Of a stretch of 64,000 nt of DNA, positions 1-64,000 are shown piece after piece. Location of the stretch: assembly GCA_937927975.1 (NCBI GenBank), contig CALEZT010000010.1, positions 1 to 64,000 of the forward strand. The letters are read 5' to 3'. Source of the DNA: an uncultured Phycisphaerales bacterium (GTDB lineage: Bacteria; Planctomycetota; Phycisphaerae; Sedimentisphaerales; Anaerobacaceae). The translations under genes were made by a program, and so were the position numbers. Every line of letters starts with the position of its first letter. Within the stretch, counting starts at the first letter, position 1. The notes beneath the pieces are model-generated. The model was not told the origin of the DNA and did no database searches. It saw only the letters and a program-made list of their open reading frames with translations.

Positions 1-46
1 AGATCGTATTCGGTGACTGGAGTTCAGACGTGTGCTCTTCCGATCT
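1..46 (+). other. Illumina adapter residue (not genomic)
   Basis: The first 46 bases match the P7-side TruSeq primer: AGAT from the end of the P7 arm, then an 8-base index (positions 5-12, CGTATTCG), then the read-2 adapter from GTGACTGGAG at 13 to CTTCCGATCT ending at 46. Read as protein it gives the TGVQTCALPI peptide that contaminates sequence databases. Genomic sequence starts at 47. Confidence 0.96.
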
Positions 47-480
47 ACGCAACCATGCTCAAGGACGACCTTGCGGAAGCCGGGATTTGCTACGTCGATG
101 AACAAGGCCGGGTGTTCGATTTTCATGCCCTGCGTCACCAATGCGGCACACTGCTGGCCCAGGCGGGTGTTCACCCGAAGACCGCACAAATGATCATGCG
201 ACACGCCGACATCAACCTCACGATGTCCTTGTACTCGCACACGCTTCGAGGGCAGGAGGCTGCGGCGGTTGCCGCCCTGCCGAGCTTGTCTGTCGAGTCG
301 TCTCAGAAGATGGCCAAGACGGGCACGGACGACCGAGAAGATTTCTTGCGTTCTTCTTGTGTTTCAGACGACCAATCCCGTACACGGACGAACGGGGACG
401 TACGCTTGGCGACCCCGAAAACGCATTTTTCTTCTAAAAATGAGGTTTCCTCTTCGCCTGGTTATCCCCAGCAGCTATAA
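47..480 (+). CDS. Tyrosine recombinase/integrase, C-terminal fragment (5' end missing)
   Basis: This is the C-terminal catalytic part of a phage-type integrase, the family that cuts and rejoins DNA through a tyrosine-DNA intermediate. It contains the H-x-x-R box (HALRH, codons near 124-138), the downstream histidine in MRHAD (codon near 202) and the nucleophilic tyrosine in LYSHT (codon near 232). The N-terminal DNA-binding domain and first catalytic Arg lie off the contig. A tail of about 70 residues with no recognisable domain follows, ending in TAA at 478-480. The open frame runs back into the adapter, so any start codon upstream of 47 is artificial. It suggests a mobile element lay beyond the contig edge. 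No tRNA or attachment site is visible next to it. Confidence 0.8.
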
Positions 481-592
481 TGGTTTACAATGTCCGGGCA
501 TCCTGGCGGTCGGCGCTGCCCTCTGGAGTGGATCTCGCGTGGGCGTGGTTTCCCGGGCCGAATCGGTGGGAAGTGAATCGAGAGAACGCTGC

Positions 593-1087
593 GTGGAAAC
601 GAAGTTCAACGTCTTTGAGATTCTTCAAATCGCCGAGCAGGTGGAACGCAAGGGGGCCAAGTTCTACCTCAAGACCGCCGAACTGTTCGACGACGCGAAC
701 CTCCGCGACATCTACTACCGTCTGGCCACGTGGAAGGCCAAGCACGAGAAGATCTGGGCGCGCATGAGAAGGCGATTCTCCGAAAAGACCGGCGAGTTCG
801 GCACCTTCGATCCGGACAACTACGTGCTCTCGAACCCGCAGGTAATGTCCGGCCTGGCCGGGTCCAGCACCAAGCTGGAAGCGCCAAATCGGCTGACCGG
901 GCGGGAGAACCGACGCCAGATTCTCAAGGACGCCATTCGCCGGGCCAACGAAGTGATCATCTTCTACCACGGCCTGAAGGACTTCGCCCGCGATCCAGCG
1001 TGCCAGCAGATGCTCGACCGGATCATTCGGGAAGAGGATCGTCAGATCGGGTTTCTTCACGAGGAGTTGAAGACGGCGACTCCGTGA
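593..1087 (+). CDS. Ferritin-like / rubrerythrin-type four-helix protein
   Basis: The 164-residue product resembles the di-iron ferritin/rubrerythrin superfamily. Helix 1 has the pattern E-x-x-G-x-x-F-Y (near residues 18-25). A second helix carries KHEKIW, and the last helix carries REEDRQIGFLHEEL, giving Glu/His residues where these proteins bind iron. There is no C-terminal rubredoxin CxxC domain, so it is not a classical rubrerythrin. A role in peroxide or iron handling is inferred from the fold only. The start is GTG at 593, chosen because GAGAGA lies 7 bases upstream and the family-like sequence begins there; an open frame reaches further up but is not protein-like. The 3' end overlaps the convergent AI-2E gene by 65 bp. 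Confidence 0.72.
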   Translation: METKFNVFEILQIAEQVERKGAKFYLKTAELFDDANLRDIYYRLATWKAKHEKIWARMRRRFSEKTGEFGTFDPDNYVLSNPQVMSGLAGSSTKLEAPNRLTGRENRRQILKDAIRRANEVIIFYHGLKDFARDPACQQMLDRIIREEDRQIGFLHEELKTATP

Positions 1088-2372
1088 AGTCTCCGGCCAT
1101 GAGTCTGGCGATCGGTCGGAACATGTCGAATTGCATCAACATGATGCGAATGGCCGCGGTGATGGGCGCCGCCAGGAACATGCCGACGATGCCCCAGAGG
1201 AGCCCCCAGAACGACAAAGCCAGAAGAATCGTGACCGGGTGCAGGTTCAACCCTTCGCCCTGGAGCTTGGGCTCGATGATGTTCCCCACGACGTTCTGAA
1301 GCACGCCGGGGACCGCGATCACCACGACAATCATCCACGGCGACGACTGAAACTGCACTACCGCGATCGGCAGGGGCAGGAATGTCACGATGATCGAACC
1401 GATCGACGGGATGAAATTGAGCAGGAAGGCCAGGATCCCGAACACGCCGGCAAGCTTGAGGCCTGCGAGCGTCAGGATCACCCAGACCATGGTTCCGGTG
1501 ACGGCCGAGGCCACGATCTTGATGCCGACGTACTTGCGGATCTTGCCGACCACCTCCGAATAGACCTGGGAATGGGTCGTGTAGGGATTGCGTCCCATGA
1601 GCAGAAAGAGCACGAAGATGATCACGAAGAGCATGCTCGAGATCAGTCCCAGAATCGTTCCGAATCCATTTGTGACGATATTGAAGATGTAGTTCTTCAA
1701 GTCCTTGACGATCTGCTGGGTATCGATCCGCGGCGTCTTCTTGGGGAGTCTTTGTTCGATGGCGGCCGGAGTGTTGGGCTCGTTGACCTCGTCCACGAGC
1801 GAAGCCGGCGCAGGCTCCGCCTCCAGAGTGGCTGTCCCGTCGGCCTCGTCGACCATCGAAGAAAGCACCAGGGGACCCGGCTTCAGCGGGATCGGCTCGA
1901 CCGCACTCGGCGCGGCCGGCGTCGGCAAAGGCCTCGCATCGTTCGGCGAGACAACGGGCGCCGGCTCTTCTTTCGGATAGATGTACTCGATGGTCTCGAT
2001 GAACTTGTTGGCCATGTTCTCGAAGCTCGCGCTGTACTCGCCGGCCGTCAGGACGATGGTCGTGATCGCCTGCGCAATGAGAAGAAAGACCAGCGCCAGC
2101 ACCGCCATAACCACCAGGAGGGTGACCACAATCGCGATAAAACGCGGGAGTCGAAGCCATTTGACCTGAAAGTCCTCGATCGGAGACACGAGCGCCACGA
2201 TGAACAGCGCCACGACGAACGGGATCATCACGACCCGAGTGTAGATCAGTGCCGCCGCCAGAGCCACCACGGCGATGATCGACAGAGCGACCGTGTTCAG
2301 CCAGTTCTGTTCCTTGTGATCGTGCGACATAGACCCCTGGATCCTGTTGATTATGGAAAGTTCTCGTTTCAT
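1023..2372 (-). CDS. AI-2E family transporter (PerM/UPF0118-like)
   Basis: A polytopic inner-membrane protein of about 449 residues with the paired N-terminal hydrophobic helices and the C-terminal GxxxFxLxPxxG-like membrane core of AI-2E/PerM exporters. Members have been linked to autoinducer-2 export or Na+/H+ antiport; the substrate here is unknown. It is about 100 residues longer than usual because of a Pro/Ala/Glu-rich hydrophilic insert around residues 145-220, after the second hydrophobic block. The ATG at 2372 overlaps the TGA of the upstream RNase HII-like gene as ATGA, suggesting translational coupling. Other starts are an ATG two codons upstream (2378) or one 14 codons downstream at 2330, which follows AGGGG. 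Confidence 0.85.
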   Translation of the reverse strand: MKRELSIINRIQGSMSHDHKEQNWLNTVALSIIAVVALAAALIYTRVVMIPFVVALFIVALVSPIEDFQVKWLRLPRFIAIVVTLLVVMAVLALVFLLIAQAITTIVLTAGEYSASFENMANKFIETIEYIYPKEEPAPVVSPNDARPLPTPAAPSAVEPIPLKPGPLVLSSMVDEADGTATLEAEPAPASLVDEVNEPNTPAAIEQRLPKKTPRIDTQQIVKDLKNYIFNIVTNGFGTILGLISSMLFVIIFVLFLLMGRNPYTTHSQVYSEVVGKIRKYVGIKIVASAVTGTMVWVILTLAGLKLAGVFGILAFLLNFIPSIGSIIVTFLPLPIAVVQFQSSPWMIVVVIAVPGVLQNVVGNIIEPKLQGEGLNLHPVTILLALSFWGLLWGIVGMFLAAPITAAIRIMLMQFDMFRPIARLMAGDFTESPSSTPREETRSDDPLPE

Positions 2373-3328
2373 CGGCATCGGATCAATCGCTCGTTGTCGA
2401 TCGCCACATGGGGCAATCTCGTTCGTAGTTCGTTCACAAACCGCTGCCCATCCTGCCAGTACCCCGCCGTGGGCTTCAGGCCGGCGTCGAGTTTCGCAAA
2501 ATACAGGTTCATCCGGTCCATGAGCAGCTCCCTGAGGTATTTGCTGAACATGGAGGCCAGCGAAACCGCAAGATAGCGGTCGTCCGCTTTGACTTCGAAC
2601 GTCAAACGCACAGTCCGGGTCCCGCCTCGCAACTCATAGTCGCTGCGTTCCTCGCCTTCCTCCAGGACCGCAAGCTCCATCTCGGGAAAGCTCCGCAGGA
2701 GATTCTCGCGGTAATGGGTCCGCCCGCCCTGCCGGTCAATCTGGATGCGGATGTCCTCGCGGGGGAATGCCGTCAGCAGATCCTGGATCAACTGCGTCAC
2801 CGCGATGAACAGGACCTGGGCTTTGTTTCGCACGCGACTGACCATCCGATTGAAATGGGCAACGTCCAGACAGCAGGTCCGCACGTGCGACAGCGACGCT
2901 CCATGGGCCCTCAAATCCTCCGAAAAGACTCTCGCGGCGATCCGCTGATCGCTCGAACCGGCCGGCAGTCGGCATTCGTTCAGGTCCTGATACCATGCGT
3001 ATTCCGCCAACCGCGGCAGACAGTCCGGACACAACGCCGTCAACAGGCCCGTCAGGTCCGACGGTCTCTTGCCCATGCAGTCCAATGCGACCAGGGACGT
3101 CCGCTCCAGATGGCCCATGCCCTCTTCCCGGTCGAAGGCCTTCTTGCTGTCGGCGATCAGCAGCCGGCCGGCCAGACGCTTGCGGCACTTGCCCACGCTT
3201 TTGGCGAGCGTCTGCCAGAGGTCCGCATCGAGCAGGGCCGGCTCGACCGCGAACGCCGCGGACGACACCACCAGCGGTCCGAGAAGCGGTCCGAAGCCCG
3301 CCTCGTCTATCCCTGCCAGAATCGCCAT
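2369..3328 (-). CDS. rnhB: Ribonuclease HII-like protein with altered substrate-sensing motif
   Basis: RNase HII cuts the RNA strand of RNA-DNA hybrids and removes misincorporated ribonucleotides. The hallmark IDEAGFGPLLGPLVV is at residues 7-21, giving catalytic Asp8 and Glu9. VKADDRYLAVSLASMFSK matches the KGDxxxxxIAxASIxAK region that supplies another catalytic Asp. IDRQGGR probably holds the fourth acidic residue. Two things are odd: the protein has 319 residues against about 200 for typical bacterial RNase HII, and the GRG motif that contacts the ribonucleotide (GKG in RNase HIII) reads GFG here. It is the first gene of a coupled pair with the AI-2E transporter. The symbol is given by family; activity on ordinary RNase HII substrates is uncertain. 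Confidence 0.75.
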   Translation of the reverse strand: MAILAGIDEAGFGPLLGPLVVSSAAFAVEPALLDADLWQTLAKSVGKCRKRLAGRLLIADSKKAFDREEGMGHLERTSLVALDCMGKRPSDLTGLLTALCPDCLPRLAEYAWYQDLNECRLPAGSSDQRIAARVFSEDLRAHGASLSHVRTCCLDVAHFNRMVSRVRNKAQVLFIAVTQLIQDLLTAFPREDIRIQIDRQGGRTHYRENLLRSFPEMELAVLEEGEERSDYELRGGTRTVRLTFEVKADDRYLAVSLASMFSKYLRELLMDRMNLYFAKLDAGLKPTAGYWQDGQRFVNELRTRLPHVAIDNERLIRCR

Positions 3329-3409
3329 CGGCGTCTTTGCCTTTCCATTCCATTTCCAACCACAGTCTCATGCGGACCAGCCACGACAGAGCCTACGTCC
3401 GCGCCTCCG

Positions 3410-3438
3410 GTGATAGCGTAAACCCCGGCGTTTGTCAA
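3410..3438 (-). promoter_or_regulatory. Putative sigma70 promoter for the RNase HII-like gene
   Basis: On the minus strand TTGACA (3438-3433) is followed after 17 bp by TATCAC (3415-3410). The start codon lies about 80 bp further on. The -10 match is weak. Nothing else was seen in the 3329-3523 intergenic stretch. Confidence 0.4.
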
Positions 3439-3523
3439 CGTTTCTCGAACCGGGCAGTCTGGCGACGCGTGCCGTCTGACCATCCCACGCCGGACGATCC
3501 AGTCGGATACCCCGCGCGCGGTG

Positions 3524-3946
3524 CTATCGATGGTATGCTCCGCCCTGGCGTCGCTGCTCGGACTTGGCGCTGATGACGGTGCCCTCCCGCACGTCCAGGC
3601 CGATCCGCTCGATCAGCGTCTTGATGTACGCCAGATGCGGGCACGGCGGCGAATGGTAGTTGTCCTTGGCCACGCAGGAAGACAGTTGCACGACGATCCG
3701 ATCCTTCGTGACGCCCTCCTTCTTGGCGATGGTCCGCAGGAACTGGGTGAGCTTGCGGTGGCTCGCCCGGCCGCAGCAGCCGCCGCAGGTGATCGTCAGA
3801 CAGCGGATGGTCTTGTCCCTGGGGTACTCTGCAAAGCCGCCGGTCCTCTCGTGAAAGGCCTTCTCACACAGATAGCCCGGACATCGCTCCTTGACGATGT
3901 GACATTGCAGGATGACGACGTAATCCTTGCCGGCAAGATCGGTCAT
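3524..3946 (-). CDS. CGGC domain protein (putative metal-binding)
   Basis: A 140-residue Cys-rich cytoplasmic protein of the CGGC-domain family, which is thought to bind metal but has no established reaction. The signature TCGGCCGR sits at residues 53-60, preceded by Cys15, Cys22, Cys27 and Cys49; more cysteines follow in SSC and PPC. The start is ATG 3946, because GAGAGAG lies just upstream and family sequence begins there; a longer open frame runs antisense through the neighbouring gene but is not protein-like. It is 11 bp downstream of the LhgO gene on the same strand, so the two are probably cotranscribed. Confidence 0.82.
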   Translation of the reverse strand: MTDLAGKDYVVILQCHIVKERCPGYLCEKAFHERTGGFAEYPRDKTIRCLTITCGGCCGRASHRKLTQFLRTIAKKEGVTKDRIVVQLSSCVAKDNYHSPPCPHLAYIKTLIERIGLDVREGTVISAKSEQRRQGGAYHR

Positions 3947-3957
3947 GTTCGCTCTCT

Positions 3958-5178
3958 CTACAGCTTGAAATGCTCGGTGGCGACGCGGTTGATGTGCTCG
4001 CCGATCGCCAGCGATGCGGTGGCCGCGGGCGACGGCGCGTTCAGGACGTGGATCGCGTTGCCGCGAGTCTCGATCTGGAAATCGTCGACGAGCGCGCCCT
4101 TGGGCCCGAGGGCCTGGGCTCGTACGCCGGCTTTGGAGGGGTGGATGTCCTCGGGCCCCAGCGACGGGATCAGACGCTGCAACTGCTCGACCAGCAGCTT
4201 CTTGCGAAAAGCGCGGGCGTACTCGTTCAGGCCGTAGCGCCAGTGCCTCGCGAAGAGCAGCCATGTCCCTGGATACGAGAGCGACTCCCACGCGTCACGG
4301 AGGCTGAAGTCGGTCTTGCCATAACCTTCGCGTTTGAAGGAGAACACCGCGTTCGGGCCGCACTCGACGGACCCGTCCACCATCCGCGTGAAATGCACGC
4401 CCAGGAACGGAAACTGCGGATCGGGGACCGGATAGATCAGGTTGCGGACCTTGCCCGCTGCGGCGGGGCTGAGTTCAGAGTAGTCGCCTCGGAACGGAAT
4501 GATCCGGACCGAGGGGTCGATCCCGTCCATGCGGGCGACCCGGTCGGATTGCAGGCCTGCGCAGTTGATCAGGAAGCGCGTGCTGAACGAGCCCTTGAGC
4601 GTCAACACGTTGGTATAGAAGTCGTGCTTGTCGAAGCCGCGGGCCTCGTGATAGACGAGCACCCTGTTCCGGACGCTCGCATCGCGGACGAGTTCCGCCA
4701 GCTTGTTGACCACGCCCACGAAGTCGATGATGCCCGCCGAGGGCACGTGCAGGGCCGCGATGCCTGCGGCGCACGGCTCGATCTGCCTGATCCGTTCCAT
4801 GCCGATCCGTTCGATGCCTTCGACGCCGTTCTGAAGGCCGTTCTGGAGGATGCGGTCCATGGCCGGCAGTTCGGCCTTGTCGGTGGCGACGATGATCTTG
4901 CCGCAGAGGTCGTGGCGGATCTCGTGCGTCCTGGCGAATTCGATCAGTTCCCGACGTCCTGCGGTACAGGTCGTGGCCTTGATCGAGCCGGGCTTGTAGT
5001 ACAAGCCGGAATGGATCACGCCGGAGTTGCGCCCCGTCTGGTGGGCGGCCAGCCTGCCCTCCTTCTCCAGCACGGCGATGCGGACTTTCGGATGGGCCCG
5101 CGAGATCTTGTACGCGACAGCCAAGCCGACAATTCCTCCGCCGATTACGACAATGTCGAAATCCGTCTTCACCTGCAT
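3958..5178 (-). CDS. lhgO: L-2-hydroxyglutarate oxidase/dehydrogenase (FAD)
   Basis: This is a 406-residue FAD enzyme of the LhgO/YgaF (DAO) family, which oxidises L-2-hydroxyglutarate to 2-oxoglutarate and passes electrons to the quinone pool or oxygen. The FAD-binding VVIGGGIVGLAVAY is at residues 10-23, followed by the glutamate of VLEKEG at the end of the second beta strand. The conserved HQTGRNSGVIHSGLYY, typical of LhgO, is at about residues 46-61. Full length for the family. AAGGGA lies 7 bases before the ATG. It precedes the CGGC-domain gene, separated by 11 bp. Confidence 0.9.
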   Translation of the reverse strand: MQVKTDFDIVVIGGGIVGLAVAYKISRAHPKVRIAVLEKEGRLAAHQTGRNSGVIHSGLYYKPGSIKATTCTAGRRELIEFARTHEIRHDLCGKIIVATDKAELPAMDRILQNGLQNGVEGIERIGMERIRQIEPCAAGIAALHVPSAGIIDFVGVVNKLAELVRDASVRNRVLVYHEARGFDKHDFYTNVLTLKGSFSTRFLINCAGLQSDRVARMDGIDPSVRIIPFRGDYSELSPAAAGKVRNLIYPVPDPQFPFLGVHFTRMVDGSVECGPNAVFSFKREGYGKTDFSLRDAWESLSYPGTWLLFARHWRYGLNEYARAFRKKLLVEQLQRLIPSLGPEDIHPSKAGVRAQALGPKGALVDDFQIETRGNAIHVLNAPSPAATASLAIGEHINRVATEHFKL

Positions 5179-5295
5179 CGAGCAATCCCTTGAACCATGC
5201 CACCCTGCGGCAGCAGGATACCGATCCGACCGGCGGGAGTCAACGCGAAAGGGTTCTTTTGGGCGAATCGCAAGACCGGGATGGAGGCACCAGGC

Positions 5296-7758
5296 TCAGG
5301 GTCGAATGGTGGCAAGTTCGTCGGCTGGGGAAACCGCCGAGAGCACGGACACAGGGGCAGACAACAGCGACGTGGCGAGGCTGCGGACCAATTCGCTGGC
5401 GTCCTGCCTGGCGATCCACTCCAGCACGGGACGGAAGTTGTCGCCGTGGTTGTTCGCCAGAAGGTAGACCGCCATCAGACGCACCGGCCACTGGTCGTGG
5501 TTGAGGTTCTTCGCAGCCGCCGTGGCCAACTCCGCGTCGAGCGGAACCAGCAGCAGGTCGGCCATCGCGTGGACCTTCACGACCCAGTCGTCCGCGTTGG
5601 GGCTCAACAGCAGTCCCGAGACGCTCGTCAGAGAGGACCGCAGCAGCTCGGTGAGCCACGGCTTGTACCGATACGGATACAGCGTCCTGCCCTCCTCGGC
5701 CATGATCTGCTGCTCCCGAAGGAGGCCCGTGAACAGATGGGCTGTCTGAATCTTCTGTCCCTGCTGGCCCGAGGAAATCAGGTTGAAGCGGCTCCGGACG
5801 TCCTCGGCCGTGATCTCCGCGGCCGGCCGCTTGATTGCGACGGTGACGGGCTTGAGGTCCACCAGGCGATTGCCAAGCATGCCTGCCTGGCTGGCGGGGT
5901 CCAGGTACAGCGTGAACTGGATATCGAGCGAAGCCTGCGGATGGGCCGCCAGCAGCCTGCGAAGCTCTCCGCTGGAGAGCCGGACCTTGTGGACGAGGCT
6001 CCTGCCGGACGGGACGAGCAGATCCGTGCGGATCGTCTGCGAGAACAGGTCGGGGATTTCCCTCGTGAGACTCCCGCCGACCCGGGCGGCGATCTGGATG
6101 CCGCCGCGGAACAGCCCTTCCGGCGAAACCACCAGAGGATCGGCCCCTTTGTTCGTGATCGTGACGACGCCGTCGAGGTCGGCTCCATACGAATAGTCGC
6201 TGCCCAGGACGATGAACTGCACATCGAGCATTTTGTCCGGAGCGAAGAACCGAGGCGTCACCGTCTGACCGAGGCTTTGCGTCAGGTAGGTCGTGATGGC
6301 CGTGGTGTCCACGGGCGAGACGTACTCGCTGCCCAGTTCCCGCAGCATTTCCTTGGCGGTCTCGGCGGCCAGCGATCCTGCGTCCTTGGCGACCGCGGTC
6401 TTGAGCGTCTTGATCGCTCCGGCGTGGTCCCCTTCAGCCACCTGGACCCTCGCCTGCGCGATGTCTGCGATCTGCGTGCGTTCAAAGGCCGCCAGAAACG
6501 CCTTGGCCGACTTCATATCGCCGTTCATGGTCAGAGCGTAGGCGAGCAGGCCTCCCGCGGAGGGCGAATTCGGTTCGGTGGAGTAAGCCTGGTTGGCCCA
6601 CGCGACCGCCTGGGCGGGGTCCTTGCGGGCGAGACAGTAGTACCAGGCGATCTGCTTGGCGTTCAACTGCACCGAGGGAAAGCCCTCGCTCTGCTGGTTC
6701 GGCTTCAACTGGGCCGGCGCGGTCTTGAGCACCTGCGAGGCCCGCTGCTCGGCCTGGGTGAAGATCTCTTTGGCCTTGGCGTGGTCGCCGGCCTTGATGG
6801 CTGCCTTGCCGGCGATGGCTTCGAGGAACAGATCGAACTGGCCGCCGTTGCGGATCGTCTGGGCGATCTGGATGCAGACCTGCTGGTTCTGCCGGCTGTT
6901 GTAGCAGGCGATGGCCCAGGGCAGATAGACGTGCGGCGGCAGCGGCTCCGACGGGTAGAGGTATTGGAAGAGCTGGGCGCAGTACAAATACGATTGCGAG
7001 GCCAGGTCGTAGAGCCCCAGCCGCTCTGCGTATTGCGCGAAAGCCACGGCAGCGTTGATGTCCAGCGGGTTCTCCTGCACGGTCAGACGAAGACGCTCGA
7101 GGTAAACCGCAGGGCCGATCTCGTTGGGCGCCAACTCGGCCACCTTCGCGAAAGCCGTCCGACTGTACTTGTTGTTCGTGTAGGCCTGGAGCATGTAGAA
7201 CTTCGCGGCCTCCTTGTCGCCCTTATCGAGCATGAGCTGGCCCAGGAGGATCGCCAGTTCCGAATCGATCGCCGGGTTCCGGTTGCCGATCGCCTTGGCC
7301 AGTGTCTCGAGCATCTCCTTGCGTCGATCGACCGAATTGAGCGGACGGAGAAGACACTGGACGGCGTCCATGACGACCACACGGTCCGCGGACGGGCCGA
7401 CGTAGCTCTGGAGGCACAGCAGGATGTGGTCGGTGTAGTCCCGCTGCTCGTTGCGGGTTGCGGCTCGCAAAATGAGGGGTTCAATGCCCTCGGCATTTCC
7501 GTCCAGACTCCGAGCGGCTGTCAGAAGAAGAATCGCCTGATCGGCATGAGGTCCGGTAACAGTCTTGGACTGCACCAGCTCGCGCGCGATGTCGATGAAT
7601 CGCTCTGCGGCCGACGACGCCAGCGGAGACACAGAGGTCTTGAGAGGAGCCGCTGCGACAGGCCCGGCGGCAGGCTTCATGGCGGGTGTCTGCGACCGGA
7701 TCGGCGCAGCAAGCAGGCCCATCGCCAGGAACACCGCGATCGACCTGTTCACGAGCAT
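5296..7758 (-). CDS. Exported tetratricopeptide-repeat protein, function unknown
   Basis: An 820-residue protein with an N-terminal signal peptide (MLVNRSIAVFLAMGLLAAP) and an Ala-rich helical body. Repeated helix pairs with the A-x-x-Y and N-x-A-A-x-x-A-x spacing of TPR-like repeats fill roughly residues 60-470. They are followed by a mixed alpha/beta region with no recognised domain and a helical C-terminus. It probably acts as a periplasmic scaffold. The start at 7758 is chosen over one ten codons upstream because AAGGAGA lies 7 bases before it. It is a single-gene unit between lhgO and the di-heme gene. Confidence 0.75.
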   Translation of the reverse strand: MLVNRSIAVFLAMGLLAAPIRSQTPAMKPAAGPVAAAPLKTSVSPLASSAAERFIDIARELVQSKTVTGPHADQAILLLTAARSLDGNAEGIEPLILRAATRNEQRDYTDHILLCLQSYVGPSADRVVVMDAVQCLLRPLNSVDRRKEMLETLAKAIGNRNPAIDSELAILLGQLMLDKGDKEAAKFYMLQAYTNNKYSRTAFAKVAELAPNEIGPAVYLERLRLTVQENPLDINAAVAFAQYAERLGLYDLASQSYLYCAQLFQYLYPSEPLPPHVYLPWAIACYNSRQNQQVCIQIAQTIRNGGQFDLFLEAIAGKAAIKAGDHAKAKEIFTQAEQRASQVLKTAPAQLKPNQQSEGFPSVQLNAKQIAWYYCLARKDPAQAVAWANQAYSTEPNSPSAGGLLAYALTMNGDMKSAKAFLAAFERTQIADIAQARVQVAEGDHAGAIKTLKTAVAKDAGSLAAETAKEMLRELGSEYVSPVDTTAITTYLTQSLGQTVTPRFFAPDKMLDVQFIVLGSDYSYGADLDGVVTITNKGADPLVVSPEGLFRGGIQIAARVGGSLTREIPDLFSQTIRTDLLVPSGRSLVHKVRLSSGELRRLLAAHPQASLDIQFTLYLDPASQAGMLGNRLVDLKPVTVAIKRPAAEITAEDVRSRFNLISSGQQGQKIQTAHLFTGLLREQQIMAEEGRTLYPYRYKPWLTELLRSSLTSVSGLLLSPNADDWVVKVHAMADLLLVPLDAELATAAAKNLNHDQWPVRLMAVYLLANNHGDNFRPVLEWIARQDASELVRSLATSLLSAPVSVLSAVSPADELATIRP

Positions 7759-7829
7759 CTGTTTCTCCTTAAACTCGCAGAGAGCCATGTCTTAGCGTAT
7801 GTCGGGCGGCGACGTCGGCCGCTTTAAGG

Positions 7830-7858
7830 ATTATCGGCATGAACACAGGGCCCCACAA
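7830..7858 (-). promoter_or_regulatory. Putative promoter for the TPR protein gene
   Basis: Minus strand TTGTGG (7858-7853), 17 bp, GATAAT (7835-7830). The predicted start of transcription lies about 65 bp before the ATG at 7758. Confidence 0.45.
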
Positions 7859-7913
7859 GCCTTTTAGACAATGCAGCGTCCGATAAGTTCCCTCAGAAAG
7901 CTCGGGCGACACC

Positions 7914-10550
7914 CTATCGCGTGAGCCAATCGGCGATGTTCCGACGTTCCTGCTCTTCCATGCGGCGGCGTTTGTCCAGGAAGCGCTGGTACTTGGCCTT
8001 GTCGGCGTCGTTCCACACGTTCGCCTCCTCGTAGTCGGCGCAGAACGGCACTTGGAGATCGATCCAGCAGGCGAGCTTCTCCAGATCGTCAGCGGTCAGG
8101 CGAACGCCGTAATGGTCCTCGGCCAATTCGGTCAGCAGACTGCTGCGAACCGCCCCGGCAGCGCGCGGCGCCATCATCGGCGGCTCCGACTGCGCGCTGA
8201 TCCAGTTCACCACGGAATCGCTCGTGCCTGCCAGGTAGTCGTGTCCCTCCAGCTTGTCCACAGCCGCTCGCGTCAGCGCCAGATAGCTTGCGGTCCACTG
8301 CCGTTTCGCCAGGCTCTCGACCGCAGGAGTCCCGAGCAGGCTGAAGGCGGGCTTGATCTGCACGTCGATGGAGTTCGCAGGGGCAGATCTGGCATGACTC
8401 TCGGGCTTGAGAGTGACCAGGGAGGCTGCATGACCGAGTCGCTCGCGCCATCTGCCTGTGTCGTTGTGGCAAGCGACGCAGCTTCGGTCCAGAATGGGCT
8501 GGATCTCGCGGGCATAGCTGAAGCCTCGCGCCGGACCGTGGAACGGCATCAATTCCTGCGGGCCCGCCTTCATCGCCATGATCGGCCCGGACCCAGGGGA
8601 AGGCGGCGCATCGTTCTTCGACTCGTGGCACCCGATGCAGGAGACCGATTCGCCCGGCTGCAACGTCAGCCAGCTTCGCATCGTCTGGATCGCATGGCCC
8701 TTCTCATCGATCGCCTGAAAATAGATCGCCCTTCTCGCGGGCAGCGTGAAGAAGGCAGAGCCATCCGGATGGACCGTCGCCTCGCCCAGGACGACCTTCG
8801 CGTCCCAGCTCCCGTTGCCGATCGAGATCGGCGTGCAGACCAGCGCGTCGCCGGCGGGACCCCGGTTGTAGCTCCAGCCGACGCCTGCGGCCCGGTACTC
8901 CAGGGCGATCGCGCGGAGCTTCTTGATCGAGCCGCGAGGGACGCCTTCCAGGCCGGGACCGAAGTAGATGTCCTGGAGGAAGCAGGTGCCGGTGGTCTGT
9001 CGATAGTCCACCTGGCTCGGCCGGACCGGCGGTTTGGGCCGTGCGGCCAGCGGCACCGGCTGATTGCAGCAGATTTCGGGATCGGCGGCCAGCAGTTCCC
9101 GTCGGCCGTCCGCGGCGACCCAGTAGATCTTGAACAAAGCCGGCGAGCGAGCCCATCCCAGCGGCGCGATCGTCGCCACGAACTCCGATTCCGAGAGCGG
9201 ATAGGGATACTGATAGAGGTCTCCGTCTTGACCCCAGTAATCGATGCGCTCGGCGAGCGTCTCGCGGATGGGCGCGATCAGTTGGGTGCCGGAGTTCTCC
9301 TGGTTGCCCTTCGTCACGTCCACGATCCCCAGCTTGCCGACCTGGAGCGTGTGGTGGCCGGAGAAGGTCGCGACAACTTTCTGCGTGCCGGGAATGCCCC
9401 GGGCGTGCAGCAGCGAGGTCGGGAACCAGGAGTTGTTGCCGTAGAACTCGGCCTGGTTCGTGCCGTCGGCGTTCATCTGGAACAGGCCTTGCACGAAGAG
9501 TTGCCCGCGGTCGCTGTACTCCCAGCGGGTATAGACCACCCGACCGTCGGGCATCACCGTCGGGAAGTTGTTGTGAACCTGGTCGAAGGCGAGCCGCCGC
9601 AGATACCGCCCTTGGCGGTCGCACGTGTACAGGTTGCTGACCTCGGTCCACCAGCAGTCCACCGTTTGAACGCAGCGGGTCGAGTTGAAGACGATATCGC
9701 CGTTGGGCAGATAGGCGCCCTCGTAATCCGCGAAGCCCAGGCCATGGGTGATCTGCCTCACCGAGCCGTCGGCGACCGCCATCTCATACAGATGGTAGTC
9801 GTCCTCGCGGTCGGATTTCTTCCACGAGAACAGGATGTGCCGGCCGTCCCAGGAGACGTCGGGGTCGCGAATAACGCCGTCGCGGTCTTCGAGGAGCGCG
9901 TGGACCTGGCCGGTATCGAGATCCAGACGGCACAGAGCCGCCCCCGGCCAGAAGTGCCGCTCGTGCTGGGCGTCGGACTGCCCTTCCGTGTAGGCGTAGT
10001 GCGAGCCGCCCAGAGTGTAGTGCTTCGTGAAGATCCACTGGGGGTACTGCCGCCGGAGATTCCGCAGTCGGGCCTCCCGGCGGGCTTGGCACGCGCGCAA
10101 ATAAAGGTCCAGTCCTTGCTGCGGCTCAACGGACGGGAGTTGGACCATGAGCCGGTCGAATTCGGCTTGCAGATCCCGGCCGGCCGCCCCGAGTTCGACA
10201 ATCGCCCTCTTCGTCGCATCCCGCACAAGCCCCGGCATGGCAGAGGCCGACAGCAGAGGACTGAAGTCCGCCCCCAGGTCCCGCAGGCACCAATCCCAGA
10301 TCATCGGGAACTGACGCTCGGTCCAATCGGAGAACTCCTCGACCATGGCCTTTCGGGCCTCTTCGTTCGGATCCGAGGCGATCCTCGCCTGCGTCTTGAG
10401 CAGGGTCGTTTGCCATCTCTGGGTCTGTGAAGCATCCGCCCTAGCCCGGCCCAGACTCCCGACCAGGCCGAGCACCAGCAGAGGAACGATCCAACGGGAT
10501 CGGGCACAGAAGCCCCGTCTGTACCCGATGTCCTGTCCTGCCATTGGCAT
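7914..10550 (-). CDS. HzsA-like di-heme c-type cytochrome with beta-propeller
   Basis: An 878-residue exported protein: a hydrophobic signal at residues 19-38, a helical region to about 170, then TolB/WD-like propeller strands (DVSWDGRHILFSW, YLPNGDIVFNS, TVMPDGRVVYTRW), and a C-terminal part with two c-type heme sites, C638-x-x-C641-H642 and C691-x-x-C694-H695. This architecture matches proteins with the hydrazine synthase alpha-subunit middle domain, which are widespread in planctomycetes that do not perform anammox. No hydrazine synthase beta/gamma genes lie nearby, so hydrazine chemistry is not implied. It is probably a periplasmic electron-transfer or oxidoreductase protein. AGGAG precedes the ATG at good spacing. 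Confidence 0.8.
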   Translation of the reverse strand: MPMAGQDIGYRRGFCARSRWIVPLLVLGLVGSLGRARADASQTQRWQTTLLKTQARIASDPNEEARKAMVEEFSDWTERQFPMIWDWCLRDLGADFSPLLSASAMPGLVRDATKRAIVELGAAGRDLQAEFDRLMVQLPSVEPQQGLDLYLRACQARREARLRNLRRQYPQWIFTKHYTLGGSHYAYTEGQSDAQHERHFWPGAALCRLDLDTGQVHALLEDRDGVIRDPDVSWDGRHILFSWKKSDREDDYHLYEMAVADGSVRQITHGLGFADYEGAYLPNGDIVFNSTRCVQTVDCWWTEVSNLYTCDRQGRYLRRLAFDQVHNNFPTVMPDGRVVYTRWEYSDRGQLFVQGLFQMNADGTNQAEFYGNNSWFPTSLLHARGIPGTQKVVATFSGHHTLQVGKLGIVDVTKGNQENSGTQLIAPIRETLAERIDYWGQDGDLYQYPYPLSESEFVATIAPLGWARSPALFKIYWVAADGRRELLAADPEICCNQPVPLAARPKPPVRPSQVDYRQTTGTCFLQDIYFGPGLEGVPRGSIKKLRAIALEYRAAGVGWSYNRGPAGDALVCTPISIGNGSWDAKVVLGEATVHPDGSAFFTLPARRAIYFQAIDEKGHAIQTMRSWLTLQPGESVSCIGCHESKNDAPPSPGSGPIMAMKAGPQELMPFHGPARGFSYAREIQPILDRSCVACHNDTGRWRERLGHAASLVTLKPESHARSAPANSIDVQIKPAFSLLGTPAVESLAKRQWTASYLALTRAAVDKLEGHDYLAGTSDSVVNWISAQSEPPMMAPRAAGAVRSSLLTELAEDHYGVRLTADDLEKLACWIDLQVPFCADYEEANVWNDADKAKYQRFLDKRRRMEEQERRNIADWLTR

Positions 10551-10681
10551 CCGCTTCTCCTGTACGCACCTTCACCCGGACACAGAGACTCCGCGCCCAT
10601 CGCAAGAGTGTATACGATCAAAGTGGTGCTGTGAAGCAAATCGAGAGAAGAAACGAATGACGCGCGATCTCGCCGCGTCGG

Positions 10682-10969
10682 TCATTGAGCCCGAGGGCAG
10701 CCGCAGGCGTGGCACTTCTCCCGAAAACAGGCATAGATGTGCACGATCAACTCGCAACGGTCTTCGACGCCGAAGCGGGAGAACAGTCGGCACAGGTGCG
10801 TTCGGACCGTGGGCACCGACATGTTCAATTCGTGAGCGATCTGCTTATCCGAGTGGCCGAGAAGAAGCTGCTCGACCACATCCGCCTGTCGAGGGGGCAA
10901 CGAGAGTTCCCGCCTCAATTCGCTCCACTCCTGCTGCGAGAACACTCGTTTCTGCATAGCGGTTTCCAT
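10682..10969 (-). CDS. Small LuxR/GerE-type regulator with C-terminal cysteine cluster
   Basis: A 95-residue stand-alone LuxR-type helix-turn-helix with no receiver or sensor domain. The HTH lies at about residues 24-70 (LPPRQADVVEQLLLG, then SDKQIAHELNMSVPTVRTHL). The C-terminus carries Cys81, Cys86, Cys89 and Cys91 (C-x4-C-x2-C-x-C), which could bind zinc or an iron-sulfur cluster; that is inference. The start is ATG 10969, with GGAGGG 7 bases upstream; a TTG seven codons earlier is possible. It diverges from the sialidase-like gene, and a perfect palindrome lies 22 bp before its start, so it may regulate itself and that neighbour. Confidence 0.82.
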   Translation of the reverse strand: METAMQKRVFSQQEWSELRRELSLPPRQADVVEQLLLGHSDKQIAHELNMSVPTVRTHLCRLFSRFGVEDRCELIVHIYACFREKCHACGCPRAQ

Positions 10970-10991
10970 GCGTTTGCCCTCCGGGACCAAA

Positions 10992-11007
10992 TTGGTTGCG
11001 CAACCAA
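10992..11007. promoter_or_regulatory. Perfect 16-bp palindrome, candidate LuxR-type operator
   Basis: TTGGTTGCGCAACCAA reads the same on both strands (8+8, no spacer). It lies 22 bp upstream of the LuxR-type start codon, a position where bound protein would block transcription or initiation. LuxR/GerE dimers bind dyads of this size. The rest of 10970-11266 shows only the promoter at 11204. Confidence 0.5.
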
Positions 11008-11203
11008 GCCATGCGACCTGAACCGATGGGTAGTTTCGCGATGCTCACCCGTTCCATCTGTCGCGAAAAGGCCCAACGGCCCACAACCCATTGGCGTCTC
11101 TCCGTATAATCCTCTCCGAACTGCGCGCCAATTAAGGAAAATGCCTAATTGCGAAAGAAATCTCGACCAGAGGAGAGGATATTCCTTTGACATGAAGCGA
11201 GAA

Positions 11204-11232
11204 TTGACCGCTTTTCGAACATGTGGTATGCA
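11204..11232 (+). promoter_or_regulatory. Putative promoter for the sialidase-like gene
   Basis: TTGACC (11204-11209), 17 bp, TATGCA (11227-11232), about 35 bp before the ATG at 11267. Another TTGACA lies just upstream (11187-11192) without a good -10 partner. Confidence 0.45.
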
Positions 11233-11266
11233 GTGGCGTCAGATCGGTGCTTATAGGAGATCGCAC

Positions 11267-12628
11267 ATGGAACCGAAGATGCTCGCCTCTCGCCTGAAAC
11301 GGCTCGCGGGACTGATTGTACTGGCCTCCATTCTGGCGTTCAGCGCCTGCACAGGCGAGAGAACCGCCGCGGCAGGGTGCGAAGCGGTCGAGATCTTCCC
11401 TGCGGTGGCAGAACATGTCCATGGCTCAACCCTCGTGGAATTGCCCAATGGCGACCTGCTTGCCGCCTGGTTTCAAGGCTCCGGCGAGCGCTGGGCCGAC
11501 GACGTCGCGATCCTGGGCGCCAGGCGAAAGGCGGGTGCGACCGCCTGGAGCAGGCCTTTTGTCATGGCCGACGTGCCAGGCTTCCCCGACATCAACCCGA
11601 TTTTGTTCCTGGATTCACAAAACCGCCTCTGGCTGATGTGGTACACGGTAATCGCCAACCAGTGGGAGACGTCTCTGCTGAAGTACCGGCTCAGCGAGGA
11701 CTACAGCGATCAGACGGAGGCGCCAAAGTGGACTTGGCAGGATGTGCTGCACGTCAAGCCGGGCGACCCAGCCGAGCGCGGCATCCAGCCAGACGACCGG
11801 TTCCTGAAATCCATCGAGCGGCAGATCGAGGAATACGCCAAGTACATCCAGGAAGTCCATGCTTCACAACCCCTGCAGGCGGCCGCGACCGTCGGCCTCT
11901 GGCGGGTCTACAGCGCCCAAATCCTCTCCAAGGCCCGCGGCGAGGACATGGTCCGCAAGGGCATCCTGCGAAAACCCTCGGGCGAATCCACGCCGACTGA
12001 ACTTGGCTATCCCTACTTCCGACGGATGGGATGGCAGACGAAGAACAAGGCCGTGCTGCTCGATGGCGGCCGGCTGATCGTGCCACTGTATTCCGACGGT
12101 TTCAGCTTCTCGCTCATGGCCATCACCGACGACGGAGGCAGAACCTGGCAGTTCAGCGAACCGCTGGTCGGCGCAGGCAACATCCAGCCCAGCATCGCCA
12201 AGAAGGCTGACGGAACGCTTGCGGCCTATATGCGCGACAACGGCCCGCCGCCGCAGCGACTGCACGTCAGTGTCTCGACCGACAAAGGACTCACCTGGAG
12301 CACGGTCAAAGACTCCGAGTTGCCGAATCCCGGCTCCGGAGCGGACATCGTGACGCTTCGCAACGGGCACTGGGTCCTGGCCTACAACGACACGGAAAAG
12401 GGCCGGCACAGCCTGGCCGTCTCCCTCTCGACCGACGAAGGCAAGACGTGGTCCCGCACGCGCCGCCTGGAACACAGCGACTCTGAAGAAGACGCCCCGA
12501 CAGGGGCCTACCCATCGATCATCCAAGCTGCCGACGGGAGCCTTCACGTCGTGTACAGCTACCGTGACGCAGCGGGCAAGACGATCAAGCATGTGCGTTT
12601 CACGGAGGCCTGGCTCCAGGAGGACTAG
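11267..12628 (+). CDS. Exo-sialidase-like BNR/Asp-box lipoprotein
   Basis: A 453-residue exported six-bladed-propeller protein of the sialidase superfamily. A hydrophobic signal ends in a lipobox-like FSAC near residue 26, suggesting membrane anchoring. Three Asp boxes (S/T-x-D-x-G-x-T-W) are seen near residues 287-295, 337-344 and 387-395. Sialidases hydrolyse terminal sialic acids, but many planctomycete members have other or unknown substrates, so the exact activity is uncertain. The start is ATG 11267 with AGGAG 6 bases upstream; the open frame reaches much further up but that part is not protein-like. It is convergent with GH95, 20 bp apart. Confidence 0.82.
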   Translation: MEPKMLASRLKRLAGLIVLASILAFSACTGERTAAAGCEAVEIFPAVAEHVHGSTLVELPNGDLLAAWFQGSGERWADDVAILGARRKAGATAWSRPFVMADVPGFPDINPILFLDSQNRLWLMWYTVIANQWETSLLKYRLSEDYSDQTEAPKWTWQDVLHVKPGDPAERGIQPDDRFLKSIERQIEEYAKYIQEVHASQPLQAAATVGLWRVYSAQILSKARGEDMVRKGILRKPSGESTPTELGYPYFRRMGWQTKNKAVLLDGGRLIVPLYSDGFSFSLMAITDDGGRTWQFSEPLVGAGNIQPSIAKKADGTLAAYMRDNGPPPQRLHVSVSTDKGLTWSTVKDSELPNPGSGADIVTLRNGHWVLAYNDTEKGRHSLAVSLSTDEGKTWSRTRRLEHSDSEEDAPTGAYPSIIQAADGSLHVVYSYRDAAGKTIKHVRFTEAWLQED

Positions 12629-12648
12629 CTCCAACGCAGACGAATCCT

Positions 12649-14949
12649 TCATCCCCGGATGAATGTCACCTTCTGCCCAGGTTGCATATCGACGAGCAGG
12701 TCCGCGCCTTGTGTCTTCACGTCGCTCGCTTCGACGCCGGTTACGACGTAGCGGTCGCCGAAGGGATTCTCCAGGCGCAGAGTTCCCCCGACCTCGGCCA
12801 TGATCTCGATCGATTGGACACTGCCGCTCTTGCGCTCGGCCGAGACGATGAACGCACCTTCCGCACGCAGTCCTTTGAACGATGCGTCGCGCCAGGATGC
12901 AGGGACCGCCGGGAAGACGCGGATCGTCCCGCTGTAGCTCTGCAGCAGCATCTCCTGCAACCCCGCCGCGGCGGCGAAATTGCCCTCCAGCGTGAAAGGC
13001 CGATAGCGAAAGTCCGAGTACCCCTTGTCGGTCTGGTCGCCGTTGCAGTGGAATCCGTTGCGAAGGCAGAAGGCCCGCGAGAAGATCTCCAAAGCCTGCT
13101 CGGCCTTCTCCCCATCACGGGCCCGAGCTGCGAGATTCGCCAGCCAGGAGAAGCTGTAACCGCACCATTGTTTCGTGCCCAGCCTGTCGAGGTCAGCCAG
13201 CGAGGCCTTGATGATCGCCTGCTCTGCAGGGCCGTTCTCCCAGCGAATCATGCCCAGAGGATGGATCGCCATGAGATGCGAGAAGTGTCTGTGCGAAGCA
13301 CGCAGCGGGTAGTCCTTCGCGACGAGCAGCTTGCGACCGTCCACGTCGATCGCCAGGTCAGGCATCTCGGCCAGAGCTTTTCGCCAGCGACGGGACTGCT
13401 GTTCTTCGCCCAACAGATCAGCCAGTTCGGCCGTCCTCTCGAACGTCCATCGTATCAGAGCCAGGTCATAGTTCGTGATCGACGGGAACCACGCGTCGAG
13501 CCGATTGTCGTTGATCTCAGGGGACGAACTCAAAGGCAGGGTCCTCTTGCCGTCGGAGCCCTTCTCCGCCGTCACCGCCTCCAGAAACACCGCCGCGTCC
13601 TTGAACCAGGGGTAGGCGCGTTCCGCGATGAACTGGCGATCCATGCTGTACCGCCCGTGGAGCCAGAAGTGATGAGCGAGCCAGGCGGCGGTCGTCGCGG
13701 AATGCGTGTACTGGTGCCAGCCGCCGATCTGGTTCTGCTCCAGGTCGGCCGTCATCGGCACGTTCAGGCCGGGCAGATCGAAGAACCGCTTCGTCCAGTC
13801 CCTGGCGTTCTCTCGCGTGTCCCACAGCCATCTCACGTACCCCTCCGCCCCCTCCAGCCGATTGCCGCTGTAGGCGGGCCAGTAGCTCAGTTGCGTGTTC
13901 AGGTCGTGATGGTAGTCGCCCTTCCACGGCGGGATCTTCATATCGTCCGCGGTCCAGGGGCCTTGCAGCGTGATCGGCGGCGTGTTCGCCCGCGCGGCCG
14001 AACCGAACTTGTACGTCTCCAGATACCACTGCCGTTCGATCACGGCGTTGGGCACGGAAATCGCAGTCCGATCCCAATAAGACGCCCACCACCTCTCGTG
14101 CTCAGCAGTCAGAGCCTCGAATCCCTGCTCAACGGCCTTCTCGCACCGTGCCCTCGCGGTCGCCAAAGGATCGTTCGACTCCTTCGACGTCGCGATGGAC
14201 CAGACGCCGAGCCAGCCGGAGTCGGACTGTCGCCAGACAAGAGCCACCGCAAAACTGAATCCGCCCCAGCCCTTCTGAAGGTATCCGGCCCACGTCTGGC
14301 CGCGCTGCTCCACGGGAGCGGCATATCGCAGGGTCGCCAGATCGCCGGCGCTGATCTTGTTCGCCCCGGCTTCCTCGGTGATCTTGCCGGCAAATGGCGG
14401 AGCCATCAACGTCACGGCCAAAGGCTTGCTGGTCGCGACTCGAATCACGCCCAGCGGCTCGGCGGCATGGACAAAGACCCGTGCGACAATGCCGTCGCCC
14501 AGTCGCATCTCCGCGTTCGCCTTGGCGAGGTCCAGCGATGCGTCTTTGAAGACGGCCTCCTGACCGAACGTCAGTTCGATGCGTCCGGCGGGAATCTTCG
14601 TCGGGCCGGGATTGCCGTACGGGTCGTCGTACAACCGATGCAAGTCCCGAATCCGACCTTCCTTGACCCACTGCCGCATCGTCTTGTACGAGTAGTCGGG
14701 CGATTCATACTCCGGCACCGGCCGCAGGTCCCACAGGTCCGTGCGGTCCAGCGAGATCCGCAGCGGCTTGCCGTCGCCCCAGACCAGCGCCCCGAGCAGG
14801 CCGTTGCCCAGGGGCATCGCCTCGTCCCAAACGGTCGCGGGCGAGGTGTAGTGCAGCCCATGCTCCGGCCTGGGCCCGTCGGCATGACACAGCCCCGTTC
14901 CCTGGATCATCGAAAGCACGATCGCGGACAACGCAATCAGTCGCTGCAT
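12649..14949 (-). CDS. GH95 alpha-L-fucosidase/galactosidase family glycoside hydrolase
   Basis: A 766-residue exported enzyme of family GH95, an inverting family that removes 1,2-linked alpha-L-fucose (some members act on alpha-L-galactose). After a signal peptide (residues 1-23), the N-terminal domain has the hallmark WDEAMPLGNGLLGALVWG near residues 41-58. The (alpha/alpha)6 catalytic barrel follows, with WWASYWDRT, the typical LPLSSSPEIND segment and a RHFSHLMAIHPLG region. A C-terminal beta domain ends the protein. Length is normal for the family. It lies downstream of the aldo/keto reductase gene on the same strand but is separated from it by a complex palindrome. Confidence 0.9.
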   Translation of the reverse strand: MQRLIALSAIVLSMIQGTGLCHADGPRPEHGLHYTSPATVWDEAMPLGNGLLGALVWGDGKPLRISLDRTDLWDLRPVPEYESPDYSYKTMRQWVKEGRIRDLHRLYDDPYGNPGPTKIPAGRIELTFGQEAVFKDASLDLAKANAEMRLGDGIVARVFVHAAEPLGVIRVATSKPLAVTLMAPPFAGKITEEAGANKISAGDLATLRYAAPVEQRGQTWAGYLQKGWGGFSFAVALVWRQSDSGWLGVWSIATSKESNDPLATARARCEKAVEQGFEALTAEHERWWASYWDRTAISVPNAVIERQWYLETYKFGSAARANTPPITLQGPWTADDMKIPPWKGDYHHDLNTQLSYWPAYSGNRLEGAEGYVRWLWDTRENARDWTKRFFDLPGLNVPMTADLEQNQIGGWHQYTHSATTAAWLAHHFWLHGRYSMDRQFIAERAYPWFKDAAVFLEAVTAEKGSDGKRTLPLSSSPEINDNRLDAWFPSITNYDLALIRWTFERTAELADLLGEEQQSRRWRKALAEMPDLAIDVDGRKLLVAKDYPLRASHRHFSHLMAIHPLGMIRWENGPAEQAIIKASLADLDRLGTKQWCGYSFSWLANLAARARDGEKAEQALEIFSRAFCLRNGFHCNGDQTDKGYSDFRYRPFTLEGNFAAAAGLQEMLLQSYSGTIRVFPAVPASWRDASFKGLRAEGAFIVSAERKSGSVQSIEIMAEVGGTLRLENPFGDRYVVTGVEASDVKTQGADLLVDMQPGQKVTFIRG

Positions 14950-14975
14950 GGTCCTTCATCCTCCACATCAAGGAT

Positions 14976-15070
14976 CGGGTGGCATCGACAAGCATCAACT
15001 TGTCGATGGTTATTCGAACCGGATGAGACCATCGACAAGCTCCGAAGACTCCGCTTGTCGCTGCCACCCG
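14976..15070. repeat. Four-arm palindromic element (REP/attenuator-like)
   Basis: Four alternating copies of one 7-10 bp word: CATCGACAAG at 14983-14992, its complement CTTGTCGATG at 14999-15008, CATCGACAAG at 15030-15039 and CTTGTCG at 15054-15060. The inner arms match over 12 bp (14999-15010 with 15028-15039). The outer arms match over 17 bp with one mismatch (14976-14992 with 15054-15070). Two exclusive folds are possible: one long cruciform, or two side-by-side hairpins. It lies in the 139 bp between the aldo/keto reductase stop and the GH95 start. Confidence 0.85.
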
Positions 15071-15088
15071 GAGACTCGAACCTCGTCC

Positions 15089-16141
15089 TCACGCATGGGA
15101 ACAGGGACAATAGTCGTGCGGGCTGCCGACGTGATGGGACGGATGCAACGGCAGACCCATCGCGACCCGCTCGTCTTCTCTTCTGAAGACCGATCCGCAG
15201 CCAACGCCCATCTCCTGCAGTTTCGCGACCTCCGCCTCGGTGATCGGGCGAAACGCGCGCCCTGCGACGATGGACTTGTCGACCAGGTCCAGGAACGAGG
15301 GAGGAATCGCCGCGACCACGCCGGGCTGCGAGAGCGAGAAGCGGACCGCCAGATCGACGTCCTCCTGAGTCTCGACCGTCTTGTACCACCAGTTGCGGCT
15401 TCGCGCAGCCCCCTGGGGCCACGCGCCGGCGCACAACGTCTTCATCGCGAACACCGCGGTGCCCCGCTCCTGGGCGCATTCGATGACCGCCTTGCCGAAA
15501 CCCCACTGAAGGTAGTCCACGTAATCGATCGGGAACATGATCGAGTCGAACTGGAATCCCTTGAGCATCTCCAGAGCGCCTCTGGTCGTATGGGCGGACA
15601 GACCGACGAAACGGACCTTCCCCTCCTGTTTGGCCTTGAGAATCGTCTCAATGGCGCCGCCCGGCGCCAAGGCCCGCTGTGCTTCTTCCGGCGTGAAGAC
15701 CGCATGGATCTGATACAGATCGAAGTGATCGGTCTTGAGTCGCGTGAGGGAACGCTCCAGTTCCTCCCGGGCGCCCTGCGCATCGCGTTTCTTCGTCTTG
15801 CAGGCCAGGAAGATCTTGCTGCGGTCGATCCCCTGCAGACCGACGCCCATCTTGATCTCGCATTCCCCGTCCCGACCGTAGGCGGGGGCCACGTCAAAGT
15901 AGTTGATGCCGTTGTCGAAGGCCTTGTGAATGCCGGCGGTCCCGTCCTCCTGGCCTTGCTGGCCCAGCGCCAGACCTGGGAACCCGATGACGGACAGCTT
16001 CTCGCCGGTCCGTCCGAGGGGCCGCCGGGGCAACTCTGCGGAATTCGCACTACCGCCCGACTGCTGGGTCTGGGCTCCAAGCAACGCATTGGACGCCAGA
16101 GCGCAACCGCCTGCCACCTTCAAGAATTCTCTTCTTTCCAT
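15089..16141 (-). CDS. Exported aldo/keto reductase family oxidoreductase
   Basis: A 350-residue protein with a twin-arginine signal (RREFLKVAGG near residues 3-12), implying export in folded form with its cofactor. The aldo/keto reductase barrel shows the catalytic set: Asp and Tyr in YFDVAPAYG, Lys in LACKTKK, and His in DLYQIHAV. It starts with LGRTGEKLSVIGFPGLALG, typical of the family. The C-terminal tail is His/Cys-rich (HPSHHVGSPHDYCPCSHA). The substrate is unknown; its position next to GH95 and other glycan enzymes suggests sugar oxidoreduction. The start is ATG 16141, since AGGGGG lies upstream and the Tat motif begins there. Confidence 0.87.
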   Translation of the reverse strand: MERREFLKVAGGCALASNALLGAQTQQSGGSANSAELPRRPLGRTGEKLSVIGFPGLALGQQGQEDGTAGIHKAFDNGINYFDVAPAYGRDGECEIKMGVGLQGIDRSKIFLACKTKKRDAQGAREELERSLTRLKTDHFDLYQIHAVFTPEEAQRALAPGGAIETILKAKQEGKVRFVGLSAHTTRGALEMLKGFQFDSIMFPIDYVDYLQWGFGKAVIECAQERGTAVFAMKTLCAGAWPQGAARSRNWWYKTVETQEDVDLAVRFSLSQPGVVAAIPPSFLDLVDKSIVAGRAFRPITEAEVAKLQEMGVGCGSVFRREDERVAMGLPLHPSHHVGSPHDYCPCSHA

Positions 16142-16243
16142 AGCTGCCCCCTTCATGGTTCGATGACTGCGTGACAAACTGGCCTGCACATTTCCGAGAT
16201 CGGCCCCACCATGAGCCCAAGACCCGTCGTGGACTTGACTGAT

Positions 16244-16272
16244 ATTGTAGGCTTCGGCAGGGGCCTTGGCAA
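16244..16272 (-). promoter_or_regulatory. Putative sigma70 promoter for the aldo/keto reductase gene
   Basis: Minus strand TTGCCA (16272-16267), 17 bp, TACAAT (16249-16244). It gives a leader of about 95 bases before the ATG at 16141. It could also serve GH95 by read-through. Confidence 0.55.
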
Positions 16273-16288
16273 TTCTTTGTGAAACGCG

Positions 16289-19200
16289 TCATTCAGGCGA
16301 CTTGACCTTCAGCGCCTCGCGACAGAGTTCGCGGTGCTTGTTCTGGTCTTCGGAGCCGTCAACGCCCACAGCGCCCTCCCGCCATGCGGACCTCGCCTGG
16401 TCCAATCGGCCGAGGGCTTGCAGAGCCTTGCCCTTCCAGTACTGGGCCGCGGCCTCTTGCGGCTTGTTCGAGCGGCCCACGCCGATGTTCTCAGGATAGG
16501 CCAGCGCCGCCTCGAAGTCCGCCAGCGCGCCGGCGAAGTCCTGGCCGTCGAAGCGAATCCGCCCGCGGGCCATGTGGGCTTTGTGGTAGAGGTCCCACGT
16601 GATCGTCTGACCCTCCCAGTTCACGAAGTAAGGCGTGGACTCGAGCAGATCGATCGTCTTGTCGTAGAACTCCTCGTCGAGATAGGTTTGCGCCAGCAGG
16701 ATGATGACGTCGGCCCTACGGAGCTTGTCGGGAGGCGTCGATTCCAGCAGCTTGATGGCTTCGGTCCGCTGGCCCTGCGAGAGGAGAATTTCCGCAAGGT
16801 CCCTGTACAGCGTCTGATCTTTCGGACGAGCGTCGATGGCCTTGCGATAGGACTCTCCGGCCTTCGGCAAATCGTTCTCTTCGGCCCAGGCATAGAGCCC
16901 GAGATTACGCCATGCGACGCTGAGCGACGAGTCCTGTTGGACCGCCTTGCGCCAGTGGGCCGCCGCCTCCGCCGTGCGGCCAAGATGGGCGTAGAGATTC
17001 CCCAGGAGCAGGCGAGCCTGGGCGTCTTGCGGGTTCGTTGCGATCGCGTGTTCGAGCACGTCCAGCTCGACCGGCCGCGAAGGGAACACGCAGTCCCTCC
17101 GCGTCTTCGCGGCACGCTGGAGCCAGGTTCCCGCTTCGGGCGTGCCTTTCGCAAACCACGCGAGATAGTACATCGGCAACGGACCGCGTTCCTCCTGCGG
17201 CACGGCGTCCACGCAGACGGCGGATACCAGCTTCGCAGCCTCCCGGACCAGGCCCAATTCCGCGAACGGAAGGCTCGTCTCCAGCATCTGGAACTCGTCC
17301 TCGCCGACGAACGCTCGAGCCTGGGCCGCGAAGGCGTTCATCTGCCTGGGACCCAGCAGAGCGAGAACCGCCCGCGGCACGAGGTCGGTGGGACAACGCT
17401 GGACGGCTTCTTGCGCCTGCTTAAAGGCGGCCTCGGTCTCGCCCGCCGCGTAGAGGGCGACGAGCAGATGATCCCGCGCGACCGCGTCGTTCGGGTTCAG
17501 GCTCACCGCCTTTCGGAACGCCTCGACCGCTTCCTGTCTTTGGCCAAGTGCGGCGTGCGCCCGTCCTGCTAGATCGAACGCCAGAGCTCGCACCTCCAGG
17601 CACAGCGACGCCTGACGGGCACAACCCAGAGCCTCCTTCGGGGCGCGGGTCCTCAGGTGATTCACGCCCAGGAAATACCAGGCCAATCCATCGCCGGGAT
17701 CGCGCTCGACCGTCTTGCGCAATCGTGCGATCGCATCGTCGTGGCGCGCCGCTTCCGTATCGAGGATCGCCAGCGCCCGCAGCGAAGGACCATATCCCGG
17801 ATCGACAGCCAGGACCGCCTCGTATCCTTCGCGGGCCTTCTTGCGATTCATCGCCAGATCGAGCTTCTGGGCCCGGAGGTGCTTCTCCTCGACCGTCAAT
17901 TCCGCTTCGGGCTTGTCCGCCCACGCAGCACGAACCGGCGGACTGGTCTTGGGAATCGGCAAGGGAGTCGTGAACTGAGCCAGCACAGCGTCTCGACGCG
18001 TGCGGACCACGACATCGACCGGCCCTTGCGGACACGGGGACAGGACGACCGTCTGCGGCCCCTTCGGCGACAGGTCCAACTGCCTCGAAGCGAGTTCCCT
18101 GCCCTGCTGCGACAGGACGCAGGACGCTTTGGGGAACTCGCCGGTCGCGAGGATGCGCAACTCCAGTCGGTCGCCGTCCCGAGCCGTCTGGACCGCGAGG
18201 TCCTTCGTCGCGAACTCGAAGCCGTCGCCCAATCCGTGGACGGGATACCACCACTCCCGCCACGCGACCTCCTGCCTCGGCGCGAGCATGCCGTAGTCGG
18301 ATTGCGTCGGCAGCGGCCCGCTTTGGATCTCGATGTACGGCCCGTCGTCGTCGGTGAGGTTCTTCTGACTGACCAGCCCGAAATCCCACTGTCCCCAGGT
18401 CCAGGCCTTCTTGCCGCTCAGTTCGTAATGGTTGGCCACCTGCACCACGCCGCGATCCGCGGGCACATCGTAGCCCCCGAAGAAATCGAACACGCAGTCG
18501 ACCGAAAAGATCGAGGCCCACGTCTCGTAGTTCTTCAGCCAGGAGAGGTCCTTGCCTTCGTGGATCGGCCAGGAGAAGAACTGGACGCCGTAATGGTCGG
18601 TGCCGAGCGTCATGGGATAGATGAACCGCGTCCCTTCGTGGCAGGGAAACGCGGTGCAGTTCCAGAAGTAGTACGGGTTCACCGCGTCGACCGGATTGGC
18701 GATGCGGATCTGCTCGTCGAGATAGGCCTTGCCCGGTTGCAGCGTCACGCGAACGGTCCAGCGGGTCCGCAGCGTCTGCTCCAGGTTGCTCACCTCCAGG
18801 TACGCCGAACCGTCGGGATTCGTCCCCACCAGCGCATCGACGGGCGAGAGGATCGTGACCGTGTGCACCTGGGGTCCCGCGTTCCACTCGACGCCTCCGC
18901 TGATAAATGCGCCTCGCATCGCGATCATGCTGGGCTTGATCACGTTGTTCAGATGGAAGGTCTCTTTGTCCTGCGTCTTGTCGAACACCGAGTGCAGCCG
19001 TCCGCCCAACTCGGGCAGGCACGTCACCTTGAGGTACTCATTCTCCAGGAACAGGGCCTTGTAGGTGCGATCCTCCTTCGTGCGGTACAGGTGGTCCTGC
19101 ATCGTGTAAGGATAGACGATCGCCCCTTTGACGGTGGTCGAGAGCTTGATCTGGTCCTCCAGGGCCCAGAACTTCGGGTTGATGTCCTCCGCCCAGCCGT

Positions 19201-19321
19201 AGGTGGGGATCGTGAGAGTCCCCTCCCACGCCCGCACCGCCGCCCAGCCAGGCGAGGAGATGCAAAGCCCGAGCACAACCGCCGCCACCCTGCCGATCTG
19301 ATCCCGCCGCGAATCGCTCAT
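16289..19321 (-). CDS. Exported DUF5107 protein with C-terminal TPR array
   Basis: A 1010-residue exported protein. After a signal peptide (about residues 11-28), residues 30-370 match DUF5107, a galactose-mutarotase-like beta-sandwich fold associated with carbohydrate metabolism (motifs LPELGGRLHSVFDK, GGVEWNAGPQ). A short beta region follows, then TPR repeats from about residue 460 to the end, with repeated A-x-x-x-L-G/Y-x-x-A patterns. Its reaction is unknown; DUF5107-TPR proteins are common near glycoside hydrolases. It has its own promoter, with a palindrome in the spacer. Confidence 0.82.
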   Translation of the reverse strand: MSDSRRDQIGRVAAVVLGLCISSPGWAAVRAWEGTLTIPTYGWAEDINPKFWALEDQIKLSTTVKGAIVYPYTMQDHLYRTKEDRTYKALFLENEYLKVTCLPELGGRLHSVFDKTQDKETFHLNNVIKPSMIAMRGAFISGGVEWNAGPQVHTVTILSPVDALVGTNPDGSAYLEVSNLEQTLRTRWTVRVTLQPGKAYLDEQIRIANPVDAVNPYYFWNCTAFPCHEGTRFIYPMTLGTDHYGVQFFSWPIHEGKDLSWLKNYETWASIFSVDCVFDFFGGYDVPADRGVVQVANHYELSGKKAWTWGQWDFGLVSQKNLTDDDGPYIEIQSGPLPTQSDYGMLAPRQEVAWREWWYPVHGLGDGFEFATKDLAVQTARDGDRLELRILATGEFPKASCVLSQQGRELASRQLDLSPKGPQTVVLSPCPQGPVDVVVRTRRDAVLAQFTTPLPIPKTSPPVRAAWADKPEAELTVEEKHLRAQKLDLAMNRKKAREGYEAVLAVDPGYGPSLRALAILDTEAARHDDAIARLRKTVERDPGDGLAWYFLGVNHLRTRAPKEALGCARQASLCLEVRALAFDLAGRAHAALGQRQEAVEAFRKAVSLNPNDAVARDHLLVALYAAGETEAAFKQAQEAVQRCPTDLVPRAVLALLGPRQMNAFAAQARAFVGEDEFQMLETSLPFAELGLVREAAKLVSAVCVDAVPQEERGPLPMYYLAWFAKGTPEAGTWLQRAAKTRRDCVFPSRPVELDVLEHAIATNPQDAQARLLLGNLYAHLGRTAEAAAHWRKAVQQDSSLSVAWRNLGLYAWAEENDLPKAGESYRKAIDARPKDQTLYRDLAEILLSQGQRTEAIKLLESTPPDKLRRADVIILLAQTYLDEEFYDKTIDLLESTPYFVNWEGQTITWDLYHKAHMARGRIRFDGQDFAGALADFEAALAYPENIGVGRSNKPQEAAAQYWKGKALQALGRLDQARSAWREGAVGVDGSEDQNKHRELCREALKVKSPE

Positions 19322-19378
19322 ACTGCGCCTTTCGAATCTCGGATATCCATCACGTCGGACTCACGACACGTCACGAGA

Positions 19379-19406
19379 ATCGTACCGCGATTCGCGGTCG
19401 ATGCAA
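19379..19406 (-). promoter_or_regulatory. Putative promoter with embedded palindrome for the DUF5107 gene
   Basis: Minus strand TTGCAT (19406-19401), 16 bp, TACGAT (19384-19379). The spacer holds the inverted repeat ACCGCGA-T-TCGCGGT (19384-19398), placed where a repressor would block polymerase. Confidence 0.45.
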
Positions 19407-19492
19407 CCCTGATCCGAACACCGGCCTGCAAAAGACATCTGCTCCCTCCTGTCTTCTGAACGAGCCGCTCGCCCGCGCTGAAACCAAATACA

Positions 19493-19523
19493 AGGGGCCC
19501 GCCCCTTGCGGAAACGGGCCCCT
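19493..19523 (-). terminator. Terminator after the LamG gene
   Basis: A perfect 9-bp stem (AGGGGCCCG at 19493-19501 with CGGGCCCCT at 19515-19523) and a 13-base loop, 28 bp past the LamG stop. On the minus strand it is followed by TGTATTTGGTTT, a weak U-rich tail. Confidence 0.7.
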
Positions 19524-19551
19524 ATATGCTGCATTTTCGAGGCGACCGGGA

Positions 19552-22392
19552 CTACTGGGCCGAGCGGCCGTAGCCGATGTCGTCGATGAACACGATGCCC
19601 GAGCCGCCGGTCGTCGCGTCTTTGGCTCCGACACCGATCGTGAGCTTCTTGACTCTGCTGAAGTTCACGCCGTTGAAGCTGCTCATCGGGATGGTCCAGC
19701 GCGTCCAGTTGGCCGCGGTCGCGGCGGCGTCGCTGGTGACTGTGGCGCTCTTGCCGGCGCTGTCCATGATCGTTAGATACATCGGCGCAGCGTCGTTGTA
19801 CAGGGCCACGTCGATATCGCTCTGAGTCCACGTGCCCGTGATGCTGCCGGTCCCGGTGATGCTCTCGAACTGGAAGGTCCGATCCACGTCGACCACGCCG
19901 GACGAAGCAGCCAGACCGATGAGAACCGGATCGGCCATCGGGAGGGTCGTCGATCCCAACGTGCTCCAGGTCTTGCCGTCGGCCGAGAGCGAACCCGTGA
20001 GGACGTCGCCGGCCCGCTCCAGCTTGACCCAGTAGGGCGCCGCGACGACCGCCGTGCTGTCGGTATTGGCCGAAGCGCCGTCGGTGGTCGAACGGTATTG
20101 GAAGCTGGCGCCGTTGCCGCCGCCGGCGGTGATGACCATCATCGCGTGCTTCGAACCGCCGTTAATGCTGTCGCGGATCATTACGCCGCCCTTGGCCCAG
20201 GTGCTGGTGCCGGCGCCGACGCTGGTCACGCGAGCGACCATCGCGCCGTTGCCGGAGAGGGTCTTGTAGATGTAGGTGAAATCGTCACAGTTATTCCAGA
20301 TGTCGCCTCCGGCGGTGGTCAGACTGAGCTTGCCGTCGGTTTCGGCCACGGCGGCGGCAGGCACTGCCGGACGGCCGCGGGTCCAGACACAAACTTCCGC
20401 GGCGGCTGAGCCGGTGCAGTTCTGAGGCGAATCGAACTCCAGGACCGCCTCGCTGAAGTACGGCGCCCTGGTGTTGTCGTATTCCAGAGGCATCGACTGC
20501 GAACCGCCGTGAACGATAGACTGTTCCGCGAACGGAGCGGTCATGTATCCGACCGTGGAGCCGCCGTACGCGGGGTCGGCGATGCCGTCCAGCCAATGCT
20601 CGTAGATTCGGCTGCCCTCGTCGTCGGTGTAGCCCTCGAAGTCTTCGAGCGGTGCGAACTCCTGGGAAGTGAAGCTCCAGACGCTGCCTTCGTACGTGCC
20701 GGCTTCGCCGATTTCGTCGACTCTCCAGAAGTACTTCGTGCCGAAGGTCATGGGAGCCGGCGTGTAGCTGTGGTCGGTCACAACACTCGGCGTAACCGCG
20801 CCGGCGGCGACCTTTTCACCATCCTCGCCGAAGAACACCCTATGCGAGGTAGCCTCGCGACCGGGTCGCCAACCCATCGAAGCGGTCAGAAGCACGTCCG
20901 AACCGCCGTCGGCAGGTTTCGGTTCGCGCGCCTGGACGGGCACCTGGAAGAACCGCACTTCGCTGAGGCTCACCTGCTGCGTGATCCCGCCCCAGTTGCT
21001 GTCGATGGTCAGCTTGACGAACCGTGCCTCGACTCCGGTCAGATCGACGATCGTATTGGCGGTGTAGGTGGCGGCGCCGGTAGCGCGGGCGAACACGTGC
21101 GGGCCCTCCAGCACGACCCAGGTCTGGCCGTCTGTGGAATACTCGATGGTCACATCCTTGGCCCCGAAACCGACGAACGTCTCGACGACCTGGTTGGAGT
21201 TCCAGACCCACAGCTCGTGGAGCTTGTAGATCCTGTCGAACTCATACTGTATCCAGTGCGGCTTGGCGTTGCTGCTGATCCACATCTGCGACAGATTGAC
21301 GGAATGCTGATCGTCGGCGTTCAAACCCGAGCCGTTGACCGTGTTCTCCGGCCCCCCGTCCGCCCGGCTCTGGCTGGAAGCGGTGGCGGTCACGTTTCCG
21401 ATCGGGTATCCGAACGGCTCGACCGTGAAGCTCCAAACCGGCCCTTTGAAGATCGTGTTGTCGGGGGCCGCGTTGACTTCATCGACCCGCCAGTAATAGG
21501 TCTGACCGTATTCCAGAAGGTCCGCCGGTTTGTACGCCGTCCCGGCCTGTCCCTGGCTGACAAGCACATCCCGCGGAACGCCCCGGCCCGCGTCGTTGAC
21601 ATCGGCGAACGTCGTCCCGAAGTACACGTCGTGCGTGGCGGCGAACTCGCCGGCCGTCCAGCCCAACACGATATCGCGGATCACGTCCGCTGCTTCATCC
21701 TCCGGCGCCGGGTTTTCGGCCGCGCCGGTCTTGAGGCCCTTCATCAGCTTGGCGATCTCGCCCTCCGGCAGAATCTCGTTGTAGACCTGCACGTCGTCGA
21801 GCATGCCCGTAAGCCTCTCGTCCCACTGGTTGTTCGCGATCAGGAACGGGCCGGTTCCGGCGTTCATGTTCGAGGCGGTCATCCGGTCGGTCTCCACGCC
21901 GTTGATGTAGAAGATCAGGCCGTCGCCCGCTTTGCCCGGCGTGAAGGTGGCGGCCACGTGCTGCCAGGTGTTGGCCGTCAAAGTCGAACGCGTGCTCGTA
22001 TGGTCGAGGATGCCCGGCGTCGTAAACCGCAGGGTTGAGCCGCTGGCTTTGAGGGCGTATTCCGCCGACCGGCCGGCGAAAGCCTGCTCGCCGCTCAGGG
22101 CCGAGGGATTCACCCAGCAGGCGATCGTGATCGGTCCGGCCACTCTCAGAGTCGCGCTGCTGCCGCAATCGAGGTGAGAGCCGCCGTCAAATCGCAGGGC
22201 TCCGCCCAGCCGGCCGGCGACCCACACAGGCGATCCCGAAAACGCGCCGTTGTTGCCGTTTCCGCTGGAGTCCTTGGCGATGGTGCCGGTCCCGTCATCG
22301 AGGGCCCACCAGCCGATCAAGTCGGCCTGTGCCACGGACGCCAAACTCAAGACGCCAACGACGCCCAGTAGAAATGCCAGTCTGCTACGCAT
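19552..22392 (-). CDS. Exported LamG/discoidin multidomain protein
   Basis: A 946-residue secreted protein of carbohydrate-binding modules without a recognisable catalytic domain. After a signal peptide (residues 1-24) comes a LamG/concanavalin-like domain (about 25-205). Two fibronectin-like blocks with the HDVYFGT...VNDA and HRVFFGED motifs flank a discoidin (F5/8 type C) domain near residues 330-480. A DUF1349-like beta-sandwich near 700-850 follows, and the end carries IVFIDDIGYGR. Such proteins are typical of Phycisphaerae-type planctomycetes and probably bind polysaccharide at the cell surface. The start at 22392 has AAGGAGG 6 bases upstream. A hairpin terminator follows the stop. Confidence 0.83.
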   Translation of the reverse strand: MRSRLAFLLGVVGVLSLASVAQADLIGWWALDDGTGTIAKDSSGNGNNGAFSGSPVWVAGRLGGALRFDGGSHLDCGSSATLRVAGPITIACWVNPSALSGEQAFAGRSAEYALKASGSTLRFTTPGILDHTSTRSTLTANTWQHVAATFTPGKAGDGLIFYINGVETDRMTASNMNAGTGPFLIANNQWDERLTGMLDDVQVYNEILPEGEIAKLMKGLKTGAAENPAPEDEAADVIRDIVLGWTAGEFAATHDVYFGTTFADVNDAGRGVPRDVLVSQGQAGTAYKPADLLEYGQTYYWRVDEVNAAPDNTIFKGPVWSFTVEPFGYPIGNVTATASSQSRADGGPENTVNGSGLNADDQHSVNLSQMWISSNAKPHWIQYEFDRIYKLHELWVWNSNQVVETFVGFGAKDVTIEYSTDGQTWVVLEGPHVFARATGAATYTANTIVDLTGVEARFVKLTIDSNWGGITQQVSLSEVRFFQVPVQAREPKPADGGSDVLLTASMGWRPGREATSHRVFFGEDGEKVAAGAVTPSVVTDHSYTPAPMTFGTKYFWRVDEIGEAGTYEGSVWSFTSQEFAPLEDFEGYTDDEGSRIYEHWLDGIADPAYGGSTVGYMTAPFAEQSIVHGGSQSMPLEYDNTRAPYFSEAVLEFDSPQNCTGSAAAEVCVWTRGRPAVPAAAVAETDGKLSLTTAGGDIWNNCDDFTYIYKTLSGNGAMVARVTSVGAGTSTWAKGGVMIRDSINGGSKHAMMVITAGGGNGASFQYRSTTDGASANTDSTAVVAAPYWVKLERAGDVLTGSLSADGKTWSTLGSTTLPMADPVLIGLAASSGVVDVDRTFQFESITGTGSITGTWTQSDIDVALYNDAAPMYLTIMDSAGKSATVTSDAAATAANWTRWTIPMSSFNGVNFSRVKKLTIGVGAKDATTGGSGIVFIDDIGYGRSAQ

Positions 22393-22525
22393 GATCAACC
22401 TCCTTCTCACCATGGATGAACAATAAGCCGCCCCCCGACAGCGTGGATATGCATCCGTCCCGAGTGATTCGCGCATGGCTCCTTCCTTTCCACCGCCGAA
22501 CCGCCATGATCCCAGCCTGACATAT

Positions 22526-22554
22526 AGTGTACCGCACTTTCGCCTCTCCGACAA
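22526..22554 (-). promoter_or_regulatory. Putative sigma70 promoter for the LamG gene
   Basis: Minus strand TTGTCG (22554-22549), 17 bp, TACACT (22531-22526). It implies a leader of about 125 bases before the ATG at 22392. No riboswitch-like fold was recognised in the leader. Confidence 0.5.
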
Positions 22555-22621
22555 TAGAGAACACAGCAGGATTCTTCCGGGGCCGGGGAACAAGCCGGAT
22601 GTTTTCAGGCATCACAGAACA

Positions 22622-23203
22622 TCACGCCATCAGGTGTTCAACGAGGATCTTGACGCCGATGGCGATGAGGAGGACACCGCCGAGGACCTCGATCCGGCTC
22701 TCGAAGAAGTGGCCGAACCGTTTGCCGATGTAGACGCCTGCGAAGGACAGGCCGAAGGTGACCACCCCGATCAGCGTCACGGCCAGGCAGATCGCCGACG
22801 TCAGGAGCGACAGCGTGATCCCGACCGCCAGGGCGTCGATGCTCGTCGCGACGGACAGGGCCAGAAGAATCAGCAGATTCGAGGGGTCGCGGTTCTTCTC
22901 AGCGGATTCGATCTGGAACGCTTCGTAGACCATCTTGCCTCCGACGAACAGGAGCAGGCCGAACGCGACCCAGTGGTCCACGTGCGAAATGTAGTCCTTC
23001 AGACCCAGTCCCGCCAGGAAGCCGATCACCGGCATCGCCGCCTGAAAGACGCCGAAGAACAGGGCCATACGCAGGGCATGCTTGACGTGGAATTCCCTGT
23101 AGACGCTGCCGGTGACGATGGAGACCGCGAAGGCGTCCATCGCCAGGCCCAGGGCGATGAGCAGGATCGAAATCAGGTGAACGTCCGAACAGAATTGCAG
23201 CAT
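22622..23203 (-). CDS. mntP: MntP-type manganese efflux pump
   Basis: A 193-residue inner-membrane protein with six hydrophobic helices in two inverted halves, as in MntP (DUF204), which exports excess Mn2+. The two half-repeats carry the conserved aspartates: GLAMDAFAVS (Asp23) in the first and SVATSIDALAVGI in the second. Length matches the family. It lies 12 bp downstream of the metallophosphoesterase gene, so it is probably the last gene of that operon. No yybP-ykoY-type riboswitch was recognised upstream. Confidence 0.9.
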   Translation of the reverse strand: MLQFCSDVHLISILLIALGLAMDAFAVSIVTGSVYREFHVKHALRMALFFGVFQAAMPVIGFLAGLGLKDYISHVDHWVAFGLLLFVGGKMVYEAFQIESAEKNRDPSNLLILLALSVATSIDALAVGITLSLLTSAICLAVTLIGVVTFGLSFAGVYIGKRFGHFFESRIEVLGGVLLIAIGVKILVEHLMA

Positions 23204-23215
23204 GGCGACGGTCCT

Positions 23216-24160
23216 CTATTGCGGGCGGATGTCCACAACCACAATTTGCGGCCGGGCGAAGAACCGCATCTGCGGCGCAGGACGAGGCTCCATGCCCAAC
23301 CCGCGGTTGACGTAGAGGACGGCGTCGCCGACCCGATGCATGCCGGACTCGTACTTCTTGCCGAACTGGGAGAAGGTGATCAAGGCGCCGTACCAGGGCA
23401 GCGTGATCTGCCCGCCGTGCGTGTGGCCGCACAGGTACAGATCCACGCCGCAACGGCTCACGTCCTCGACAAGATCCGGCGTGTGAAAGAGAAAGACGTC
23501 GAACCGGTCGTCCGCGAAGCCTTCGATCGGCTCTCGCGGCGCGTTTGCAGGGACATACCCCATGCCGGTGATCGCCAGGGCATCATCGCCTTTGGTCACG
23601 ACGACCGTCTCGCGGTCGAGCACGCGGAAGCCGCTGCCGGCAAGAGCGTCCAGCTTGGGCCAATGATACACCTCGAAGTTGCCCGTCACCGCGAACTTGC
23701 CGAGCGGGGCTTCCAGACGCGACAGCATCTGTCGCAGACGCGGGAGACCTGCTTCGTGGTTGAGGTAATCTCCGGTGGCGACGACGAGGTCCGGCTTGAG
23801 GCTGTTGATGATCTCGACGGCACGGTCCTCGTTTCGCGCCTCTTGGTCGCAGTGGAGATCGGAGATCTGGACGATACGGAAGCTCTCGGTCTTGAGCTTC
23901 GGCGTGTGCAGAGTCATCGCATGCACGTCGATCCATCGGGGCTCGATGAAGTGGGCATACAGCAGACAACCGAACATCAGAACCACGAGCGAATGAATCA
24001 CGATCGCCGGTAGAGAGAGCAGGACGCTCCTTGCCGAGCGGCCGCGAGAACGGCGATGCAGCGAGCGGGCCAGGATCGTGATCTCCCAGCCGCAGATGGC
24101 CAGGATCACCGAGCCGAAGACAATCAACGAAACCTGCTCTCGAAGCGTCATGGTAATCAT
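23216..24160 (-). CDS. Membrane-anchored metallophosphoesterase (YkuE-like)
   Basis: A 314-residue protein with two N-terminal transmembrane helices (about residues 8-28 and 45-67), then a calcineurin-like phosphoesterase domain. Metal motifs: ISDLHCD, ATGDYLNH and CGHTHGG. The usual GNHE motif reads GNFE, so the His that normally assists catalysis is Phe; activity may be altered. The substrate is unknown (family members cleave phosphate mono- or diesters such as lipid headgroups). The ATG at 24160 overlaps the TGA of the DUF1638 gene as ATGA. The open frame continues upstream inside that gene but is not protein-like. Confidence 0.85.
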   Translation of the reverse strand: MITMTLREQVSLIVFGSVILAICGWEITILARSLHRRSRGRSARSVLLSLPAIVIHSLVVLMFGCLLYAHFIEPRWIDVHAMTLHTPKLKTESFRIVQISDLHCDQEARNEDRAVEIINSLKPDLVVATGDYLNHEAGLPRLRQMLSRLEAPLGKFAVTGNFEVYHWPKLDALAGSGFRVLDRETVVVTKGDDALAITGMGYVPANAPREPIEGFADDRFDVFLFHTPDLVEDVSRCGVDLYLCGHTHGGQITLPWYGALITFSQFGKKYESGMHRVGDAVLYVNRGLGMEPRPAPQMRFFARPQIVVVDIRPQ

Positions 24161-24921
24161 TGGGCTTTGATGATCCCCCTGTTCGTGACGTCCTCGGCGA
24201 TCCGCTGTCCCGGCGGGACGACCAGAAAATCCTCCTCGTTCCAAAGACCGTCGACGAACCGTTGCATGAGGCCCGAATCGCCCGTCAGTTCTTCGGTCTT
24301 CCATCCGAGGAATTCGGCGCAATCCCGAGTGAAAGCCCTGTAGTCCTGCGATTCGCTCAGACCCCAGTCGACGTACGTGGCCCACTGGTACTCCTTCATC
24401 CAGGTCTGCTCGACCTCCAGGAGGTACTGGGCGTTGTCCTCGCCGTATTTACGGCGGTATTCATCGAGCAGTCTTTCATAGCGACCCCGGCCGGGCTGCT
24501 GGCCGGACTCGATCCAGCCGGGGCTGTACCAATAGACGCCGCGATGGCTGTCGAAATATTCCTGGTAGCGCTCCTTCGAACCCAGCAGGACGGTGATGCA
24601 GTCGTGGGCCCTTGGGATGACGATCGGAATGCCGGCGGAGAGCCCGACGACCCCGTTGCTGCACAGGCCGTAGCCCAGGAGCGTGGCGTCGTACGGCCGG
24701 TCCTGGATGTCGTGCGTGCGTTCGAGGGCCTTGTGCACCTCGCTGCGCAGCTTGTCCGGCTCGTTGTGCAGACCCTGCGGCATCAGGACGACGTCCACGA
24801 TGTTCTTTGTTCGGGCGGCGCAGAAATACGCCTCGCGTTGCAGGACCTTGCACGCGATCAACTGGAGCCGCTTGGCCCCGCCGGGCAGGACACTGTAATC
24901 ACTTTTGCTGATCATGCTCAT
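24157..24921 (-). CDS. DUF1638 domain protein
   Basis: A 254-residue cytoplasmic protein with the DUF1638 signature: LLGYGLCSNGVVGLSA (about residues 81-96), IPRAHDCITVLLGSKERY and the YWYSPGWIESG block. No reaction is established for the family; it is often found with uroporphyrinogen-decarboxylase-like (MtaA/CmuA-type) methyltransferases and corrinoid proteins. Here such a gene lies 23 bp upstream on the same strand, supporting a role in that chemistry. No strong Shine-Dalgarno was seen before the ATG. Confidence 0.83.
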   Translation of the reverse strand: MSMISKSDYSVLPGGAKRLQLIACKVLQREAYFCAARTKNIVDVVLMPQGLHNEPDKLRSEVHKALERTHDIQDRPYDATLLGYGLCSNGVVGLSAGIPIVIPRAHDCITVLLGSKERYQEYFDSHRGVYWYSPGWIESGQQPGRGRYERLLDEYRRKYGEDNAQYLLEVEQTWMKEYQWATYVDWGLSESQDYRAFTRDCAEFLGWKTEELTGDSGLMQRFVDGLWNEEDFLVVPPGQRIAEDVTNRGIIKAQ

Positions 24922-24944
24922 GTGTAGAGTACTGCTCTGTGCGA

Positions 24945-25952
24945 CTATTGGTTCTGAAGGACCTCGATCATGGCGGCGATGTTCTCGGGTCTGGCGTCGC
25001 CGGGGATGTCGTGGGAAGGCGAGGCGATGTAGCCGCCATCGGCGCCGACGACGTCGATCAGTCGGCGGACCTCGTCGCGGACTTGGACAGCCGTCCCGAA
25101 CGGAAGCGTCCGCTGGATGCTGATGCCGCCGTAGAAGGTCAATTCGGAGCCATACTGTTTCTTAATCTCGAACACATCCATCACCTCCGGCTGAAAGGGG
25201 TTGAAGATGTCCAGCCCGCACTCGATCAGGTCGGGGAACAGCTCGTCCACCTTGCCGCAACAGTGCAGCATGACGAGCTTGCCCTTGGACTTGACGAGTT
25301 CGCACATCCGCCGGAATCGCGGCTTGATGAACTCCCGCCAGAGCGACGGACCCATCAGAACGCCCCGCTGGTGGCCCCAGTCGTCGCCGAACCGGAAGAT
25401 GTCCACGGGATTCGTGCAGGCGTTCTCGATGACCGCCAGGTTGAATTCGAGAATGCGATCGAGCAGCGCGTTGGCGAACGGCTTGTCGGAGACCATCGCC
25501 ATCAGGACGGCCTCCATGCCGGCCAGGGTCCAGGCCCGCTCGAAGAGCGAAAACCCCAGGCTGACCAGCACTGCGGTATCGCCGTTGGGACCGATCGCCT
25601 TGTCGAAGGAACTGTACCGTGCGGGGTCGTTCGGGTCGGGAAAGGGCAGACTGCGAACGTTCTCCGGCGTGATAAGCCGGTTGCAGACCACGCCAATGTC
25701 TTTGTCCACGTGCCGATCCCACCGAACGCCGAATTCGTCGGCCCAGATGTCGGGGACCACTTCGACGAAGCGTGCGTCAGGCAGGTGCGGCCGGAGCCAG
25801 GTGAAGCAGTTGCCCAGGCGAGAGTCGAATGCGGGATCGCCGAAGTGAGCGACCATCTTCGCGCGGGCGGGCTGCGTGAACCGAATGTCGTAAGGGACCT
25901 TATCGGGCGACCGATGTCCCACCGCGGCCAACACACGCTCTCGATTCGTCAC
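24945..25952 (-). CDS. Uroporphyrinogen decarboxylase family (MtaA-like) protein
   Basis: A 335-residue TIM-barrel protein of the URO-D superfamily, closer to zinc-dependent methylcobamide:thiol methyltransferases than to heme-pathway HemE. It has MLHCCGKV (the H-x-C zinc-ligand motif) at about residue 240 and the FRFGDDWGHQRGVLM block. These enzymes move methyl groups between corrinoid proteins and thiols or tetrahydrofolate. No corrinoid-binding (DxHxxG) protein or substrate-specific methyltransferase is in the window, so the substrate is unknown. GTG 25952 is chosen, with AAGGA 7 bases upstream; another GTG lies two codons earlier. Confidence 0.83.
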   Translation of the reverse strand: MTNRERVLAAVGHRSPDKVPYDIRFTQPARAKMVAHFGDPAFDSRLGNCFTWLRPHLPDARFVEVVPDIWADEFGVRWDRHVDKDIGVVCNRLITPENVRSLPFPDPNDPARYSSFDKAIGPNGDTAVLVSLGFSLFERAWTLAGMEAVLMAMVSDKPFANALLDRILEFNLAVIENACTNPVDIFRFGDDWGHQRGVLMGPSLWREFIKPRFRRMCELVKSKGKLVMLHCCGKVDELFPDLIECGLDIFNPFQPEVMDVFEIKKQYGSELTFYGGISIQRTLPFGTAVQVRDEVRRLIDVVGADGGYIASPSHDIPGDARPENIAAMIEVLQNQ

Positions 25953-25989
25953 ATCCACATCCTTCCAACTCGACCTGTGCCAATTGACG

Positions 25990-26754
25990 TCACGGCTTGC
26001 ACGACTTGCAGGGCCGCTTGCCGCTCTGGACGGCTTCTTCCCGGGTCTTGTAGCCGAGCCGGTTGTCGCCGGAGATATTCTGAGCCCATCGGCAGTCCGG
26101 CCGATGGAACACGTCGCTGCTCTTGGACGCGACGAACGGATAGGCCGATTCAGACTGGGCAACCTGCGGACCTGGCGGCGAATCCACGGCTCCCTTTGCA
26201 GCCGAATCCTTTCCGGCGTCCTTGGTCCCGTCCGGCAGACTGCGAGCGGCCTTTCGGGCCTCGATGAAGACATCCGTCTGAACAAGCACAGCCGTGCGGA
26301 TCGCATCGCCCGCCTTGAGCCTGGCGGCGACCGCCATCACCGGCCGAATCCGCCAGGCCTCCACCTGGATCCGTCGATTGCCCTGGCCGGGCACCATCAC
26401 AAGCCGGCACAACGCCGTCTGCACACGATACACGTACTGGTCGGAGCCTGGCACTTCGACGCCTTCGATGTGCACGAGCAGCCTTTGCGTCGATTCCGAG
26501 TTCTCCTCGACCGGCGCGATCCCGGCCTCGCGAAGCTTCTGCGAAATCTGGGCCTTGAGCATCGTCGCGTTGATCAACCCTTCGACGCCCGGGGTTTCCC
26601 GCGTCGCCAGAACCACCGCGACCCTATCGACGTCCGCCAGGACCGGATCGCCGGCAATCAACAGCGGAGTCTCGTCGACCGCACGGGATGCCTCGGAGGT
26701 CCCGCCCAGAGACGCCGCGACGAGGAACGCCATGAAACACGCATGGATCGCCAT
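25990..26754 (-). CDS. Exported protein with C-terminal Ada-like zinc-binding motif
   Basis: A 254-residue protein: a signal peptide (residues 1-24), a central region of about 150 residues with no recognised domain, then a short linker. The C-terminus (VASKSSDVFHRPDCRWAQ, ending GKRPCKSCKP) matches the small metal-binding fold found at the N-terminus of Ada, with His, Cys and a terminal CxxC. In Ada that domain repairs methylphosphotriesters; here it is on an exported protein, so DNA repair is unlikely and zinc binding or surface anchoring is more plausible. GGGAGAGAG precedes the ATG at 26754. Confidence 0.72.
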   Translation of the reverse strand: MAIHACFMAFLVAASLGGTSEASRAVDETPLLIAGDPVLADVDRVAVVLATRETPGVEGLINATMLKAQISQKLREAGIAPVEENSESTQRLLVHIEGVEVPGSDQYVYRVQTALCRLVMVPGQGNRRIQVEAWRIRPVMAVAARLKAGDAIRTAVLVQTDVFIEARKAARSLPDGTKDAGKDSAAKGAVDSPPGPQVAQSESAYPFVASKSSDVFHRPDCRWAQNISGDNRLGYKTREEAVQSGKRPCKSCKP

Positions 26755-26822
26755 ACTCTCTCCCTTCCCTTGCGTCTGTTCAGAATGCCGTCCACCCGCG
26801 CCGTTGCCGGATAGCCCCTCTG

Positions 26823-27791
26823 TCACGTCCCGGCGAGCGATTTCTCCACAGCGTTCTTCATCTTCGCCAGGCCGGTCCGTGCGACCTCCATCGCGTCCTT
26901 CTCCCAGTACTTCTGGCTGAACAATTCCAGCGAAAGAACCGCGCGACTGCCGTTCTCGCGGAGCCAGCGGAGGATCTGCGGCAGCGGAGCGACGCCGTCG
27001 CCGGGCATGACGCGATCCCGGTCGGCAAGTCTCTCACGCGGCGGATCGGCGGGGTAATCATTCATGTGCATCACAGGCATGGCCGCGCCGCTGATCGTCT
27101 TGAGGCCCGCGAAATCCGAACCGCCTCTGTAGATGTGATACACGTCGCCGACAAAGCAGGCCTTGGGATGGCCGCTCTCGACGAGCACGAACGCGCACTG
27201 CCCGAGCCGATGCAGGTTCTTGGACGGGCCCCATAACTCGAGTCCCGGCGTGACGCCCATCTTGTCGCCGAGTTCCAGGAAAGCCCGGTACCGCTCGGCC
27301 ACCTTCGCCAGATCGAGGATGGGGGCGTCGTTGCCGTTGGCGCCGACCGGAGGGGCGGCGATCCGCTTGCCGCCGATCTGCGCGAGCAGATCCATCTCGC
27401 GCTTGGCCTGCTCCAGGGCGTCCGCCCGCCGGGCGTCGTCGTCCACGATCCACGGCGTGAACGAGATCGCCCCTTCCACGGTCAGGCCGTGGTCCTCGAT
27501 TCGCTTGCGGACGTCCGCGAGCTTGCCGCCGGCCTTCATATACTCCTGGATCGTCGAGACCCAGGGCTCGATCGCGTCGTAGCCCGCCTGGGCGGCGACG
27601 TCGATCTCCTTCTCCAGGCCCAGTTTCTGGCCGCGAATCGTGCTGGTGTTCAGACTGTACCGAAAAGGCCCGCCCTTGCCCATATCGGAGTTCGCGCCGA
27701 CCGCGCGCGAACGGTCTGCCAGCCACATCGCGCCCAGAGCCGCTCCTGACGCCGCGACAAAACCTCGCCGAGATAATCCATCCTGCTTCAT
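26823..27791 (-). CDS. Exported sugar phosphate isomerase/epimerase (TIM barrel)
   Basis: A 322-residue protein with a twin-arginine signal (SRRGFVAASGAAL at residues 7-19) and a xylose-isomerase-like TIM barrel (AP endonuclease 2 superfamily). Visible features: AAQAGYDAIEPW, GLTVEGAISF, PGLELWGPS, VMHMNDYPAD and the terminal LSLELFSQKYW, which supply the Glu/His/Asp metal ligands expected for the fold. The substrate is unknown; planctomycetes carry many paralogues near carbohydrate genes. It is 9 bp downstream of the phosphomannomutase gene on the same strand. Confidence 0.85.
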   Translation of the reverse strand: MKQDGLSRRGFVAASGAALGAMWLADRSRAVGANSDMGKGGPFRYSLNTSTIRGQKLGLEKEIDVAAQAGYDAIEPWVSTIQEYMKAGGKLADVRKRIEDHGLTVEGAISFTPWIVDDDARRADALEQAKREMDLLAQIGGKRIAAPPVGANGNDAPILDLAKVAERYRAFLELGDKMGVTPGLELWGPSKNLHRLGQCAFVLVESGHPKACFVGDVYHIYRGGSDFAGLKTISGAAMPVMHMNDYPADPPRERLADRDRVMPGDGVAPLPQILRWLRENGSRAVLSLELFSQKYWEKDAMEVARTGLAKMKNAVEKSLAGT

Positions 27792-27800
27792 GTCCTTCTC

Positions 27801-29171
27801 CTACTCAGGCGTTCCCAACTGCTGCTCGATTTCCTTGAATTTCTCGTTCAGCAAGTCCTTCGTCTTGGCCTCGACGTTCAGCCGCAACAGCGGTTCGGTG
27901 TTGCTCGGCCGGCAGTTGAACCACCAGTCCTTGAAGTCCACGGTGACGCCGTCGAGATGGTCGACCTTGCCGTCTCCGTAGCGACGGGCCAGCTCCTCCA
28001 TCCGCACTTCCTTGTTGTCCACCTTGAAGTTGACCTCGCCGCTGCTGTGATACCGTCGCAGGGGCTTGATCAGTTCGCTGACCGGTTTGCCCTTCTGGTC
28101 GATGACGTTGAGCGTGTGCATCAGCATGATCGCGGCCGAGTCGGCGTAGAAATTCTGCTCGAAGTAGAAGTGACCGGACAGTTCGCCGCCGAAGATCGCG
28201 TGCGTGTCGCGCATCGCCTTCTTCATGTAAGAGTGCCCGACGCGCTCCCGCCGAGGCGTCCCGCCGCACCGAATGATCTCTTCCATCACGACCCGACTGC
28301 TCCGCAGGTCGTACACGACAGCGGACCGAGGCTTCTTCTCAAGGAAGTACGGCACCAGCAGCGCGGTGATCAGGTCGCAGGGGATGGTGTCGCCGTTCTC
28401 ATCGACCATGATCATGCGGTCGGCGTCGCCGTCGAAGCAGATGCCTAGGGCGCAATTCTCTTTCTTGACCGTGCTCTTGAGCTGGGCCAGGTTCTTTTCC
28501 TTCAGCGGATCGGGGTCGTGCTTGAACTTCCCGGCGTGTTCGAAGTTGATCTGGATCACCTCGATCGGGACATCGCCCAGGAGAACGGGAATGGCCTTGC
28601 CTGCCATGCCGTTGGAGGCGTCGATGGCCACCTTTTTCTTCTTGAGACTGGGGCTGAGGAACTGCAGAACGTGCTTCTTGTATTCGGGCCAGAGATCCCG
28701 CTGCTCGTACCGACCGGTAGGGTTGCCCTTGGTGTGGGGCAACTGGAGGGCCATGTGTTTGATCTCCTTGAGACCGGTATCGACGCCGATGGGAATCGCC
28801 CCCCGCCCCGCGATCTTGAAACCGTTGTACTTCGCGGGGTTGTGCGAGGCGGTGACCTGGATGCCGCCGCAGGTGCCCAGGTGGTTGATCGCGAAGTAGA
28901 TCTGAGGCGTGTCGATCAGTCCGATGTCGATCACGCCGACGCCGGCCGACCGAATGCCTTCGATCAACGCCTGGGCCAGCGGCTCGCTGTGGGTCCGCAT
29001 ATCCCGGCTGACCACCAGAGACTGGGCCTCGCGCAGGCCCCGCTCGTACCCCTTGATCAGCGAGGGCAGGAACCGGGCGGTCGCCTGCCCGATCTTCCAG
29101 GCGTCTTCCTCGTTGAAATCATCCGCGTATACCCCCCGGATGTCATAGGCTTTGAAAATCTCCGGATTCAT
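27801..29171 (-). CDS. manB: Phosphomannomutase/phosphoglucomutase
   Basis: A 456-residue cytosolic enzyme of the alpha-D-phosphohexomutase family (ManB/AlgC type) that interconverts mannose or glucose 6- and 1-phosphates for glycan precursor synthesis. All four motifs are intact: the phosphoserine loop TASHNPAKYNG (Ser109), the Mg2+ loop DGDADR (247-252), the sugar-binding GGELSGHFYF and the phosphate-binding RPSNTEPLLR. The start at 29171 has AAGGAG 8 bases upstream; a GTG three codons earlier overlaps that site and is less likely. It is the first gene after a strong promoter and may carry the downstream isomerase gene. Confidence 0.92.
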   Translation of the reverse strand: MNPEIFKAYDIRGVYADDFNEEDAWKIGQATARFLPSLIKGYERGLREAQSLVVSRDMRTHSEPLAQALIEGIRSAGVGVIDIGLIDTPQIYFAINHLGTCGGIQVTASHNPAKYNGFKIAGRGAIPIGVDTGLKEIKHMALQLPHTKGNPTGRYEQRDLWPEYKKHVLQFLSPSLKKKKVAIDASNGMAGKAIPVLLGDVPIEVIQINFEHAGKFKHDPDPLKEKNLAQLKSTVKKENCALGICFDGDADRMIMVDENGDTIPCDLITALLVPYFLEKKPRSAVVYDLRSSRVVMEEIIRCGGTPRRERVGHSYMKKAMRDTHAIFGGELSGHFYFEQNFYADSAAIMLMHTLNVIDQKGKPVSELIKPLRRYHSSGEVNFKVDNKEVRMEELARRYGDGKVDHLDGVTVDFKDWWFNCRPSNTEPLLRLNVEAKTKDLLNEKFKEIEQQLGTPE

Positions 29172-29219
29172 AGAAATCACTCCTTCGGTCCGTCAAATCG
29201 ATAACATCAAAGCTGATTT

Positions 29220-29247
29220 ACTATACCGCGAGTCTCCAAGGTGTCAA
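29220..29247 (-). promoter_or_regulatory. Strong sigma70-type promoter for the phosphomannomutase gene
   Basis: Minus strand TTGACA (29247-29242), 16 bp, TATAGT (29225-29220), about 45 bp before the ATG at 29171. It is back-to-back with the plus-strand promoter at 29263. Confidence 0.65.
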
Positions 29248-29262
29248 TTGTGCAATCCTTGC

Positions 29263-29291
29263 TTGCAAGCTCCGACTGCACAGGGTAGGAT
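29263..29291 (+). promoter_or_regulatory. Putative sigma70 promoter for the exported UGA-interrupted gene
   Basis: TTGCAA (29263-29268), 17 bp, TAGGAT (29286-29291). The resulting leader of about 80 bases contains the hairpin at 29301-29323. Confidence 0.6.
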
Positions 29292-29300
29292 TGGGCATGG

Positions 29301-29323
29301 TCCGGTTTCTCGTTGAAACCGGG
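29301..29323 (+). promoter_or_regulatory. Hairpin in the 5' leader
   Basis: CCGGTTTC (29302-29309) pairs perfectly with GAAACCGG (29315-29322) over a TCGTT loop. It begins about 10 bases after the -10 box, so it would lie at the very 5' end of the transcript or serve as an operator. There is no U-tract, so it is not a terminator. Confidence 0.5.
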
Positions 29324-29376
29324 CCCTAAACGGGTTGTTCGCCCTGTGCGACAGCCGATGAAAAGCGAGGTGAAGC

Positions 29377-30708
29377 ATGAAGAAAGCATGGATTCCTGTT
29401 TTGTGGCTGGCGATTCTGGTGGCCGCAGGCCCTGCGACCGGTCTGTTCTGGAGCCAATCCTCCGCGACCGCGGCCGAACCAGGCCAATCGCCCGAGACGG
29501 TCGTGTTCGATCTGAAATACCGGCCGCTGACGGGGCAGAACGACCCGCTGAACTACCGGTCGTTCTGGGGATTCGGCAACTCCCCCCCGAAGAACGTCCC
29601 CTTCGTCGACGCGGTCAAGAAGTTGGCGAAGGACTGCGACGAGGTCTTCAACGGCGCGTTGCCGAAGGCCCAGCAGTGGTCGGTGATCGAGCTCAAGGAC
29701 AAGAAGCCTGTCGCCTGGTACTTCGACCTCAACGCAGACGGCAAGCTCTCGGACGAAGAGCGAATCCTGCCCGGGCCGGCGGCCAGCCCGCAAATGGGCG
29801 GCTATCAGTTTGGATTTGTCACTCCGGACTTCACGATCCAGGGACAGAACGGCAAGGAAATTCCCTTCCGGGTCATGCTGGTCGCCGATTCGTTCGGAGG
29901 CGATCGAATGAACTACATGTGGAGCCCGAGTTGCGTCCTGGAAGGCCAGGCGACCTTCGAGGGCGAATCGATGCGTTTGTTCCTCTACGCCAATGGATTC
30001 AGCGGCTCGTTCAGCAGCTTCGGCTCGTGCAATTCCGTCATGCTCCCGGTCTCACAGGCGTTGGAGGGGTATATCCCGCGGGACACGCTGAGCACCCTGA
30101 TCTGCCGCGACGGAAAGTACTATAAGCTCGCGATCGAGGGCTCGCATGAGAAGGACAAAACCCTCCAGGTCACGATCCAGAAGGACACGTCTCCCACCGG
30201 CAAGACCGCCTTGAGTCTCAAAGGCAAGGAGTCTCTCAAGACCCGCCTGACGCGCGCACGGATCGCAGGGGCCGAGGACAAGACGATCCAGTTCAACACG
30301 AACAACGCCCAGATCGTGATCCCGATCGGTCGCTACAAGCTCAATTCCGGCAGCATCTGCTACGGCGTCGAGAGCGACGACGAGTGGCAGGTCAACTTCG
30401 ACAATGGGCCGACCTTCGCGGTCGCGGAGAACGAGACCACCTCCGTCGAGCTAGGCGAAATGGCCCTGACCGTCAAGGCGGTCGACGAGCAGAAACGCTA
30501 CAACAGCGACGTGAAGGAGAACGCCACCTTCGCCAAGGGCACATCGCTCTACGTGTCCCTGGAGATCAAGGGCAAGGCCGGCGAGGTCTACACGCGGTTC
30601 TCGCAAAAGACGACATCGGGCAATCAGTGGACTCCCGTCAAGCCCCACCTGACGATTCTGGACGACAAGGGAAAACAGGTGGCTTCGGCCGACCTGGAGT
30701 ATGGCTGA
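29377..30708 (+). CDS. Exported protein of unknown family, interrupted by an in-frame UGA
   Basis: Up to the first stop the product has 443 residues. It begins with a signal peptide (residues 1-33, MKKAWIPVLWLAILVAAG), followed by beta-rich sequence. Features: FDLNADGKLSDEERILPG (an EF-hand/dockerin-like calcium loop near residue 115), a paired-Cys region (SPSC, FGSC), and a C-terminal beta domain that stops abruptly at LEYG. The TGA at 30706-30708 is followed in frame by 42 more codons of good sequence ending in TAA at 30837. The true product is therefore probably longer, by recoding, or the base is an error. I do not recognise the family. GAGGTGAAGC precedes the ATG. Confidence 0.75.
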   Translation: MKKAWIPVLWLAILVAAGPATGLFWSQSSATAAEPGQSPETVVFDLKYRPLTGQNDPLNYRSFWGFGNSPPKNVPFVDAVKKLAKDCDEVFNGALPKAQQWSVIELKDKKPVAWYFDLNADGKLSDEERILPGPAASPQMGGYQFGFVTPDFTIQGQNGKEIPFRVMLVADSFGGDRMNYMWSPSCVLEGQATFEGESMRLFLYANGFSGSFSSFGSCNSVMLPVSQALEGYIPRDTLSTLICRDGKYYKLAIEGSHEKDKTLQVTIQKDTSPTGKTALSLKGKESLKTRLTRARIAGAEDKTIQFNTNNAQIVIPIGRYKLNSGSICYGVESDDEWQVNFDNGPTFAVAENETTSVELGEMALTVKAVDEQKRYNSDVKENATFAKGTSLYVSLEIKGKAGEVYTRFSQKTTSGNQWTPVKPHLTILDDKGKQVASADLEYG

Positions 30709-30837
30709 GGCGGTCGCTGCGGGTTCTCGTGGCGAGGACCAGAAGTCAAGACCGGCAAGTACGCGGTCGTCATGACTCAGGAAACCGGCTCCTTCGGCGG
30801 CAAGGTCGAAGGCAAGCTGGAGTTGACGATCGAGTAA
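30706..30837 (+). other. In-frame extension beyond UGA; candidate selenocysteine site
   Basis: Read straight through, with UGA as X, the frame continues LEYG-X-GGRCGFSW, then about 34 residues that complete a beta domain (GKYAVVMTQETGSFGGK, GKLELTIE) and end in TAA. X lies four residues before a Cys, giving X-x-x-x-C... or, if X is Cys-like, a C-G-G-R-C motif. TGA is used as an ordinary stop elsewhere in the window (for example in ATGA overlaps at 2369 and 24157), so the code is not globally altered. Options are Sec insertion, a recent nonsense mutation or an assembly error. Confidence 0.55.
30712..30740 (+). promoter_or_regulatory. bSECIS-like hairpin just after the UGA
   Basis: CGCUGC (30715-30720) pairs with GUGGCG (30729-30734), six pairs including two G-U, over a loop starting GGG. 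GGU (30712-30714) can pair with ACC (30738-30740) across a 3-base bulge. The apical loop begins 12-14 bases after the UGA and has G in its first positions, as in bacterial SECIS elements, though the distance is a little short of the usual range. Confidence 0.4.
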
Positions 30838-30866
30838 ACCCAGCATCCAGGCAGCACGCAATTCTC

Positions 30867-30904
30867 CACGCCCCGGCCTCTCTGACAAAAGAGGTCGGGG
30901 CGTG
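30867..30904 (+). terminator. Rho-independent terminator
   Basis: A 15-bp stem with one G-U pair (30867-30881 with 30890-30904) over an 8-base loop, then TCTGTTCTCTC. It lies 29 bp after the TAA at 30837, not after the TGA at 30708, which fits the longer reading of the gene. Confidence 0.82.
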
Positions 30905-31127
30905 TCTGTTCTCTCTGGTCGTCGATCGCCGACGTGTATCGCCTGCCGCAGCGTTGGCCGCACTTGCGGAAACAGGGCGACCATGGTATTCGTGATGGCA
31001 TGACACGAGAGATCCGCTCAGACAAGACGCAGAGCGAGAATCCGTCGAGCGGTTCCTATGCGGACTGGCTTCGTTCTCCGCGGAACTGCCCGTCGGGTGC
31101 TATCCGGACCCGGAGGGGGACAGAAGC

Positions 31128-31817
31128 GTGCACATCGAGGACGGCCGCCACCCGCTGATCCTGACGCCGGACGCGGCGCCCGACAGCATCCACCTGAGTT
31201 CGGGCGCCCGCATGTGGGTCGTCACCGGGCCCAACGCCGCAGGCAAGAGCACGTTCGTGCGGATGCTGGGCGTCAACGTGTTGCTGGCCCAGATCGGCGC
31301 TGCGGTTCCAGCCCAACGGATGAGGTGGTCGCCCGTCCGATTGATCACGGACGTCCGCGTCCGCGACGACTTGGCCCGCCACGAGAGCTACTTCCTTTCG
31401 GAGGTCCGTCGGCTCCGACGGCTGGTTCTGGACGCCGATCTGAGCACCCCCATGCTGGGACTCATCGACGAGCCCTTCCGCGGCACCAACTCCCTGGAAC
31501 GCACCGCCGCGGGCGTCGCCCTGCTGGAACACCTCATGGCCTCGCCAAATCTGTCCGTGATCGCCACCCATGAGGAGGTGCTTGCCCGGACGGCAGCCGG
31601 CGTATCGTCGGCCGCAAACTACCATTTCCAGGAACGCCTGCACGACGGGGGCATCGAGTTCGACTATCTCCTGCGCCCCGGCCCGGCCGGCACGAAGACC
31701 GCGATCTGCATCCTCGAACGAGAAGGCTACCCGGCGAGCCTGCTAGAGAGAGCCAAAAACCTGGCTCGCCAGCGCAACGACGCCTCTCACGAAGCATCCC
31801 CCGACTTGCTCTTGTAG
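31128..31817 (+). pseudogene. MutS-family ATPase domain, N-terminally truncated
   Basis: The 229 residues are the C-terminal ATPase of a MutS-like protein: GRHPLIL, Walker A GPNAAGKST, the ESYFLSEVRRL signature, Walker B LALIDEP-like MLGLIDEPFRGTNS and the ATHE switch motif. The frame is open back to a TGA at 30993 and the translated stretch 30996-31127 (RFLCGLASFSAELPVG and following) is also family-like, but it holds no usual start codon; GTG 31128 after AGGGGGA is the first. The clamp, lever and any N-terminal membrane domains are missing. It is probably a deletion relic rather than a working repair protein. Its 3' end overlaps GH16 by 31 bp. Confidence 0.7.
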
Positions 31818-32584
31818 ACGCGGACGTAGTCGATGAAGTACTTCTGGGGCAGGATGGCGTCGTCGGTGCCCTTTTGGCCGCCCCAGGAGCCGCCGTAGGC
31901 GGCGTTGAGGATCAGGTAGTGCGGCTTGTCGAAAGGCCAGGTGTCGTTGCCTGTCCGCTCATTCTTGAACGTGAAGTACTTCGTTTCGTCCACGAAGAAA
32001 TCGATGTGGTCCTCGAACCACTCGATCGCGTAGACGTGGAAGTTCTTCGAGGGGTCCGCGACCTCGATCCTGTTGCCCTTGTTCGTGCCGATCATGTGGT
32101 TGTAGGCCTTGGTGTGGATGTTCGCGTGGATCACCAGCGGATCGAAGCCAACGTTCTCCATGATGTCGATCTCGCCGCAGTCGGGCCAGCGACGGTGCTC
32201 CGGATTGATCCCGAGCATCCAGATCGCAGGCCACATCCCCTTGCCGGTCGGAAGCTTGGCGCGGACCTCGATGCGCCCGTAGAGCCATTCGGCCTTCCCG
32301 CGGGTTCGCAGGCTGGCGGAGGTGATGGGATGGCCCTCGAAGTTGTCCTTTCGCGTTTCGATGACGAGCATGCCGTCTTCGACGCGGGCGTTCTCCGGCC
32401 GGGCTTTCGTGTAGTATTGCAGTTCCCGGTTGCGGATGAATCCGACCTCCTGGTCCCACTTGTTCGGGTCGGGCAGGCCCGCGACGCTGAATTCATCGGA
32501 CCACACCAACTCCCACTTTGCGAGCGAGGGATTCGCCCCGGCCAGCATCGCAAGCATCGTTGCACAGCAAATCAATCCGGTCAT
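31787..32584 (-). CDS. GH16 endo-beta-glucanase/laminarinase-like hydrolase
   Basis: A 265-residue secreted family GH16 enzyme: signal peptide (residues 1-22), then a beta-jelly-roll domain. The catalytic signature GEIDIMENVG gives nucleophile Glu138, Asp140 and acid/base Glu143; the methionine between them is the beta-bulge form found in laminarinases and agarase/carrageenase-type relatives. WSDEF and MWPAIWMLG are typical. The likely substrate is beta-1,3-glucan or a related marine polysaccharide, not proven. The start is ATG 32584, with AGGGG 7 bases upstream. Its tail overlaps the convergent MutS relic. Confidence 0.9.
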   Translation of the reverse strand: MTGLICCATMLAMLAGANPSLAKWELVWSDEFSVAGLPDPNKWDQEVGFIRNRELQYYTKARPENARVEDGMLVIETRKDNFEGHPITSASLRTRGKAEWLYGRIEVRAKLPTGKGMWPAIWMLGINPEHRRWPDCGEIDIMENVGFDPLVIHANIHTKAYNHMIGTNKGNRIEVADPSKNFHVYAIEWFEDHIDFFVDETKYFTFKNERTGNDTWPFDKPHYLILNAAYGGSWGGQKGTDDAILPQKYFIDYVRVYKSKSGDAS

Positions 32585-32698
32585 AACCACCCCTTTCCGA
32601 ATGTCTCTAAGGCACACCTTGCGGGCACAACGATACCCGATCAGTCCGATTCAGTCCAGGGTAAATCGCGCAAGAGGGAAGCACGAAGACTCAGAAAA

Positions 32699-32800
32699 CC
32701 AAACGACCGAAACGGAGCGTCCGACGGGCGACAGCGTTTCGGTCATTTGGATTTCGAGCTTTGGATTTGTCTCGGATTTCGAGATTCGAATTTCGGGTTT
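32699..32800. repeat. Inverted repeat followed by degenerate GGATTTCGA repeats
   Basis: CCAAACGACCGAAACG (32699-32714) and CGTTTCGGTCATTTGG (32735-32750) are complementary at 15 of 16 positions around a 20-base GC-rich loop. From 32746 follow imperfect copies of GGATTTCGA (TTGGATTTCGAG, TTTGGATTTG, CGGATTTCGAG, CGAATTTCGGG). Much more AT-rich than its surroundings. It fills most of the 223 bp between the GH16 start and the next stop codon. Confidence 0.7.
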
Positions 32801-32807
32801 CTACTGT

Positions 32808-33608
32808 CTACCGGGCGATGTAGATGACGATCCCAACCAGGGCGCAGACTACCGCGGCGCAGACGCCCATCGAGATTCCAAAGACCCACGCGTACCGCTT
32901 GTTGAGCTTGTTGACCACGTACTTGAGATACCGGTCGCTGGTGGCGAAGGTCTTGCTCATCTGCAGGATGCCTTCGGTGTTGCTGACGGTGTTGGTGTTG
33001 AGCCGGTCCAGGGTGTCCTTGAACTTCACGAAGCTCTGGGCCATCTGGACATCGGTGTCGGCGGCCGCCGCCAGCTGATGGTCGATCGAGACCAGGGCCT
33101 CGGTCTGTCGGGCGGTCTCGGTGGGGATCCGCCCGACCACCTCCAGGAACTGCTGATCCTTGGCCGCCGTGCTGTGGAGCTGGTCCAGCAGTTGGGTGGT
33201 GAGTCTCTTCTGGGTCTCCACCGCCGACGGCAGACTCTCCAGAACCTGCGGAAGCTGGCGCACTTTGCCCATCAGCTCCTGGTGCTGGGCGACCTGCTCG
33301 TTGAGATGATCGTTGATCTGCTCGAGCTGGCCGATCAGGCGGTTGAACCCTTCCTGGAGCTTCTCGATGGGCTCGCGTCGCTCCAGCGATACGACAGAAC
33401 CGGATTTCGCAGAGCCGCCTCGTTTGCCAGTGGACGTGCCCCCGAATGCGTCCTCCGCATCCAACGGCATCGTCAGAAGGCCGTCGCCGTCGAGACTGGG
33501 CTCGCAATGCCCTGCCGGCGCATATCGATGCGACCGCAGCCAGTTGCTCGTTCCGCTCAAGATCTCTCGTAGCGTCATTGTCGAAAACCCCTTCACCAGG
33601 AACGCCAT
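32808..33608 (-). CDS. Coiled-coil protein with C-terminal membrane anchor
   Basis: A 266-residue protein of unknown function. Residues 1-75 are low-complexity. A long heptad-patterned helix spans about 80-235 (LQEGFNRLIGQLEQINDHL onward), resembling methyl-accepting-type or BAR-like coiled coils without a known signalling domain. One strong transmembrane segment near 243-264 (WVFGISMGVCAAVVCALVGIV) ends the protein, so the coiled coil is probably cytoplasmic and tail-anchored. GGGAG lies 7 bases before the ATG at 33608; an ATG ten codons downstream is possible. It is a single-gene unit. Confidence 0.7.
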   Translation of the reverse strand: MAFLVKGFSTMTLREILSGTSNWLRSHRYAPAGHCEPSLDGDGLLTMPLDAEDAFGGTSTGKRGGSAKSGSVVSLERREPIEKLQEGFNRLIGQLEQINDHLNEQVAQHQELMGKVRQLPQVLESLPSAVETQKRLTTQLLDQLHSTAAKDQQFLEVVGRIPTETARQTEALVSIDHQLAAAADTDVQMAQSFVKFKDTLDRLNTNTVSNTEGILQMSKTFATSDRYLKYVVNKLNKRYAWVFGISMGVCAAVVCALVGIVIYIAR

Positions 33609-33905
33609 TCTTCAACTCCCGGCGTACTTTCGCGGCCCACGACAACAGACGATTGCGTTCGTGGTCCCCACGCCGGCATTCGTCGCATCGGACGGCGAGC
33701 CGTTTTCCCTTGAGAGAAACACAGGGACATTCGACAATACGACAGCACCCCTGTTCTTGAGGCTGCTAATGAGGTTCGACTCCAGACGGCGCCCCCGCCC
33801 TGGCCGGAAACCCGCGTTTCCACGCCACTGGGGGCCTGTAAACCGCTCGTCACTATGCCTAATGCGGTCTTTATAGGACAGTTCAATTCAACCGCAGGCC
33901 CGAGC

Positions 33906-33933
33906 TTGAATCCCGCGACGGAGATGCTAGAAT
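33906..33933 (+). promoter_or_regulatory. Putative sigma70 promoter for the FAH gene
   Basis: TTGAAT (33906-33911), 16 bp, TAGAAT (33928-33933), about 44 bp before the GTG at 33978. The rest of the 369-bp gap 33609-33977 shows no gene, repeat or terminator that I can support. Confidence 0.6.
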
Positions 33934-33977
33934 ACGCTCGAAATCCATAATTCCTTAATTTCTGGAGACCTACGAAC

Positions 33978-34925
33978 GTGAAGCTGGCGACGTACATCCT
34001 GGAGGGCAACGTCTCGTGCGGGATTGTGACCGAACGAGGCCTCGTGGACATCCCCTCGTCCTGGAAGAACGCGAACCCGCCGAAGAGCCTCAAGGAAGTC
34101 CTGGATCGGGGCCCGGCCTGCCTTGATCGCATACGAGAGATCGCCCAATCCGCGACGCAGACCACGCCGCCGGACCGCGTCCGATTCCTGGCGCCGATCC
34201 CCCGCCCGGGCAAAATCCTGGCTCTGGCCGGCAATTACAGCGAGCACATCAAGGAAGCCTCGCTCCACCGGGGCTTTCAACTCGGCCTGTCCGACTCGCC
34301 GCGACAGACGACCACGCCGCGACCGTTCCTGATGCCCTCGACCTGCGTCGTCGGCCCGGACGAGACTGTCGCCTGGCCGGTCTACAGCGAGCAGATCGAC
34401 TACGAGTTGGAGCTGGCGGTGGTCATTGGCAGGAACGCCAAGTGCATCACGGCTCAGGACGCGCCGAACCACATCGCCGGATACACCATCGCCAACGATG
34501 TCTCGGCCCGCAGCGTCACCTTCAAGAAGGGCCGCCAGCAGCGTCCATGGGACGAGTTCTACGACTGGCTCAACGGCAAGTGGGCCGACGGCTTCTGCCC
34601 GATGGGCCCCTACCTGGTCACGAAGGACGAGATTCCCGACGTCCAGAACCTCAAGATGGTCCTGAAGGTCAATGACGAAGTGCGTCAGAACGCGAATACA
34701 GCTCAGATGATCTACTCCGTCGCGGACGTCGTCTCGTTCCTGAGCCACCTGATGACCCTGGAACCGGGCGACGTGATCTGCACCGGCACCCCATCCGGCG
34801 TCGGCATGGCCACCGGCAACTTCCTCAAGCCCGGCGACCGAATCGAGTGCAACATCGAGAGCCTGGGGACCTTGACCAACACGCTGGGGGACCGCCCCAC
34901 TGCTTTCTACGAACCCTTGACCTGA
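33978..34925 (+). CDS. Fumarylacetoacetate hydrolase family protein
   Basis: A 315-residue protein of the FAH superfamily, metal-dependent enzymes that hydrolyse or decarboxylate 2-keto acids (fumarylpyruvate, 2-keto-3-deoxy sugar acids and similar). The C-terminal catalytic domain shows ILALAGNYSEHIKE, the metal ligand set in YELELAVVIG with a following IANDVSAR, and GDVICTGTPSGVG. The N-terminal 60 residues form the usual small domain. Family length is normal; the substrate is unknown, but a 2-keto-3-deoxy sugar acid from fucose or rhamnose breakdown would fit the neighbouring hydrolases (inference). GTG start after GGAG. Confidence 0.87.
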   Translation: MKLATYILEGNVSCGIVTERGLVDIPSSWKNANPPKSLKEVLDRGPACLDRIREIAQSATQTTPPDRVRFLAPIPRPGKILALAGNYSEHIKEASLHRGFQLGLSDSPRQTTTPRPFLMPSTCVVGPDETVAWPVYSEQIDYELELAVVIGRNAKCITAQDAPNHIAGYTIANDVSARSVTFKKGRQQRPWDEFYDWLNGKWADGFCPMGPYLVTKDEIPDVQNLKMVLKVNDEVRQNANTAQMIYSVADVVSFLSHLMTLEPGDVICTGTPSGVGMATGNFLKPGDRIECNIESLGTLTNTLGDRPTAFYEPLT

Positions 34926-35404
34926 GTCTCGACGGGTCGCACGTCATCTGAGTGCCATTCGTAGGCACCAACATCGATGCCCTTGCCTTGGGGCCGGGGA
35001 ATACGGTCGCGGTCGAGTTTGGGGGCGTTGATGCTGCTACCGGCGTCGATGGCCGCGGCGTTGGGCAGCAGTCGCAGGTCAAAGCGGGCCGAATCGACGA
35101 ACAGAGCCGCCGGGTCGCGGATCTCCAGGTTGTTCTCCTGGAGCACCCCCGCCGCGTTGCGCAAATCCGTGGCCAGGTTGTTCCGGACGACGCAATCGAC
35201 CGGGGGCATACCGTTCTTGTGCTTGTCAACGCAAATCCACGGCGGACCGGGCCTGCTATCGTTGCGATCGAGGACCGTATTGTTGATCACGAGGCAATTG
35301 CGGGCCCCCATAGCCAGACAAAACAGAACGGCTCTTCCCTTCCTGCCTTCGTCAGGCTGGACAACCGCGGCCGTTGCCTGTAGGATGACCCCGTCTTCTA
35401 TGTC
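34907..35404 (-). pseudogene. C-terminal relic of a beta-helix (pectate-lyase-like) protein
   Basis: The frame encodes the end of a right-handed beta-helix/choice-of-anchor surface protein: RNCLVINNTVLDRND, VVRNNLA and the terminal AAAIDAGSS...DRIPRPQGKGIDVGAYEW that closes such proteins. An ATG at 35311 falls inside the fold; protein-like sequence continues upstream to about 35404, where it meets the GH2 promoter and gene. There is no signal peptide or catalytic part. It is best read as a truncated remnant. Its 3' end overlaps the FAH gene by 19 bp. Confidence 0.65.
35358..35386 (+). promoter_or_regulatory. Putative sigma70 promoter for GH2
   Basis: TGGACA (35358-35363), 17 bp, TAGGAT (35381-35386), about 50 bp before the ATG. 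It lies within the beta-helix relic on the other strand. Confidence 0.55.
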
Positions 35405-35442
35405 ACGAGGAATTGGCTTGTGTGCCCTGAAAGGACGACCCG

Positions 35443-38271
35443 ATGAACCGAGATTACGTAAGAACGCTCAAGACCACGGTCCTCTCCCTACTGCTGCTGT
35501 CCTCCATCACCCTGGCGGCGATCCCGCTGCCGGAGCATCCGCGACCGGATTTCCAGCGGGCCCAGTGGCTGAACCTCAACGGTGCGTGGGAGTTCCGATT
35601 CGACAAGGACAACGCTGGGCTCGACCAGAACTGGGCCGCCGGCAAGACCGAGTTCCCGCTGTCGATCACGGTGCCCTTCCCGTGGGGCTCGAAGCTCTCC
35701 GGCGTCAAGAGCGAAGCGGACATCGCCTGGTATCGAAGGACGATCCAAGTGCCCGCCGAATGGAAAGGGCAGCGCGTGTTCGTCGTGGTCGGGGCCTGCG
35801 ACTGGCTCACGACCGGCTGGCTTGACGGTCAGAAGGTCGGCAGCTTCCAGGGCGGGTACACGCCGTTCGAGTTCGAGCTGACGCCGCACGTGAAGTGGGG
35901 ACAGGATCAACAACTCGTCCTGCGCGTGGACGATACGCCCCACCCCTTCAAGCTCGAGGGCAAGCAAGGCTATGGGCAGGCCAAGGGCATCTGGCAGACG
36001 ATCTACCTCGAAGCCCGGCCCAAGATCGCGTTGGAGACCGTACACTTCGTGCCGGAGATCGACGCCGGGATCGTCACGGTCAAGGCGACGCTCAGCGCAC
36101 CCGCGCCGTCGCCCATGACGTTCGAGATTCACTTCAAGCCCCAGGACCGCTCTCAGGCCGTCGCAAACGCGAAGATCCCCGCGCAGACGAAGGAAGTCAC
36201 GTTCCCGGTTCCCCTGAACTCTGCGAGGCTCTGGTCGCTCGAAGACCCGTATCTCTATGAGGTCAAAGCCGTGCTCTCGGGCGAAGGGGTGCGGGACGCC
36301 GTGGACACCTACTTCGGCATGCGAAAGATCAGCGTGACGAAGCTCCCTGGGTCCGAACACCCCTACATCGCATTGAACAACAAACCCGTCTATCTGAAGC
36401 TGTCCCTCGACCAGGCCTATCATCCCGACGGCTTCTACACCTTCCCGAGCGATGCCTTCATGCGGGATGAGATCCTGCGCTCTCGCCAGATCGGCCTCAA
36501 CGGCCAGCGGATTCACGTCAAGATCGGCATCCCGCGCAAGCTCTACTGGGCGGACAAGCTGGGCGTCCTGATCATGGCCGACGTGCCCAATAGCTGGGGC
36601 CAGCCCGACGAGGACATGCGTCGCGAGACCGACGTCGCCCTGCGCGGCATGATCAAGCGGGACTTCAACCATCCGGCCATCTTCAGTTGGGTGATCTTCA
36701 ACGAAACCTGGGGCCTCCGCACCGGCGACAAGGGCTACATGCCCGAGACGCAGGACTGGGTCGCCTCCATGGTCAAGTTGGCCAAGGGCCTCGACCCCAC
36801 GCGACTCGTCGAGGACAATTCCCCCTGCAACTACGACCACGTCCTGACGGACATCAACACCTGGCATGCCTACCTGCCGGGCTACAAGTGGACCGAGCAC
36901 CTGGCCCAGGTCTGCAAGGACACCTATCCCGGCTCGAAATGGAACTACATCGGTGGCCGCACGCAAGGCAACGAGCCCCTGCTCAACAGCGAGTGCGGCA
37001 ACGTCTGGGGCTACAAGAACAGCACCGGCGACGTCGACTGGAGCTGGGACTATCACCTCATGATGAACGCCTTCCGCCGGCATCCGCAGGTCTGCGGCTG
37101 GCTCTACACCGAGCACCACGACGTGATCAACGAGTGGAACGGCTACTGGCGGTTCGACCGCTCGCAGAAGTTCACCGGGATCGAGGAACTGATGCCCGGC
37201 ATGAGCCTGCGCGACCTGCACAACGATGTCTACATCGCGATGAACGAGGAACTGTGCCAGGAGGTCAAGCCGGGCCGGCAGGTCCAGGTGCCGCTGTTCG
37301 TGTCGATCCTGACCGATCGCATCGGGAGCCAGGAGTTGACTCTTCGCAGCAGCATGCGGGCCTGGGACAGTCTCGGTCGCGTCCGCAACGTGGCCGCACG
37401 AGGATCGGCAAACGCCACTCGCGGGGGCGGGGCCGGAGCGGGCGTGCGAGTCCCCTGCTCGCCGTGGATGTGCAAGGCGATCGATCCGCTGGAGGTCACG
37501 ATGCCCCAGGAGCCCGCGGTGGTCGTGCTCTCGGTCCAGCTTGAGGATCGGACCGGCGCGGTCGTGGCCCGCAATTTCACGACGTTCAACGTCCGCGACG
37601 GACGCCAGCCACGTGATGAGACCCTCGGCCAGCGTCAGCGACGCACGAGAGTCCTGCGCGTCGCGCCGAAGGACTTCAAGAAATCCGAGTGGTCGGTCAA
37701 ACAGTGGAACGTCTTCGACGGCCTGAAGGTCAACGGCGCCGGCGCGGGGTACTTCGAGTACCAGATCGCCTGGCCGTCGGACCTGAAGGTCCAGGACATC
37801 GCAGCCGCGAGCTTCCGCGCGGAGGTCTCCGCCAAGCAGCTCTTCGGCAAGGATAAGCAAGGCGCCGCCAAGCAGGAAGGCGACTTCATGCGGGGCGAAG
37901 GCACCCACGACCCGAGCCTGAACCCGAACTCCTACCCGATGACGGACGAGCAGACATACCCCGGCGCGGTCCGCGTGCGAATCGGCGGCCAGGTGGTGGG
38001 CACGTTCGAACTGCCCGACGATCCCGCGGATCATCGCGGCATCCTGTCCTGGCACGCGCAGAAACGCGACGACACGTTGACCGAGGCCGGCTCCTATGGC
38101 TACCTGATCTCCGCGGAGATCCCGGCCCAGGTCCTCGATCAGGCGGCCAAGACAGGCACGATCACGCTGCGTCTGGAGGCCGACGAGGCCCTCGCCGGCG
38201 GCCTGGCCATCTACGGCGAGCAGTTCGGCCGCTACCCGCTGGACCCGACGCTGGCGTTCGTGTTGAAATGA
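35443..38271 (+). CDS. GH2 family glycoside hydrolase (beta-galactosidase/glucuronidase-like)
   Basis: A 942-residue exported enzyme. A signal peptide (residues 1-26) precedes the GH2 sugar-binding jelly roll (LNGAWEFRFDKDN...ITVPFPWGSKLSG), an immunoglobulin-like domain (about 205-300) and the TIM barrel. The catalytic pair is present: acid/base Glu421 in FNETWG and nucleophile Glu517 in NSECGN. About 300 further residues form C-terminal beta domains, making it longer than simple GH2 enzymes. Retaining exo-hydrolysis of beta-galactose, glucuronate or mannose is possible; specificity cannot be told from sequence. It starts at ATG 35443, after AAGGACGACCCG. Confidence 0.88.
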   Translation: MNRDYVRTLKTTVLSLLLLSSITLAAIPLPEHPRPDFQRAQWLNLNGAWEFRFDKDNAGLDQNWAAGKTEFPLSITVPFPWGSKLSGVKSEADIAWYRRTIQVPAEWKGQRVFVVVGACDWLTTGWLDGQKVGSFQGGYTPFEFELTPHVKWGQDQQLVLRVDDTPHPFKLEGKQGYGQAKGIWQTIYLEARPKIALETVHFVPEIDAGIVTVKATLSAPAPSPMTFEIHFKPQDRSQAVANAKIPAQTKEVTFPVPLNSARLWSLEDPYLYEVKAVLSGEGVRDAVDTYFGMRKISVTKLPGSEHPYIALNNKPVYLKLSLDQAYHPDGFYTFPSDAFMRDEILRSRQIGLNGQRIHVKIGIPRKLYWADKLGVLIMADVPNSWGQPDEDMRRETDVALRGMIKRDFNHPAIFSWVIFNETWGLRTGDKGYMPETQDWVASMVKLAKGLDPTRLVEDNSPCNYDHVLTDINTWHAYLPGYKWTEHLAQVCKDTYPGSKWNYIGGRTQGNEPLLNSECGNVWGYKNSTGDVDWSWDYHLMMNAFRRHPQVCGWLYTEHHDVINEWNGYWRFDRSQKFTGIEELMPGMSLRDLHNDVYIAMNEELCQEVKPGRQVQVPLFVSILTDRIGSQELTLRSSMRAWDSLGRVRNVAARGSANATRGGGAGAGVRVPCSPWMCKAIDPLEVTMPQEPAVVVLSVQLEDRTGAVVARNFTTFNVRDGRQPRDETLGQRQRRTRVLRVAPKDFKKSEWSVKQWNVFDGLKVNGAGAGYFEYQIAWPSDLKVQDIAAASFRAEVSAKQLFGKDKQGAAKQEGDFMRGEGTHDPSLNPNSYPMTDEQTYPGAVRVRIGGQVVGTFELPDDPADHRGILSWHAQKRDDTLTEAGSYGYLISAEIPAQVLDQAAKTGTITLRLEADEALAGGLAIYGEQFGRYPLDPTLAFVLK

Positions 38272-38386
38272 GACAAACTGACATTCCTGCTCACCGACGC
38301 ATCTGAAGGATGCATCGGGCGACAGGGATGTGGATACTACCTTGCGATAACCAGGTCCATCGCGGATCGACAGGAAAGGGATCCGA

Positions 38387-39562
38387 ATGCAGAGTGGAAG
38401 CGGGCAAATGGCCGGCGAAGAGAGAGGCTGTCCTGTGATGCAGAAACCGACTCGACCCGTGTTTCGCTGGATGTGGATCGGGGCCTTGCTGTTGGCCGTG
38501 TTAGGAGTGATCATTCCACGGCTTGCGAGGGAGGTCCAGCGGCATCGTATCGAGACTGAGATGGCTCGCTTCGAAGCCCACCCCTCCCAACAAGGCATAG
38601 ACAGACTGAGCAGATTGCTCGCCACGCGAGCCGCGACCAAACGCCAAGGGGAACGACTGCTGGAATTACTCCTGTATCCGAGAGCCGTCGTCCGTTCGGC
38701 CTATCCAATCGGCCAATTGCCCGTGTTCTCCCTGGAGCACCCCTTTCACGTGAGCTTCCCGCATGCAGATCTGTCGCATGAGGCAGAACTGTGGATAGAC
38801 GGAGCGTCGCCGCAGAGAGGATCTTCTTGCGGCGGAAATTTCGTTGACACAAGCCCCCTCTTCTACTTTCTTGCCTCCGTGCCACAAGAACCTGGAGTCT
38901 GTGACGTGGAAGTTCGCTGGCGATACGGCATCACATGGATGGCATCGCGGACTGGTTGGTCCGGACCTTCCTTGAGTGGCCCCCTCCCTTGGAGCCTTCT
39001 GCCACAGAGAACCGTACGGTGGTCTCCTTCTCTACAATCGAAGCCGGACTATACGTGCAGCTTCACGATTCCCGTTCGAATCCAAGTCGTGGAGAGACAG
39101 AACGCCGAGAGAATCGACCTTCTGTCGCATCCGGACTTGGACAGGAGGATGCGTGGAGCCTTCACCGTGGGCGGGACACTCACAGCATCGGGAACATACG
39201 ACACGCCGGCAGGGAAACGAAGATACACCTGCAACACGTCGATCGTTTTCACTTCGCTCCCCTCGCCGGTTGCTTTCCGCGCCGCTCTGCGTCTGCCGAA
39301 CGGAACGGAGACTGCCTTGCGCGATGAGTATCCAAGGCAATACCAAGCAAGGGCCGGCACGTCCGGCATATTCGCTGTCAGACCCGCGGCTCCCCTGTTG
39401 GAAGAGACAGGCAGGCGGCAAGCCACTCTCATTCTGACGGCCGATCCGAACCAGGCTTACTCGGACCCGGCGATCAAGGCCATCTGGAACGGAACGCTCG
39501 AATTGCCGATCTCATTCGAGATCGACGCCGACGCGCCGCCAGGAGGACCTCCTCGGCCGTAG
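38387..39562 (+). CDS. Single-pass membrane protein, function unknown
   Basis: A 391-residue protein I do not recognise. A single transmembrane helix near residues 27-46 (FRWMWIGALLLAVLGVIIP) follows a short positively charged N-terminus, so most of the protein is outside the membrane. The body is beta-rich with scattered cysteines (SSCGGNF, VCDVEV, YTCSF, YTCNT). AAAGGG lies 6 bases before the ATG. It sits 115 bp after GH2 and converges with GH106. Compared with the neighbours, its codon use looks slightly less GC-biased. Confidence 0.65.
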   Translation: MQSGSGQMAGEERGCPVMQKPTRPVFRWMWIGALLLAVLGVIIPRLAREVQRHRIETEMARFEAHPSQQGIDRLSRLLATRAATKRQGERLLELLLYPRAVVRSAYPIGQLPVFSLEHPFHVSFPHADLSHEAELWIDGASPQRGSSCGGNFVDTSPLFYFLASVPQEPGVCDVEVRWRYGITWMASRTGWSGPSLSGPLPWSLLPQRTVRWSPSLQSKPDYTCSFTIPVRIQVVERQNAERIDLLSHPDLDRRMRGAFTVGGTLTASGTYDTPAGKRRYTCNTSIVFTSLPSPVAFRAALRLPNGTETALRDEYPRQYQARAGTSGIFAVRPAAPLLEETGRRQATLILTADPNQAYSDPAIKAIWNGTLELPISFEIDADAPPGGPPRP

Positions 39563-39584
39563 GCTGCGAACCGCGGAAGAGGCT

Positions 39585-42500
39585 TCAGTCTTGTTTCTTG
39601 ACGACATGGAGAGTTGTCGGACCCAGCAGACCGGACGCCAGCAGCGGAGTCTCCTTCCAGGGGACCTGCCACGTCAGGGATCGGGCGATGTTCGTCCGGC
39701 AGAAGTCCCGGCCTTCGGTTCGTGCGTCGCCGACCAGGCGATTCGACCAGGTGTTGGCGACCTCGACGGCCAACTCATTCCTGCCGGGCTTGATGACGTC
39801 GGTGATGTCCACGCGGAACGGCGGCTTCCAGATGGTGCCGACACTCCGGCCGTTCATGAAGACCTCCGCGATGAAGCGGACTTGGCCGAGATCGAGCAGC
39901 AGCCTCGTGTTCCGATCGGGCTGGCCGGCCGGCGCATCGAACTGATTGCGGTAGGTCGCCACGCCGGAGAAGTACTTGATGCCCTCGTCGCTGTCTTCGG
40001 TCCACGAGATCAACTCGGGGAATACCTTCGATGCGGGGGCTCCCCAGCCTTCGGGGAAATGCACGTGCCAGGGGCCTGCAATTGCATGTGTCGTCGCGAC
40101 AGTCTGCTCGCCGGCGGCCCCCTTCTCTTTCGCACCGTCGCGGAATACGACGAATGCGCTGTCGTAGGGCGCGAGCGAAAGATCCACCTTTGTCCCGCGA
40201 CCGACCGGTTCCCAGGCTTTGCACCGTCGAATCGCGCCGGTGTCCGGCATCCACAATTCAGGCGTCCGGCCGGTCACACGGAACGTGCACGTCGCCCCCA
40301 GCGGCCGGTCGGTCTTGTTGCTGACGAAGTAGATGTCCGCCTCGGGCGTGCGGCGGTGGATGAAGTCCAGATCGAGCTCATTGGCGTCTCGGGCGACGAC
40401 GCTGAAATCCGGTCCGAAACCGCGGGCGTGCAGGATGTCTCGCAGCGACGTGCCCCAGACGATCTTGCCACGGCCGTAGGCGTGTTCCCTGCACGTCGCG
40501 CCATCGCACGGACCCCAGAGCTTGTCCGCGATCTCGCGGACTTCGGAATCGCGCGCGGGATAGTCGCTCAGGCCATTCGCCCGCGTGGGTCTGCGGCCGA
40601 CGACCGTGGCGCCGGCCCGGACGAGTTCCTCGATCCGCTTGAGCACCGCCAGATCCATGTCCTCCCGGTCCGGCAGCACGAGCAACTCGTAGCTCATGCC
40701 GTCTGGCAGCGTGATTCTGCCGTCCTTGACTGTCATCCGCGTCAGAATCACCTCGGCGTTTGTGACGTCGTAATCGTAGCCATAGCCGAGCGACGGGTCG
40801 ATGTGCTTGGGCGGGACGAAATTGAAGCCCTGATCGCCGTAATAACAGCAGACGTCGGCGACGAAGAGCCCCTCCTGCAAGAGGTACGAGCACCGAGCGA
40901 GATAATCGACCCACGGCTTGGCCTTCGGCCACCAGGCGAGGCTCGGTCCCATGTGCGTGCCCGCGTGGTAGACCCAGCCGGGACGGTCGGTGGCGGAGGG
41001 ATTGTGCGCAGAGGTGTGGAACGTCATGTGGTTGGCCCCATCGCAGAAGGCCCGATCCGCGATCGCCTTGAGATCGAACGGCCCGTCCTGCCAGTGCCGC
41101 CAGCTCGTGAACGCCTCCATGTCCACGAGGCGTTTGCCGTAGATGTGCGAGGCGCAGGCGGTCTCCTTGACCACCCAGACGTTGTGGTCCTTCCAGAACT
41201 CACCGCGCGGGATGTCCAGGGCACCCTGGGCCTTCAGCGCATCGACGGGCACCTGGTGCAGCGGCGCGCCCGGCCCGCCCGCCTCGGCGCACAGCAGCAG
41301 GCCGTACTCGTTCGACAGCTCTGCCGCCGCCCGGTAGAAGGCATCGACCAACAGGTCGCCGAGCGTCTTGCGGTAATCGTAGAGAAATCGCGAGGTGATT
41401 TCGTGACTGCCGACGACGCAGCCGGCCAGCACAGGCATGTAACGGGCCAGGTCGTAGCCGCGACGGGTCTTGAACTGGGCCAGGAAATCGGGCGTCCACG
41501 TCGAGCCGCTCAACTCATAGCTGCACACGTACATCTGTTTGATGGCCGTTTTGCGGAAGTCGCCAAGCTCCTCGCGCAACTTGTCCAGCAGGTACTGGAA
41601 ATGGAACTTCGTCGCCTCGGCGTTGAAATGGTCGATCGCCAGCCCGCCGGAGTTGGGGCTGGGCAATCGAAGCGAGAGCCCGGTGTTGGCGCAGACGAAA
41701 CGCAGGATCGTCCACTCGCCGGCCGGCACGTCCCAATCGAGACGACCCTCGGCATCCACACGGCCCGTCAGATCGACGATCGCCTCCGGGTCTTCGATGA
41801 CCAATGGCGGCAGGCCCGGCGAGGACCAGCTTCCGGCGGCCCCGGACTTCCGATTGTCGTGGATGTTCGCTGCGGTCCAGTTCTGCTCGGTCTCGGTCCC
41901 GAGGGCGGAACTGCACGAGATCAGCGAGGCCGCCGTCTTGCTGCCGTCGGCGTGGTACGCCGAGGCGACATTCGCCCCCTCGGTCGAGTAGACCTCGAAC
42001 TCGCCCAGTTGCACCCGGTCGAACTTCGTGTTGTGCCCCGAGAGAATGACGAGCTTCACATACCGGGCCTGCACGGGCTCGAAGGCGAAGCTCTGGGCGT
42101 TCGCGTGCGGTTCGAGCTGCTTGCGGACGACCTCTCGGAAGGCGTCCGGCTCGGTCGTCGTGGTCGAGATGGAGACGGTGAAGTCCTTCGCGTAGAGATG
42201 CATCGGGCCGTAACGGTTCTCATCGCCGCTGTCGGTGTTGTACAGAACGACGCGGTCAATCCTGTGCGTGCCCGGCGGGGCCAACTCGATCACGAACTCG
42301 TGCCCCGGCAGGCGTTTCGCGTTCGGCACCGCCAGCACCGCCGCATTCCTCACGAACGCCGGCCGGCCCTGGGAATCGCGCGGCGCATTCCTGGGCAGAG
42401 CCGGCATCGCCAGCGGCTCGGATAGACGCGTCGGTCCCGCGACGGTCGTCTGGGCATGGTAGAGCCCCATGCTCGCATACTCCGGCGGCACCCACGGCCC

Positions 42501-42878
42501 GCCGCAGTTCCAACTGCTGGAGGTGGTGAGCCCGACCTCCAGGCCCAGCCGGGTCGCCTCGCGGACCGTGTACCCGATGGCCTTGACCGACTCGGGCCCC
42601 ATGAACGCGGGTCCCGCCGGCACGAGCTTCTGCGGGTCCTGGGCCCCGACGTCGAAGATATAGACCCCGCCAATCCCCTTGGCCTTGAGCTCCTCCAGTT
42701 CCCGCGTCATCTGCCGCTGGTCCGTGAGCCCGTTGACCCACGCCCAATACACCGAGGGCCGTGCCGCCAGCGGCGGGTTCTCGAACCCTCGCGCCAGACT
42801 CGACGCCTCGACAACGCTCACCATCTGCAACACCCCGATGGCCAGGACCACCGCCAACAACGCTCGACGTGAAACCAT
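39585..42878 (-). CDS. GH106-like alpha-L-rhamnosidase
   Basis: A 1097-residue exported protein that resembles family GH106, calcium-dependent inverting alpha-L-rhamnosidases. After the signal peptide (residues 1-24) comes the family start FENPPLAARPSVYWAWVNG, followed by ELEELKAKGIGGVYIFDVGAQ in the (beta/alpha)8 barrel. The middle carries inserted discoidin-like beta domains (TKFDRVQLGEFEVYS), and the C-terminus a jelly-roll sugar-binding domain (AEVFMNGRSVGTIWKPPFRVDIT). Length is typical. The start at 42878 has AAAGG about 7 bases upstream. Together with GH95 it suggests a deoxy-sugar-rich substrate. Confidence 0.85.
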   Translation of the reverse strand: MVSRRALLAVVLAIGVLQMVSVVEASSLARGFENPPLAARPSVYWAWVNGLTDQRQMTRELEELKAKGIGGVYIFDVGAQDPQKLVPAGPAFMGPESVKAIGYTVREATRLGLEVGLTTSSSWNCGGPWVPPEYASMGLYHAQTTVAGPTRLSEPLAMPALPRNAPRDSQGRPAFVRNAAVLAVPNAKRLPGHEFVIELAPPGTHRIDRVVLYNTDSGDENRYGPMHLYAKDFTVSISTTTTEPDAFREVVRKQLEPHANAQSFAFEPVQARYVKLVILSGHNTKFDRVQLGEFEVYSTEGANVASAYHADGSKTAASLISCSSALGTETEQNWTAANIHDNRKSGAAGSWSSPGLPPLVIEDPEAIVDLTGRVDAEGRLDWDVPAGEWTILRFVCANTGLSLRLPSPNSGGLAIDHFNAEATKFHFQYLLDKLREELGDFRKTAIKQMYVCSYELSGSTWTPDFLAQFKTRRGYDLARYMPVLAGCVVGSHEITSRFLYDYRKTLGDLLVDAFYRAAAELSNEYGLLLCAEAGGPGAPLHQVPVDALKAQGALDIPRGEFWKDHNVWVVKETACASHIYGKRLVDMEAFTSWRHWQDGPFDLKAIADRAFCDGANHMTFHTSAHNPSATDRPGWVYHAGTHMGPSLAWWPKAKPWVDYLARCSYLLQEGLFVADVCCYYGDQGFNFVPPKHIDPSLGYGYDYDVTNAEVILTRMTVKDGRITLPDGMSYELLVLPDREDMDLAVLKRIEELVRAGATVVGRRPTRANGLSDYPARDSEVREIADKLWGPCDGATCREHAYGRGKIVWGTSLRDILHARGFGPDFSVVARDANELDLDFIHRRTPEADIYFVSNKTDRPLGATCTFRVTGRTPELWMPDTGAIRRCKAWEPVGRGTKVDLSLAPYDSAFVVFRDGAKEKGAAGEQTVATTHAIAGPWHVHFPEGWGAPASKVFPELISWTEDSDEGIKYFSGVATYRNQFDAPAGQPDRNTRLLLDLGQVRFIAEVFMNGRSVGTIWKPPFRVDITDVIKPGRNELAVEVANTWSNRLVGDARTEGRDFCRTNIARSLTWQVPWKETPLLASGLLGPTTLHVVKKQD

Positions 42879-42912
42879 GGCAAGACCTTTCAATGGGGGA
42901 CAGCATACGCCA

Positions 42913-42941
42913 TTTACGCCGGAACGCAAGCGCGGTAGGAT
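42913..42941 (+). promoter_or_regulatory. Putative promoter for the channel operon
   Basis: TTTACG (42913-42918), 17 bp, TAGGAT (42936-42941), about 40 bp before the ATG at 42980. The -35 box is weak. Confidence 0.4.
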
Positions 42942-42979
42942 TCGGGCGAATTGGAGACCGATCCTGTGAAGGGATGAGA

Positions 42980-43813
42980 ATGGCCGACATCGGGAACAAG
43001 CCGAAGAGCGGGTGGCGACGGGTCGCGTATGAGATCATCTTTGAGGCCGATACGCCCGCCGGGGAGGCGTTCGACCTGCTGTTGATCGCGAGCATCATCG
43101 CCAACGTCGTCGTGATCATGCTCGACAGCGTCGCATGGATTCATGCGGAATATCAGCGATTGCTGTACGGGCTGGCGTGGGGGTTCACGATCCTCTTCAC
43201 CATCGAGTACATCCTGCGATTGCTGTGCGTGAGGAATCCTCTTCGCTACGCTTTCAGCTTCTTCGGGATCGTGGACGCCCTGGCGATCTTTCCCGCCTAT
43301 GTCGGCCTGCTGCTGTTCGGCACGCTCTCGCTGTCGGTGGTGCGTCTGCTGCGAGTGCTTCGCATCTTCCGCGTTCTGAGGCTGCCCCACTTCATGCGGG
43401 AAGCGGCCTCGCTCGGGGCCTCGCTGCACGCGAGCCGTCGCAAGATCATGGTCTTTCTGCTGACGGTCCTGACGCTGGTCGTGATCGTCGGCGCCCTGAT
43501 GTACACGATCGAGGACCACGAGCGAAGTGGATTCACCAGCATCCCGGTCAGCGTGTACTGGGCGATCGTGACGCTGACCACGGTCGGCTACGGCGACATC
43601 TCCCCCCAGACGCCCCTCGGCCAGTTCCTCGCGTCGGTCGTGATGATCCTGGGCTACTCGATCATCGCCATCCCGACGGGCATCGTCACCGTCGAGTGGG
43701 CTCAGAACCGCTCGCAGCGTCCCGGCGCCTCGGCATCATGCCCGAACTGTGGCTTGGCCCGGCACGACAGCGACGCTCGCTTCTGCAAGCACTGCGGGAC
43801 CAAGCTGCCTTAA
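42980..43813 (+). CDS. Voltage-gated-like potassium channel with C-terminal zinc ribbon
   Basis: A 277-residue membrane protein with six helices (S1-S6). S4 has regularly spaced arginines (VVRLLRVLRIFRVLRL), and the pore loop carries the K+ selectivity filter TTVGYGD (residues 200-206). It closely follows the Kv-type plan of bacterial ion-transport family channels. The C-terminus adds a zinc ribbon, C254-P-N-C257 and C269-K-H-C272, ending FCKHCGTKLP, where many relatives have nothing or a ligand-binding domain. The start is ATG 42980, since AAGGG is 6 bases upstream; an ATG two codons earlier abuts that site. First gene of a probable three-gene operon. Confidence 0.9.
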   Translation: MADIGNKPKSGWRRVAYEIIFEADTPAGEAFDLLLIASIIANVVVIMLDSVAWIHAEYQRLLYGLAWGFTILFTIEYILRLLCVRNPLRYAFSFFGIVDALAIFPAYVGLLLFGTLSLSVVRLLRVLRIFRVLRLPHFMREAASLGASLHASRRKIMVFLLTVLTLVVIVGALMYTIEDHERSGFTSIPVSVYWAIVTLTTVGYGDISPQTPLGQFLASVVMILGYSIIAIPTGIVTVEWAQNRSQRPGASASCPNCGLARHDSDARFCKHCGTKLP

Positions 43814-43891
43814 ACCCCATTCCCTTTGAGCCCTTTCGCTTTCCAGGTTGACAATCCACGCCGGGATTGGCCTACTGGGGCCGAGATCCGT

Positions 43892-44251
43892 ATGCAAAGA
43901 CATCGATTCATTAGACGAGTTCTCGGCGTCGTCCTGTGTGTGACGATCGGGCTGGGTCTGCTCTTGTGGCGGCTCGGACTGGCTCCGCTCTGGGCCGGAC
44001 TGATCAGCCTGAACGCGGTCGCCCTGCTGCTGTACGGCTACGACAAGCGTCAGGCGCGAGCCGGCGGCATCCGCATCCCGGAGGCGGTTCTGCACGTCGT
44101 CGCCCTGCTCGGCGGCAGTCCCGGCGCGCTGGCGGGCCAGGAACTGTTCCGGCACAAGACCCGCAAGCGAGGCTTCCGACTGATTCTGGCCGCCACCTTT
44201 GTCCTCCAGGCCGGGCTGATCTACGCCTACTGGCGCTGGTCCCGAGGCTGA
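43892..44251 (+). CDS. DUF1294 membrane protein
   Basis: A 119-residue protein with three hydrophobic helices and the DUF1294 signature: NAVALLLYGYDKRQAR, RIPEAVLHVVALLGGSPGALAGQELFRHKTRK. The function of the family is unknown. ATG 43892 is chosen as it gives family-like length; a TTG 22 codons upstream is possible. It lies 78 bp after the channel gene and 6 bp before the helicase gene. Confidence 0.85.
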   Translation: MQRHRFIRRVLGVVLCVTIGLGLLLWRLGLAPLWAGLISLNAVALLLYGYDKRQARAGGIRIPEAVLHVVALLGGSPGALAGQELFRHKTRKRGFRLILAATFVLQAGLIYAYWRWSRG

Positions 44252-44257
44252 AGACCC

Positions 44258-46906
44258 ATGGACACATTCCCACCCGGCATCCAGTTCCGCAAGTCCTGGC
44301 GCAGCTACCAGCAGCGGGTGCTCACGGAACTCGAGCGGCACCTCGACGACAACCACCTGCACATCATCGCCGCGCCGGGCTCGGGCAAGACCGTGCTGGG
44401 TCTGGAGGTCATGCGACAGCTCAACCGTCCCACGCTGATCCTGGCCCCCAGTCTCGCCATTCGCGACCAGTGGGTGGATCGATTCGTCAACCTGTTCCTG
44501 GACGCCGGACAAGGCACGCCCAAGTGGATCTCGAAGGACATCCGGGCCCCGCGATTCCTCACGGTCACGACCTACCAGGGGCTCCACGTCGCGTATTCCC
44601 GCGATCCGGACCAGAAGTCGAAATCTCCCGGGCGGGACGCGATCCTCAAGCGGCTCAAGCAACTGGGCGTGAAGACGCTCGTCCTCGACGAAGCCCACCA
44701 CCTGCGAAACGAATGGTGGAAGTGCCTGGCCGACTTGAAGAAGCAGCTCGACGGGCCCACCGTCGTCGCGTTGACCGCGACGCCCCCGTTCGACGTGTCG
44801 CCGCACGAGTGGGAGAAGTACATCGGGCTCTGCGGGCCCATCGACGCGGAGATCTCCGTTCCCGAACTGGTCGCCCAGAAGAATCTCTGTCCCCATCAGG
44901 ACTACGTGCTCCTCTCGGCGCCGCTGCAGGCCGAGCGGCAGCAGATTCGCGAGTTCCGTGCGGAGGTCGAGAAGTTCGTCAAGGGTCTTTGCGCGAACGA
45001 GCCGTTCATCGCGGCCCTGGAGAGTCATCCGAACGTTGCCGAGCCACAGGAACACGTCGAAGAGATCCTCGACGATCCGGATTTCTATTCGAGCGTGGCG
45101 TTCTTTCTCAATCACGTGCGAAAACGACCGCCCCGAAAACTGCTCAGCGTTCTGGGCCTGTCGCGGAGAAAGTGCCCTGGCTTGGACGCCGAATGGATCG
45201 AGACCCTGCTGGCGGGTTGCTTCCACACGCACGCGAAATCCTTCACAGGGCACAAGGATACCATCTCTCGCATCCTCCGCGAGGCCAAGCGGATCGGCAT
45301 CGTCGAGCGCCGGGAGGTCGGCCTTCGCAGCGTCGCCAAGATCGCCAAACTCCTGATCCGAAGCGCGTCGAAACTCAAGAGCGTCGAGGACATCGTCCGC
45401 CTGGAGACGCAGTCCCTCGGCTCAGACCTGCGGATGGTGATCCTGACCGACTTCATCCGGCGGGCCGATTTCCCGAGCGATCCGACCGACGCCAAGCCGG
45501 TCAGGAGACTGGGCGTCGTCCCCATCTTCGAACAGATCCGCCGAGGCGGCGCCGCGAGGCTGGGCATCCTCACCGGGACGTTGACGGTTGTTCCCACCGA
45601 TTCGCAGGAGGTTCTGCGATCCGTCGCTCCCTCGCTGGGCATCGACCCGGCCGACATCGCATTCAAACCTCTGGCTCACGATCCGCGATTCTCCGAGGTA
45701 ACGATCCGCGGCGCAGACAAACAGAAAATGGTTGGCCTGATCACCGCCCTGTTCAGTCGCGGCGGCGTCAACATCCTGGTCGGGACCACCTCGCTCCTGG
45801 GCGAGGGCTGGGACGCGCCTTCGGTGAACTCGCTGATCCTGGCGAGCGTCGTCGGTTCGTACATGCTCTCGAACCAGATGCGGGGCCGCGCCATCCGCAC
45901 GCAAGAGGGCAAGCCGGACAAGACCGCGAACATCTGGCACCTCGTCTGCCAGGAACCCGACACCCCGCACCTCAACGAGGACATGGAGACCCTGACGCGC
46001 CGATTTAAGTCGTTCGTCGGCGTCTCGTTCACGAAGCCTCGAATCACAAGCGGCCTGGGACGCCTGGGCCTGGGCCGCCCGCCGTACACCGCCGCGAGAA
46101 TGCAGCACATCAACGCCGTGATGCAGCGGAAGGCCTGCGACCGCCCTGCGCTCATTCGCGAATGGGAACGGGCCCTGGCCCATGCCAAGGGGGCCGACAT
46201 CGTCGAACAGGTGGCGGTGTCCGAGGCCGCCCTGCCGCGGGACTTCGTCTTCCGCAATGCGGTCCTGGCCCTTCTGTGGCAGGCGTGCCTCTGGTCAGTC
46301 GCGGCCGCCTCTCTCCTGATGCGCTCGCGCGGCGACGAGTCCAGGGTCCTCCTGCTCACCCTCTCGATCGCGTCGGCTCTGGCGGCGCTCGCCTCGCTGC
46401 CCAGGTGCGTGCGGACCCTGTGGCGACTCCTCTGGCATGGGCCTGCCGCATCGAGCCTGCGTCAGGTCGGCAAAGCCGTGCTCCGATCGATGATCGAGGC
46501 CGGAGCGGTCGAGACCGACTTCGCCCGACTGCGGGTCGTCGCCCGCCGACTCGGATTCGGCCTCGTCGGCTGCTCGCTCACAGGCGGCTCCACCCGCGAG
46601 CGATCGGTCTTCCTGGAGGCTCTGCAGGAATTGTTCGGCCCGGTCGAGGACCCTCGATACCTCCTGATCCGCAGATCCTCCCGAGGCTGGTTCGCCCGCA
46701 AGGAGTATCATTCGGTGCCCCGCGCCCTGGGCAAGAACAAAGAGGCCGCGGAGCACCTCCGCAAAATGTGGTCCCTGCGCATCGGGCCGGCGGACCTGGT
46801 CTACACCCGTACGCCGGAAGGCCTTCGCTTCCTCCTGAACGCCCGCGCCCGATCGATGGCCGCGGGATTCGAACGCCGGGCCGAGCGATTGAAATCCTGG
46901 CAGTAG
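44258..46906 (+). CDS. Superfamily 2 DEAD/DEAH helicase with C-terminal membrane hairpin
   Basis: An 882-residue protein. The helicase core has a Q-motif-like SYQQRVL, Walker A APGSGKT (39-45), DEAHH (144-148), motif III ALTATPP, and in the second RecA domain GTTSLLGEGWDAP and motif VI QMRGRAIR. A large insert (about 200-440) separates the two halves. Unusually, two hydrophobic helices follow near residues 667-688 (AVLALLWQACLWSVAAASLL) and 697-716, then a further alpha/beta domain of about 160 residues. Membrane anchoring of an SF2 helicase suggests action on incoming nucleic acid or envelope-linked DNA; that is inference. It starts 6 bp after DUF1294. Confidence 0.83.
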   Translation: MDTFPPGIQFRKSWRSYQQRVLTELERHLDDNHLHIIAAPGSGKTVLGLEVMRQLNRPTLILAPSLAIRDQWVDRFVNLFLDAGQGTPKWISKDIRAPRFLTVTTYQGLHVAYSRDPDQKSKSPGRDAILKRLKQLGVKTLVLDEAHHLRNEWWKCLADLKKQLDGPTVVALTATPPFDVSPHEWEKYIGLCGPIDAEISVPELVAQKNLCPHQDYVLLSAPLQAERQQIREFRAEVEKFVKGLCANEPFIAALESHPNVAEPQEHVEEILDDPDFYSSVAFFLNHVRKRPPRKLLSVLGLSRRKCPGLDAEWIETLLAGCFHTHAKSFTGHKDTISRILREAKRIGIVERREVGLRSVAKIAKLLIRSASKLKSVEDIVRLETQSLGSDLRMVILTDFIRRADFPSDPTDAKPVRRLGVVPIFEQIRRGGAARLGILTGTLTVVPTDSQEVLRSVAPSLGIDPADIAFKPLAHDPRFSEVTIRGADKQKMVGLITALFSRGGVNILVGTTSLLGEGWDAPSVNSLILASVVGSYMLSNQMRGRAIRTQEGKPDKTANIWHLVCQEPDTPHLNEDMETLTRRFKSFVGVSFTKPRITSGLGRLGLGRPPYTAARMQHINAVMQRKACDRPALIREWERALAHAKGADIVEQVAVSEAALPRDFVFRNAVLALLWQACLWSVAAASLLMRSRGDESRVLLLTLSIASALAALASLPRCVRTLWRLLWHGPAASSLRQVGKAVLRSMIEAGAVETDFARLRVVARRLGFGLVGCSLTGGSTRERSVFLEALQELFGPVEDPRYLLIRRSSRGWFARKEYHSVPRALGKNKEAAEHLRKMWSLRIGPADLVYTRTPEGLRFLLNARARSMAAGFERRAERLKSWQ

Positions 46907-47063
46907 AAAATCCGTAGACACAACGAACGAGATCGACCGTCTCTTTGGGAGAATCGACGACAACGGCATTCCCCCCAAACCAAGGGCCAGGCCCAAGCAG
47001 AAAGAGGGCTTCGACCTCGTCTGGCGGTTCCCAGGCGAGCGATGAGCACGCTTCGCCGGCAGC

Positions 47064-48020
47064 TTACAGCTTCTCGACAGCCGCCTGGATCGCGTCGAAT
47101 TTCTCCTCGGCCAGCAGCCGGCCGTAGTCCCGCATGACGCCGAGATTGCGCCAGGCGGCCCAGACGACGTCCTTGCCCCTCGGCGCGGCGAGTTGCTTTG
47201 CGACAAGGGCTGCTTCGGCTTCTACGAAACGATCCAGGGTCTCATGGTTCCACGTGGGCATCTTCTGCGCGAGGGTCGCAAGCCGGGAGACGATCGTCTC
47301 CGTGAGCCTGCGGCCATCAGCGGCCGACGACTCTTTCGGATCTCGCCCGCCCACGCCCTGGTACGGCGGGTCCCCAAGCCTGGACAGGTCCACCGTGTCG
47401 GGGAACAGGTGCATCATGAGCGAAGTCTCGCCCCAGGCAGCGTGGTCGCCCATATAGCCCTCGTCCAGCGCGAGCCAATATTCCGGCGTGCCGAGCACAG
47501 GAATGCCCAACGCCCGGCTCATGCGAACCGCGGTCTCGCGAACGACGATCTGCTGGGCGGCGCCGTAGTGGCCCGTGAGAATGAGGACCGCCTTGAAACC
47601 GTCGCGGGCCATCTCCCGGCAAAGCTGTTCCAGCCACGGACGCAGGAGCCGTGAGAAGACATCGTTCTCGGGGTCCATGATGAAGGTATGGGGTTCATTC
47701 ATGCCGCCGACGCCGCCATAAAGCGATGGCGAAACGACGCCTCCGCCCTTCTGGGCCGCCCGGACGCAGAGCGCATGAGCCTTGACCGCATCGACCCCGA
47801 CAACATTGTGGACGCCGTGCCATTCAATCGTCCCCAGCGGCTGAAAGATCGTTGCACAGGCGGCCCGCGCCTTCTCGATCTCTCGGGGCCGGAGGAACTC
47901 CAGCCGCACCTCCCGCAAGTCGTCGCCTGGCTCATTCTGCGCCTCTGCCGAGGACAGACCGAGCAATGCACCCGTCGCCGCGGTTCCCAACAACTGTCGT
48001 CGCCCGAATCGTCGTGCCAT
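47064..48020 (-). CDS. Exported creatininase family amidohydrolase
   Basis: A 318-residue protein with a twin-arginine signal (RRQLLGTAATGALLG near residues 7-21) and the creatininase fold. Metal ligands are seen in PLGTIEWHGVHNVVGVD (Glu and His/Asp) and TGHYGA, with the later GETSLMMHL. The family includes creatinine amidohydrolase, mycofactocin peptidase MftE and FAPy deformylase; exported planctomycete members have unknown substrates. No mycofactocin genes are nearby. It lies in a single-gene unit convergent with the helicase gene, with 157 bp between them holding nothing recognisable. Confidence 0.85.
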   Translation of the reverse strand: MARRFGRRQLLGTAATGALLGLSSAEAQNEPGDDLREVRLEFLRPREIEKARAACATIFQPLGTIEWHGVHNVVGVDAVKAHALCVRAAQKGGGVVSPSLYGGVGGMNEPHTFIMDPENDVFSRLLRPWLEQLCREMARDGFKAVLILTGHYGAAQQIVVRETAVRMSRALGIPVLGTPEYWLALDEGYMGDHAAWGETSLMMHLFPDTVDLSRLGDPPYQGVGGRDPKESSAADGRRLTETIVSRLATLAQKMPTWNHETLDRFVEAEAALVAKQLAAPRGKDVVWAAWRNLGVMRDYGRLLAEEKFDAIQAAVEKL

Positions 48021-48062
48021 GATTCATCCCCTTTCAGTTCCGACCCATGAGCGTCGCCGCCG

Positions 48063-48091
48063 ATCATATCCGATTCGCTGGACGAATGTAA
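48063..48091 (-). promoter_or_regulatory. Putative sigma70 promoter for the creatininase gene
   Basis: Minus strand TTACAT (48091-48086), 17 bp, TATGAT (48068-48063), about 42 bp before the ATG at 48020. A weak plus-strand candidate for the divergent gene (TGGCAA, 17 bp, TAGACT) ends near 48204. Confidence 0.55.
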
Positions 48092-48222
48092 CCTTTCCGG
48101 CCGAGTCCGCGTAAGAGAACAATAGACGCCTGATCGCCAGGCGAACCGAACGGAATGGCCTGGTGGCTCTTCCGACTGGCAAGACAGGTTCTCATCGTGT
48201 AGACTGCTGAAAGGAGTGAATG

Positions 48223-49212
48223 ATGAGCAAGAGAGCATTGAGGATCATCCTGATCGCGGGTTTGTGCCTTGCGGCCGGCCCGGCGTTTGGCGCGCCGCTG
48301 CAGAAGAGCGAGGTCAACCCCTCGGCCGACTGGGTCGCCCACCTCGACGTGGAGGCCTTCCGCGGTTCGACCCTCGGCAAGCTGGTCCTGGCGGAGTTGA
48401 AGAACCAGGGCCTCGAACAGAAACTCCAGGACTTTTCGAACATTTTCTCGTTCAACCCGCTTCAGGACATCCGCGACATCACCGTCTACGGCACCGGCCA
48501 GGACCGCAGCAACGCGGTGGCCGTGGTCGAAGGCAAGTTCGACACGCAGAAACTCCTTTCGCTGATCCGGCTGAATTCGCAGTACCAGGAGATTCCTTAC
48601 AAGGGCTCGACGCTGCATCGGTGGCAACGGGAAGAGCGAAAGGACCCGCAGGCCTCGTCCGACCAGAAGGGCGAACAGATGATGTACGGATGCATCTGCG
48701 AAGGCAACCGAGTCGTGGTCGGCGCCGGCCTGCAGGCGGTCCAGAGAGCGGTGGATACCCTCAAGGGCCAGGCCACCGGCACGCCGAGCGGTCTGCTCAA
48801 CCAGATCCAGGCGGCCCAGGGCACGGTATTCGCCCAGGTCGCCGCGGCCGGCGTCGGGAAGATGGCCGGACAGAATCCCCAGGCCGCCATGCTGCAGCAG
48901 ACGGATTCCCTGGCTCTGACCCTCGGCGAAACCGGCGATAAGGTCTTCGGGCGATTGAGCCTCAAGGGCCAGACGGCCGAGGTGGCCGAGAACACGACCA
49001 AGATGCTGCAAGGACTGGTCGCCATGATCCAGTTCTCCGCCAGTGAGCAGCCGCGACTGGCGGAACTGGCCAAGAACATCAACATCTCCCAGGCGGACAA
49101 GATGACCGAGGTCCGCATCGAGGCGCCGACGCAGGCGATCTTCCAGTTCGTCAAGGAGCAATGGACGAAACAGAATCCAACGCAGGGCCAGGCGCCCGCC
49201 ACGGTTCGGTAA
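48223..49212 (+). CDS. Exported protein of unknown function
   Basis: A 329-residue protein with a clear signal peptide (residues 1-24, ending FGAPLQ). The body alternates strands and helices with little Cys content. Motifs such as DWVAHLDVEAFRGSTLGKLV and NPLQDIRDITVYG recall a planctomycete family of hypothetical exported proteins, but I cannot name a domain. ATG 48223 gives AAGGAG a 6-base spacing; the ATG immediately before it is too close. Its 3' end overlaps the sigma factor gene by 52 bp, so the two are coexpressed. Confidence 0.75.
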   Translation: MSKRALRIILIAGLCLAAGPAFGAPLQKSEVNPSADWVAHLDVEAFRGSTLGKLVLAELKNQGLEQKLQDFSNIFSFNPLQDIRDITVYGTGQDRSNAVAVVEGKFDTQKLLSLIRLNSQYQEIPYKGSTLHRWQREERKDPQASSDQKGEQMMYGCICEGNRVVVGAGLQAVQRAVDTLKGQATGTPSGLLNQIQAAQGTVFAQVAAAGVGKMAGQNPQAAMLQQTDSLALTLGETGDKVFGRLSLKGQTAEVAENTTKMLQGLVAMIQFSASEQPRLAELAKNINISQADKMTEVRIEAPTQAIFQFVKEQWTKQNPTQGQAPATVR

Positions 49213-49754
49213 TTGCCGAGGCGGCGCTGTGCGAATTGACCTCCGAGGAATTGGCCTGGCAGGCCCGTCGTGGATGCCAGGCCTCTTTCGCGGAGTTGGT
49301 CCGCCGATTCGCGCCCAGGCTCCAGGCGTTTCTCTGTCGCAGGACCCGCGATCGACATGAGGCCGAGGACCTCGTCCAGGACACCTTCCTGCGGGCCTAC
49401 GAAAACTTGGCCCGATACGACAACGCATGGCGGTTCTCGACCTGGCTGTTCACGATTGCCTCCCGCGCCGCAGTCAGCCGGAGCCGCAAGAAGCGCGTCG
49501 AGCGTCCCCGGGACGACCTTTGCGCGCCCCCCTGCGATGAGACCGTCGAGAAGCGGGAACTGTCGGAGAATCTCTGGGCGATCGCGGCCCAGTTGCCCGA
49601 GGGACAACGCCGCTGCCTTCGCTTGCGATACGCCGAGGACATGTCCGTCAAAGAGATCGCCCGCGTGATGGGCAAGTCGCAGGTCTGCGTGAAAGTCCTT
49701 CTCTACCGAGCCCGCGTGAACATGGCCAAACGGATGGAGGAACAAGAGTTATGA
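49161..49754 (+). CDS. ECF-type RNA polymerase sigma factor
   Basis: A 197-residue sigma70-family protein with regions 2 and 4 only, as in ECF sigma factors. Region 2 shows FAELVRRFAPRL and DRHEAEDLVQDTFLRAYENL; region 4 shows LPEGQRRCLRLRYAEDMSVKEIARVMGKSQVCVKVLLYRAR. It redirects RNA polymerase to a dedicated promoter set. The start ATG 49161 lies inside the upstream gene, 52 bp before its stop, with GGAG just upstream. Its stop overlaps the next gene as ATGA, the classical layout of a sigma/anti-sigma pair. Confidence 0.9.
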   Translation: MDETESNAGPGARHGSVIAEAALCELTSEELAWQARRGCQASFAELVRRFAPRLQAFLCRRTRDRHEAEDLVQDTFLRAYENLARYDNAWRFSTWLFTIASRAAVSRSRKKRVERPRDDLCAPPCDETVEKRELSENLWAIAAQLPEGQRRCLRLRYAEDMSVKEIARVMGKSQVCVKVLLYRARVNMAKRMEEQEL

Positions 49755-50293
49755 CAAGTGCAGCCGACCGCAGAAACCCGACGTTGCGGTGCTCGTTCTT
49801 TCGAGTCGCGATCTCCGCCGCGGCCGATTCAAGCCGGCCCCTCGGGCCGGTGACTACCCGGCATCTGCGCGGATGCAGCGACTGCAGACGGTTTCAACGC
49901 GTCTGCCGGGTTCTGAATGAGACGCTGCGATCCGAAGCGGGACCTCACACGCGCCACAGCCTTGCCGACCTGCCGCGCGTCCGACGTCGCGGCCCCGTCC
50001 GATTCGCGCTGGCCGCGGCGGCTTGTCTGGTCGTTGGTGTATCGGCGTTCTGGTTGGGTGGTCGCAAACTGCCCACTGCGCCCGCGGCGATCCCTTACAC
50101 GGTCAGCATCCCGCACATCGACCTGGCGGCCGGCTGGATCGGCGCTCTGGAGGCGCCGCTGATCGCAGAGGCGCGGAACCTCTCGAACGACGCAGGGTCG
50201 GGGATTCGGTTTCTTGCCGCCTGCCTGGCCGTGCGGCCTGCCGATGACCTGGCCGACCCATGGGCCGTCGAATCTCTTTCCTCGCCGGACTGA
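49751..50293 (+). CDS. Probable anti-sigma factor (zinc-finger-like, single-pass)
   Basis: A 180-residue protein whose N-terminal cytoplasmic part holds H-x3-C-x2-C (HLRGCSDC) followed by another Cys (RVC), resembling the ZAS zinc motif of anti-sigma factors. One transmembrane helix lies near residues 84-103 (FALAAAACLVVGVSAFWLG), and the rest is periplasmic. The ATGA overlap with the sigma gene supports the role. The sequence is divergent, so this call rests mainly on position and layout. Confidence 0.65.
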   Translation: MTSAADRRNPTLRCSFFRVAISAAADSSRPLGPVTTRHLRGCSDCRRFQRVCRVLNETLRSEAGPHTRHSLADLPRVRRRGPVRFALAAAACLVVGVSAFWLGGRKLPTAPAAIPYTVSIPHIDLAAGWIGALEAPLIAEARNLSNDAGSGIRFLAACLAVRPADDLADPWAVESLSSPD

Positions 50294-50422
50294 TGCAGCG
50301 CATCCGGAATTCCGCCTTGCTCAGATCCGTTACCGTCGGCCGTCGGCGTGCCTCTTAGGGGTGAAGCCGGGGAGTCGATTCTCCGGCACGGAATCGTCAA
50401 CCCTGTGAGGAGAGCAACAGAG

Positions 50423-51172
50423 ATGGCACGGATACAATCCGCATGCGAAGGGCGACAGGCGACCGACCCCGATCCGATTCGCAACCCCACAATTCCCCTC
50501 TTCTCTGGCGGCCGGCGATTGCGCGCGGGCTTGTGCCTGGCGGGGATCGCACTGGCGTGGTCCGCCTGCGCGTTGGCGCAATCCGGCCCAGGACTGGGGT
50601 TCAAGGTCGGCGTCCAGACCCTCGAAAGCCCGATCGACCTCGACAAGACCACGCGGACCCGCTACGAGTTCGAGTTGTCCTCGGCCCGGTTCTTGGACGA
50701 TCATTTCGACCTGGCGTTCACGGTCGGCGGCTCGTCGCTCGGGTCGTTCGACACGTACTACTCCGACCTCGTCGAAGACGTTTTGATCGAGGAGTTCTAC
50801 AGGGACAACCTCAGCCTGATCGACATCCGCCTGGCCGCACGCTTCTATCCGCTGGGCGACGCCAGCAGGATCCGGCCCCACATCGGCGCGGGCATCGGTT
50901 ACTTCTGGTTCCTCGATCGATGGGAGTACGAATACGCCGAGACCTTCGAGAACCCGTTCTTCCCCGGCGTATTCGACACCTACATCGAGGAGTCCGACGG
51001 CGTCGACACCGCCGCCAAAGGGTTCTTCCCGTTCATCACCGCCGGCCTGACGTTTCCGATCGGCGACCACGGCGAACTGCTGTTCGACTTCCAGTACGAC
51101 TTCGCGAAGGAGGACAACGGCTTCGACTTCGGCGGGCCCATCTACATGATCGGCGCGAGGTTTCGTTTCTGA
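50423..51172 (+). CDS. Outer-membrane beta-barrel protein
   Basis: A 249-residue protein with an N-terminal signal (hydrophobic at about 33-51, cleavage after ALAQ) and alternating amphipathic strands ending in an aromatic residue (IYMIGARFRF), as in small outer-membrane barrels. Strand-like segments include FDLAFTVGGSSLG, RLAARFYPLG, RPHIGAGIGYFWFLDRW and ELLFDFQYDFAKEDNGFDFGG. Probably an OmpA/OmpW-like porin-type protein. The start at 50423 has AGGAGAG 8 bases upstream. It lies 129 bp downstream of the anti-sigma gene and may be a target of that sigma factor. Confidence 0.75.
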   Translation: MARIQSACEGRQATDPDPIRNPTIPLFSGGRRLRAGLCLAGIALAWSACALAQSGPGLGFKVGVQTLESPIDLDKTTRTRYEFELSSARFLDDHFDLAFTVGGSSLGSFDTYYSDLVEDVLIEEFYRDNLSLIDIRLAARFYPLGDASRIRPHIGAGIGYFWFLDRWEYEYAETFENPFFPGVFDTYIEESDGVDTAAKGFFPFITAGLTFPIGDHGELLFDFQYDFAKEDNGFDFGGPIYMIGARFRF

Positions 51173-51262
51173 GGTCGGAAGCGCCCCACGCACAGCGAGA
51201 CAGGAGGGATCGCCGGTCCCAGGCTCCGAGTCGCACGGTACCAGAACAGATGAATCCTTCTG

Positions 51263-51291
51263 TTGAACTGTGGTATCCAGAGGGGTAGAAT
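51263..51291 (+). promoter_or_regulatory. Strong sigma70-type promoter
   Basis: TTGAAC (51263-51268), 17 bp, TAGAAT (51286-51291), about 56 bp before the ATG at 51348. Nothing else was seen in the gap 51173-51347. Confidence 0.65.
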
Positions 51292-51347
51292 GAAGCGCAT
51301 CGGTGAAGACCCATGCATCCTCGTTGTATCTCAGTGAAGGAGCCAGC

Positions 51348-53102
51348 ATGACTTGCGTATCATCGGCGCGTTCGCGGTTGTACGGAGTGATTCTCTCGGT
51401 GGCCTTGGCAGGCGGAGCTGACCTTTCTGCGTTGGCCAATGATCAGACCCCGGCGCAGAGAGTCAATCCACAGATGGGTGCGACGGCCGGGGCGAGCGAG
51501 GGTGCACGCCTGGCCAAGGACGTTGTCGCACGGATGGACCAGGCCTACTATCGACTCTGGCACGACCGAGTCAGCGGCTTCGACGCCACCTACAATCTCG
51601 CTCAAGACGGCGCGAACCTCGGAACCATCCAGGTCATCTTCAACGCCGCGCCGCAAGACGGCGCCCATTTCAAGATCAAGCTCGAACAAGACAATCCGAG
51701 TGCAGAGATGCTCGAGGCAGCGCTGGGGCAAGCGTGGCTCCACTCGCTGCTGAAAGAGTTCTCGGATGCCAAGACTGTCGCCAACCGGGTGGATGACTCC
51801 TTCACCCTCTACGCCAAGGACCCGCGGGAGGGCGTCAGCTCGTTGACGAGCACCGTCTCGGCCGACTACTGCCTGTTGTCTGAATACGAAATCCTGAAGG
51901 ACCTGAGCTCCAACAAACTCCGGTTCAAGGTCTTGACCCTCGACGGCAAACGTCTCGTCGAGTCGCTCCAGTGGCAATACACCATAGTTGGCGCCGAACT
52001 CTCCGGACAGGTGTTCGCGGACTTCGAGTACACGTATGCCCGCCAGGAACAGGTACCATTCATCAGCAAGCTCCTGATCTCCTTCAGGTCGCGTCTCGCA
52101 AGAAACGAGGTCAATCACACGTGGACCCTGGACCTGAAACGGGTTGCGTTCCAGAAGACCGCGCCGGCCGACCCAGTCCCCCCGGCCGACGACCGGCCGC
52201 AGCGTCCTGCGAAGGTCGACAAGGTGACCGCCCAGTGGGATGAGTTGTCGCAGGAAGTCATCGCCGGGATCTGCCGCTCGAACATCGACTTCGGCGGGAT
52301 GATCACCTTCGCACGCAGTCTCCGCTGCGACATCGACGTGCGGATCACCTCCAGTCTTTTCGCGCCGGCCTCGGGTACGCTGAATTACTGGTGGGAAGAC
52401 GCCGACGACAACGGATTGCTGATCGGAGAGGAAATCCAGATCGAGATCGGTTACGCCTCCAATCCTGGCATGCGCCTGATGATGAACGCGATCCAGCGTT
52501 CTCTGACGCTCCAGACCGCCACTTCCGGCGGCAACGTCTTCCGCGACCATTTCATCAAAACGGTTCGCGTGCCCGAGGGATACAAGATGAAGCTTGTCCC
52601 AACGGAGAAGAACAAACCGGTGAACGCCACCGCCAAGGAGGAAAAGGACAATCTCATGGCCAATCGCAGCTACGACGCCTTGTATCTGACGGTCAGTCCG
52701 GACTTCCGCGTGCAACGTCTGCGCGCCGTCAAGGAGGATGCCGACACCGAGATGGTCCTCAGTGTCGAGCACGAGAAGGTGGCGGATCTCTGGGCCGGCA
52801 GCAAGTACTATAAGGAGGTCGTCCGTGCCGGCAGATCGGCCAGCACGGAAAGCGGACGCTGTGAATACGTCGTGATGGACGGGTTGCCCATGCTCAGGAG
52901 ACTGACCATCGACCTGGGCGTGCTGACAGGGCAGAACACCGTCGGAATCCGACAGGAGTACAACATCCGCAACTGCAAGATCGCCTGGCGAGAGAAGCCG
53001 CTGGACGCCCGCAAGTTCGTCGGCGGCGAGGACGAAGAAGCGGCCTTCAAGGACAAGCCCAGGAAACCCGCTGTGGACCGGGATGCGGAGCTATTCAAAT
53101 AG
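51348..53102 (+). CDS. Large exported protein of unknown function
   Basis: A 584-residue protein with a signal peptide (residues 1-31, cleavage near SALAND). The rest is mainly beta structure with two long stretches (about 50-280 and 320-560) separated by a Pro-rich linker (TAPADPVPPADDRPQRPAK). I recognise no catalytic motif. The C-terminus is charged (KDKPRKPAVDRDAELFK). ATG 51348 has AAGGAG 5 bases upstream, and its own promoter separates it from the sigma cassette. Confidence 0.72.
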   Translation: MTCVSSARSRLYGVILSVALAGGADLSALANDQTPAQRVNPQMGATAGASEGARLAKDVVARMDQAYYRLWHDRVSGFDATYNLAQDGANLGTIQVIFNAAPQDGAHFKIKLEQDNPSAEMLEAALGQAWLHSLLKEFSDAKTVANRVDDSFTLYAKDPREGVSSLTSTVSADYCLLSEYEILKDLSSNKLRFKVLTLDGKRLVESLQWQYTIVGAELSGQVFADFEYTYARQEQVPFISKLLISFRSRLARNEVNHTWTLDLKRVAFQKTAPADPVPPADDRPQRPAKVDKVTAQWDELSQEVIAGICRSNIDFGGMITFARSLRCDIDVRITSSLFAPASGTLNYWWEDADDNGLLIGEEIQIEIGYASNPGMRLMMNAIQRSLTLQTATSGGNVFRDHFIKTVRVPEGYKMKLVPTEKNKPVNATAKEEKDNLMANRSYDALYLTVSPDFRVQRLRAVKEDADTEMVLSVEHEKVADLWAGSKYYKEVVRAGRSASTESGRCEYVVMDGLPMLRRLTIDLGVLTGQNTVGIRQEYNIRNCKIAWREKPLDARKFVGGEDEEAAFKDKPRKPAVDRDAELFK

Positions 53103-53138
53103 GAGTCCCATTTCAGGGGTTCGGTAGCAAGATGCCCG

Positions 53139-54023
53139 TCAGAACTCCAGGAGTTTCAGGACGTCTTCGATGACGCCTTCCTTGGTGACTCGCCGGCGGG
53201 GTTCGGATGCGTCGGGCGACAGGTATTCCTTCTTCGCCTGGATCGGCAGCGAGAGCTTATACGGCTTGCAGCGCCCGATGGCATCCATCGCTTTGCGGGC
53301 TCCTTCATACAGCGCCAGGCGGGTCTCGTCGAACGGGTACAGTTCCGCTGATTCCCGCCCAAGTCCGCGTTTGACGGCCACCGTGACGCAATCCGGCCCG
53401 AAGAACTTCGCAGCTTCGCGACAGGTCGCCTCGTCGCCCGTGACCAGAATGGTGGGGATGTCGTAGTGCCCTGCGATCGCGGCGCACTGAGCCAGTTCGC
53501 CGGACTCGACTCCGTTGTACCAGTACCGATTCTCCGAACGCGACGACTGCGTGTGACAGAGTACGCCATCGGGGGTCCCCATCATCGCGTGGGCCCCCAG
53601 TTGCACCAGGCCGGCGAACGAGCCATCGAGTCCCGTGAGAGGCCCCGGCCGAGGAAGCCCGGTGATGTACCTGGCGCCAGGCTCCATCAGGTGAGGCACA
53701 AAAGCCTGCGAGCCGTGCCCGTCCAGGACCACGATGTCGGTCGCGCCGCCGGCCCGCAACCCCCGCACAACCGCGGCAATGTCGCCCATCAGGTACTCCT
53801 TGGCCGTCTCGCCCAGCGGGTTTCCCGCCTCCCGCGTCTGGGCGAACTTGTACACTCCGCTGGCCCCCTCCAGATCGGTGACGATATAGATGCGACGCGG
53901 TTCGGCCGCCAGGCAGAGACGAAGACAGCCCATCACGAAAAACAGAACCACAAGATGAACATACCGTCCTTCTGTAGACGGCAATGAAAACGATCTGGCT
54001 GGATTCATCGCGTTTGCCATCAT
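53139..54023 (-). CDS. M55 family D-aminopeptidase (DppA-like), exported
   Basis: A 294-residue zinc metallopeptidase of family M55, whose members release D-amino acids from peptides. The signature TDLEGASGV (about residues 49-57) supplies Asp and Glu metal ligands, with further ligands in VVLDGHGS and LGAHAMMG. Unlike cytosolic Bacillus DppA, it has an N-terminal hydrophobic segment near residues 21-40, implying export or membrane anchoring. Two adjacent ATG codons (54023 and 54020) follow GAGGAA; either may serve. It diverges from ileS. Confidence 0.85.
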   Translation of the reverse strand: MMANAMNPARSFSLPSTEGRYVHLVVLFFVMGCLRLCLAAEPRRIYIVTDLEGASGVYKFAQTREAGNPLGETAKEYLMGDIAAVVRGLRAGGATDIVVLDGHGSQAFVPHLMEPGARYITGLPRPGPLTGLDGSFAGLVQLGAHAMMGTPDGVLCHTQSSRSENRYWYNGVESGELAQCAAIAGHYDIPTILVTGDEATCREAAKFFGPDCVTVAVKRGLGRESAELYPFDETRLALYEGARKAMDAIGRCKPYKLSLPIQAKKEYLSPDASEPRRRVTKEGVIEDVLKLLEF

Positions 54024-54084
54024 GCGTTCCTCACAAACAGGGACTGATTGCAGGGTCTTCGACGACCGACATCCGACCAGGAGG

Positions 54085-54114
54085 ATTCTACCGTCGCAAT
54101 GCCGCTGGCCGCAA
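54085..54114 (-). promoter_or_regulatory. Putative promoter for the M55 peptidase gene
   Basis: Minus strand TTGCGG (54114-54109), 18 bp, TAGAAT (54090-54085), about 60 bp before the start codon. Confidence 0.5.
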
Positions 54115-54183
54115 GCCTCCAGTCCAGGCCGGTCAAGCCCCTGTTCCCCACAATGTCCTGCCTCCGCAACGTCAACGCCGTCC

Positions 54184-54212
54184 TTGACGGGACCGGCCCA
54201 AACCCGTATTAT
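54184..54212 (+). promoter_or_regulatory. Strong sigma70-type promoter for ileS
   Basis: TTGACG (54184-54189), 17 bp, TATTAT (54207-54212), giving a leader of about 30 bases before the ATG at 54250. The leader is too short for a T-box. Confidence 0.65.
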
Positions 54213-54249
54213 GCGTGATTCTTTTTTTCGAGTTTTCGAGGACTCTCAG

Positions 54250-57108
54250 ATGTCGGATGAAAGCAAGCACAGTTATCGTGATACACTGAACCTGCCCGAA
54301 ACCAGTTTCGCGATGAAGGCGAACCTGGTGCAGCGCGAGCCGCAGATGCGAAAGCACTGGGCCCAGCAGAAGATCTACGAACAGATCCGCGCCGCCCGCA
54401 AAGGCGCCCCGCTGTACATTCTGCACGACGGCCCCCCCTACGCCAACGGCGACATCCACATGGGCCACGTGATCAACAAGGTCCTCAAGGACTTCGTCAT
54501 CAAGTACAAGACGATGACCGGGTTCGACGCCCCCTACATCCCCGGCTGGGACTGCCATGGGCTGCCCATCGAGTCGAAGGTGATGACCGACCTGGGCCCC
54601 AAGGCACGGGAGATGTCCAAGCCCGAGATCCGCAAGGACTGCATGAAGTACGCCGGCAAGTACGTCAAGATCCAGGGCAAGCAGTTCCAGGACCTGGGCG
54701 TCTTCGGCAACTTCGAGGAGCCCTACCTGACGTTCAAGCCGGCCTACGAAGCCGGCATCCTGGAGGTCTTCGCCGAACTCGTCGGCAAGGGCCTCGTCTA
54801 CAAGCAACTCAAACCCATTCACTGGTGCACCGGCTGCGAGACCGCCTTGGCGGAGGCGGAGCTCGAATACAAAGACGTCTCGTCGCCAAGCATCTTCGTC
54901 AACTTCCCGGCCACCGACGGCGCGATCCAGCGGCTGGTCGAATTGGGTCTGGTCACGGCGGAGCAGGCCAAGGACTCACGCGTCTGCTTCATGATCTGGA
55001 CGACAACGCCCTGGACGCTGGCGGCCAACCTCGCGGTGGCGGTACATCCGCACCTCGAGTACACCACGATCAACTATGAGAAGGACGGCCGCAAGTACGT
55101 CTCAGTCGTTGCGGCCGAACGCGTCGGCGCCGTGGTCAAGGCCGGCGGACTGGGCGAAGACCAGTATTCGGTCGCGCCCAAGACGGTCAAAGGCAGCGAG
55201 TTGGACGACCTGCGGTACAAGCACCCCTTCGTTGAGGGCAACCCGACCGGCAAGGACGCCTACATGGTGATCCTGGCCGAGTACGTGACCATCGAAGACG
55301 GCACCGGCCTGGTCCACACCGCTCCCGGTCACGGCCAGGAAGACTACATGGCCGGCCAGATGTACGGCTTGGCAGTCTATTCGCCGGTCAAGAATGACGG
55401 CCGCTACGACGACACCGTGCCCGAATGGCTTCGCGGCAAGAGCGTGCTGAACGTGGAGAAAGACGTCAACGGCTGGCTCCAGGAGCACGGCTGGCTCTTC
55501 GCTCAGAGCCAGATCCAGCACAGCTACCCCCACTGCTGGCGCAGCCGGGATCCGGTCGTCTTCCGCGCCACCGAGCAATGGTTCGTCGGCGTGGACAGAG
55601 AGTCCCCCGACACGAGTAAGACGCTCCGCCAGATGGCGATGGAAGGTCTCGACCAGGTCCGTTGGATCCCCGCCTGGGGTCAGAAGCGCATCGCGGGCAT
55701 GCTCGAATCCCGGCCCGACTGGTGCATCAGCCGTCAGAGGAGCTGGGGTCTACCGATCCCGGTCTTCACGAACGCCGATGGGCAAGTGCTGCTGACGAAG
55801 GAATCGGTCCTGGCCGTGGCGGCGCACGTCGCCAAGCACGGCTCGGATAGCTGGTTCACGCACACGCCGCGGCAGATCCTCGGCGACGACTTCAAATTGC
55901 CCGAGGGCTGCAACCTCGACGAACTTCAGAAAGAAGAGAACATCTTCGACGTCTGGTTCGAGTCGGGATGCAGTTGGTACAGCGTGTGCTCCCGCCGCGA
56001 GGGTTGGCCGGTCCCGGTGGATCTGTACCTCGAAGGCTCGGACCAGCATCGCGGATGGTTCCAGCTCTCGCTGCTGCCGGCGCTGGGGGTGCTCTCGCAG
56101 CCGCCTTTCAAGAGCGTTCTGACGCACGGTTTCACCGTCGATGAGAAAGGCATGAAGCAGTCCAAGTCGCTGGGCAACTACGTCAACGCCCAGGATGAGA
56201 TCGCCAAGTACGGCTCGGACATCCTTCGCCTGTGGGTCTCCAGCGTCAATTACCAGGAAGACGTCCGCTGCAACGACGAGTTGATCGGTCGCACCCAGGA
56301 CGCTTATCGCAAGATCCGCAACACCCTGCGGTACCTCTTCGGGAACATCAACGACTTCGATCCGAAGAAGGACGCCGTCCCCTACGAGCAGATGCTCGAG
56401 ATCGACAAGTGGGCCATGCAGCGGCTTCAGAAACTGATCGCCGAGGTGACCGAAGCCTATGAGGAGTTCACCTACCACCGTGTGTTCTCATCGCTGTACA
56501 ATTTCTGCTCGGTCGAGATGAGCAGCATCTACATGGACGTGCTGAAGGACCGCATGTATTGCGACGCCGCCGGCAGCCTGTCCCGCCGCAGCGGGCAGAC
56601 CGCCATGTACGAGGTTCTCGGCGCATTGGTGCGGATGTTCGCCCCGATCCTGGTCCATACCGCTGAGGAGGCCTGGGAGGCGATGACGGTCAAGCCCCAG
56701 GACTGCGCCAGCGTTCACCTGGCCCACATGCCCAAGATCGATCCGGCCATCGACTACGCCGGCCAAGAGGCGACGTGGGCGCAGCTCATGGGTCTGCGCG
56801 ACGAGGTCCTGAAGGTCCTGGAGGGCCTCCGCCGGGACAAGATCATCGCCAGCAATCAGGAGGCCTCCGTCACGATGCAGTGCGATCTGGAAGACGCCGC
56901 GGCGATCAAGAAGTTTGGTTTGGCGCAATTTGCGGCTCTCTGCATCGTCAGCGAGATCAAACTAGAGGAAGGCGCCGCCCAGACGACGGTGACCGCGACC
57001 AAGAGCCCCTCTCCCAAGTGCCAACGGTGCTGGAATTACTGGCCCAGCGTGGGAAAAGACGAGCATCCGGAAATCTGCGACCGCTGCGCTGCGGTTGTCC
57101 GGAAATAG
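54250..57108 (+). CDS. ileS: Isoleucyl-tRNA synthetase
   Basis: A 952-residue class I aminoacyl-tRNA synthetase charging tRNA-Ile. The HIGH motif reads HMGH (70-73) in DIHMGHV, and the KMSKS motif reads K636-Q-S-K-S640 (KGMKQSKSLGN). An editing domain inserts between them (about 200-400; WTTTPWTL). The anticodon-binding helical domain follows, and the end has a zinc finger (CQRCWNYW...CDRCAAVV) as in bacterial-type IleRS. Length is normal. ATG 54250 is chosen over a longer upstream frame because GAGG precedes it and the family sequence starts there. Confidence 0.97.
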   Translation: MSDESKHSYRDTLNLPETSFAMKANLVQREPQMRKHWAQQKIYEQIRAARKGAPLYILHDGPPYANGDIHMGHVINKVLKDFVIKYKTMTGFDAPYIPGWDCHGLPIESKVMTDLGPKAREMSKPEIRKDCMKYAGKYVKIQGKQFQDLGVFGNFEEPYLTFKPAYEAGILEVFAELVGKGLVYKQLKPIHWCTGCETALAEAELEYKDVSSPSIFVNFPATDGAIQRLVELGLVTAEQAKDSRVCFMIWTTTPWTLAANLAVAVHPHLEYTTINYEKDGRKYVSVVAAERVGAVVKAGGLGEDQYSVAPKTVKGSELDDLRYKHPFVEGNPTGKDAYMVILAEYVTIEDGTGLVHTAPGHGQEDYMAGQMYGLAVYSPVKNDGRYDDTVPEWLRGKSVLNVEKDVNGWLQEHGWLFAQSQIQHSYPHCWRSRDPVVFRATEQWFVGVDRESPDTSKTLRQMAMEGLDQVRWIPAWGQKRIAGMLESRPDWCISRQRSWGLPIPVFTNADGQVLLTKESVLAVAAHVAKHGSDSWFTHTPRQILGDDFKLPEGCNLDELQKEENIFDVWFESGCSWYSVCSRREGWPVPVDLYLEGSDQHRGWFQLSLLPALGVLSQPPFKSVLTHGFTVDEKGMKQSKSLGNYVNAQDEIAKYGSDILRLWVSSVNYQEDVRCNDELIGRTQDAYRKIRNTLRYLFGNINDFDPKKDAVPYEQMLEIDKWAMQRLQKLIAEVTEAYEEFTYHRVFSSLYNFCSVEMSSIYMDVLKDRMYCDAAGSLSRRSGQTAMYEVLGALVRMFAPILVHTAEEAWEAMTVKPQDCASVHLAHMPKIDPAIDYAGQEATWAQLMGLRDEVLKVLEGLRRDKIIASNQEASVTMQCDLEDAAAIKKFGLAQFAALCIVSEIKLEEGAAQTTVTATKSPSPKCQRCWNYWPSVGKDEHPEICDRCAAVVRK

Positions 57109-57143
57109 CGTGCTGATTTCGCAGGGTAGGTCCTTGGCCGACC

Positions 57144-58187
57144 CTACGAAGCCCCAAGCTGCTCGACGACCTTCGCGTGGACTTCGTCAAAACGGATGTG
57201 GCGGATCGAGTGCTGTGGATTGCGGCTCTTGATCGCCATGCCTCGGCTTGCCACGTCGCGACCCACAATGCACTCCGGTCGACCGTAGGGACCGACGCGC
57301 AGCGGGTTCGACCAACTGAACAGCATCACCAGGGGCCGGCCCAGAGCGCCTGCGATGTGGCCGGGACCTGTATCGTTGCTGACCACAAGTCTGGCCCGTC
57401 GGAGCACCTCCACCAACTCGGGCAGTGAAGTCCGCCCAGCGAGGTTGGCGATCGGGTGTTTGGCGAGGCTTTGGATCTGCTCGATCATCGGGCTCTCGGA
57501 TTTGCCGCCAGTGGCGACGACGGTCAAGCCGTGGTCGGAGACGAGCCGATCCGCCAGGGCGGCGAACCGATCCGCGGGCCAGCATTTGCTGACCTGAGCC
57601 GACCCGGGGATGATCACAGCGTAGCGGTCTGCGACGATCTTGTGCTGCGTCAACAGCTTCTCTGCCGACGCGACCGCGGCCGGTCTCGGCGGCAGCACGA
57701 ATTCCACGCTCAGTTCCCGTCCCCCCATCGCCTCGATCAGCTTGCGATAGGTGTCGATGACGTGAACCCATTCCATCTGAGGAACGACCGTCGTCGTGTA
57801 GAACAGGCGGGCGAACTCCTTCCGCCATACCGGCCCGAACCGTCTCTTGCAGCCGGAGAGCCAGGCCAGCGAGGCGGTGCGAAAGAGCCCCTGGAGGTCG
57901 AGCACTGCGTCGAAACGGCCGCCACGGAGACGGCCGATCAGGTCCGTCAACTGTCTGAACGCGGCGGGGCGACGCCACGCGTCGCCAAGGGTCTTGCGAT
58001 CGAACAGGATGATTTCGTCGAGATGCGGATGTCCCTCAAGAATCGGAGCGAACTCCGGACGAACCAGCCAACTGATCTTCGCCTGCGGAAAGCTGCGACG
58101 CAGCGACGACAGAGCCGGCAATGCCATGACGATATCGCCCAGCGAACTGGGCTTGATCAGCAGAATGTTCTCATAGACTTCGGACAT
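57144..58187 (-). CDS. GT9 family (ADP-heptose:LPS heptosyltransferase-like) glycosyltransferase
   Basis: A 347-residue GT-B enzyme of family GT9. It begins with NILLIKPSSLGDIVMALPAL, as in WaaC/WaaF/RfaF, and has the C-terminal VVSNDTGPGHIAGALGRPLV nucleotide-sugar site and a STRESS-like SAQVSKCWP. GT9 enzymes add heptose to lipid A core in the cytoplasm at the inner membrane. Whether the donor is ADP-heptose here is not certain. It is convergent with ileS, 35 bp apart. Confidence 0.9.
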   Translation of the reverse strand: MSEVYENILLIKPSSLGDIVMALPALSSLRRSFPQAKISWLVRPEFAPILEGHPHLDEIILFDRKTLGDAWRRPAAFRQLTDLIGRLRGGRFDAVLDLQGLFRTASLAWLSGCKRRFGPVWRKEFARLFYTTTVVPQMEWVHVIDTYRKLIEAMGGRELSVEFVLPPRPAAVASAEKLLTQHKIVADRYAVIIPGSAQVSKCWPADRFAALADRLVSDHGLTVVATGGKSESPMIEQIQSLAKHPIANLAGRTSLPELVEVLRRARLVVSNDTGPGHIAGALGRPLVMLFSWSNPLRVGPYGRPECIVGRDVASRGMAIKSRNPQHSIRHIRFDEVHAKVVEQLGAS

Positions 58188-58215
58188 AGGGAGGGGATTC
58201 TATGCGAAGAAGAGG

Positions 58216-58243
58216 GAAGTTTGAAGTGTGAAGTTTGAAGTGG
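58216..58243 (+). repeat. Heptamer tandem repeat
   Basis: Four tandem copies of a 7-base unit: GAAGTTT, GAAGTGT, GAAGTTT, GAAGTGG. It lies in the 102 bp between the divergent GT9 and NUDIX genes. Confidence 0.85.
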
Positions 58244-58289
58244 CCGCCGTACAATGGCGGCCGAGCCCAGGCGGGGCAGAAAGGAGTCG

Positions 58290-58769
58290 ATGCAGGTGGC
58301 GGAGAAAGGTAAGTACGTCTACGAATGGCCGCGACCGATGGTCACAGCCGACGCCGCGGTCTTTGCGTTCTTCGACGGCAAACCGCGGCTGTTGCTGATC
58401 CAGCGCAAGCGAGACCCGTATAAGGGCCGATGGGCCCTTCCCGGCGGGTTCGTCGAGATCGACGAAGACCTGCCCGATGCGGTCGCGCGGGAACTGGCGG
58501 AAGAGACGGGCCTCAGGGGCATCGCCCTGGAGCAGTTCCGCGCGTTCGGGCGTCCCGGCCGAGACCCGCGGGGACGAACGATCACCGTGGCCTATTTGGG
58601 AATCGCAGAGAAGGATTGGGACCAAGTCCAGGCGGCCGACGACGCAGAGCACGTCCAGTGGTGCGATATCGAGAGCCTCCCGCCGATGGCCTTCGACCAC
58701 GATGAGATTGTCAGTTGCGCGATCGAGCGGCTCAAGAAGACCCCTGGCTATTGGAGGCAGGCTCAGTAG
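58290..58769 (+). CDS. NUDIX hydrolase (ADP-ribose pyrophosphatase-like)
   Basis: A 159-residue NUDIX enzyme that cleaves nucleoside diphosphates linked to another moiety. The Nudix box is intact (GFVEIDE, then DLPDAVA-REL-A-EE-TGL), preceded by PYKGRWALPGG as in ADP-ribose pyrophosphatases and NrtR-type relatives. No DNA-binding domain. Starts at ATG 58290 with AAAGGAG close upstream; an ATG 12 codons earlier gives a non-family N-terminus. Its last bases overlap the convergent fusion gene by 7 bp. Confidence 0.88.
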   Translation: MQVAEKGKYVYEWPRPMVTADAAVFAFFDGKPRLLLIQRKRDPYKGRWALPGGFVEIDEDLPDAVARELAEETGLRGIALEQFRAFGRPGRDPRGRTITVAYLGIAEKDWDQVQAADDAEHVQWCDIESLPPMAFDHDEIVSCAIERLKKTPGYWRQAQ

Positions 58770-60712
58770 AGGGTAGGCTCGGCGGCGGCAGTTCCCTTCA
58801 CCTGATCGTTGAACTGTCTCAACTGCGTCTCGATGGCGCTGATGGCGTAGTCGATGTAGTGCAATCTGTGCGCTGGCTGGCGATGTCGCTCATTCATCAG
58901 TCCGCGACGGACCGTGTCCAGGAATCGCTGGATCGTCGGGTCTCCGATCGGCGTCGGGTTGTGAGCCCATTCCTTGAGCTCCCGGTATCGTCCGGCCAGG
59001 CGAGGGTTGCGCTGCATCTGCTCGGCGGTAAGATAATCGCCGGGATTGTACTCCAGATTCAGACCCTTGAGCCCCATGATCAGCGGTTCATAATTCATCT
59101 GCCTGTCCAGCCGAACGAACTTGTACTGCTGGATGCACGTCATCGCCTGCGAGGGGGGCCGGTCCGCGACATCGTCGCTGCCGCCCAGATACCAGTTCCG
59201 CCGACTCGTTCGGGCGAAGACCAATTCCTCGCCGTAGGTGTGCTGAACGATCTCTTCTTTGCACAGTCGGGAGATCCACATCCCGCCCCCCGGCTTGCCT
59301 TCCAACCCTCCACCGAGGGCCAGGAGGCATTGCACGAATCCCAGAGGCAAAATTCGCTGATGACCGACCTGGGACTTTCGCACCTGGAAGGACAGGTGCA
59401 GGCTGTGCGGCCGGATTCGGAAGAAACCGATCAGGTCATGGATCAGGCGGCTGAGCAGCCACGGATCGCCGGTCGCTGGACGGGACAGTTCGCCAGCGAC
59501 GCTGAGTCGTCCTGGGGCGATCTCGAAGAACCCCTGGCGCCGGGGGCGGTCGTTGTAACCGCTGTGGTCGTCGATGTAGCCGCCCAGCTTCCAGCACAGG
59601 ACATCCAGACGGAAGTCGTAGAAATACTTGAAGCCGTCGTAGACGGCGTCGACCGCCCCCGTCCGGCTCCGCAAAGGCTCGACCGCCGCGGCACCCAAGT
59701 TGCTCAGTTCCAGCTCGCATCCGAGCGGCACCAGGCCCGGCTGGAGATTGGCGCGGATCCGGTTCAGATAATCCTCAGCAACCCGTGCATCGAAGATGCT
59801 CTTGACCGCCCGAACCGCATACTTGACGTAGTTGATCAGGTCGTTCTTCTCGCAGGGCATGTCGTCGAGGCACTTCTGAACGATCGGCTCGACCACGCTG
59901 CTGTTGGCGTTGAGGATACCCAGACACGCCACCAGGCTGACCGATCGCGCGAAGTACCGAACGCTGGTCCTCATGTGCTCCAGCTCGTATCGGAACCGGC
60001 CCTCCATCTCCTCCTCGAACTGGTTGAGCAATACCTGGCGAATGACGAGAGCCAGGTAGTTGCGAATAAACGGGAGCGCCTCGGGGTCGCGGTACAAATG
60101 CTTGATGCTCGGTCGGGGACGATCCAGCTCGCGTTCCAGATAGTAATCGCTGACCGCGTCCCGACGATAATGGGCCATCACCAGGTCCCGTTCGGTGGTC
60201 GCCAGGAGTTCCCGCTCCGCCTGCCGCTCGAGCTCGGCGTCGGGCGTCCGATCGCCCGGACGGGTGTGCTTCTTGAGGAACTTCTGAATGCGTTTTCGCA
60301 ACCACAACTCGTGGATCAGATTGACGTGGAAGCGATCACCGAACTGCTTCCGCATGGACTCGGTCGTCACGAGGTAGGCCTGGGCCTCGACGACCCCGTG
60401 TCCGGTGTGAATCTTCACGGTTTCCCGCCGGTATCGCTTGCCCTCGTAGCGGTCGATCTCCGCCATGGCGGTTATGGGCACGTCGTGCACGACATACCCT
60501 TCGATCCTCGCTTCCGGCGCGGGGACGGCATAGTAGTAAACGTTGTCGGGACTCACCCGACGGTGGTGCGGCAGGAACGCCAGCTCCGCGAAAAGCGTCT
60601 TGGCGTCCAGGCGAGAGGGTCTTCGCGTGAAGCCGTAACCGCTGACGGACTGGAAGATCCGACTGTCCCGGAGAGAACCATAGATGAAGAGATTGACCTT
60701 TTGGTTGTGCAT
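58763..60712 (-). CDS. Gamma-glutamylcyclotransferase-like / amidoligase-like fusion protein
   Basis: A 649-residue cytosolic protein with two parts. Residues 5-125 match the AIG2/GGCT fold: LFIYGSLRD (8-16) and MAEIDRYEGKRYRR, the Glu of which is the usual catalytic residue. After a basic, helical linker (about 130-300), residues 320-560 look like a glutamate-cysteine-ligase-like amidoligase: LGCELELSN with Glu333 and Glu335 as candidate Mg/ATP ligands, GFFEI, and SLHLSFQV with His439. Amidoligases of this fold are known to co-occur with AIG2/GGCT proteins. A fusion implies making and cutting a gamma-glutamyl-type bond. The domain calls are from motifs only; the amidoligase part is less sure than the GGCT part. 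Confidence 0.62.
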   Translation of the reverse strand: MHNQKVNLFIYGSLRDSRIFQSVSGYGFTRRPSRLDAKTLFAELAFLPHHRRVSPDNVYYYAVPAPEARIEGYVVHDVPITAMAEIDRYEGKRYRRETVKIHTGHGVVEAQAYLVTTESMRKQFGDRFHVNLIHELWLRKRIQKFLKKHTRPGDRTPDAELERQAERELLATTERDLVMAHYRRDAVSDYYLERELDRPRPSIKHLYRDPEALPFIRNYLALVIRQVLLNQFEEEMEGRFRYELEHMRTSVRYFARSVSLVACLGILNANSSVVEPIVQKCLDDMPCEKNDLINYVKYAVRAVKSIFDARVAEDYLNRIRANLQPGLVPLGCELELSNLGAAAVEPLRSRTGAVDAVYDGFKYFYDFRLDVLCWKLGGYIDDHSGYNDRPRRQGFFEIAPGRLSVAGELSRPATGDPWLLSRLIHDLIGFFRIRPHSLHLSFQVRKSQVGHQRILPLGFVQCLLALGGGLEGKPGGGMWISRLCKEEIVQHTYGEELVFARTSRRNWYLGGSDDVADRPPSQAMTCIQQYKFVRLDRQMNYEPLIMGLKGLNLEYNPGDYLTAEQMQRNPRLAGRYRELKEWAHNPTPIGDPTIQRFLDTVRRGLMNERHRQPAHRLHYIDYAISAIETQLRQFNDQVKGTAAAEPTLY

Positions 60713-60751
60713 AGTTGGCGGGGTCCACAGGCACGATTGATCGACGCGGCG

Positions 60752-61495
60752 CTATCGCTCGGACACGATCCGTTTACGAAGCTTGATCACTTCTTTGAAC
60801 GCCCTGAGAATGACTTTGGGATTGCCTCCTGTCGCCTGACCGGCCATGCGAGGGTAGTGGTGCACGCCCCGCTGCGTGATGGTGTAGCCTTTTCGCACGG
60901 CGCGGGCGAGGATCTCCGTGGCGATCAGGGCGCCCTGGCTTTCCAGCGAGATCGTGTCGAAGATCTCTCTCTTGAAAAGCTTGAAGGCGCAATCGATATC
61001 GCGGACGTTGAGCGAAAAGAGCGCATCGTTCATCTTCGTCCAGAGCCAGCCATTGAGTCTGCGAAGCAACTTGTCTCTTCGGTCCATGCGGTAGCAACTG
61101 ACGATGTCGAAATCCTTCATCAACTCCAACAGAGGCGGCAGTTCGTTGAGATCGAACTGGGCGTCGCCGTCGGTGTAGAAGACCAGGTCCTTGGTCGCGG
61201 CGCGAAACCCCGACTGCAGCGCAGCCCCATATCCCCGATTGCAGGGATGATGGATCGCGCGCACCCGCGGGTTGGCGGCGGCGATCCGATCCGCAACCTC
61301 GCCCGTCTTGTCCGAACTGCCATCGTTGACGATGAGCACCTCGTAGTCCGCCCGCAATCCTTCGAGCACCTGGATCGCCTGCCCGGCCACCTTGGCCACA
61401 TTGTCCTGCTCGTTGTAGCACGGGAAGAACACCGAGATGGAAACAGGCGGCATCGAATCGCTCTTGGCGTCGCGCCGCCCGCTGGGTTCGGCCAT
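60752..61495 (-). CDS. GT2 glycosyltransferase (polyprenyl-phosphate sugar synthase-like)
   Basis: A 247-residue GT-A enzyme of family GT2. It has VFFPCYNEQDNV, VNDGSSDKTGEV and the metal-binding YTDGDAQFDLNEL, then KLFKREIFDTISL, as in dolichyl/undecaprenyl-phosphate mannosyl- or glucosyltransferases. There are no C-terminal membrane helices, so it probably makes a lipid-linked sugar donor at the cytoplasmic face. It lies 3 bp after the polytopic membrane gene, which could use that donor, and 39 bp before the fusion gene. GAGGTGG precedes the ATG. Confidence 0.9.
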   Translation of the reverse strand: MAEPSGRRDAKSDSMPPVSISVFFPCYNEQDNVAKVAGQAIQVLEGLRADYEVLIVNDGSSDKTGEVADRIAAANPRVRAIHHPCNRGYGAALQSGFRAATKDLVFYTDGDAQFDLNELPPLLELMKDFDIVSCYRMDRRDKLLRRLNGWLWTKMNDALFSLNVRDIDCAFKLFKREIFDTISLESQGALIATEILARAVRKGYTITQRGVHHYPRMAGQATGGNPKVILRAFKEVIKLRKRIVSER

Positions 61496-61498
61496 GAC

Positions 61499-64000
61499 TC
61501 ACCACCTCTTCTTCGACAAGACCGCCGTTCGCAAGCTCTCGTAGACATCGATCTGCCGATCATAGACATCGGCCAACTGCTTGTTCTGGCTGGACAAAGC
61601 CGTCTGCTGGAGACGGATCATGACCAGGCGAATCGCCTCCAGGCGGGTGTTGAACCCGTCCCGCCCGGCGTAGTACTGGAGGTTCTTATCGAAGTCCTTC
61701 GCGTACTCATGACACATCTGGTCGATTCGAGGCCGAAGATCCGGAAACTGCGTTCCGATCAGCAGCATCTCCAGCAACGGTCCCGGCGCGAAGTTCTCTT
61801 CCATCGCCTCAATCAGAAGTTCGAGGCCCTTCTTCTTCTGAGCGGGGTCCTGAAGCAACAGCAGGTTGTGACCGGTGGTCAACTTGCGCGAATACTCATC
61901 GGGATAGACTGTCCGTTCCGTCAGCATGCCGTGGAAGAGCTGCTCGCCTGCGGGCGTGGTGATGTCCACGAAGAGCCGCTGTTTGTCGTCCATGTATAGA
62001 ATGCGCCAGTCCGGATTGTACTCGAGTCCGTTGGTGAAAGGCGTGTCGAACTGCGAGGTGGGCATCAGGACCACCCACACGTTGTGTCTCTTGAGTTGTT
62101 CGTTCACCCACTGGCCGATCTCGATGGATTCGTTCCGTGTGGGCTTTCTGCCCTCCCTGAGGGCAGTGGTGGCCGAGGGCCCGCCGTAGATGATGTTGGT
62201 CCACAGATCGAATGCTCCGCGGTCGTATGCGGCCTGAGCCCGGCCATCCATGAACAATTGCAGAGGGGTACGGCCTGTGCGAGGATCGGGGTCCTGGCCC
62301 CAGGCGATGAAACCACCTTCGGTCCAGTAGTTGAACATCTTGCCGCTGAGCTTGTTCTTGCGGATGAACTCGCAGGCCGCAAAGGGTTTGGCGTCCGACG
62401 CCGTCATCCGCATGAAAACCGACGTGTACTTCGTGTCGGCGGGCCAGTAATCCAAGTATACCCTGTAGAAACGGGTGCTCCACCACAATCCGAAGAACAG
62501 CACGAGGCCCGCGCCCGCGATCGACAGGACATCGCGCCACAGTTGCGGGATCGCAGGGACCTCAAGCCGGCCCTGCGGAGTCGCCTGCGTCAAAGCGGCG
62601 ACGACCCGCACGGCGTGATCGATCAGCAGCGCGATCACCGGACAGGCGACGAACCCGGCGATCGGAATGAATCGGCGGGACCGAATCGCCATGTAGATCG
62701 TCATCGCCGCGATCAGCAGCAGCGAAAGGTCCAGCTTCGGCCATGCATAGTCCGGCGAGGTCTTCACCTTCCTGGGAATCGGCGCGTCGACGATTCTCGA
62801 TGTGTAGACATAGAAGATGCCCCAGGCCAGGAGAACGAGCCAGGCGAGAGCGTACATCGCCGCGAAGGGCGCCGCCGTGCCGACCGGATTGGTCCAGTCG
62901 AAGGCCCGATGCCACTCATGGACGTCGCGCCAGCGTTCCGCATGCTTGCTGAGCGATATCACGAAAGTGTGCGTGAGATTCGTCAGATGGAACGGATTGA
63001 AGACCACCATCGCGACGAACGCCACGAACCCCGCGGCGACCACGTGCAGGATTCCGCGGACGTTCATCGCCTGCGTGACTTTCTCTTTGAGGGCCACGAC
63101 CACGGCGCCGACGACCATCGCCACCGTGAAGACGCCGAGATACGCGAGCATCGCGCCGCTGGCGTAGATCTGGAACTCGGCGCGTTCGTGGCTGCTCAGT
63201 TGCGCCGGAAGGACCGGGAAGAACCGAGCCGCCAGCAGGATCACGAACAGGACGCACGACACAACCGTGTGATAGGCGACGATCGGGCCGTTGCCCACCC
63301 GACGCTTGACCGTCAGAGCAATGCTCCCTCCGACCGCGAGAACCAGCAGGCAGAACATCGCGTCGGCGCGGACCGGGATGGGCTTGAGGAACTCATGACC
63401 TCGGAACTGACGGACCAGACCATAGAGAACCAGCCACAGCAGAATGCCATAGGCAGCGACGAGCCATCGGCGAGGGAGGTTCATCAGGACATGCCACGCG
63501 ACGAAGGGAACCAGGACGATGAAGGCGTAGATATAGCCGCCGTGGACGTTCGACCAGAAGATGATCAAAGGCACGATCAGCCAGATGTACAGGGCGTTTC
63601 GATAACTGGCGAGTGCGAAGATCAGGATCAGGACCGCCGTGAGCAGATTCGAGAACCCCGCGGGTCGGATGTCGAAAAACGACCGCCCGATGAACAGAGC
63701 GAAGCAGACGGCGATCACCGCCAGAGCCCGATTCACTCCGTAGATCCTGGCGGTTCCGTACAAGGTGACTGCCGCCAGAAAGTAGAGGGCAAATTTCCAG
63801 TAGACCAGTGCGTCATAATAGGGCTCGGACACCGACCCCAGGGCCGTCGTCAACCTGTAGAAGATCACATGGGTCAGCCAGTTCTGGTTCACCCAGCCGG
63901 TCGGATGCCAGTATCGGACGGTGTCGAGCCCGACCTTGTCGGTGATCCACTGCGCCCAGCCGGGCCAGGTCGCCACCTCCTCCGGCGTCGGTCCGGCCTT
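61499..64000 (-). CDS. Polytopic membrane protein, probably glycosyltransferase (5' end beyond window)
   Basis: At least 833 residues, with the start off the right edge (the frame is open through 64000). The visible part has about 11-13 hydrophobic helices, for example VYWKFALYFLAAVTLYG and LIVPLIIFWSNVHGGYIYAF, followed by a soluble C-terminal half with SGKMFNYWTEGGFIAWGQ and YDRGAFDLWTN. This layout resembles the GT-C type lipid-linked-sugar glycosyltransferases, and the GT2 donor synthase directly downstream supports that. The acidic catalytic motif near the first loop would be off the window, so the call is tentative. Confidence 0.65.
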   Translation of the reverse strand, partial: KAGPTPEEVATWPGWAQWITDKVGLDTVRYWHPTGWVNQNWLTHVIFYRLTTALGSVSEPYYDALVYWKFALYFLAAVTLYGTARIYGVNRALAVIAVCFALFIGRSFFDIRPAGFSNLLTAVLILIFALASYRNALYIWLIVPLIIFWSNVHGGYIYAFIVLVPFVAWHVLMNLPRRWLVAAYGILLWLVLYGLVRQFRGHEFLKPIPVRADAMFCLLVLAVGGSIALTVKRRVGNGPIVAYHTVVSCVLFVILLAARFFPVLPAQLSSHERAEFQIYASGAMLAYLGVFTVAMVVGAVVVALKEKVTQAMNVRGILHVVAAGFVAFVAMVVFNPFHLTNLTHTFVISLSKHAERWRDVHEWHRAFDWTNPVGTAAPFAAMYALAWLVLLAWGIFYVYTSRIVDAPIPRKVKTSPDYAWPKLDLSLLLIAAMTIYMAIRSRRFIPIAGFVACPVIALLIDHAVRVVAALTQATPQGRLEVPAIPQLWRDVLSIAGAGLVLFFGLWWSTRFYRVYLDYWPADTKYTSVFMRMTASDAKPFAACEFIRKNKLSGKMFNYWTEGGFIAWGQDPDPRTGRTPLQLFMDGRAQAAYDRGAFDLWTNIIYGGPSATTALREGRKPTRNESIEIGQWVNEQLKRHNVWVVLMPTSQFDTPFTNGLEYNPDWRILYMDDKQRLFVDITTPAGEQLFHGMLTERTVYPDEYSRKLTTGHNLLLLQDPAQKKKGLELLIEAMEENFAPGPLLEMLLIGTQFPDLRPRIDQMCHEYAKDFDKNLQYYAGRDGFNTRLEAIRLVMIRLQQTALSSQNKQLADVYDRQIDVYESLRTAVLSKKRW

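Follow-up and report, generated by a model that had tools for sequence, protein, structure and literature searches.

Selenoproteins catalogued as products of the SelA/SelB/SelC/SelD system carry an in-frame UGA followed by a hairpin in genomes with sel genes, have a Cys near the selenocysteine (Sec, U) and are related to some proteins that have Cys in place of U. The family described here resembles them in its UGA, hairpin, nearby Cys and Cys homologues, and sel genes are present in the genomes of most relatives of the locus. However, the members found here were overwhelmingly UGA-bearing, and the Cys copies were few and distant, which distinguishes them from the catalogued families. Table 1 of a 2026 inventory lists 119 prokaryotic selenoprotein families and subfamilies (PMC13188914), and the inventory describes most characterised selenoproteins as thioredoxin-like. 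Among the 119 entries of that table there was no U-x3-C or UGGxC family and no Ig/MG2-like family. The DUF1573 (UGC) and UGSC-containing families, compared by their names in the same table, likewise have a Cys close to Sec within a short motif, but the spacing of their motifs is different and their Pfam/NCBIfam models were not matched by the family described here. For planctomycetes, full sel gene sets have been reported in P1 and P2, with an unusual sel cluster in P2 (Kim et al. 2016, PMC4807772); the selenoproteins named in the covered text of that report are FdhA and FmdB, and not the superfamily found here. The deep-Sep authors remarked that a protein lacking Cys homologues may be lost in filtering, and that only one protein of this kind was known before (PMC12013277).

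Here we describe a gene that most likely inserts Sec at an apparent premature stop codon and that belongs to a large, apparently undescribed superfamily of planctomycetes and some relatives, with several copies per genome. The superfamily was not found in the covered parts of PMC12013277, PMC9312934, PMC5029168 and PMC4807772, nor in a literature search over titles and the beginnings of abstracts that covered few subscription-journal papers or preprints; in addition, none of 13 family proteins matched a model in NCBIfam r20. Sec would be inserted by the usual apparatus, and what is new is the unlisted superfamily, its unusual domain and the small number of Cys copies.

The gene and its UGA-bearing relatives

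The window is the whole 64,000-nucleotide stretch of DNA that was analysed. On its forward strand, the frame beginning at ATG 29377 reaches TGA 30706-30708 after 443 amino acids and continues in the same frame for 42 sense codons to TAA 30835-30837; re-reading the frame gave the same body and extension as the initial annotation. The residues at the join are LEYG-U-GGRCGFSWRGPE, beginning LEYG-U-GGRCGFSWR, and the tail peptide is YAVVMTQETGSFGGK. Cys448 lies four residues past U444, so U stands first in a C-x3-C-like motif, in agreement with the earlier placement of this residue as a Cys of C-x-x-x-C. The earlier remark that the terminator follows the TAA and not the TGA also held; the consensus scan behind it found 6 terminator-like sites in the region against 1.9 expected. 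The features are as follows.

29377..30837, + strand: proposed selenoprotein gene with the UGA read through, 486 residues including U444, then TAA (frame; protein-level selection on the tail in relatives)
29377..29475, + strand: hydrophobic N-terminus, residues 1-33, probable export signal (by inspection of the sequence)
29725..29760, + strand: DLNADGKLSDEE, EF-hand-like loop, residues 117-128 (D117, G122 and E128 invariant in 51 sequences)
30706..30708, + strand: UGA, proposed Sec codon, residue 444 (TGA in 13 of 14 named loci and 140 of 151 domain copies)
30709..30834, + strand: tail of 42 codons, predicted to complete the C-terminal beta-sandwich (model; codon-position divergence)
30718..30720, + strand: Cys448 (TGC), partner in U-x3-C (Cys at +4 in 122 of 139 UGA copies)
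30722..30740, + strand: SECIS-like hairpin, 8-bp stem, loop UGG at 30730-30732 (fold; codon-preserving tests; helix counts)
30835..30837, + strand: TAA, true stop (frame)
30867..30904, + strand: terminator-like stem-loop of 15 pairs, 3' of the TAA (consensus scan)

The DLNADGKLSDEE loop is one that we take to resemble an EF-hand. The structure model has low confidence at the N-terminus (pLDDT <50 for residues 1-7 and 16-37). The UGA domain occurs as a single copy within the window, in which an Rfam scan gave no match and a tRNA search found none. The gene neighbours identified by Pfam (window positions 24945-38271) were URO-D, xylose-isomerase-like, phosphomannomutase, MutS domain V, GH16, FAA hydrolase and GH2. 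When 7 genes of the window and 10 genes lying next to main-family members were compared by Pfam, no common partner gene appeared, and neither the neighbour genes nor the fold indicated a substrate.

Of 7999 candidates scored in a protein search with the 486-residue query, 250 were hits. Each of the 120 homologues listed covered at most 91% of the 486 residues, and their C-terminal ends were YG in 117 cases and FG, YT and HF in one case each. The database cluster to which the window protein itself belongs, with 8 members from 3 contigs, also ends at the UGA point. The initial annotation had held that homologues simply ending at LEYG would speak against Sec; the database proteins do end there, but the tail continued in frame wherever the DNA of a member could be read. 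In particular, 14 named loci (L001-L014) came from MAGs of Planctomycetota and Verrucomicrobiota, and the DNA of 13 of them had an aligned TGA and the same in-frame tail. The exception, L012, has GCG (Ala) at the site and no longer carries the Cys at +4, and L014 has three tandem copies with a TGA in each. The recurrence of TGA, tail and hairpin in relatives from both phyla was more than expected by chance. A search with residues 385-486 only returned 14 proteins, all of them UGA-ending ones already found, and no Cys homologue; among viral contigs none of 151 pattern matches was a relative, and plasmids gave no match.

The size of the superfamily was addressed at the DNA level. When the family alignment was compared with 397 genomes of the class to which genome G005 belongs, most matches were partial, covered the last ~90 residues and nearly all contained one TGA. 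A profile of the C-terminal domain gave 83 non-redundant UGA copies in a first locus set; their proteins were mostly about 180-580 residues long, with mechanically assigned starts, their tails were mostly 40-53 residues long, and the true stops past these tails were TAG in 28, TGA in 28 and TAA in 26, with one off the contig. Across all fetched loci, 180 profile matches were reduced to 151 by dropping identical contexts, and the codon at the site was TGA in 140, TGC in 4 and another codon in 7. Thus, other members with UGA at the proposed Sec position, which had been named beforehand as supporting evidence, were found in large number.

The usual motif at the site was [YF]G-U-GGxC. Full context was present for 139 UGA copies, of which 122 had a Cys at +4 and 131 had YG or FG before U; 13 had no Cys from +3 to +5, and U-x3-C is therefore not universal. 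The class of G005 had the domain in 61 of 397 sampled genomes, its phylum in 22 of 343 and the phylum of G009 in 7 of 337, and one TGA was present in 48 of 49 matches listed for the phylum of G005 and in 9 of 9 for that of G009. Because first-look candidates were scored only in part, copies per genome are lower bounds, the most listed being at least 11 (G002). A subtype with about 290 residues past the UGA (L059 5168-8177, L063 7320-8531, L043 1-1437) showed hydrophobic, membrane-like stretches by inspection.

The hairpin and the coding tail

The stem downstream of the UGA pairs 30722-30729 with 30733-30740 (GGTTCTCG-TGG-CGAGGACC), with 8 of 8 pairs formed, one of them G-U. The 61-nt stretch had a folding z of -2.58, and 1 of 200 shuffles was as good. 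The hairpin noted earlier at 30712-30740 is thus real, with a stem that begins 13 nt past the UGA, but its left boundary was drawn too wide and belongs at 30722. In bacterial SECIS elements, the apical loop lies about 16-37 nt from the UGA and a G occurs early in the loop; with its loop 21 nt past the UGA, the family hairpin is within these limits of distance and loop. The spacing was constant in 81 of the 83 copies of the first set: UGA, 13 nt, a stem of up to 8 bp and a three-base loop lying 21 nt past the UGA. The other 2 carry an inserted codon; they were set aside in the pairing tests, for which TG at the loop position defined the 81 standard-spacing copies.

The simple folding z-score was modest across copies (mean -0.76, compared with -0.14 upstream) and a two-sequence DNA alignment was uninformative; since the z-score is weak alone, codon-preserving tests were used. 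In the 81 copies, 569 of 648 stem cells were paired. Shuffling codons for the same residue within each column gave 543.4 +/- 2.8 paired cells (maximum 553 in 2000; 0 of 2000 reached 569), and random synonymous codons, weighted by their pooled frequency in these genes, gave 366 +/- 10 (maximum 395 in 1000; 0 of 1000 reached it), so that the observed pairing stood at z 9 and 19, respectively. The outermost pair was formed in 46 of 81 copies and the innermost in 62. Individual codons followed the same pattern: Arg at codon 9 was CGA in 59 of 70 cases, compared with 156 of 1506 Arg codons upstream in the same genes; each of the 7 copies with Thr at codon 7 had T as the third base of codon 9, which matches the A of the Thr codon; and Val at codon 10 was GTA in 29 copies, GTG in 26 and GTC in none, although GTC is the commonest upstream Val codon (804 of 1951). 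The pair types included TA, CG and GC at one stem position and AT, TA and GC at another. These results demonstrated that the hairpin is kept as RNA by compensatory and synonymous changes, which bears out the relevance that the initial annotation had given it.

With a floating register, an unbroken helix of at least 6 bp was present in 135 of the 139 full-context UGA copies, compared with 25-26% of shuffles; with a fixed register in which whole-codon shifts were allowed, at least 6 of 8 pairs were formed in 118 of 139. A helix of at least 6 bp was also present in 4 of 11 non-UGA copies, so helix presence alone separates the two groups poorly. Some divergent copies without the loop Trp codon keep the stem (L094, L102, L129). 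In genome G111 (L094, L102, L108), nine matches are spread over scattered contigs with the motif EYSGGVP, and the stem stays where the loop Trp has become Gly. In L100 (G149:C136), U has been lost (AWCSCVESFSHSWRVP) and 6 of 8 stem pairs are kept, as if the hairpin were a relic.

The tail evolves as protein in the relatives. Divergence at codon positions 1, 2 and 3 was 0.27, 0.20 and 0.48 within the tail and 0.72, 0.72 and 0.72 past the true stop, and the window tail had a dN/dS of 0.14 against L001. In the predicted model, the tail folds into the C-terminal sandwich; the 42 residues would complete an Ig/MG2-like sandwich in which a glycine-rich loop holds U444-x3-C448.

Both structure models were all-beta except for short helices. 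The likeness to MG2 (PF01835; 15.1 and 17.9 bits, gathering cut-off 32.8) and to FlgD_ig (PF13860; 18.3 and 13.9, gathering cut-off 27) was wholly under the Pfam gathering score, and Pfam gave nothing over cut-off for 11 family proteins. To our knowledge, a Sec loop has not been described for MG2 or FlgD Ig-like domains. Sequence searches against solved structures each gave a single match, with E 0.07 and 0.083, neither of them meaningful, and the best Foldseek match for the isolated domain was CopC, at a weak E of 7e-3 and as one of many weak Ig-like matches. Two candidate assignments were rejected. For a thioredoxin-like fold, the models are all-beta apart from the short helices and no thioredoxin-like title stood among the fold-search matches listed. 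The CuA copper site has conserved His and Met ligands beside its C-x3-C loop; the U domain had no invariant or near-invariant His or Met in two alignments (A2 and A4).

Sec genes and Cys homologues

In the genomes of the 14 named loci, tRNA-Sec over cut-off was found in 13, selB in 13, selA in 12 and selD in 11, and ARAGORN identified a tRNA-Sec with anticodon TCA in 12. The gaps were tRNA-Sec in G004, selA with a partial selD in G008, and a partial selD in G013. The nearest genome, G001, had a tRNA-Sec and a partial selB; selA and selD were not found there. Across the 397 genomes, selA was matched in 151 (143 over cut-off), including 51 of the 61 domain-bearing genomes; 5 of the 61 had non-UGA copies only, and G161 and G376 have selA with domain copies that are all non-UGA. 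Importantly, selA was present in 49 of 56 UGA-bearing genomes (one weak match, G308) compared with 102 of 341 others (Fisher p 2e-16), and in 44 of 50 compared with 102 of 341 when six genomes found via the family were left out. A UGA copy lay on the selA contig in 33 of the 49 genomes, at 605-11,126 bases from start to start (read by hand), and in 29 of 44 without the six. The fetched stretches, which were picked for their hits, carried selA, selB, selD, tRNA-Sec and UGA copies in various combinations. Matches to selD in G009:C117, G010:C99 and G014:C205 had one internal TGA and probably represent Sec-containing SelD; one selA match (G362:C353:463-1812) also had one internal TGA.

Ten domain-bearing genomes had no selA match. 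In G089, G340 and G390, which lack selA, there were sense-codon copies only, with Cys at the U position. Cys homologues, which the initial annotation had also named as support for Sec and which were reached only via genome searches and one protein search, were thus found in L091, L092 and L095. The L092 protein of G340 has 25 listed relatives, itself included, and in 24 of them the aligned Cys stands in QSQCC, KSQCC or ESQCC. These Cys copies have no Cys at +4. The 25th relative, P0145, starts at the U site (C-SLSWREP...), probably because the gene call began downstream of a UGA. The L092/L095 protein, from genomes without selA, is the Cys counterpart of the subtype with the ~290-residue tail. 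A few copies without U also occurred in selA-bearing genomes (L012, L085, L088, L090, L097, L100 and L103), and most of them likewise lacked the Cys at +4.

A tRNA-Sec with anticodon TCA was found in G001 and G396, selD in G189 and G396, and partial selB in G001 and G189; no sel gene was found in the fragmented assembly of G265. In G355, G364 and G378, a UGA copy was present, and selA, tRNA-Sec, and selB or selD over cut-off were not found; G355 (5.84 Mb) and G364 (2.27 Mb) are single-contig genomes. The UGA copies of these three genomes have intact hairpins (L154, 9111-9425; L155, 9272-9493; L156, 3453-3704), and the motif in G355 is odd (FRUGNNC). These three genomes might be explained by a recent loss of the Sec system, by sel genes that escaped detection or by a different reading of this UGA.

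Readings of the UGA and a proposed function

The conserved UGA, the coding tail, the hairpin selected as RNA, the linkage to sel genes and the Cys homologues together support the earlier suggestion of a Sec codon, and we consider it very probable that Sec is inserted at UGA 30706-30708. If the UGA were instead a true stop, as gene callers treat it, the 443-residue protein would be complete and the tail untranslated; this is highly improbable, given that the tail is under protein-type selection and conserved in 13 of 14 loci, that it completes the fold in the model, and that homologues with a sense codon (L012 and the Cys relatives) read straight across the site. Leaky reading of UGA is known, and the codon might be read as Trp, Cys or another near-cognate residue, perhaps at low efficiency and giving isoforms with and without the last strands. 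The UGA copies of G355, G364 and G378, where no sel gene was found, still need their codon read; however, UGA copies are otherwise associated with and linked to sel genes, the hairpin is under selection at a fixed SECIS-like distance, and the homologues in selA-less genomes have Cys rather than Trp, so that we regard this reading as very unlikely. A minor truncated product alongside the Sec product is possible. The window copy comes from MAG data, in which a sequencing or assembly error or a pseudogene might be suspected, but the same TGA occurs in many independent contigs and assemblies, and the window tail is constrained relative to L001; the many independent contigs and the protein's own database cluster ending at this point make an assembly error unlikely, and we give this explanation a negligible chance.

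We proposed that the gene product is an exported, beta-rich selenoprotein. The hairpin at 30722-30740 would act as a bacterial SECIS and be bound by SelB, which would bring Sec-tRNA(Sec) to the UGA so that translation continues to TAA 30835. Outside the cytoplasm, U444 and C448 might form a redox (or peroxide or soft-metal) centre that cycles between a selenol/thiol pair and an internal selenenylsulfide; this redox role of U-x3-C is suggested tentatively, at somewhat less than even chances. Alternatively, Sec might be inserted and U serve in metal binding at a copper-type site, and not in redox cycling. The CopC match and the resemblance of an Ig-like sandwich with a C-x3-C-like loop to CuA point in that direction; however, His and Met are not among the invariant or nearly invariant alignment columns and CopC is only one of many weak Ig-like matches, and we consider metal binding improbable.

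Returning to Sec insertion and its wider meaning, we lean towards the view that a Sec-dominated exported superfamily, built on a new Ig/MG2-like selenium module in which the hairpin is encoded by the same codons as the GUGGxC loop, has undergone expansion alongside the sel locus in Phycisphaerae and part of the Verrucomicrobiota and may be a main reason that these bacteria keep the Sec system. Because the genes are routinely annotated as truncated proteins, the selenoproteomes of these bacteria would be strongly undercounted. The discovery of bacterial selenoproteins relies on known families and Cys homologues; with Cys copies few and distant and annotated members stopping at the UGA, this superfamily would escape it; the superfamily also offers a simple pattern to guide re-annotation. 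The superfamily brings in a U-x3-C module that is a beta-sandwich and not thioredoxin-like, carried by proteins that are probably exported, and it is a clear case of an RNA structure and a protein motif sharing codons across many diverged paralogues. It also offers a link, open to testing, from selenium to the outer biology of planctomycetes, about which little is known.
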